Shown here in pieces: positions 1 to 31,390 of a stretch of DNA of 31,390 nt. The stretch covers positions 1 through 31,390 of the forward strand of contig CALEDJ010000055.1 of assembly GCA_937951485.1 (NCBI GenBank), in the 5' to 3' direction. The position numbers and the translations under genes were made by a program. This DNA is from an uncultured bacterium. Its GTDB lineage: Bacteria > Hydrogenedentota > Hydrogenedentia > Hydrogenedentales > CAILVY01. Within the stretch, counting starts at the first letter, position 1, and the number at the start of each line of letters is the position of its first letter. The notes beneath the pieces were generated by a model. The model searched no databases and was not told the origin of the DNA. It saw nothing but the letters and a program-made list of their open reading frames with translations.

Positions 1-214
1 CGCCGACCCGCCGGGAAACACCGAGGATGGCTATGTGCCGGGTCCCGGCGCGGACCACACCTGCATTCCGCATGCGTCGGACTACAATCCGCAGAACTGG
101 CTGATCAGCCTGTCCGAGTTGCTGCGCGTGATCCAGTTCTATAATTCCGGCGGCTATTACTACTGTCCGCTGGACGGCACGGAAGATGGCTTCTGTGCAG
201 GCCCACAACCATAA
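1..214 (+). CDS. C-terminal end of a secreted/surface protein (partial)
   Basis: An open frame enters from the left edge (first full codon at position 2) and ends at TAA 212-214, giving about 70 residues. The segment is rich in Gly, Pro, Tyr and Asn. It holds two similar 'TEDG(Y/F)' stretches, two cysteines in the second half, and a short hydrophobic core (NWLISLSELLRVIQFYNSGG) between them. From memory, closely similar tails close many large exported proteins in Hydrogenedentota genomes, which suggests a sorting or surface-attachment module, but that role is inference. Nothing can be said about the missing N-terminal part. A strong terminator lies just downstream, so this is the end of its transcription unit. 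Confidence 0.75.
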   Translation, partial: ADPPGNTEDGYVPGPGADHTCIPHASDYNPQNWLISLSELLRVIQFYNSGGYYYCPLDGTEDGFCAGPQP

Positions 215-231
215 TCGCACATTGTGCTCCG

Positions 232-278
232 CCCGCACGCGGCGTGAAAGGCGCATCTTTTCCCCGCGTGCGGGTTTT
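232..278 (+). terminator. Rho-independent terminator after the first gene
   Basis: A perfect 11-bp GC-rich stem (232-242 pairing with 264-274) encloses a 21-nt loop and is followed directly by TTTT. It lies 18 nt after the stop codon of the partial gene and before the promoter of the next gene. Confidence 0.8.
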
Positions 279-316
279 CCATTGTTTCCCGCTGCGCTGC
301 GGGCCACTCGCGGCGG

Positions 317-345
317 TTGACCTTGCCGGACGCACCTTGTATCCT
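317..345 (+). promoter_or_regulatory. Sigma-70-type promoter for the sigma-54 activator gene
   Basis: TTGACC at 317-322 and TATCCT at 340-345 are separated by exactly 17 bp. Transcription would begin near 352. This makes the upstream in-frame TTG at 345 unusable and supports the ATG at 423 (or 408) as the start of the following gene. Confidence 0.55.
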
Positions 346-422
346 TGCCACGGGTAATTGTATGCGTGACGGTCGGGGTGGGCGCCTGCGCCGCCGCCCG
401 GGATGCGATGAGACGGGAAACC

Positions 423-1430
423 ATGGCAAGCGACCTGAAACATCCGGAAGCCTTTGCCGACATCATCACGCGGGATCCCGCCATGCGCGTCTTGTTTCAC
501 TATGTCGAGAGCATCGCGCAATCCGCCCGTACTGTGCTGATTACCGGGGAGACCGGCGTCGGCAAGGAACTTTTCGCCCGCGCACTTCACCAGGCCGGCG
601 GTGGCGGCGCCTTTGTCGCGGTGAATGTGGCCGGGGTGGACGACCATTTCTTTGCCGACACGCTCTTCGGCCATGCTCCCGGGGCTTTCACCGATGCCCA
701 CGAGTTTCGCCCCGGTCTTATTGCCGAGGCGGGAGAGGGTACGCTGTTTCTGGATGAGATCGGCGATCTCAGTCTCCAATCGCAACTTAAACTGCTCCGC
801 CTGGTGGAAACCTATGAATATTTCCCGCTCGGCGCGGACAAGCCCCGCCGGACTGGCGCCAGAATCATCGTTGCGACCAATCGCGATCGAAAACAACTCC
901 TGCAGCAGGGCCATTTCCGTTCCGATCTCTACTACCGCCTGCAGGCCCATCATATCCATGTACCCCCTCTGCGCGAACACCTCGATGACCTGCCGCTTCT
1001 CGTCCCCCATTTTCTGCACAAAGCCGCGCTGCGCATGGGCAAGAAGACACCCACCGCCCCACCGGAACTCCCCGTCCTCCTCGCCACCTATGATTTCCCT
1101 GGAAATGTGCGTGAACTGGAAGCCATGATCGCCGACGCCGTCGCACATCACCATGCGCACATACTATCGCTGGAACGGTTTCGGGATTACATGACCCATC
1201 CCGAACACCGAATGCCTCCCGACGCCGCAGCCACCTATGCGCCGTTCGCCGGGCTGCACCCCTTGCCCTCTCTCAAGGAAGTCCAGCGCATGCTCATCGC
1301 CGAAGCCCTGCGCCGTTCCCAAGGCAACCAAAGCATCGCCGCGCGCCTGATTGGCATCACACAGTCGGGTATCAGCAAAGCCCTGAAACGCCTGGAATCT
1401 CGCGCACCTGATCCGCGCCCTCGAAAATGA
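423..1430 (+). CDS. Sigma-54-dependent transcriptional activator without sensory domain (PspF-like architecture)
   Basis: An AAA+ enhancer-binding protein of 335 residues that would remodel sigma-54 RNA polymerase. Visible motifs, numbered from the ATG at 423: Walker A GETGVGKE at 42-49, the sigma-54 contact loop as GAFTDA at 87-92, Walker B FLDEIGDL around 109-116, sensor I ATNRD at 151-155, arginine-finger candidates R166 and R172 in FRSDLYYRL, and a C-terminal Fis-like helix-turn-helix (about 290-325, ending TQSGISKALKRL). The AAA+ domain starts almost at the N-terminus, so there is no receiver, GAF, PAS or FHA domain. The usual GAFTGA has Asp at its second glycine. A promoter at 317-345 overlaps the earlier possible start codons. 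A perfect sigma-54 promoter lies 240 bp downstream, before the next gene, which is its obvious target. Family assignment is firm; physiological role unknown. Confidence 0.93.
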   Translation: MASDLKHPEAFADIITRDPAMRVLFHYVESIAQSARTVLITGETGVGKELFARALHQAGGGGAFVAVNVAGVDDHFFADTLFGHAPGAFTDAHEFRPGLIAEAGEGTLFLDEIGDLSLQSQLKLLRLVETYEYFPLGADKPRRTGARIIVATNRDRKQLLQQGHFRSDLYYRLQAHHIHVPPLREHLDDLPLLVPHFLHKAALRMGKKTPTAPPELPVLLATYDFPGNVRELEAMIADAVAHHHAHILSLERFRDYMTHPEHRMPPDAAATYAPFAGLHPLPSLKEVQRMLIAEALRRSQGNQSIAARLIGITQSGISKALKRLESRAPDPRPRK

Positions 1431-1492
1431 GCGACCTGGGACCCGTTGGCGGAGCGGCATGAAGCATTGGGGAATCAATCCCTTATTCCAAA

Positions 1493-1586
1493 TGTCATAT
1501 CCAGAAATTTACGTATATGCCGAACAAGCCAATTCGTCTTATGAATTTTCTGAAAAATGTCATCAGTTTTTCATGAATAGTGTCAT
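1493..1586 (+). promoter_or_regulatory. Candidate upstream activator sites (TGTCAT repeats)
   Basis: Three direct copies of TGTCAT (1493-1498, 1558-1563, 1581-1586) lie 90-180 bp upstream of the sigma-54 promoter. The middle copy sits inside an inverted repeat, TGAAAAA (1551-1557) and TTTTTCA (1567-1573). The region is strikingly AT-rich for this genome. The distance fits enhancer sites bound by the preceding activator; that it binds here is inference. Confidence 0.4.
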
Positions 1587-1673
1587 AGGTGTTTTTTGTG
1601 CATCTTGAAAAGGCTGGGATTATAAACCCATCGTTTCCAAACAGATAGCAGCACGGCGCCATTCTTTATGAGT

Positions 1674-1688
1674 TGGCACATAACTTGC
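1674..1688 (+). promoter_or_regulatory. Sigma-54 (-24/-12) promoter
   Basis: TGGCAC at 1674-1679, five bases, then TTGC at 1685-1688: a full match to the sigma-54 consensus TGGCAC-N5-TTGC. Transcription should begin about 12 nt downstream, near 1700, leaving a leader of about 160 nt before the ATG at 1860. Confidence 0.85.
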
Positions 1689-1859
1689 GCTCGCATGAAA
1701 TGCGGCTTTGACAAGCGTCGCGGTGGCGGGGAGGGAGACGGGAAGACTGAGAGGGCTTGCGGCGCGCGTGTCAGGCGGAGGTGGGCTGTCATTTTGGCGG
1801 CTGCTTGCCCTTCCCCGATGCGGAGAAAAAAGGATTTCACCCAAGAAGGAGGGCAGGCG

Positions 1860-2282
1860 ATGGTCGCAAAACACATTTTTCTGGTGGATGCCCATGCTGC
1901 GTCGCGCGCCAGTATCGCGGAGGCGCTGTCTCGCGCCGGCTACAAGGTGACCACCTCCGATGATGGCGAACATGCCCTGATGAGCATCATCATGGCGCCG
2001 AAGAACCGGGGAAAAAGCATAGACCTGCTGATCTGCGATTGCGAAATGCCCGGCCTGACCGGGCTGGAACTCATTGATCAGTTGCGGATGCGCGGCATTG
2101 TACCGCCCACCATCATCATGCCTGATTCCGAGGACGAGGGGGTCAATCCCGATCTGCTCCGCGAGGGGTGCGCAGTGTATTTCAAGAAAAGCAACAGCAT
2201 CCACCAGATGCTGGAACAAATCGGCCAACTTCTGGACCAGCAACCCGCCGATGCCTTCGCCGGAGAAGCGGCCGCGACGTGA
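1860..2282 (+). CDS. Stand-alone CheY-like receiver-domain protein
   Basis: A single receiver domain of 140 residues with no output domain. The start at 1860 is set by a strong AAGGAGG-type ribosome site ending about 7 nt upstream. Expected phosphoacceptor is D60 in LLICDCEMPG; the acidic pocket keeps D10 (only one of the usual pair), and the conserved lysine appears in YFKKS near residue 107. The beta-4 segment reads TIIMPDSED, so the usual Thr/Ser switch residue and the small residue after it are replaced by Asp-Ser. That suggests altered phosphorylation-driven switching. No histidine kinase is adjacent. The gene is preceded by a perfect sigma-54 promoter and the sigma-54 activator gene, so expression is probably sigma-54 controlled. 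Residues 126-140 form a short Ala-rich tail. Confidence 0.88.
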   Translation: MVAKHIFLVDAHAASRASIAEALSRAGYKVTTSDDGEHALMSIIMAPKNRGKSIDLLICDCEMPGLTGLELIDQLRMRGIVPPTIIMPDSEDEGVNPDLLREGCAVYFKKSNSIHQMLEQIGQLLDQQPADAFAGEAAAT

Positions 2283-2294
2283 TGTCGCGGCCGC
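2268..2294 (+). terminator. GC-rich hairpin at the end of the receiver gene
   Basis: A perfect 11-bp inverted repeat (2268-2278 with 2284-2294, loop of 5) spans the stop codon of the receiver gene. It has no T-tract, so it may be a 3'-end stabilising structure or a weak terminator. Confidence 0.5.
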
Positions 2295-2321
2295 CGCGAA
2301 CGGCATTCGCGGGCGACCATG

Positions 2322-2367
2322 GCGCGGCGTATTCCCTGACGGTGCTGCGTTGGGGAATGCGCCGCGC
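2322..2367. repeat. Large imperfect hairpin, 15-bp stem
   Basis: 2322-2336 pairs with 2353-2367 with a single G.T pair around a 16-nt loop. It is the second of three hairpins (2268-2294, 2322-2367, 2444-2461; the last is CGCCGCC/GGCGGCG) in the 434-bp gap between the convergent receiver and glycosyltransferase genes. I see no gene in the gap. Confidence 0.45.
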
Positions 2368-2716
2368 AGCGTGGTGATCACGCCTTCCCCAAACAGGTCC
2401 GCGCTGCCATCATGCGGCGGTGAGGCTCCTGTCTTCCGCGAATCGCCGCCGGGAGGCGGCGGGGGGGCTCGCAATTTCGGGTGTGTGGCGTTTTTCTGGG
2501 GGGCGTCATGTGGCAATGCGGCGCATGACGGGGGTGTTTTCTATAGAGGATGATTGGCGGTGGCGTCGTCAATGAATCCGTAATATCGGGCGCGCCAGTA
2601 GGCGTCAATCGGTGGCTTGGGGTCAGTATAGCGTTTTCGGTGTTTGACAGGCGGGAAATTCTTTTCGATGCCGGAGGGGATGGGATGGACGGGATGGTCA
2701 GAAGAGGGGGAATGGG

Positions 2717-3778
2717 TCAGGCGGTGCGTCGGAGTGCGGCGATGAGTTTCCAGGCGGACTTTTCCCAGGTGAATTTGGTGGCGAGCATCTGCCCGAGATG
2801 AATGCGCTGTTTGCGTTTTTCGGGGTCGAGGTCGAGGGCGCGGCGGAGGGTCTGGACAAATGATGCGAGGCTGGCGCTGTTGTAGTAGAAGGGCGTATCG
2901 CCGGCGATTTCGTCGAAGGCGTCGTTGTGGGGTGCGATGACGAGGGTCCCTGCGCGCAGGGCCTCCAGGATGCGCAGTCCGCCGCCGTCGCGGGCCCCTG
3001 GGTAAATGAAGGCCGTGGCGTGCTGATACAGCGTTGCGAGAATCCGGTCGGGGCATTGTTCGATACGCAGGGTGTTGGGTCCCCAATGCTCCGGCTCCGG
3101 CCCGCAGACGGCGCCGACAACGACGACGGCATGGGGAAAATCGCTGCGCCGCTTTCCGAGGGTATCGCAGATCATCGGTGTCTGGTCGTGGGTCAGGGAG
3201 TCATGAAAGAGCACGAAGTAGGGCTGATCCAGCATGGGGGGGCGCGCTTCCTCGAAGACGGGGTCCACGCCTGCCGGGGTGACGATGACGCGGTCCATGG
3301 GGGTTTCAAAGCGTTTGAGGCAATAGCGGCGCAATTGCTCGGAAGCGGTCAGCACGGCGCGCGCGGCGGCGCAGGCATTCTTGACGGCCTTGATCCTTGC
3401 GAGGGCGGCACGTCCGGCGTTTTCCGGAACGCCTTCTTCGGCGGGCATTTCAAAGGCGTAGAGCACCCGGGGCACGGGGGGCTGGACGGGCGCGCTGTCC
3501 AGCGGGGCCAGCAGTACGTCGGCATTGGCGCGGCGCATGGCGTCGGCAATCTCCGCTTTAAGTCGGCGCGCGGGCATCAGCGCACGGCCCGGCGCGCCGG
3601 GCACATGGAGCCGGTCCCACCCTTCGTAGCGGTCATGGCTGCCGTCATGCGTGAAGATCACGAACTGCACATCGGATTGCACGGCGCGTGCGGCGGCGAT
3701 CAGCCGCCGCAGAAAATACTCGGCGGCCCCCTCGCCCGGCCGATGCCGGGCATGCAATGTGCTGACGCCTACGCGCAT
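2717..3778 (-). CDS. Glycosyltransferase, GT4-like (GT-B fold)
   Basis: A 353-residue protein with the two-lobed layout of GT-B glycosyltransferases. The N-terminal lobe opens with MRVGVST and a GEGAAEYFLRRLI segment (15-27). The C-terminal lobe has the hallmark nucleotide-sugar site DGGGLRILEALRAGTLVIA (264-282) followed by NDAFDEIAGD (285-294). In most GT4 enzymes the EX7E motif carries two Glu; here the first is Asp (D264) and the second is E272. No membrane segment is evident, so it is probably a cytoplasmic or peripheral enzyme that transfers a sugar onto a glycan or lipid acceptor; donor and acceptor cannot be read from sequence. It starts 28 bp after the small APS-kinase-like gene and is likely the last gene of the sat transcript. 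Confidence 0.82.
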   Translation of the reverse strand: MRVGVSTLHARHRPGEGAAEYFLRRLIAAARAVQSDVQFVIFTHDGSHDRYEGWDRLHVPGAPGRALMPARRLKAEIADAMRRANADVLLAPLDSAPVQPPVPRVLYAFEMPAEEGVPENAGRAALARIKAVKNACAAARAVLTASEQLRRYCLKRFETPMDRVIVTPAGVDPVFEEARPPMLDQPYFVLFHDSLTHDQTPMICDTLGKRRSDFPHAVVVVGAVCGPEPEHWGPNTLRIEQCPDRILATLYQHATAFIYPGARDGGGLRILEALRAGTLVIAPHNDAFDEIAGDTPFYYNSASLASFVQTLRRALDLDPEKRKQRIHLGQMLATKFTWEKSAWKLIAALRRTA

Positions 3779-3806
3779 GGTCGTTCCAGATGGCGGCCCA
3801 CGCCGC

Positions 3807-4136
3807 TTATTCGATGTAGCCGAGCCGCCGGAGCCGGTCCCTCAGGCGGGCCTCGTCTTCGCCGGTGATTTGATTCAAGCCAAGCGCGATGAGGCCGCGC
3901 TCCTCCAGCATGTCCAGGATTTTTTCCGCGGCGAAGTCCGGCGGATCATGGGGGCTGAGTTCGATGTCCAGATCGCGGTCTTCGTCGCAGGGGGCGGCGA
4001 GTGACTGAAATGTCAGGCGATTCCCTGCTACGGCTGCGGTCCGTCCGAGCGATTCCAACCGCGCGGCCAGGGCGCCGATGCAGGCTTGCGCCGCCGCGCC
4101 TTGGATGCGCAATGTCACCGTCGTGTCATCCGTCAT
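3807..4136 (-). CDS. Small protein resembling a truncated, P-loop-less APS kinase
   Basis: 109 residues, 36 bp downstream of sat. I do not recognise it as a known family outright. Its two ends resemble the two ends of adenylylsulfate kinase (CysC). Residues 7-34 (VTLRIQGAAAQ...LESLGR) follow the layout 'beta strand, P-loop, ALAxxLxxLGR', but the GxxGxGKST nucleotide loop is replaced by GAAAQACIG. Residues 68-83 (FAAEKILDMLEERGLI) match the style of the CysC C-terminal helix, and a second related helix ends the protein (RLRRLGYIE). The middle roughly 90 residues of a normal APS kinase are missing, and it cannot bind ATP in the usual way. Position beside ATP sulfurylase supports a regulatory or structural role in sulfate activation. 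The homology is an inference by eye. Confidence 0.6.
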   Translation of the reverse strand: MTDDTTVTLRIQGAAAQACIGALAARLESLGRTAAVAGNRLTFQSLAAPCDEDRDLDIELSPHDPPDFAAEKILDMLEERGLIALGLNQITGEDEARLRDRLRRLGYIE

Positions 4137-4172
4137 GCCGTGGCTCCTTTCCGGCGGCGCTGCGCGCCGCTT

Positions 4173-5324
4173 TCATGCGTTCCGCGCCCAGCGGATCAGC
4201 GCTTCAGCGACCTCGTGCCGGGTGAATTCCTCGGGCGGGGCTTCGCCCCGCGACAGCATTTCGCGGACCTTGGTGCCGCTCAGGAACACGTGATGATCCT
4301 TGCCGTGCGGGCAGGTTTTGATGGAGGCCATATTGCCGCAGGCCTTGCAGAAGAAAGTGTGATCGAAGAAGAGCGGCGTGATGCCGAGTTCCTTCGCGTC
4401 GAATTCATCGAAAATGTAATGGGCGTCGTAGGTGCCGTAGTAATTGCCGACGCCGGCGTGGTCGCGCCCGACGATGAAATGGGTGCAGCCGTAGTTTTTG
4501 CGGACGATGGCGTGCAGGATGGCTTCGCGCGGCCCCGCGTAACGCATGTTCACCGGCATGATGGAGAGCATGGTGTGGTCGGCGGGGTAGTATTTCTCCA
4601 GGAGGGCCTTGTAGCAGGCCATGCGCACATCGCCGGGGATGTCGTCGCTCTTCGTTGTTCCCATCAAGGGGTGGATGAGCAGGCCGTCGCAGATTTCCAG
4701 GGCGCACTTGGTGAGGTATTCGTGGGCGCGGTGGATGGGGTTGCGGGTCTGGAAGGCGACGATGCGTTTCCATCCGCGCGCCTCGAAAGCGGCGCGTGTT
4801 TCGGCGGGGGTCAGGTTGAGTTCCTGGAACTCCACCTCGCGCGCCTGCAACACGTCGAGTTCGCCGGCCAGAAAGACGGGGCCGATGGCAAAGGTGCGCG
4901 CCACGCCGGGGTGCGCTTCGTCCGTGGTGCGGTACACCTTTTCCGCCAGTTCCCGCTTGTCCACGGAGAATTTTTCGGAGAGATGCAGGATGGCCGCCAG
5001 TGTTCCACGATCATCCTCGATGGCGATCTCCGAACCCGTCTCCAGGCGGTCCGCCTCCTGCTGCGACACGGCCAGCAGAATCGGGATCGTCCAGGGAATC
5101 CCCGGGCGCAGATACATCTTGTCCAGCGCGTTCCGGGTTTCCTCTTCGTTCATAAAACCCGTCAGCGGGCTGAACATCCCCTTTGCAATGCCGTCAATAT
5201 CGAAAGCGGTGTAGGCGTCCACCGTGATCTTCGGCAGCGTACGCGCTTTTTCCTGCGCGGCGGCCAGCGCCGCGCCCGTGAGAATTCGGTTTATCAGGGC
5301 GCCGCCGTGGGGCGTCATAGGCAT
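4173..5324 (-). CDS. sat: ATP sulfurylase (sulfate adenylyltransferase)
   Basis: Catalyses ATP + sulfate to adenylyl sulfate (APS) + pyrophosphate in the cytoplasm, the entry step of sulfate activation. 383 residues, normal for the homomeric Sat family. Key signatures: QTRNPIHRAHE (192-202) with the HxxH nucleotide-binding motif, GRDHAGVG (286-293), and SGTKVREMLSRGE (349-361). A zinc-finger-like cluster with C326, C329, C338 and H340 (CX2CX8CXH) is typical of the archaeal, Thermus and sulfur-oxidiser/reducer branch. The start has a good AGGAGA ribosome site. It leads a likely operon with the APS-kinase-like protein and a glycosyltransferase. No APS reductase, sulfite reductase or sulfate transporter is within the window, so assimilatory and dissimilatory use cannot be told apart. 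Confidence 0.97.
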   Translation of the reverse strand: MPMTPHGGALINRILTGAALAAAQEKARTLPKITVDAYTAFDIDGIAKGMFSPLTGFMNEEETRNALDKMYLRPGIPWTIPILLAVSQQEADRLETGSEIAIEDDRGTLAAILHLSEKFSVDKRELAEKVYRTTDEAHPGVARTFAIGPVFLAGELDVLQAREVEFQELNLTPAETRAAFEARGWKRIVAFQTRNPIHRAHEYLTKCALEICDGLLIHPLMGTTKSDDIPGDVRMACYKALLEKYYPADHTMLSIMPVNMRYAGPREAILHAIVRKNYGCTHFIVGRDHAGVGNYYGTYDAHYIFDEFDAKELGITPLFFDHTFFCKACGNMASIKTCPHGKDHHVFLSGTKVREMLSRGEAPPEEFTRHEVAEALIRWARNA

Positions 5325-5476
5325 GTTGCAATCTCCTCATGCAAAAAAGGGAAACGGGCCGGCGATGCCGCCATGCTTCGCGCGAAGCACGCGCCCGGCC
5401 CGCAATCGCCCGCTATTATAACAACCGAAAACACGACCGCACAAAAAAGGGAAACGCAGCGGGAAAGGAATGGATA

Positions 5477-5511
5477 AAACGCCCCGGAAGCGTTGCGCTT
5501 CCGGGGCGTTT
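5477..5511 (-). terminator. Strong terminator of the tgt-yajC-secDF operon
   Basis: A perfect 16-bp stem (5477-5492 with 5496-5511) with a 3-nt loop. On the minus strand the stem ends in GTTTT, 17 nt after the secDF stop codon. It also separates secDF from the sat operon. Confidence 0.85.
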
Positions 5512-5528
5512 GGATGCGGATTGCAGGG

Positions 5529-8522
5529 TTATGCGGGCGCGCCGTTTTCCTGTGATCGGCCCTTTCCCTTGCCCGCGTTCTTGGGGCGGCGCGCGTTTTC
5601 GCGCTTGCCGGTATCGGTCGGCAGAACAAGTTTGCCGCGCCACTCCTGCCACACATAGACCAAAGCGCTGGCGACAAAGATGGAGGAGTATGTGCCGACG
5701 CCCACGCCGACGATCAGCGCCAATGCGAAGTTATTGATGGCGTCGCCGCCGAAAAGGAAAAGCACCACCACGCTGACGAGGGTGGTCATGGAGGTGATCA
5801 GCGTGCGGCTCAGGGTGGCATTGATGGCGCTGTTGAGAATGTCCAGATACTTGTATCCCTTGCCCCGGTATATCTTGATGTCTTCGCGGATGCGGTCGAA
5901 CACAATGATGGTGTCGTTCAGCGAGTATCCGACGATGGTGAGAAGCGCCGCCACGACATTCATGTCAATCTGCCGGCGCAGCAGGGCGAAGATTCCGAGC
6001 GTGATGAGCACGTCATGGAAAAGCGCCACGACAGCGGCGACGGCGAACTTGAACTCGAAGCGCAACGCCAGATAGACCACGATAAAGAGGAGCGCCCAGA
6101 AAATCGCTTTCACGGCATCCCAGCGGAGTTTCCTGCCGACGGCCGGGCCGACGGTCTGCTCGTCTTCGATGTGAACCTCTTGGGGCGAACCGCTCCGCGT
6201 CAGAGGGGCCAGCGCAACGCGCATGCGGTCCGCGACGGTGCCTGCCATTTCACGGCCTTCAAAAGTGACGCTTTCGACGATGCCATCTTTGTCTGCATCC
6301 CCCGCGGGGTCCGCTTCGGAGGCGCCCGTTGCCGGCGTGTCCGCGGTCTCTTCGCCGGAAGGCGTCTCTGCGGCGGAGGCTTCGGCGGGGTCTTCCGGAG
6401 CGGATGTTTTCTCCTCTGTGGTTTCAGGGACATCTTCCGCTGTTTCCGGAACCTCTCCGGTTGTTTCAGCGGTTTCCTGCGGCGCTTCCGGTTCCGGCAA
6501 GACACTGCGTTCGAAGAGGTCCTCATTGACATCGCTGACGCGCACGATGAAGCGGTTTTCGGTCAGGACGCTTTCATCTCCGACGCGCTGTACGACGGGG
6601 CTGCTGAATCCTGCCTGAGCCAGCGCGACACGCACGTCGCCGACGGGCACCACCTGGTCCGCCTCAATGCTGAGGTTGATATTCGTGCCCTGGGTGAAGT
6701 CCACGCCGTAGTTGTCATTGCCGCGATAGATGAAGAGGGCCATACCGCCGATCAGCATCAGGCCGCTGAGGGCGAAGGCCACTTTGCGGGCCTGCAGGAA
6801 GGGGATATGGGTGTCCCGTGGGATGAGGCTGAACATGACGAGTCTGGTGAGGATGCGGTGCTCGGTGAGGAAGTCGAAGATGGCGCGGGAAACAATCAGC
6901 GCGCAGAAGACGCTGGAGCACACGCCGATGCTCAGGGTGATGGCGAAGCCCTCGATGGGGCCGGTGCCGAACTGCATCAGCACGGCGGCGGCGATGAGCG
7001 TGGTGACGTTCGCGTCGAGGATGGTCACGGTGGCGCGTTTGAAGCCGGCGTCAATCGAGGAGGCAAGCGAGTGGCCGAGGAACAATTCCTCGCGGATGCG
7101 TTCGTAGATCAGCACGCTGGCGTCCACGGCCATGCCGATGGTCAAAATCAGGCCGGCGATGCCGGGCAGGGTCAGCGTCAGGTTGAAATAGGACATGGCG
7201 GCGACGATAAGCAGGGCGGTGACGCCGAGGGTGATTATCGCCACGACGCCCGCCCAGAGATAATAGACCACCATGAAGATGCCGACGATGGCGAGGGCGC
7301 ACAGCGCGGAAATGACACCCTTGCGCACGGAGTCCGCGCCGAGGCTGGCGCCCACCACGCGGGTGAACTCTTCGTGCAGCGGCACGACCATCGAACCGGA
7401 GTTCAACGCGATGGCGAGGTCCACCGCCTCCTGCGCCTCAAAACTGCCCGATATCTGGCCGCTGGTGGTGATGCGGTCGCGGATGACCGGCGCGGACACC
7501 ACCAGGTTGTCAAGCACAATGGCCATGGCGCGGTTGATGTTTTTTTCCGTGGCGTCACCGAAACGCGCGCCCTCCGCGGCGCCGAATGTGAAGAGAATCT
7601 GCCAGTAAGGGGGGTTGCTCTGGTCGGGGATCGCCACGGCCGAGCGCAACCCTTCGCCTGAGGCAATGGGGGTTTCGTCAATGACATACAGGCTGAGTTC
7701 CTGCGGTTCGTAGGGCTTCGGGCGCTGACTGAAGGCAATGGTCTTGCCTTCCGGGATGATGTCGCCTGCCGCCTTGGCGCGTTCAATCACACGCCGGACG
7801 CGCTCGGCATGTTCCAACGGCACCTTGAACGGCTCCCCCCGCAAGGCGGGCCGCTTGATGAACGGGGTGAATTCATCGGGGAAACGGTCCCGGATTTTGG
7901 TGAAAATGGAGATGGTTTCTTCGGGTTCGGCGACGATGTGGAAGTTGAGGACGGCGGCCTTTGCCATCAGCCGCTTGGCGCGGTCAATGTCGCGCTCGCC
8001 GGGGAGTTGAATCTGAATCTGGTTTGAACCGAGCGCCTGGATAATCGGCTCCGTGGCTTCGAAATCGTCAATGCGGCGCCGGATTTTGTCCAGGATGATC
8101 TCCTGCACTTCATTTTCGATATCACTGTCCCGGTAGTTGCGGTCGCGGTATTCCTGCAAGCGCTCGGCGTCCAGTTCGTCGATATCGAAACTCAGCACCA
8201 TGTGGATGCCGCCCTGGAGGTCCAGTCCGAGATTGATGACCTTGGATCGGTCGAATTCCGACCAGCGCTTGATGGACCGCATCAGTTTTGCGAAGGTGCT
8301 GCGGCGCTCTCGCGCGAATTCATCGTCCTCGCGCTGCCATTTGACGAGGCGCGCCTGGCGCGTACCGGGCGCGGGGTCCGTTTTTTCCCGCTCCGTTTCG
8401 GGGAGGGCAAGCCACGCGTTGTCGTCGGACAGCGTCATCCATCCAATGGTCGGATAGACATTGACGGCGGCGATGACAATGACCGCCCAGATCAGGATGC
8501 TTCGATAAGTGCTTGTTTTCAT
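5529..8522 (-). CDS. secDF: Fused protein translocase subunit SecD-SecF
   Basis: A 997-residue fusion of SecD and SecF, the proton-driven membrane subunits that pull exported proteins out of the SecYEG channel on the periplasmic side. The SecD half has an N-terminal membrane segment, VINLGLDLQGGIHMVLSFD, a periplasmic region, and the membrane bundle with GMAVDASVLIYERIREE. The SecF half starts near 'ALSGLMLIGGMALFIYRGNDNYGVDFTQG' (split here as ALSGLMLIGG then GVDFTQG) and ends with SLNDTIIVFDRIREDIK. Unusually, the SecF periplasmic region carries about 80 residues of Glu/Thr/Pro/Ala low-complexity sequence (nt about 6270-6510). ATG 8522 is preferred over GTG 8534 because GGAG lies 6 nt before it. 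It follows tgt and yajC, the classic order, after a 78-bp gap. Confidence 0.97.
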   Translation of the reverse strand: MKTSTYRSILIWAVIVIAAVNVYPTIGWMTLSDDNAWLALPETEREKTDPAPGTRQARLVKWQREDDEFARERRSTFAKLMRSIKRWSEFDRSKVINLGLDLQGGIHMVLSFDIDELDAERLQEYRDRNYRDSDIENEVQEIILDKIRRRIDDFEATEPIIQALGSNQIQIQLPGERDIDRAKRLMAKAAVLNFHIVAEPEETISIFTKIRDRFPDEFTPFIKRPALRGEPFKVPLEHAERVRRVIERAKAAGDIIPEGKTIAFSQRPKPYEPQELSLYVIDETPIASGEGLRSAVAIPDQSNPPYWQILFTFGAAEGARFGDATEKNINRAMAIVLDNLVVSAPVIRDRITTSGQISGSFEAQEAVDLAIALNSGSMVVPLHEEFTRVVGASLGADSVRKGVISALCALAIVGIFMVVYYLWAGVVAIITLGVTALLIVAAMSYFNLTLTLPGIAGLILTIGMAVDASVLIYERIREELFLGHSLASSIDAGFKRATVTILDANVTTLIAAAVLMQFGTGPIEGFAITLSIGVCSSVFCALIVSRAIFDFLTEHRILTRLVMFSLIPRDTHIPFLQARKVAFALSGLMLIGGMALFIYRGNDNYGVDFTQGTNINLSIEADQVVPVGDVRVALAQAGFSSPVVQRVGDESVLTENRFIVRVSDVNEDLFERSVLPEPEAPQETAETTGEVPETAEDVPETTEEKTSAPEDPAEASAAETPSGEETADTPATGASEADPAGDADKDGIVESVTFEGREMAGTVADRMRVALAPLTRSGSPQEVHIEDEQTVGPAVGRKLRWDAVKAIFWALLFIVVYLALRFEFKFAVAAVVALFHDVLITLGIFALLRRQIDMNVVAALLTIVGYSLNDTIIVFDRIREDIKIYRGKGYKYLDILNSAINATLSRTLITSMTTLVSVVVLFLFGGDAINNFALALIVGVGVGTYSSIFVASALVYVWQEWRGKLVLPTDTGKRENARRPKNAGKGKGRSQENGAPA

Positions 8523-8600
8523 GGGAAACTCCACTTGGAAATGCGCTTTGGCAAGGTCCGGCGCGTGCCGCCGGGTTTCGATTGCGGCGCGGTGTGCGCG

Positions 8601-12058
<3,458 letters not shown>

Positions 12059-12106
12059 TTGTGGTGTTCAGGTCGTTGAAGCATTTCGCTATTCGAAAGA
12101 AAAGCA

Positions 12107-12120
12107 GTAACATTTGTTAC
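12107..12120. promoter_or_regulatory. Short inverted repeat upstream of the aminotransferase
   Basis: GTAAC (12107-12111), ATTT, GTTAC (12116-12120) lies in the 224-bp gap before the aminotransferase, with a further CCCTTT/AAAGGG pair near 12190. It is operator-like, but no convincing promoter hexamers were found. No gene is seen in the gap. Confidence 0.25.
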
Positions 12121-12282
12121 ATTTCAGCCGACCGGCGGACAGCGGGAAATGTTGTGTTTTTTCTACATCCCCCGGCGCTGCGCGCCATCCCTTTCAAAGG
12201 GGGATTTTCGGGATATTCCCCGCCGCACGCCATTCCGCTGAGGTGTTACGAATATGCAACAGGTATGCAAAAGTGATAACCC

Positions 12283-13467
12283 ATGGGAAAGCAGCGATTT
12301 TCCAAACGATTTGATGCGCTGGACCTGGCTTCGGGCGAGGCGGCGCTGGCGCTCAGTTGGCGGGTTCTGCGGGACCAGGGCGCGACCATTCTGGACTTGA
12401 CCCAATCGAATCCGACGCTGGCGGGGTTCCACTATGCGGAGGAGCGCGTCCGCGCCATTTTTTCCCAAGCCGCCACATTGCCGTATCACCCGGCGCCGCG
12501 CGGCCTGCCGGAGGCGCGGGAAGCGATCACGGCCTACTATGCGGCCCGGGGCTGGGACATTCGCGCGGAGGATCTGATTCTCGCTTCCGGCAGTTCGGAA
12601 GCCTATGCCTACCTGCTGAAATTGTTGTGTGATCCGGGCGATGCGGTGATGGTTCCCGCGCCGGGGTATCCGCTGTTGGATTTTGCGGCGATGCTGGAGA
12701 ATGTGCGGCTGGTCCCCTACCTGATGGAGGCTTCTGATGGCGGGCGTCCTCGCATCACGCCGACCTGTCTGGAATGCGCCGCCGAAACCGGCGTTCGCGC
12801 GATCGTGGTCATCCAGCCCAACAACCCTACGGGGGCGGTGTTGTTGCCGGAGGAAATCGCGACGGTGACATCCTTTGCGGAGGCGCTCGGCATCAGCATC
12901 ATCGTTGACGAGGTTTTTTGCGACTACTGCCGTCAGGGCGTGCGCTTCACACCGGTGCGTTCCACGCGCGCGCCGGTCTTCACCATCAATGGCGTATCGA
13001 AGATTCTTGGCATGCCGCAGGTGAAATGTTCGTGGGTCCATATGGGCGGGCCGCCGGATTTCGTGCAGGCCGCCGGGGAACGCCTGGAACTTATCGCGGA
13101 CACGTATTTGTCCGTGAATACCAGCGTGCAGGCGGCGCTGCCGGCATTGCTCGGGCTGCGGGATGGCATCCAGGAGCAGATTCGCGCGCGCATCGCGCGC
13201 AACGAGCGCGAGACGGCGGAACTGCTGGCGGGGTGCGGCGTCGCGGAGGTTGCGCCGCCCGAGGGCGGCTGGTATCTGGTGTTACGCTTTCCCCGGGAAC
13301 CGGACGATGAGGCGCTGGCGCTGGCCCTGCTCAAAGAGGCGGGGGTATATACCCATCCCGGCCGCATGTTCGGCTATCGCGACGGCTGTCGTCTGGTGTT
13401 GAGCCTGATCACGCCGGAGACGGAGTTCAGGGAGGGACTGCGCCGCGTCCTTGCGTTTACGGCATGA
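12283..13467 (+). CDS. Class I/II PLP-dependent aminotransferase
   Basis: A 394-residue fold-type I aminotransferase that would swap amino groups between an amino acid and a 2-oxoacid using pyridoxal phosphate. Landmarks: LDLTQSNPT (38-45, substrate-proximal N-terminus), SGSSEAYAYLLKLLCDPGD (102-120), NPTG (181-184), VDE with D209 contacting the PLP pyridine nitrogen, and the Schiff-base lysine K240 in NGVSKILGMPQVK. The C-terminal small domain is present and the length is normal. The substrate cannot be assigned; aspartate, alanine or aromatic transaminases share this layout. No good ribosome site precedes ATG 12283. It converges on the oxidoreductase gene with only 9 bp between the stop codons. 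Confidence 0.92.
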   Translation: MGKQRFSKRFDALDLASGEAALALSWRVLRDQGATILDLTQSNPTLAGFHYAEERVRAIFSQAATLPYHPAPRGLPEAREAITAYYAARGWDIRAEDLILASGSSEAYAYLLKLLCDPGDAVMVPAPGYPLLDFAAMLENVRLVPYLMEASDGGRPRITPTCLECAAETGVRAIVVIQPNNPTGAVLLPEEIATVTSFAEALGISIIVDEVFCDYCRQGVRFTPVRSTRAPVFTINGVSKILGMPQVKCSWVHMGGPPDFVQAAGERLELIADTYLSVNTSVQAALPALLGLRDGIQEQIRARIARNERETAELLAGCGVAEVAPPEGGWYLVLRFPREPDDEALALALLKEAGVYTHPGRMFGYRDGCRLVLSLITPETEFREGLRRVLAFTA

Positions 13468-13476
13468 CCGCCGCGA

Positions 13477-14724
13477 TCATCCCTCGCGGATTTCGCGCTT
13501 CGCGTGATCGTAGATCAGGCGCTTGCCGGAGTCGTAGGACATCATGGCCATGAGCACCGCGACGGCGTGCCGGTAACCCGCCTCGATGTCGGCGTTGGGC
13601 TGTTCGCGGGTGCGCAGGCATTGCAGCCAGTCGAGCACGTGGTCGGGGCGTTCCACATTTTCGACGGGCGTCACCTCCTTCACCGCCGCTTCCTTCGCGC
13701 GCACGCCGTCCGGCGTGAGTTTCGGGCTGTTCCAGTCCTGGAGGTCGAGCACGCCGGTGTCGCCGAAAATCTTGAAGGTGCTGCCGCTGTCGTTGCCGAA
13801 GTTGGTGGTGTATTCGACCATGAAGCCTTCCGGATAAGTCCACAACGCCGTAACATGATCCGGCGCGTCGAATGCGTGCTCGTCCTTCCAGGTGTATACG
13901 CCGCCCAGGCACACAACACTTTCGGGGAACTGCGCGCCGGTGATGTAATGGACGAGATCAATGAAATGGCTGCCGAGTCCGGGGACGGGGCCGTCGGAGT
14001 AATCGCGGTAGCCGTACCATCCCGAATAGCGGACGGGGTCGAAGGGCCGCCTGGGGGCGTCCATGAGAAACTCGTCCCAGTCGAGGTCTTCCGCCTTCAC
14101 ATCCTCTTTCTTGTACGCATACCAGTAGGGCCGCCAACTGTTGCGGTGCTGTTCGATGCGGGCGACTTTGCCCAGGGCGCCGGTCCGGTACACTTCGCGC
14201 GCGCCGGTCATGCTCGCGTAACTGCGCAGTTGCGTGCCGACCTGGACGATGATGTCGTTCTCTTTCACGGCGTCGCAGGCGGCAAGCAGGCGATCAAAGG
14301 TTTTCGCCATCGGTTTTTCGACGTACACGTCCTTTTTCGCGCGGGCCGCCGCTTCCAGGTGCGTGGTGTGCTGATGGTCGCACGAGGCGATCATCACCGC
14401 GTCCACGTCGTCCAGCGCAAGCAGATCGCGATAGGAGACAAACTGCCGCGCGTCGCGTCCGAACCAGTCCTTGGTCATCGCCGCTGCCTTTTCGCGCGCC
14501 ACCCGCCACGGGTCGCAGACTGCCGTGATCTCGACGTTCTGGCTTTCCGCGTGGGGGCGCACCCCGGTCATCAACGCGCCCCGGCCGCGGTCGCCGCAAC
14601 CGATGATGCCGATGGAAATGCGGTCGTTCGCGCCGGGTACGCGGGCGTAACTCGCGGCGCTCATCGCCACGGCAGAGGCGGAGGCGGTTTTCAAAAAGGT
14701 GCGGCGGGTGGTCTTATCGCTCAT
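13477..14724 (-). CDS. Tat-exported Gfo/Idh/MocA family oxidoreductase
   Basis: A 415-residue NAD(P)-dependent dehydrogenase-like protein. From ATG 14724 it opens with a twin-arginine signal (TTRRTFLK, R7-R8, then an Ala/Ser-rich hydrophobic stretch) followed by the Rossmann motif GIIGCGDRGRG. EKPMAK contains the conserved lysine of the family, and the C-terminal domain includes GSHFIDLVHYITG. Exported Gfo/Idh/MocA proteins with Tat signals are common in Planctomycetes and related groups, where many are linked to sugar or glycan breakdown; the substrate here is unknown. The export route would be the TatBC system encoded at 28263-29582. The Tat signal may instead serve to export it with bound cofactor. 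Possible upstream extension to 14844 is rejected because the Tat motif fixes the start. Confidence 0.94.
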   Translation of the reverse strand: MSDKTTRRTFLKTASASAVAMSAASYARVPGANDRISIGIIGCGDRGRGALMTGVRPHAESQNVEITAVCDPWRVAREKAAAMTKDWFGRDARQFVSYRDLLALDDVDAVMIASCDHQHTTHLEAAARAKKDVYVEKPMAKTFDRLLAACDAVKENDIIVQVGTQLRSYASMTGAREVYRTGALGKVARIEQHRNSWRPYWYAYKKEDVKAEDLDWDEFLMDAPRRPFDPVRYSGWYGYRDYSDGPVPGLGSHFIDLVHYITGAQFPESVVCLGGVYTWKDEHAFDAPDHVTALWTYPEGFMVEYTTNFGNDSGSTFKIFGDTGVLDLQDWNSPKLTPDGVRAKEAAVKEVTPVENVERPDHVLDWLQCLRTREQPNADIEAGYRHAVAVLMAMMSYDSGKRLIYDHAKREIREG

Positions 14725-14973
14725 GCCTGCTTTTTCTCCCAATCCTGTGTTTGGAATAATGCGACACCCCGTAACAAACTTCTTCACCCGCCATGCTACT
14801 CCCGCCTGTCGCCGCCGTGCAACCCCGTCGAAGTGTGGATGCATGTTTCAAGAGGAGCAAGTTGCCTGGTCGGAGAGGCAAAATGCAGGCACACATTCCG
14901 GCACGCATGCAGCAATGACGGCAATGGTTACGGCGCGCCCCTCAGGCGGTCACGTTTTGACGCAGAAAGCAGA

Positions 14974-15010
14974 ACGCCTTCCTTCGCCGGGATGTCGCGA
15001 AGGAAGGCGT
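14974..15010 (-). terminator. Hairpin terminator after the CxxC protein gene
   Basis: A perfect 14-bp stem (14974-14987 with 14997-15010) with a 9-nt loop, 22 nt downstream of the minus-strand gene at 15033. The trailing sequence is only moderately T-rich (TCTGCTTTCTG). The rest of the 308-bp gap 14725-15032 shows no gene. Confidence 0.65.
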
Positions 15011-15032
15011 AATGGACAAAATCAAAAGGAAA

Positions 15033-15500
15033 TTACAGCACCTGCAGGCCGCTCATCTTGCCAACCGGCAATTCGTCCCAATCATCGTCACCGTCATCGC
15101 CATTTTCAACTTCCACTGTCTCGACCAGCACAGCGTTCTCATTCTTGAACAACTTGCCAATCACCTTCACCGTTTTACCGGCATATTTCTCGCCCACCAT
15201 CAAATCCTCGCAGGATTTGCTCGGCAAATAATGCACCGTTTTGCCGACGAGTTCTGAAAGTTCGTTGCCTTCCACATCCTTCGCCTCCGTCACCTTCAGG
15301 GCATTGAGATGGGCATAGGCGGCGCTTGCGTTCGCCACTTCACTTTTCGCCAGCGTGCATAACAGGCAATAATTCTCGCCGGTGAGCGTGACGCCGACGG
15401 GCTTCGGCGCTTCGTCCTGCGCCAGGGCAATTCCCGCGCCAAGCCCCGCGCCCACGACGGCCATCGCCGCAATCACCGCTACCATGACATACTTCTTCAT
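15033..15500 (-). CDS. Secreted protein with a CLLC motif and an OB-like C-terminal half
   Basis: 155 residues, not confidently recognised. A Sec signal peptide (MKKYVMVAVIAAMAVV...) with probable cleavage after ALA27. The mature part begins with VGVTLTGENYCLLC, cysteines at 45 and 48, plus C97; there is no His after the CxxC, so it is not a c-type haem site. The second half (LVGKTVHYLPSKSC...GKTVKVIGKLFKNENAVLVETVEV, given in parts) alternates small beta-strand segments as in OB-fold or NrfJ/CcmE-like periplasmic domains. The end is strongly acidic (GDDGDDDWDEL). Metal binding or disulfide chemistry in the periplasm is a guess. It has its own promoter (15584-15613) and terminator (14974-15010), so it is monocistronic. 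Confidence 0.85.
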   Translation of the reverse strand: MKKYVMVAVIAAMAVVGAGLGAGIALAQDEAPKPVGVTLTGENYCLLCTLAKSEVANASAAYAHLNALKVTEAKDVEGNELSELVGKTVHYLPSKSCEDLMVGEKYAGKTVKVIGKLFKNENAVLVETVEVENGDDGDDDWDELPVGKMSGLQVL

Positions 15501-15583
15501 CGCGTGCTCTCCTTATTGTCATGCCTGGTTCTGACCGGTTTTTTGCGCCAAAGCAGGGAAACCACTCCGGCGTTTGGCTTTTC

Positions 15584-15613
15584 ATTATACTCTTTGACGC
15601 TGTTGCAGTCCAA
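15584..15613 (-). promoter_or_regulatory. Promoter of the CLLC protein gene
   Basis: On the minus strand TTGGAC (15608-15613) and a perfect TATAAT (15584-15589) are 18 bp apart. Transcription would start near 15577, leaving a leader of about 75 nt. Confidence 0.6.
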
Positions 15614-15845
15614 TTATTCATTCCCGCAGGCATTTGCGAAAAGGACTGTTTCCTCACGTAAGCGCGCGAAATACCCGAAATTTCTGGTGGGGGCGCGGTC
15701 CGGAACGCCCATTTTGCAATTGCCTTTCCCGCAAGTGCGCGTCCTGTTCGAACATGCGGCTGTTGACCACCGGCGGCAAAAACGGGATAATCTGCAAAGC
15801 ACTGACAGGAAATCGCTTGCACCACATGCCGGATATAAACTGATC

Positions 15846-16628
15846 ATGGACAAGGGCGAACGTGACTGTCTCGTGGCGCAATGGGATGCACCTTCCGCCT
15901 GTCTGACGATAGCCGCCGATGAAGCGCATGTCTGGCGGGTGATGTTGGACCCGCCGCCGCAGACTCCTGGTTTCATGCAGGCGCTCACGCAGGAGGAACA
16001 GGCGCGCGCGGCAGCATTTCAGAATGCGGACCGGGCGACGCAGTTCAGGGTCGTGCGAACGGCGCTGCGGCAGATACTGTCCGTCTATGCGGATTTGCCT
16101 CCGATGATGTTGCGACTGATGCATGACCGGATGGGGCGTCCAGCGATGGCGCCGGGCCAGCCCGGCGACGACCTCCATTTCAGCGTGGCGCATTCCAAGG
16201 CGATCGGGCTGATCGCTGTGACCCGTGCAGGCCCCATCGGCGTGGATGTCGAATTCATGCGGGCGGACCGCGATTTTTCGGCCATCGCCCGGCGGTTTTT
16301 TTCGCCCGCGGAATCGAATATATTGTCCTCGATGCCCGCCGATGCGCAGCGCACCGCATTCTATCGTTGTTGGACGGTCAAGGAAGCCTGCCTGAAGGCG
16401 ATGGGATGGGGGCTTGCCGAGGGGCTTGCCGCCGTGGAAACGGATCCGGATCCCGGCGCACCGCTGCGCGTTATCCGCGTGCGCGCTGCGGATGCCACGA
16501 TGTCATGGCAACTCGCCGCCCTCCAGCCCGCGTGGGAATACGCTGCGGCCGCCGCGCTGCAGGGGCCGCGCGTCCAATGGCGCGGCCTCGCGTGGGGCCC
16601 GGAGGAACCTCTTTTCCAGGCATATTGA
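15846..16628 (+). CDS. 4'-phosphopantetheinyl transferase, Sfp type
   Basis: Transfers the phosphopantetheine arm of CoA to a serine of carrier proteins (ACP, PCP). About 260 residues with the two-domain Sfp/HetI layout. Motifs: LHFSVAHSKAIGLIAV, GVDVEFM (Mg2+ and CoA ligands) and WTVKEACLKAMGWGL, the WxxKEAxxK signature. The N-terminal region before it (FMQALTQEEQARAAAF and FRVVRTALRQIL) is typical of the first half-domain. The ATG at 15846 gives a standard length, though no clear ribosome site is seen; the frame stays open upstream to 15504 without family-like sequence. No polyketide or peptide synthetase genes are adjacent, so it may serve primary fatty-acid synthesis or a distant cluster. 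Confidence 0.92.
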   Translation: MDKGERDCLVAQWDAPSACLTIAADEAHVWRVMLDPPPQTPGFMQALTQEEQARAAAFQNADRATQFRVVRTALRQILSVYADLPPMMLRLMHDRMGRPAMAPGQPGDDLHFSVAHSKAIGLIAVTRAGPIGVDVEFMRADRDFSAIARRFFSPAESNILSSMPADAQRTAFYRCWTVKEACLKAMGWGLAEGLAAVETDPDPGAPLRVIRVRAADATMSWQLAALQPAWEYAAAAALQGPRVQWRGLAWGPEEPLFQAY

Positions 16629-16656
16629 CCAAGACGCGGTGAGATGCCATTTCGAG

Positions 16657-16686
16657 TTCGTTACACCGCAGGAGCGGTGTAACGAA
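16657..16686 (+). terminator. Perfect 13-bp hairpin after the PPTase gene
   Basis: 16657-16669 pairs exactly with 16674-16686 around a 4-nt loop, starting 29 nt after the stop codon. There is no T-tract. It may terminate transcription or form part of the larger structured element that follows. Confidence 0.5.
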
Positions 16687-16740
16687 GCACTGCGCCGCTC
16701 CCGCGTCGCGCACCTCGTAACGTGGAAAAGTATGTCATGT

Positions 16741-16794
16741 ACGTTTCCGCGTGTTCTTGTCCCGCACCCCAACGGGGTGCCTGGGTGGAAACGT
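16741..16794. repeat. Nested inverted-repeat element
   Basis: An outer pair ACGTTTCC (16741-16748) / GGAAACGT (16787-16794) encloses an inner hairpin GCACCCC (16764-16770) / GGGGTGC (16774-16780). Together with 16657-16686 it fills most of the 256-bp gap between the convergent PPTase and pcs genes. It looks like a dispersed intergenic repeat; other copies were not seen in this window. Confidence 0.45.
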
Positions 16795-16884
16795 TCTGAT
16801 CCGGTGGTATCGCCCCGCTCCTCCAATCCCACAAGGCTCAAATGACGGACGTTTTCTCCTGAGCGCCGCGTCGCCCCTGGCCTG

Positions 16885-17637
16885 CTATGCGTCGTTCTCA
16901 TCTACGGGCGGATATCCCCGAATAGAAAGGTAGATGCTGGCGATAATGTAATAGAATACATAGAAAAATGAAAAGTATAATGGTCCTTCGTGGCCTTCCG
17001 GGTAGCGGAGCAGCGCGATGAGCAGGGCTGCGCCGTAGATCAGCCCGAAGCCTACGGTCAGGGGGCGCAACACGCGCGTGCGCGTGGGATAGATGTACTT
17101 GATGGGAATGAAAACCGCGACGGCGAACGCCATCAGCACCAGCGCGTTGATCCACTGCGGCCAGTTCAGCAGAAAGAGGTAAAACACCACCAGGTTCCAA
17201 TAGGAAGGAAAGCCCTTGAAACAATGGTCCGGCGTTTTCGCGTCCGCCTGGCAGAACTGATAGCCGGAGGCCAGCGTAATCGTGGCAGCCAGCGCCGTGT
17301 TCCATCCCTTTGGGACCAGCGTTGTCTGGTAGAGGAAAAAGGCCGGCACGATAACGTAGGTGAAATAATCCACGATGTTGTCGAGCAGCGCGCCGTCGAA
17401 ACCCGGCAGTACCGTCTTGACTTTGAATACCCGCGCGAGGAGGCCGTCCACCGAATCAATCGTCAACGCAACGCCCATCCACGCAAAAGCGATCTGCCAT
17501 TGCCCCTGGGTGACGGCCACCATCGCCAGCAGGCCCGTCACCGCCCCCATCGCCGTCAGGACATGGACCCCCCATGCCGCGAATTTCTGTGCGCGATGAT
17601 GGTTGTTTTCTGCGATTGCCGGGCCGTTGTTCAACAT
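16885..17637 (-). CDS. pcs: Phosphatidylcholine synthase (CDP-diacylglycerol-choline transferase)
   Basis: Condenses CDP-diacylglycerol with choline to make phosphatidylcholine in the inner membrane in one step. 250 residues with about seven or eight hydrophobic segments. The CDP-alcohol transferase motif is D61-x2-D64-G65-x2-A68-R69 ... G82-x3-D86-x3-D90, all acidic residues present. The Pcs-specific features are AAWGVHVLTAMGAVTGLLA at 20-38, the longer spacing after AR, and FKGFPSYWNLVVFYLF. These separate it from PgsA and PssA. It uses exogenous choline, so an importer must exist elsewhere. It stands alone, convergent with the PPTase gene. Confidence 0.9.
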   Translation of the reverse strand: MLNNGPAIAENNHHRAQKFAAWGVHVLTAMGAVTGLLAMVAVTQGQWQIAFAWMGVALTIDSVDGLLARVFKVKTVLPGFDGALLDNIVDYFTYVIVPAFFLYQTTLVPKGWNTALAATITLASGYQFCQADAKTPDHCFKGFPSYWNLVVFYLFLLNWPQWINALVLMAFAVAVFIPIKYIYPTRTRVLRPLTVGFGLIYGAALLIALLRYPEGHEGPLYFSFFYVFYYIIASIYLSIRGYPPVDENDA

Positions 17638-17716
17638 TGGGAACGCCTCACGGCGGAATGCCTGAAAGGATGATAATCATACGCGCCCCCGCGTATCAAA
17701 CAGTACGGACCAGCGG

Positions 17717-17807
17717 AGTGCGGAATGGGGAGTGCGGAGTGCGGAATGGGGAGTGCGGAGTGCGGAGTGGGGAGTGCGGAGTGCGGAGTGCGGAGTGCGG
17801 AATGGGG
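17717..17807. repeat. Heptanucleotide microsatellite, 13 units
   Basis: Thirteen consecutive 7-bp units, mostly AGTGCGG with AATGGGG and one AGTGGGG variant, occupy 91 bp. The variants recur in an AGTGCGG/AGTGCGG/AATGGGG pattern, suggesting higher-order 21-bp duplication. It lies upstream of pcs and outside any convincing gene. Confidence 0.9.
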
Positions 17808-17865
17808 ACGGGGCATCCTTCCGCGTGTGCGTTGCAAGACAGATTGCCAAGGGCAAAAAACTAGG

Positions 17866-18020
17866 GTAACCGTTCACGGGGTCCAGAATGTGAAAACACT
17901 CGGAAAACCGCACTTTTCGGATCACAAGTCGTGGCATTTTGCCGCATTTTCGCGCCGTTCTTCCGCTGCAATTGCGAAAAACCCCATGTTTTTTGGGGGT
18001 TCAACCCCGTGAACGGTTAC
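17866..18020. mobile_element. 155-bp MITE-like element with 17-bp inverted ends
   Basis: GTAACCGTTCACGGGGT (17866-17882) is exactly reverse-complementary to 18004-18020. The interior is 121 bp, has no coding capacity, and contains runs of A and T unlike its surroundings. No clear target duplication flanks it. It might be a non-autonomous transposable element, a palindromic dispersed repeat, or a large RNA structure. The rest of the 513-bp gap 17638-18150 holds the heptamer array and no gene. Confidence 0.55.
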
Positions 18021-18150
18021 AAACCAGGGAACGCCTGGCGGGTTTGCGCCATTGGGCGGGCTGGGATAAGATAGGCGGAGACGTGTGGGCGGAACCATGA
18101 ACGGTCGGAACACAACGGGCGCCAGGATAAGACGCGGTTCGGAGTGACGG

Positions 18151-19218
18151 ATGGATGCGGAAGCGGTGACAGCAAAGCGCACGGCGGTTCTGTGGTTGCT
18201 GGTGGCGCTGGTATTCGCCGGCTTCAATGCTGTTTATTGGCCGGTGCGCCATCACCAGCGAATGACGGATCCGGAGAATTATCTGGCGCATGCGCAGGCG
18301 CTGTATGCGGCGGGCCGCGCCGACGCCGCCCTGACGCGGCTTCATGCGGGCGTGGACCAGTTCCGCCCTTCTTGTGCGGAACCCTACGCGCTGTTGGCCG
18401 CCTGGCAACGCGCCGGGGGGCAGACCTTGGAGGCGCAACTGCGGGAAACGCAGGCGCGCCTTTTTGAAGCGGGCGCGGCGCCGGATGCCGATGCGGCGAC
18501 GGCGTTGATCCATGACGCGGTGGCGCGGGATTTGGATGCGCGGCCCATCGCGGCCATTGCCGTAGAGACACAACGTTACCTGCTGGAACCGGCGACGCGC
18601 TTGTGCGCGGCGCTGGGCGCGCCCGAAGCCGCAGTCATCATGACCGCTGCGGAACGCCTCGCGCTGTTGCGTATCGCCGACGCCGCGCTGGCACTGGATG
18701 GCATGATCGGCGGCACCGGCCTGGGCAGTCCCACGGACATCCTCGTGCAGAGCATGGGCGGTGTCGGCGGGCGCGCGCATATCTTCCTGCGCGGGCGTGA
18801 CTATGGCGGCCCGCCGCGCGGCATGTATCTGGCCCTGATCGATCCACAGTCGGGGCAGGTGACGCAGGCGGGCGTCTTTGACCTCTGGGAATCGGAAGAG
18901 GAGGCGGGGCGCATGCTGCGTTTCATGCGCAATGCGCCCAACGGCATTATCGGCGCTTTCGCGGTGGCGGACGACGCGTCGGTGTATCTGACCCCGGAGT
19001 TGGAGGCGGAAATGCTCGCCTTCGGCCTGGAGCGCAGGACCGTGATCCGGCGCGCCCCCGCGTTTTTCGGGCTGCGGCACGCCTTCGCGGCCATCGGTGT
19101 GAAGGGCGCGGCCCGCGGGGCGGCCCTTCAGGCATGGTCGCCCGAGGGCGGCAGCGATTGCCCCGCGAAGCCCGCCACGTGCGGCGTGATACGACCGGCG
19201 AGGGAACCTGCGCGATGA
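18151..19218 (+). CDS. Membrane-anchored protein with TPR-like region and ILEI/FAM3-like domain
   Basis: 355 residues. One N-terminal membrane anchor (about 11-30) with the rest predicted outside the cytoplasm. Residues 41-110 look like one or two TPR-like helical pairs (DPENYLAHAQALYAAGRADA). Residues 197-332 match the ILEI (interleukin-like EMT inducer, FAM3) domain pattern: GRAHIFLRG, GMYLALIDPQSGQV, AGVFDLWESEEEA, NGIIGAFAVADDAS, LRHAFAAIGVKGA. In animals the fold occurs in FAM3 cytokines and in glycan-related enzymes such as POMGNT1, where it binds sugar. The start has GGAG 6 nt upstream. The stop overlaps the start of the WecA-like gene (ATGA, 19215-19218), implying joint work in surface-glycan synthesis. 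The domain call is by eye. Confidence 0.8.
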   Translation: MDAEAVTAKRTAVLWLLVALVFAGFNAVYWPVRHHQRMTDPENYLAHAQALYAAGRADAALTRLHAGVDQFRPSCAEPYALLAAWQRAGGQTLEAQLRETQARLFEAGAAPDADAATALIHDAVARDLDARPIAAIAVETQRYLLEPATRLCAALGAPEAAVIMTAAERLALLRIADAALALDGMIGGTGLGSPTDILVQSMGGVGGRAHIFLRGRDYGGPPRGMYLALIDPQSGQVTQAGVFDLWESEEEAGRMLRFMRNAPNGIIGAFAVADDASVYLTPELEAEMLAFGLERRTVIRRAPAFFGLRHAFAAIGVKGAARGAALQAWSPEGGSDCPAKPATCGVIRPAREPAR

Positions 19219-20288
19219 TGCGGCATCCGTGGACACTCTACCTCGCGGTCGGCATCGGATCGCTTGCGGCGACGCTGCTTCTGACGCCTCTTTGCCGGCG
19301 GCTGGCCCTGCGCCTGGATGTCGTGGACCGTCCGAACGCGCGCAAGGTGCACACGCGCAGTGTGCCGTATCTCGGCGGGCTGCCGTTTTATTTCTGTTTC
19401 CTGGGCGTCATTCTGGCGTTGGAGGTCTGGCGTCCGGAATTTTCGCAGCCGGTGCTTTTTCCCATGGCGCTCCTGGGCACGATCATCGTACTCATGGGCC
19501 TTTATGATGACGTGCGCGACATGTCCAGTTTCGCCAAACTGGTCATCGAATTAATCATCACGCTGGCGCTGTGTTTGTGGGGGTTTCGCGCGGCGCAGAT
19601 TGCGCATCCGCTCGGCGGGGCCTGGCAACTCGGTTTGCTGGCGCTGATCATCACGCCGCTGTGGATCGTGGGCGTGATGAACGCGGTGAACTTCTCCGAC
19701 GGCCTCGACGGCCTTGCCGCCGGGCTGGTATTCATCTGCGCGGCGACCCTTTTCGCCATCTCCTTGCGGGCCAACCAGGTCTTCTCCTGTGTTATCATGG
19801 CCTATCTCATGGGAACCACCCTGGGCTTCCTCCGTTACAACTTCCATCCCGCTTCGGTGTTCATGGGCGACACCGGCGCGCTTTTCCTCGGCTTCGTGCT
19901 CGCCACCTCCGCGATGGTGCAGCAGCAGAAAGGCGTCACCATCATCGCGCTGGCGGTGCCCATGGTCGTGATCGCCGTGCCCATTGTGGACACCGCGCTC
20001 AGTTTCCTGCGTCGTCTCCAGCGGGCCCGCGAAGGGCAGTTCTTTTCCCCTGACCGTAATCACCTGCATCATCGCCTGCTCGATCTCGGTCTCTCGCAGG
20101 TCCAGGTGGTGCTCGCGCTCTACTACATCTCCGCCTGCATGGGCCTGCTTGCCTTCATCCTCTCCGTCGCCCCGCCGCATTACGGCTTCCTGATCCTCAT
20201 CCTCGCCGCCATGGCCATCTGTTTCGGCGTGGTCGTGCTGCGGTTTATCGAGAACATGGCGATATCGCCGCGCCCGCCAAAACCCTGA
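19215..20288 (+). CDS. WecA/TagO-type undecaprenyl-phosphate N-acetylhexosamine-1-phosphate transferase
   Basis: A polytopic membrane enzyme of 357 residues in the MraY/WecA superfamily. It would transfer an N-acetylhexosamine 1-phosphate from a UDP-sugar to undecaprenyl phosphate on the cytoplasmic face, starting an O-antigen, enterobacterial-common-antigen-like or teichoic-type glycan. Conserved sites: RKVHTRSVPYLGG (43-55), YDDVRDMS with D98-D99, NAVNFSDGLDGLAAG (156-170), FMGDTGALFLGF (216-227) and the HLHHRL loop (283-288). The HxHH motif and overall layout place it with WecA/TagO/Rfe rather than MraY. Translation is coupled to the preceding ILEI-domain gene. Sugar specificity is not decidable from sequence. 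Confidence 0.94.
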   Translation: MMRHPWTLYLAVGIGSLAATLLLTPLCRRLALRLDVVDRPNARKVHTRSVPYLGGLPFYFCFLGVILALEVWRPEFSQPVLFPMALLGTIIVLMGLYDDVRDMSSFAKLVIELIITLALCLWGFRAAQIAHPLGGAWQLGLLALIITPLWIVGVMNAVNFSDGLDGLAAGLVFICAATLFAISLRANQVFSCVIMAYLMGTTLGFLRYNFHPASVFMGDTGALFLGFVLATSAMVQQQKGVTIIALAVPMVVIAVPIVDTALSFLRRLQRAREGQFFSPDRNHLHHRLLDLGLSQVQVVLALYYISACMGLLAFILSVAPPHYGFLILILAAMAICFGVVVLRFIENMAISPRPPKP

Positions 20289-20468
20289 CGCAATCGCAAA
20301 TCCGAAAACACGCAATTACATGACAATTGAAGGTGATGCATCGGAGACCTTCGGTCGGGGATGTGGCGCAGTCTGGAGACCCGGCACAACAACAAAGGAA
20401 AGGAGACCGCTCACACCACAGGCGACCGAAGAGATCGGAAGACCGGCCACGACAGATGGATCAGGAGA

Positions 20469-21692
20469 TCAACCGAAGTCATCGAAGGCGATCATTTCCT
20501 CTTCGACGCCGAGGTTGTCGAGCATTTTGGTGCACGCGGAAAGCATGAGGGGGGGGCCGCAGAGGTAATACTCGATGTCTTCGGGGGCGGGGTGGTCTTT
20601 GAGGTATTCGTCGTAGAGCACCTGGTGGATGAATCCGGTCAGGCCGGTCCAGTTGTCTTCGGGCATCGGCTCGGACAGGGCGACATGCCATTTGAAATTG
20701 GGGAATTCGCGCTGGATGCTGTCGAAATCCTCGACGTAGAACATTTCGCGGAGGCTCCGTGCGCCGTACCAGAAGGTGACTTTGCGCTGGGTGCGCAGGC
20801 GGCGGAACTGGTCGAAGATGTGGGATCGCATGGGGGCCATGCCTGCGCCGCCGCCGATAAAGCACATTTCGCGGTCGGTTTCTTTTGCGAAGAATTCGCC
20901 GTAGGGACCGGAAATGGTGACCTCATCGCCTGGTTTCAGATTGAAAATATAGGAGGACATGATGCCGGGCGGGATGCCGTGGGTGCGGGGCGGGGGCGTG
21001 GCGATGCGGACGTTGAGCATGATGATGCCGCGCTCTTCGGGGTAATTCGCCATGGAATAGGCGCGGGTGACCGGTTCGTCGGTGGTTGACGAGAGTTCCC
21101 ACAGGTTGAGCGCGTCCCAGGCGTCGCGGAACCGCTCTTCGATATCGAAGTCTTTGAAATGCACGGTGTGCGGCGGGCATTCGATCTGGATATAGCCGCC
21201 GGCGCGGAAGGGCACGGACTCGCCTTCCGGCAGTTCCAGCACCAGTTCTTTGATGAAGGTGGCGACGTTGTGGTTGGAGCGGACGCGGCACTGCCACTTT
21301 CGGACGTTGAAGACTTCCGGGGGCAGTTCGATCTTCATGTTCTGCTTGACCTTGACCTGGCAGGACAGACGCACGCCTTCTCGCGCTTCGCGGCGGTTGA
21401 TGTGGCTCTCTTCTGTGGGCAGGATGGCGCCGCCGCCCTCCTGCACCGTCACCTTGCAGACGCCGCAACTGCCTTTGCCGCCGCAGGCGGAGGGAATGAA
21501 GATTTTCTGGTTGGCGAGCGTGGCCAGAAGGGTGCCGCCGGCGGGCACGCTCAAGGCCTTGTCCGGGTCGTCGTTCACCAGAATGGTCACATTGCCGCTG
21601 CTGACAAGTTTCGATTTGGCCGCCATCAGCACGATGACCAGCGTAAGCACGACCAGTGTGAACATCAACATGCCCAACAGAACAACCTGCAT
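20469..21692 (-). CDS. nqrF: Na+-NQR subunit F (NADH dehydrogenase, 2Fe-2S/FAD)
   Basis: The NADH-oxidising subunit of the Na+-translocating NADH:quinone oxidoreductase. 407 residues: one N-terminal membrane anchor (about 3-24), a plant-type ferredoxin domain with C70, C76, C79 and C111 ([11 protein letters not shown]), then a FNR-like module with the FAD site RAYSMANYP (210-218) and the NADH site [11 protein letters not shown] (280-290), ending near [11 protein letters not shown]. Full length, and the last gene of nqrABCDEF. It is separated from the convergent wecA-like gene by 180 bp in which I see only a short GACC/GGTC hairpin and no clear terminator. Confidence 0.98.
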
Positions 21693-21716
21693 GGGTTCCT
21701 CGCCTCTTCTGTCCGA

Positions 21717-22334
21717 TTACAGTTGGATTCCCGAAAACGCCATGAAACCAAGCGCCATCAGCCCGGTCAGTATGAACGCCATGCCGAGGCCGCGCAGGCC
21801 CGCCGGCACATTGCTGTAGCGCATCTTATCGCGTATTGCCGCCAGCCCCACGATGGCGAGCATCCAGCCCACCCCCGAACCGATGGCGAAGACCATGCTC
21901 TCGCCGAAGGCGTAATCCCGCTGGTCCATGAACAGCGCCGATCCCAGAATGGCGCAGTTCACCGCAATCAGCGGCAGAAAGACGCCCAATGCCGCGTACA
22001 GGGTCGGGACATATTTGTCCAGCACCATTTCCACGAGTTGGACCAGGGCGGCAATTGCGCCGATGTAACTGAGGAAACTCAGGAAGCGCAAGTCCACCTG
22101 CGCCATGCCGGGGTGAATCCAGGCCAGCGCCCCCTCCTTGAGCAGATAGTTCAGGATCAGGTTGCTGATTCCCACCGCCATGACCAGCACGAAGGTCACC
22201 GCTGTGCCCAATCCTATGGCCGTTTCCACCTTTTTCGAACATGCCAGAAATGAGCACATGCCCAGGAAAAAGGCCAGCGCCATGTTCTCGATGAAGACCG
22301 CCTTGATCGCGATGCTCAGATAGTGTTCCAGCAT
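21717..22334 (-). CDS. nqrE: Na+-NQR subunit E
   Basis: A 205-residue membrane subunit with six hydrophobic segments. It is one of the inverted-topology pair NqrD/NqrE that carries an intramembrane iron site and moves electrons across the membrane from NqrF. Family signatures include [28 protein letters not shown] (split as [12 protein letters not shown] and [10 protein letters not shown]) and [13 protein letters not shown]. The cysteines in [12 protein letters not shown] and VNCAILG are in the positions expected for the metal site. The start lies 1 nt after the nqrD stop, so translation is probably coupled. Confidence 0.97.
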
Positions 22335-22335
22335 A

Positions 22336-22971
22336 TCACTCTTTCTCGACCTGTTCTGGTTTCCATTCGCGAAGCATCCAGACGAACAATCCCGTCAGAA
22401 TCAACGCGCTGGGCGCCATGAGCAGCAGTCCGTTGGGGGTGTACCAGCCGCCCTCGGTTACCAGCGGCAGCACGCTGTAGCCCAGCACCTTGCCCGATCC
22501 GAACAATTCCCTGCAGAAGCCCAGCCCGAGCAGGATCATGCTGTACCCCAGGCCGTTCCCGATGCCGTCAATGAAACTCGCAAAGGGCGGATTCTGCAAC
22601 GCGAAGGCCTCGGCGCGGCCCATCACGATGCAGTTGGTGATGATCAGTCCGACGAAAACCGATAACTCCTTGCTGATGGTCGGCACGAATGCCTTGAGAA
22701 TCTGGTCGGCGATGATGACCAGCGAGGCGATAATCGTCAACTGGATGATGATGCGTACGCTCGACGGCACATAGTTTCGGATAATGCTCACGGCCAGGCA
22801 TGCCAGGCCGGTCACAAAGGTCAGCGAAACGGCCATCACGATGGCCTTGTCCAGTTTTGTGGTGACGGCCAGCGCGGAGCAGATGCCCAGCACCTGCAAG
22901 AGAATCGGATTGTTGTTGAAGAGCGGGTCCAGCAGCACCGCCCGTTCTTTTTTGGTAAATGCGAATCCCAT
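22336..22971 (-). CDS. nqrD: Na+-NQR subunit D
   Basis: A 211-residue membrane subunit, partner of NqrE. Conserved stretches: [22 protein letters not shown] and [23 protein letters not shown], each with a cysteine of the intramembrane Fe/2Fe-2S site (ICSALAV and ITNCIVMG), and the [22 protein letters not shown] region. ATG 22971 has AAGGAG 11 nt upstream and lies 5 nt after the nqrC stop codon. The open frame extends into nqrC but that part is out-of-family. Confidence 0.97.
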
Positions 22972-22976
22972 GACGA

Positions 22977-23756
22977 TCAGGCTCCTTCTTCCCGGAATCG
23001 CTTCAAATAGGGGCCGAATCCATCGTCGCCCAGCCAGAATTGCAGCAGGTGCGACACGCCACGGCTGGTCAGTGTCGCGCCGGACAATCCGTCCACGTGA
23101 TGCGGGTCGCTGTCCGGCGGGCCGGCCTGCCCCTTGATTACTTCTATACGCGGCTTCCACTCTGTGTCAAATGCCTTGCGGCCTTCCCATAGCGTCTTCC
23201 AGCGGGGATTGTCCACCTCGCCGCCCAGCCCCGGCGTTTCGGCGTGTTCATAAAAGGTGAGCCCCCGGATGGTCGTGGTGTCCTTGTCCAATGCAAGGAA
23301 CCCGTACAGTGTGGACCACAAGCCCATGCCCTCGACCGGCAGCACGATCTGCGCCACGGTATTGTTTTCCATGACGAGAAAGACCAGCGCCCGATGGGGC
23401 AGGCGCATGACGCGGGCGGGATTTTCCGGCGCGGGTCGGCTGGTGGCCGGGTCGCGGGCAGCCCGTCGCTGATCAAAGGTATCGGGGTCAAGGCTTTCAT
23501 CATAGGCGCCCGATGCCAGTTCCACCACTTTAGGTTGAATGCGCTCGCGGAAACGGCTCTCGATTTCCGTGCGCGAGAGGCGTTCGCCCGGCCCCACCAG
23601 TCCCGCAACGGACAAGACCTTCAGTTGCCGGTCCAGGATCTGATTGGCACGCTGCCGCTCCCGCAGTCCCACCGCGGAACTCGAAACCAGAACCGAACAG
23701 ATGCCGCACACCAGTGTTGCGAAGCATATGGTGTAAAGGGGGCTGTCACGCCGCAT
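22977..23756 (-). CDS. nqrC: Na+-NQR subunit C
   Basis: A 259-residue periplasmic subunit with one N-terminal membrane segment (about 7-29). It carries a covalently bound FMN attached by phosphoester to a threonine in the SGAT motif, here [11 protein letters not shown] with T228. Other landmarks: [19 protein letters not shown] and [17 protein letters not shown] 23756 overlaps the end of nqrB by 11 nt. Attachment of FMN needs the ApbE flavin transferase, which is not in this window. Confidence 0.97.
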
Positions 23757-24954
23757 ATCGCGCCACCCTCCGTTTGATGTTCGCTTGCACCACAAAATAA
23801 TCAATCAAGGGAGCGAATACGTTCATGAGGAGAATCGCCAGCATTACCGTCTCCGGGTACGCCGGATTCACCACGCGCATCAGGACAATCAGGAACCCGA
23901 TCAACAACCCGTAAATCCAGCGGCCGATGTCCGTGAACGCCGACGTGACGGGGTCAGTCGCCATGAAGACCGCGCCAAACGCGAAGCCGCCCAGCACCAG
24001 GTGCCAGTGTACGGGTATCTGGAAGGCGGGATTGCTTTGCGAGCCAATGAGATTCAACCCGACCGCGGTCACAATCGCGCCGATGCAGACACCGGCCATT
24101 GTGCGCCATGACGCGATGCCGGTGAGAATCAGCACCGCCGCCCCCAGGAGGCACGCCAGGGCAGAGGTCTCGCCCATGGACCCCGCTTCAAAGCCGAGGA
24201 ACGACTGCCACCAACTCGCCTGCGACAGCGCCTCCATGCCTTTGTCTTTCGCCATCGCGAGCAGGGTCGCCCCGCTGTAACCGTCCACCGCCGTCCACAC
24301 CTTGTCGCCGCTGATTTGCGCCGGATAGCCGAAATACAGGAAAGCGCGCGCCGTCAGCGCCGGATTCAGGATATTCATCCCGACCCCGCCGAAGACCTCC
24401 TTGCCGATCACCACGCCGAAACTGATGCCCAGCGCCACCTGCCACAGCGGGATCGTCGGCGGCAGGGTCAGGGGAAACAGGAGGCTGGTCACCAGGAAGC
24501 CTTCATTGATCTCATGTCTGCGCACCACGGCGAAGAGCACTTCCCAGAAGCCGCCCGCCGCCAGAGTCATGAGGTACACGGGGAGGAAATAGAGCGCGCC
24601 GTGAATCATGCAAGCGAGAATGCTGTTCGGGTTGTAGCCGACGCCCAGCATCCCCATCAGCGCATGCCGCCACCCGCTTTGCTCTGCGGCGCCCATCGCC
24701 GCCATCGCCGCGTTGGCCTGGTAACCTGTGTTGTACAGCGCCATCAGCACGCAGGGGGTCAGCGCAACCACCACGGTGATCATCAGACGCTTCAGGTCCA
24801 GCGCATCCCGCGCGTGCGAGGCCGTCTTCGTCACGGTGCCGGACGTGTACATGAAGGTGTCGGTGGCCTCCCAAACCGGGTAGAGGCGTTCCAGTTTCCC
24901 GCCCTTCTCGAAGAACTTCGCCTGTTTGTCCAGTATGTTTCGTAGCGCTTTCAT
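23746..24954 (-). CDS. nqrB: Na+-NQR subunit B
   Basis: A 402-residue polytopic membrane subunit that forms the sodium channel and carries covalent FMN and riboflavin. The FMN threonine is T230 in DGYSGATLL. Other family stretches are [41 protein letters not shown] and [20 protein letters not shown]. Transmembrane segments are distributed along the whole protein. The start is 73 bp after nqrA. Confidence 0.98.
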
Positions 24955-25027
24955 AGGCCCTTGTTTTTCGCGTCGCCGGCCGGTCGCCGCTGCGCCTTAT
25001 TTTTGTAAACACCCGCCGGTCGCCGGG

Positions 25028-26383
25028 TCATCCTTCCTTCTCGATGATGGTGAGGTTTCGCCGAAGAATCGGTCCATAATCGAATTTGCACGGACACACG
25101 AAGGTGCACAGTGCCAGGTCTTCCTCTTCCAGTTCGAGGCAGCCCAACTGTTCGGCGCGTTCGATGTCTTCCATGATCAACGCCCGAAGCAGAAAAGTCG
25201 GCATGATGTCCATCGGCATCACGCGCTCATACACGCCGATCGGGACCATCGCCCGGTGGCCGCCGTTCAACGATGTGGTAAACGCGAATTTCTTTTTGCC
25301 CCGTTGCAGCGCCGAGGTGAATGCATTGACGATGCTGAACCGGTCCTTGCCCGGCGCGAGCCAGCCCAGAAATTCCCGTTCGCGTCCCTCGCGCAAGACG
25401 CTCACCTGCTGGTGGTAGCGGCCAAGATAGCCGTGGATTTCCCCCATGGCCGTACGGCCGGAAAGGACCGAACCGGAGATGACCCGTTGCTCGCCCGGCT
25501 CCAGTTCGTCCGCCGTCAATTCATCCAGGCTCGCGCCCAGACGCGTGCGCAACAGGCGCGGCCGCTTTACCCCCGGCCCTGCCAGCGCAACCATGCGCCG
25601 CGTATCCAGGCGACCCGTTAAAAACAACGCGCCGAAAGCCAGCACATCCTGAATGCCGATATACCAGACCGTCTTGTTGCGGTGTACGGGATCAAGCAGG
25701 TGAACATGCACGCCCACCGTGCCGCTTGGATGCGGACCGGAGAATTCCTCCACTTCCACGCCGATGTTCGGCGGCGGCGACACTTTGGACCCCGCTGCGC
25801 GGCAGAAGTACACCTTGCCGTCCGTCAATTTGGACACCGCCAGCGCGCCCGCGGCCAACTCCGTTTCACGCCCTGAGACAATCACCTCGATGGACGGCGC
25901 ATGCGGATTGGTGTCCATGGCATTGATGAATATCGAATGCGGTTTGCTGTCGGGCGCGGGCACCTTTCCGAAAGGCCTTGTGCGCAGCGCGGTCCACAAC
26001 CCGGATTCGATCAGCAATCCCACCGTCTGGTCGCGCGTCAACAACGCCAGGTCCTTACCGGTGTACTGTGTGAAGGCGACTTCTTCTTCTTCGGACGCCA
26101 GATCAATCACGACCGACTGCAATGCGCGGCGCTCCCCGCGATTGATGGTTACCACGCCTGCGCCCGGCGCGGTGTACAAGATACCCGGTGTTTTTTTGTC
26201 TTCAAAAAGGACCTGTCCCCGTTTCACCGTTTCCCCGGTTTTCACGAAAAAGGTCGGTCGCATGCCCACGTAATCTTCGGCGATCAGCGCGACGCGGTGC
26301 ACGGGCCGCGCATCTTCCACCACTTGCTGCGGTTCGCCCGCTATCGGCAGGTCAAGCCCTTTTTTGATCACATGCAAGCCCAT
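25028..26383 (-). CDS. nqrA: Na+-NQR subunit A
   Basis: The peripheral cytoplasmic subunit of NQR, 451 residues, without membrane segments. It begins [18 protein letters not shown] and carries the NqrA/RnfC-like biotinyl-lipoyl-type domain ([24 protein letters not shown]). The C-terminal region ends [21 protein letters not shown] with cysteines. ATG 26383 is set by GGGAG 6 nt upstream. First gene of nqrABCDEF. The presence of NqrA and of a ferredoxin-FNR-type NqrF identifies this as NQR and not the related RNF complex. Confidence 0.98.
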
Positions 26384-26404
26384 GGAGACTCCCAATCCCT
26401 GCAA

Positions 26405-26454
26405 GACGCATCTGCGTCACGTTATGCAAGCATGCTCTTACCTAACGTTCGTTA
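26405..26454 (-). promoter_or_regulatory. Two inverted repeats upstream of nqrA
   Basis: GACGCA/TGCGTC with 2-bp spacing (26405-26418) and TAACG/CGTTA with 2-bp spacing (26443-26454) lie 20-70 bp upstream of nqrA. The second has the style of a TetR-family operator. A confident promoter was not found. The remainder of the 447-bp gap up to 26830 is relatively AT-rich and holds one small hairpin followed by Ts (26531-26550) and no supportable gene. Confidence 0.4.
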
Positions 26455-26830
26455 AGAGGAAAATAACATGAAGAGCCACAAAACGGGTGCAATTGTACAC
26501 ATTGGCACGCTTCGGATCAAGCGCAATGAGGCATTTGTGAAATGCGCTTTTTCACCTTCCAAAAGGACAGTCCTATCGGAGGTATCAGGGGATTTCGATG
26601 TTGCCACGGCCAAGAACGCTCATTTTGCAAATGCCTGCGATACTTTTTGCGTGCGTGCACGCATGAAGCCACGACTAATTCGAACTATGTTGATTATATT
26701 ACAGATATTTTTGAGATGCGGCGAAAAGCAATCAACATTTATCGCGCCTGTGAAACTGGAATACCCCTTACGGACTGCTTCGCTTGATTCGGCGGGGGAC
26801 TCCATTTGTGTCGGCGTTTCGCCCGGGGGT

Positions 26831-28141
26831 TCATGCGAGATAGTTGAGAATGGCGTCGCCTGCGGCGCCGGTGCGGCCGTCGGTCCACTGGAAGGTGGCG
26901 AGTTGCGCGATGCGGTTGCCCCCCGCCGCGCCGTGGTTGACGTTGCGATAGTCGAGGCGGATGGCGGCGATGCCCGCGTTCCGCAGGGAGATCAGTTCTC
27001 CCGGATCGGTGATGCCATTGCCGTTGTCGCGCCAGAGCAGCAACTTGTCGAAATCCGCGTCATGGCGGTCAATGACGCCGTCGCCGTTGCTGTCCAGTTT
27101 CCTTAATTCCTCGAAACCGTTGGCTGCGCCGTTCTGATCGCCAAAGAGTTCCCTGCCGCTGTTGATGATGCCGTCGGCGTTGCGGTCAATGGCGAGGAAG
27201 GCATCGCCGCCGGTGACGAAGGCCGTCGGCGCGGCGCGCCCGTTGCCGAGGATGTCGAAGCGCGCGCCGTCGCGGTAATGGGTCAAGTCGAAGCCGTTGC
27301 CGTTAAGGTCGAGGATGATGGGGTCCGCCTGCTGCACTTCGCCCTGGAGTTCCTGGAAGGTGAATTGTGCGCTGACGCTGATTTCGAATCGGAAGGTCAA
27401 TTGAATACCCATGCCTGAGACGGCGGCCATGCGCGGCGCGGCGTTGTTCATTCCCGGCAGTCCCTGCAGGAATCGGTTCAATGTCTCGCGCAGAAAATCA
27501 TCGTATGCACCTGTCTGGGGGGCGCCTGAAAACTCCTCAAAAAGCCGCATCACATCGTCGAAAAAGGCGTTGCCCATTTCGAGCAGCTGGTTCGCCAAGG
27601 CCATGAGTTTGTCGAAGAGCGTCTCTTCGCCGGAAAGACTTTCCGCCGCGCCTGCGAATCCCTGCAGGGCTGCGCCGGAAATGCTGCCGCTGAATTGAAA
27701 GCGCGCCGCCACTTCGCGGCTGATCTCCATGTAGGTCGCCCGCCGGGTTCCGTTCAATCCCTCCGCGACCGCTGCGCTGCGTTGTTGGAAACCAATCCGG
27801 ATTTCCGTTTTGCTTTCGGCGAAGAAATCAAAGGTCATTTGCGTTTCTTGCGCGGCAATTTCCTGACCGCCGTTGTGCTCCGCAAACCGCGCCGCAACCT
27901 CCTGCAAGCGCGCCGCAAGCGATGCGTAACGCATCTGGGAGGAATAGACCATTGTTTCAAATGCCTCATCCACACCCGGGTCGGTGTGCGCGGGCCATGT
28001 TTCGGCGGGGGCGTTATTTTCGGGCGGGCGGCGCAGAAGTCCCGGGGGCGCGACAGGCCGCGCCGCGTCGCCGTGCGGTGGCGTGGTTTTCTGTGTGGCA
28101 AAGAAGGCGGGTGACAACTGCATCAGACCGGGGTTTCCCAT
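26831..28141 (-). CDS. Protein with EF-hand-like calcium-binding repeats, no signal peptide
   Basis: 436 residues. ATG 28141 has a good GGAGG site 8 nt upstream. Residues 1-60 are Pro-rich, 60-270 are largely alpha-helical with no membrane segment, and 273-400 form a Ca2+-binding module: ADPIILDLNGNGFDLT (272-287), DRNADGIINSGRELFGD (319-335), DSNGDGVIDRHDAD (350-363) and WRDNGNGITDPGEL (370-383). This module occurs in RTX-like secreted and adhesin proteins, where calcium drives folding outside the cell. The absence of a Sec, Tat or lipoprotein signal and the short hydrophobic tail ILNYLA suggest type I secretion or a cytoplasmic role; no ABC/HlyD/TolC genes are adjacent. Function unknown. 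Confidence 0.85.
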   Translation of the reverse strand: MGNPGLMQLSPAFFATQKTTPPHGDAARPVAPPGLLRRPPENNAPAETWPAHTDPGVDEAFETMVYSSQMRYASLAARLQEVAARFAEHNGGQEIAAQETQMTFDFFAESKTEIRIGFQQRSAAVAEGLNGTRRATYMEISREVAARFQFSGSISGAALQGFAGAAESLSGEETLFDKLMALANQLLEMGNAFFDDVMRLFEEFSGAPQTGAYDDFLRETLNRFLQGLPGMNNAAPRMAAVSGMGIQLTFRFEISVSAQFTFQELQGEVQQADPIILDLNGNGFDLTHYRDGARFDILGNGRAAPTAFVTGGDAFLAIDRNADGIINSGRELFGDQNGAANGFEELRKLDSNGDGVIDRHDADFDKLLLWRDNGNGITDPGELISLRNAGIAAIRLDYRNVNHGAAGGNRIAQLATFQWTDGRTGAAGDAILNYLA

Positions 28142-28262
28142 TGTAAGACCCTCCGGGCCTGCCCCAACAGGCCCTTTGATTGAAATCCGTCGCTTTCCCC
28201 TATATCGGCGGGGAACTGAAGGAACTTGAGGGTCAAGACGGTGGCCGTGCCAGTGGGATGCC

Positions 28263-28739
28263 TCAGCCATCCAGCCGTTCGGGAGGTTCGGGATATTGTT
28301 CTTCGGCGTGGCCCCATGCCGCGTCGTCATCGGCTGGAGGCGCAGTGTTGTCGGCTGTTTCCCGCGGGGAGAGCGTCTGCGCCTCGGGGTCGGCGGGCGA
28401 GTCGTCTTCGGCGGAGAGTTCCTGTTGTGTGTCGCCGGCGGTCTTATCGCCCGCGCCGGGGGTGGATTGCGCTTTCCCCGCAGTGTCGTAATCGCCGCTC
28501 GACTTGCCGGTCATGGCGTCAATGTAGGTTTCGGGATCATAGCGGGAGAGGGATCGGATTTCCTTTTGGACCGGTCGCAGTTCTTTGGAAACCTCGTCCT
28601 TGATGTCGTCCATGTAGCCGCGGAGGTCGCGGATGGTGCGCATGACGATTTTGGCGAATTCGGGGAATTTTTCCGGTCCCAGGAAAATCAGGGCGATCCC
28701 CGCGATCAGCACCATTTCGCCAAATCCGATTCCCATCAT
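28263..28739 (-). CDS. tatB: Sec-independent translocase subunit TatB
   Basis: A 158-residue TatA/TatB-family protein. An N-terminal membrane helix (FGEMVLIAGIALIFLGPEKFP) is followed by an amphipathic helix (AKIVMRTIRDLRGYMDDIKDEV) and a long acidic tail. The GPEKFPEFAK junction and long helix fit TatB, which forms the substrate receptor with TatC, more than TatA, which is not in the window. It starts 12 nt after the tatC stop, giving the order tatC-tatB. Confidence 0.9.
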   Translation of the reverse strand: MMGIGFGEMVLIAGIALIFLGPEKFPEFAKIVMRTIRDLRGYMDDIKDEVSKELRPVQKEIRSLSRYDPETYIDAMTGKSSGDYDTAGKAQSTPGAGDKTAGDTQQELSAEDDSPADPEAQTLSPRETADNTAPPADDDAAWGHAEEQYPEPPERLDG

Positions 28740-28751
28740 GGCAGCACCACC

Positions 28752-29582
28752 TTACGTTTCCGCCCCGGCCCGCTTCCTGCGCCATACGACAAGGTAGGAC
28801 AGCCAGATGCTGCCCTCGTAGAGCAGGAAGAGCGGAATCAGCATGATCATCATGGACAGGGGGTCCGGCGGCGTCAAGATGGCCGAGATTATCGTCAGTC
28901 CCACGATAGCCAGCCGGCGGTATTTTTTCAATGTGGCGGGCGTCAACAAGCCCATATACACGAGAATGAGCACGGCCATGGGAAACTGGAAGGCCACCGC
29001 GAAAGCCGCAAGAAAGAGCAGGATCAGCGAGATGGTTTCGCTGGCCCGCAACTGCACTTCCCATCCGTCCGGCACGAAACTCATCACGTAGGGCATGAAC
29101 AAGGGCATCACGCCGAAGTAGGCCACCAACACGCCCGCCGCCGCCAGGATGCTGCACCCGTAAATGAGAATGAGGGCGGCGCGGCGCTCATTGTCGCGCA
29201 GGCCGGGAAATACAAAGGCGCAAGCCTGGTAAAGAATGAAGGGGAACGCCAGGACAAGCCCCATGTAGCCCGCCAGCCGCAGTTTGACCAGCACGATTTC
29301 AAGGGGGTTCAGCACCGTCCATTTCGGCGCGGCGGAGGTGCCCGGCGAGCGCGGCGGCGCAGGGTCGGCGGGGGCATCGGGGGTGGCGGGCGCATCAGTC
29401 GCCTGGAAGAAGCCCCGCTCCGCGAGCGGGGTCAGCGGGCGCCCCAGCATCTCCAGCAGAAAGTTGGAAAAGATGTAGCATATAACGACGCTCGCGGCCA
29501 GCGCCGCCAGGGAATAGATCAGCCGGCTGCGCAGTTCGCTCAGATGCTCCGTGAAGGTCATCCGTTTTTCGTCATTGGACAC
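28752..29582 (-). CDS. tatC: Twin-arginine translocase subunit TatC
   Basis: A 276-residue polytopic protein, the signal-peptide receptor of the Tat system. It begins with the cytoplasmic motif MTFTEHLSELRSRLIYSL and has six membrane segments. Family signatures include FPFILYQACAFVFPGLRDNERR and SAILTPPDPLSMMIMLIPLFLLYE. The first periplasmic loop contains an extra Ala/Pro-rich stretch (about residues 63-88, ATDAPATPDAPADPAPP) that typical TatC lacks. The likely client in this window is the Tat-signal oxidoreductase at 13477-14724. Confidence 0.97.
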   Translation of the reverse strand: MSNDEKRMTFTEHLSELRSRLIYSLAALAASVVICYIFSNFLLEMLGRPLTPLAERGFFQATDAPATPDAPADPAPPRSPGTSAAPKWTVLNPLEIVLVKLRLAGYMGLVLAFPFILYQACAFVFPGLRDNERRAALILIYGCSILAAAGVLVAYFGVMPLFMPYVMSFVPDGWEVQLRASETISLILLFLAAFAVAFQFPMAVLILVYMGLLTPATLKKYRRLAIVGLTIISAILTPPDPLSMMIMLIPLFLLYEGSIWLSYLVVWRRKRAGAET

Positions 29583-29684
29583 CGCATGCGCCTTTCAATC
29601 GTAACATGGAAATCTGCGCCCGACCGCTGCAGTGGTGCGCCGCCTCCGATGGGAAGAACGTTATGGCGGCGAAGGGCGGTGACA

Positions 29685-30020
29685 TCAACGCGCGGGCGCC
29701 ATCCCGGCCTGGTCTGAGGGCGGGACGCTCTTTTGTTCCGGCGGCTGACGCTCCACCAATGCCTTGAGCGCCTTGCCGGGCTTGAAGACGACGACGCGCT
29801 TCTGGGCGATCGGCACCTCCGCGCCGGTGCGCGGATTGCGCCCGATACGCGCGCCGCGGATTTTCATCTCAAACACGCCGAAATTGCGGATTTCCAGCCG
29901 TTCGCCGGCCGCCAGGCTCTCGCAAATGGCGTCCAGCGCCACCTGCAGAACGGCCGAAACCTCATTCTGGGTATAACCCAAACGTTCCGCCACACTGATT
30001 ACAAGGTCGCGCTTCGTCAC
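29685..30020 (-). CDS. HU/IHF-family DNA-binding protein
   Basis: A 111-residue nucleoid protein that bends DNA. The start is GTG at 30020 with AAGGAG 6 nt upstream. The normal fold covers 1-90: helix pair MTKRDLVISVAERLGYTQNEV, the LEIRNFGVFEMK beta sheet, the DNA-binding arm GRNPRTGAEVPI (60-71) with the conserved R-N-P, and the closing helix KPGKALKALVE. The last 20 residues are a Pro/Gln-rich tail absent from ordinary HU. It precedes tatC on the same strand by about 100 bp. HU versus IHF cannot be settled from sequence alone. Confidence 0.95.
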   Translation of the reverse strand: MTKRDLVISVAERLGYTQNEVSAVLQVALDAICESLAAGERLEIRNFGVFEMKIRGARIGRNPRTGAEVPIAQKRVVVFKPGKALKALVERQPPEQKSVPPSDQAGMAPAR

Positions 30021-30082
30021 GCTTTGCTCCTTGTACGCGCAGATCCGGGGTCCGCCGGGCAACAAAGCACGGTCCGGTCGCG

Positions 30083-30655
30083 CTACCGGCCAAGCAGGTT
30101 TCTGAGGGAACTGGCGTAAATCTCGCCCAGCGGCGTAAAGAAATACAGCAGCGCCAACACCCCAATCACGCCTGCGATGATCAGGATGGTCTTTGTGTTC
30201 TCATTCAAGGCCGCGCCCTTGCCGGCCATCATATCCGCCGTCGCCAGAAAGACCTTTTCCCCGGCTTCGGCGCGGGCCTTTTTATCTTCCAGTGCGCCGA
30301 GCGTCTCATTGATTGCGATGAATGCGCGGTGCCATTCCGTCTGGAGTTTCTTCACCGCCACCTCCGACTGGGAATAGATGCTTTCCAGGTTTGTCGCCCC
30401 GGAGACGATGTTCATGGTGTTCGCGTCGAGGTTGTAATCGTCCTGCAACGTATCCTTGAGCACCCGATGTTCCCGCGCCAGTTTGCTCTTGATCTTCAGA
30501 AACTGATTCTCCAACTGCGCCTTGTTCACTCCCGGGCTGGGATATGCGCTCAAAATCTGGTTGAACAGGAGCCAGTCGTTCATGAATTCCCGGCACAACT
30601 CCACGCGACGCTCCAATTGCGCGACAATCGCCTGTTGTTTCTTGCTTAACGCCAT
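30083..30655 (-). CDS. Coiled-coil protein with C-terminal membrane anchor
   Basis: 190 residues from ATG 30655, not recognised. Residues 1-150 are highly charged and helical with coiled-coil potential (KQQAIVAQLERRVELCREFM, KAQLENQFLKIKSKLAREHR, VAVKKLQTEWHRAFIAINET). A single membrane segment near 156-174 (ILIIAGVIGVLALLYFF) is followed by a short basic tail. There is no signal peptide, so it is a tail-anchored-like protein facing the cytoplasm. An AAGGAG lies 12 nt upstream of the ATG, a little long. It precedes the HU gene on the same strand by 62 bp and could be cotranscribed with HU and tatCB. Confidence 0.8.
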   Translation of the reverse strand: MALSKKQQAIVAQLERRVELCREFMNDWLLFNQILSAYPSPGVNKAQLENQFLKIKSKLAREHRVLKDTLQDDYNLDANTMNIVSGATNLESIYSQSEVAVKKLQTEWHRAFIAINETLGALEDKKARAEAGEKVFLATADMMAGKGAALNENTKTILIIAGVIGVLALLYFFTPLGEIYASSLRNLLGR

Positions 30656-30817
30656 CTTGAAGACATGCTCCTTGTTCAAAGACACACCGCCCCATACCTT
30701 GGTGATTAATCTATCATACGCCTCCCGCAATGTCAAACCCAAAACGCGCTAAGTCCGCAGAAATCCGATTCTTAGCGCCCCCGGGCCCCTGAATTACGAG
30801 GATTCCTAAAAAAATGC

Positions 30818-30847
30818 TTGACCATTCCAATATGTTTGGGGTATGTT
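30818..30847 (+). promoter_or_regulatory. Sigma-70-type promoter of the right-edge gene
   Basis: TTGACC (30818-30823) and TATGTT (30842-30847) are 18 bp apart. Transcription would begin near 30854, so the leader of the gene at 31241 would be about 390 nt long. Confidence 0.6.
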
Positions 30848-30853
30848 AAGACC

Positions 30854-31240
30854 AGAGAATCATAAGTAAGTACGCTTTCCATGATTCTGAAAATTTCTTG
30901 GAACGTTTCGATCGCAAGCGGCAGGTCTCCCCGCAACGTGGAAATCCGCCCATGGCAGGAGGTGTTCTCATCATTCCTTCAACTTGTGAGACAGGGATAA
31001 TGGAACACGTGGCGCTTGAGGTTGTGGATTCTTTTCGGAGTGTGTGCTGAAAGCGGGACCGATCAGGAGAAGTCCCCAGTGGGGAATTGGCGGGTCCCTC
31101 TTGGCAGGACGATACGAAGAAAAAGCGTCCGGGAAACGGTGCGTCAGACTTGAAAACGGTGCGTCAGACTTGAAATAGACAGTGAAGCGGTAGTCCGTTG
31201 GCGAAAGCATACCAACGAAACAACAGAAGGGATGTGTGCC
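30854..31240 (+). promoter_or_regulatory. Long structured 5' leader
   Basis: No gene is seen in this stretch. It holds a stem at the transcript start, AGAATCAT (30856-30863) / ATGATTCT (30881-30888); a nested hairpin around 31057-31098 (GGGACC...GGGTCC enclosing TCCCC/GGGGA); a perfect 20-nt tandem duplication (31134-31173); and CGTTGG/CCAACG around a 10-nt loop near 31197-31218. An AGAAGGG ribosome site sits at 31226-31232. It could be a riboswitch, an attenuator or a small RNA; no known class is matched by eye. Confidence 0.45.
31134..31173 (+). repeat. 20-nt perfect tandem duplication
   Basis: Two adjacent identical copies of AAACGGTGCGTCAGACTTGA at 31134-31153 and 31154-31173, in the leader of the right-edge gene. 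Confidence 0.9.
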
Positions 31241-31390
31241 ATGTTTACGGGTAGCGGTTCGATGCGGTTTTTGGGCCGGGTTTGTTCGGTCGTGGTGATC
31301 TTGGCGCTGTGCGGCGGGGCCGTCGCGGACGGGGCGGCGGTGCGCAACGGCGTGGCGGTGGACGGCGCGGCAGCGGCGCCGCAACCGGTG
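31241..31390 (+). CDS. N-terminus of a secreted protein (partial)
   Basis: The frame starts at ATG 31241 and runs off the right edge after 50 codons. The first about 29 residues form a Sec signal peptide: basic MRFLGR, hydrophobic VCSVVVILALCGG, and a probable AVA-D cleavage site. The mature part begins with a Gly/Ala-rich stretch (DGAAVRNGVAVDGAAAAPQPV). AGAAGGG 8 nt upstream supports this start over the in-frame ATG at 31232. An unusually long, structured leader and its own promoter precede it. Confidence 0.7.
   Translation, partial: MFTGSGSMRFLGRVCSVVVILALCGGAVADGAAVRNGVAVDGAAAAPQPV

Follow-up and report, generated by a model that had tools for sequence, protein, structure and literature searches.

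The window, i.e., the whole stretch of 31,390 nucleotides analysed here, carries near its start a gene that probably encodes a functional sigma-54 activator with its origin in a two-component pair, a protein which has lost its receiver domain (REC), is expressed by itself, and acts on the sigma-54 promoter located behind it at position 1674 (Table 1). The loss of REC and, as far as can be seen, of the kinase inside a subfamily of two-component activators, with the promoter arrangement kept, makes this a natural case that raises the question of how such an activator stays controlled. In addition, a survey of 68 genomes revealed that GAFTDA, the sigma-54 contact loop of this protein, is a regular variant among domain-regulated activators, one that gives no ground for inferring deregulation.

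According to the Pfam annotation, the activator is composed of Sigma54_activat (residues 14-178, 8e-52), AAA_lid_14 (184-265), and HTH_8 (284-324); its open reading frame (423-1430, +) has an in-frame ATG at 408 as an alternative start. No N-terminal domain and no REC were found in this Pfam scan, approximately 13 residues preceding the AAA+ domain, which confirms the description in the earlier note of an activator devoid of a regulatory domain; its report of a contact loop reading GAFTDA and not GAFTGA was likewise borne out. All the ATPase motifs are kept, namely Walker A (residues 42-49), Walker B (108-114), sensor I (150-155), and sensor II (227-232), and the arginine-finger region (165-173) is present, so that the protein possesses the AAA+ domain with catalytic motifs expected of a sigma-54 enhancer-binding protein; few of the residues near-invariant in the subfamily are altered. 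In the PspF equivalog test (NCBIfam), it scored 181 bits, well below the cut-off of 443.55-443.6. Three substitutions in the helix-turn-helix (HTH) hit residues that are otherwise near-invariant in the subfamily, which suggests an altered DNA-site preference, such that the DNA sites of the activator may differ from those of its relatives. The genome contains one copy of rpoN (G000:C45) and 16 strongly scoring sigma-54 activators, whose other readable loops (n = 14) comprise 13 GAFTGA and one GAYTGA.

Table 1. Features in and around the activator gene (positions are those of the window).
Feature	Position	Strand	Details
Probable terminator for the gene upstream	231..275	+	Strong hairpin, then TTTT; -31.5 kcal/mol, z -4.3
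Candidate sigma-70 promoter for the activator	317..345	+	TTGACC-17-TATCCT; weak, about one expected by chance in the stretch
Sigma-54 activator gene	423..1430	+	335 aa; AAA+ domain, lid, Fis-type HTH; without receiver domain
GAFTDA sigma-54 contact loop	681..698	+	Residues 87-92; Asp91, codon GAT
Fis-type HTH of the activator	1326..1394	+	Residues 302-324; I310 for L, I317 for L, A320 for R
Imperfect 36-bp palindrome, candidate binding site	1605..1640		Between the activator gene and the promoter
Sigma-54 -24/-12 promoter TGGCACATAACTTGC	1674..1688	+	TGGCAC-N5-TTGC; predicted start near 1700
Stand-alone atypical receiver protein	1860..2282	+	140 aa; predicted to be expressed from the promoter at 1674

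The search for relatives covered the 68 genomes of the order (the same 68 constitute the whole phylum set) and yielded 22 other members of the subfamily in 17 genomes, 45-58% identical to the activator; three further members belong to Marinomonas, bacterium UASB270, and Citrifermentans. These 25 relatives are REC-AAA+-Fis proteins of approximately 470 residues, with L033 cut by a contig edge, and the only REC-less protein among the 26 is that of the window, present in a single genome. In the phylogenetic tree, the activator nests inside the REC-containing subfamily; the node supports along its path are moderate (0.3-0.9), and consequently its exact sister is not settled. Since the activator is nested among REC-containing relatives and starts in the REC-AAA+ linker, the missing REC represents a loss. 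A remnant of REC 5′ of the ATG was ruled out, as only the linker KHPEAFADI matches the relatives, and the protein thus lacks the N-terminal REC of NtrC-type response regulators. In nine relatives, a gene encoding a HATPase_c kinase (Pfam) is situated directly upstream, typically with a 4-base stop/start overlap, and in three more the upstream gene is kinase-like by motif. No full-length paralogue of the subfamily was found in the same genome, where the next best match is 40% identical, and no relatives of the activator were found in viral contigs.

Upstream, the probable terminator indicates that the activator gene forms a separate transcription unit. No histidine kinase gene adjoining the activator was seen in the available part of the contig, which begins just upstream (C55:1). 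Positions 1-213 of the window encode the C-terminal end of a gene interrupted by this contig start.

Downstream, the promoter at 1674 begins 244 bp past the activator stop codon (243 bp between the two), and all 10 core bases match the consensus. The earlier note had called it a perfect sigma-54 promoter 240 bp after the stop; the location and the core stand, but two flanking bases depart from the consensus, with an A instead of a G after TGGCAC and a G instead of an A or T after TTGC. At the genome level, TGGCAYN5TTGCW occurred 16 times compared to 4 times for the reversed control. When 24 loci were examined over the 450 bp 3′ of the activator stop for sites with an unchanged GG and GC and no more than one mismatch to TGGCAYN5TTGCW, one on the same strand 192-268 bp past the stop was identified in the window and in 8 of 23 relatives. 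With 14 sites in the 602 kb elsewhere in the same loci, these nine in 10.8 kb correspond to a 36-fold enrichment with a Poisson P of approximately 9e-12, a value that is indicative, given that coding sequence forms part of the background and that the relatives are non-independent. Taken together, the genome-wide excess over the reversed control and the position behind the gene kept in relatives argue that the site at 1674 is not due to chance. The conserved position also favours the proposal that the adjacent promoter is the probable target of the activator, and both rpoN and a nearby -24/-12 promoter are present. Among the relatives, the genes behind the site encode CheW and then a chemoreceptor in L070, CheW in L072, and small HATPase_c_2 proteins in L074, L078, and L079. 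Between the activator stop and the promoter, a convincing enhancer site was sought and none was identified. The motif TGTCAT (at 1493, 1558, and 1581) was rejected as an enhancer, since 777 of 1000 shuffles held some 6-mer three times; AAATGTCAT is present twice in the same interval, and the TGTCAT/AAATGTCAT repeat was not shared by the genome's other strict sigma-54 promoters.

The gene behind the promoter encodes a small protein that retains the phospho-acceptor Asp and the Lys of receivers; its acidic pair reads Asp-Ala, and its switch position is occupied by neither Thr nor Ser. In Pfam, it shows a weak similarity to the N-terminal pseudo-receiver of KaiA. No orthologues were found across the 68 genomes of the order at 1e-20. 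A near-perfect GC-rich inverted repeat without a T-run was seen by eye around its stop codon (2265-2295). As this gene adjoins the activator and lies behind a sigma-54 promoter, the receiver could be imagined to have split off and to act in trans on the activator, a feedback resembling that of PspA on PspF. A comparable arrangement exists in L077 (2486-3736), where a sigma-54 site precedes genes for a stand-alone receiver and a sugar-transferase-like protein, all situated just upstream of a full-length subfamily activator. However, this activator retains its own REC, and other relatives carry CheW or HATPase proteins at the position behind the site. Moreover, the small receiver is 33% identical to that of L077 and 24-27% identical, over most of its length, to the subfamily's own receivers, which argues that it is not the lost domain. 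Because it is not derived from that domain and is atypical, with key receiver residues missing, such trans-action appears unlikely. A more elaborate version, in which kinase and receiver were dropped, the activator is restrained in trans by a detached pseudo-receiver expressed from the very promoter that the activator targets, and the Asp loop and altered HTH are compensating changes, is less likely still.

It is similarly improbable that the gene is a decaying remnant whose product, after the loss of REC and kinase, no longer activates transcription. The loss of REC, the substitution of a near-invariant loop residue, the changes in the HTH, and the restriction to a single genome would fit such decay. 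Nevertheless, the frame is open with a coding-like composition, the ATPase motifs are complete, the branch length lies within the range of the relatives, and a good sigma-54 promoter is kept at the conserved position.

Regarding the contact loop, the residue at the position of Asp91 is Gly in 24 of the 25 relatives and Ser in one, the full-length member L059 (GAYTSA); all the other loops are GAFTGA or GAYTGA, save GAFSGA in the Marinomonas protein L052. None has Asp, and the residue is not conserved in close homologues. The earlier note had counted homologues with GAFTGA and no neighbouring sigma-54 promoter, or a genome lacking rpoN, against its reading: the homologues do carry GAFTGA or GAYTGA, but many keep the promoter and rpoN is present. 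In all 68 genomes of the order, the pattern FG[HY]..GAFT[GD]A retrieved 761 activators, of which 730 had GAFTGA and 31 (4%) GAFTDA. At least 165 residues precede Walker A in 28 of the 30 GAFTDA activators examined (of the 31), and the six long ones that were scanned all contained REC or PAS; the two without a long N-terminal region are the window protein and L101 (G019:C185). L101 is 54% identical to L014 (G000:C49:28143-28640), a REC-less protein with GAFTGA encoded in the same genome as the activator. L014 and L101 constitute a second lineage of REC-less activators.

Published activators carry the same residue. Asp at position 5 of GAFTGA is listed for FlgR of Campylobacter (PMC3162934), named as a two-component response regulator, so that GAFTDA falls among the variants found in validated activators. 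DVU2106 of Desulfovibrio vulgaris has GAFTDA, is single-component, and works with sigma-54, its gene being sigma-70-expressed (PMC4641369, PMC3897727); VfmH also has GAFTDA, with its sigma-54 contact unresolved (PMC10714721). In NorR, G266D escapes repression by the GAF domain, NorR without this domain is already fully active and constitutive, and G266 variants have lower ATPase activity (PMC2941729). Since deletion of the NorR GAF domain suffices, an Asp in a protein without a regulatory domain has no intramolecular restraint to relieve. On the strength of the survey, the published activators with Asp, and the NorR results, the Asp is a tolerated variant and no marker of deregulation; GAFTDA is a known natural variant and alone no sign of an unlocked protein. 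The Asp probably tunes the ATPase or the engagement of sigma-54. The idea put forward in the earlier note, that the Asp itself makes this a naturally unlocked counterpart of NorR G266D, can draw on the coincidence that the sole subfamily member with Asp is also the sole member without REC, but is very unlikely in view of the long N-terminal regions of other GAFTDA activators, the Asp of FlgR and DVU2106, the sufficiency of GAF deletion and lowered ATPase in NorR, and the GAFTGA kept by the REC-less paralogue L014.

We favour a working REC-less activator of the promoter at 1674. Its ancestor would have been a histidine kinase/REC-AAA+-Fis pair from which REC was dropped, leaving a protein that begins in the REC-AAA+ linker. 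The gene would be transcribed alone, after the terminator and probably from a sigma-70 promoter, and its product may bind putative sites in the interval from the activator stop codon to the promoter at 1674, where it would remodel the sigma-54 RNA polymerase and drive the receiver-like gene. As no receiver restrains the protein, its activity would depend on how much of it is present, on enhancer occupancy, and perhaps on a partner, as the earlier note had also proposed and as we consider probable; the Asp would not be the cause of any deregulation. In some activators of this type, removal of REC might yield an inactive rather than a constitutive protein.

When compared to known systems, the activator resembles the NtrC-type regulators in its AAA+/Fis portion, which is 45-58% identical to theirs, in its nested position in their tree, and in the placement of the promoter; unlike them, it has no REC, no kinase seen adjoining it, and a loop in which Asp replaces Gly. 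It shares with PspF and HrpR/HrpS an organization limited to AAA+ and the Fis HTH, but is of separate origin, by loss of REC, and no pspA neighbour was found among the genes examined. By its published description (PMC4641369, PMC3897727), DVU2106 is alike in being single-component with GAFTDA, and its sigma-70 promoter and its activation of neighbouring sigma-54 promoters parallel those proposed here, whereas its targets are two divergent orp operons. NorR G266D carries the identical substitution at the corresponding loop position; in contrast, it is a laboratory mutant of a GAF-regulated activator, and its escape is from a domain absent in the window protein. Finally, FlgR is an accepted sigma-54 activator with a natural Asp at motif position 5 (PMC3162934), but as a two-component regulator it shows that this Asp is compatible with normal control.
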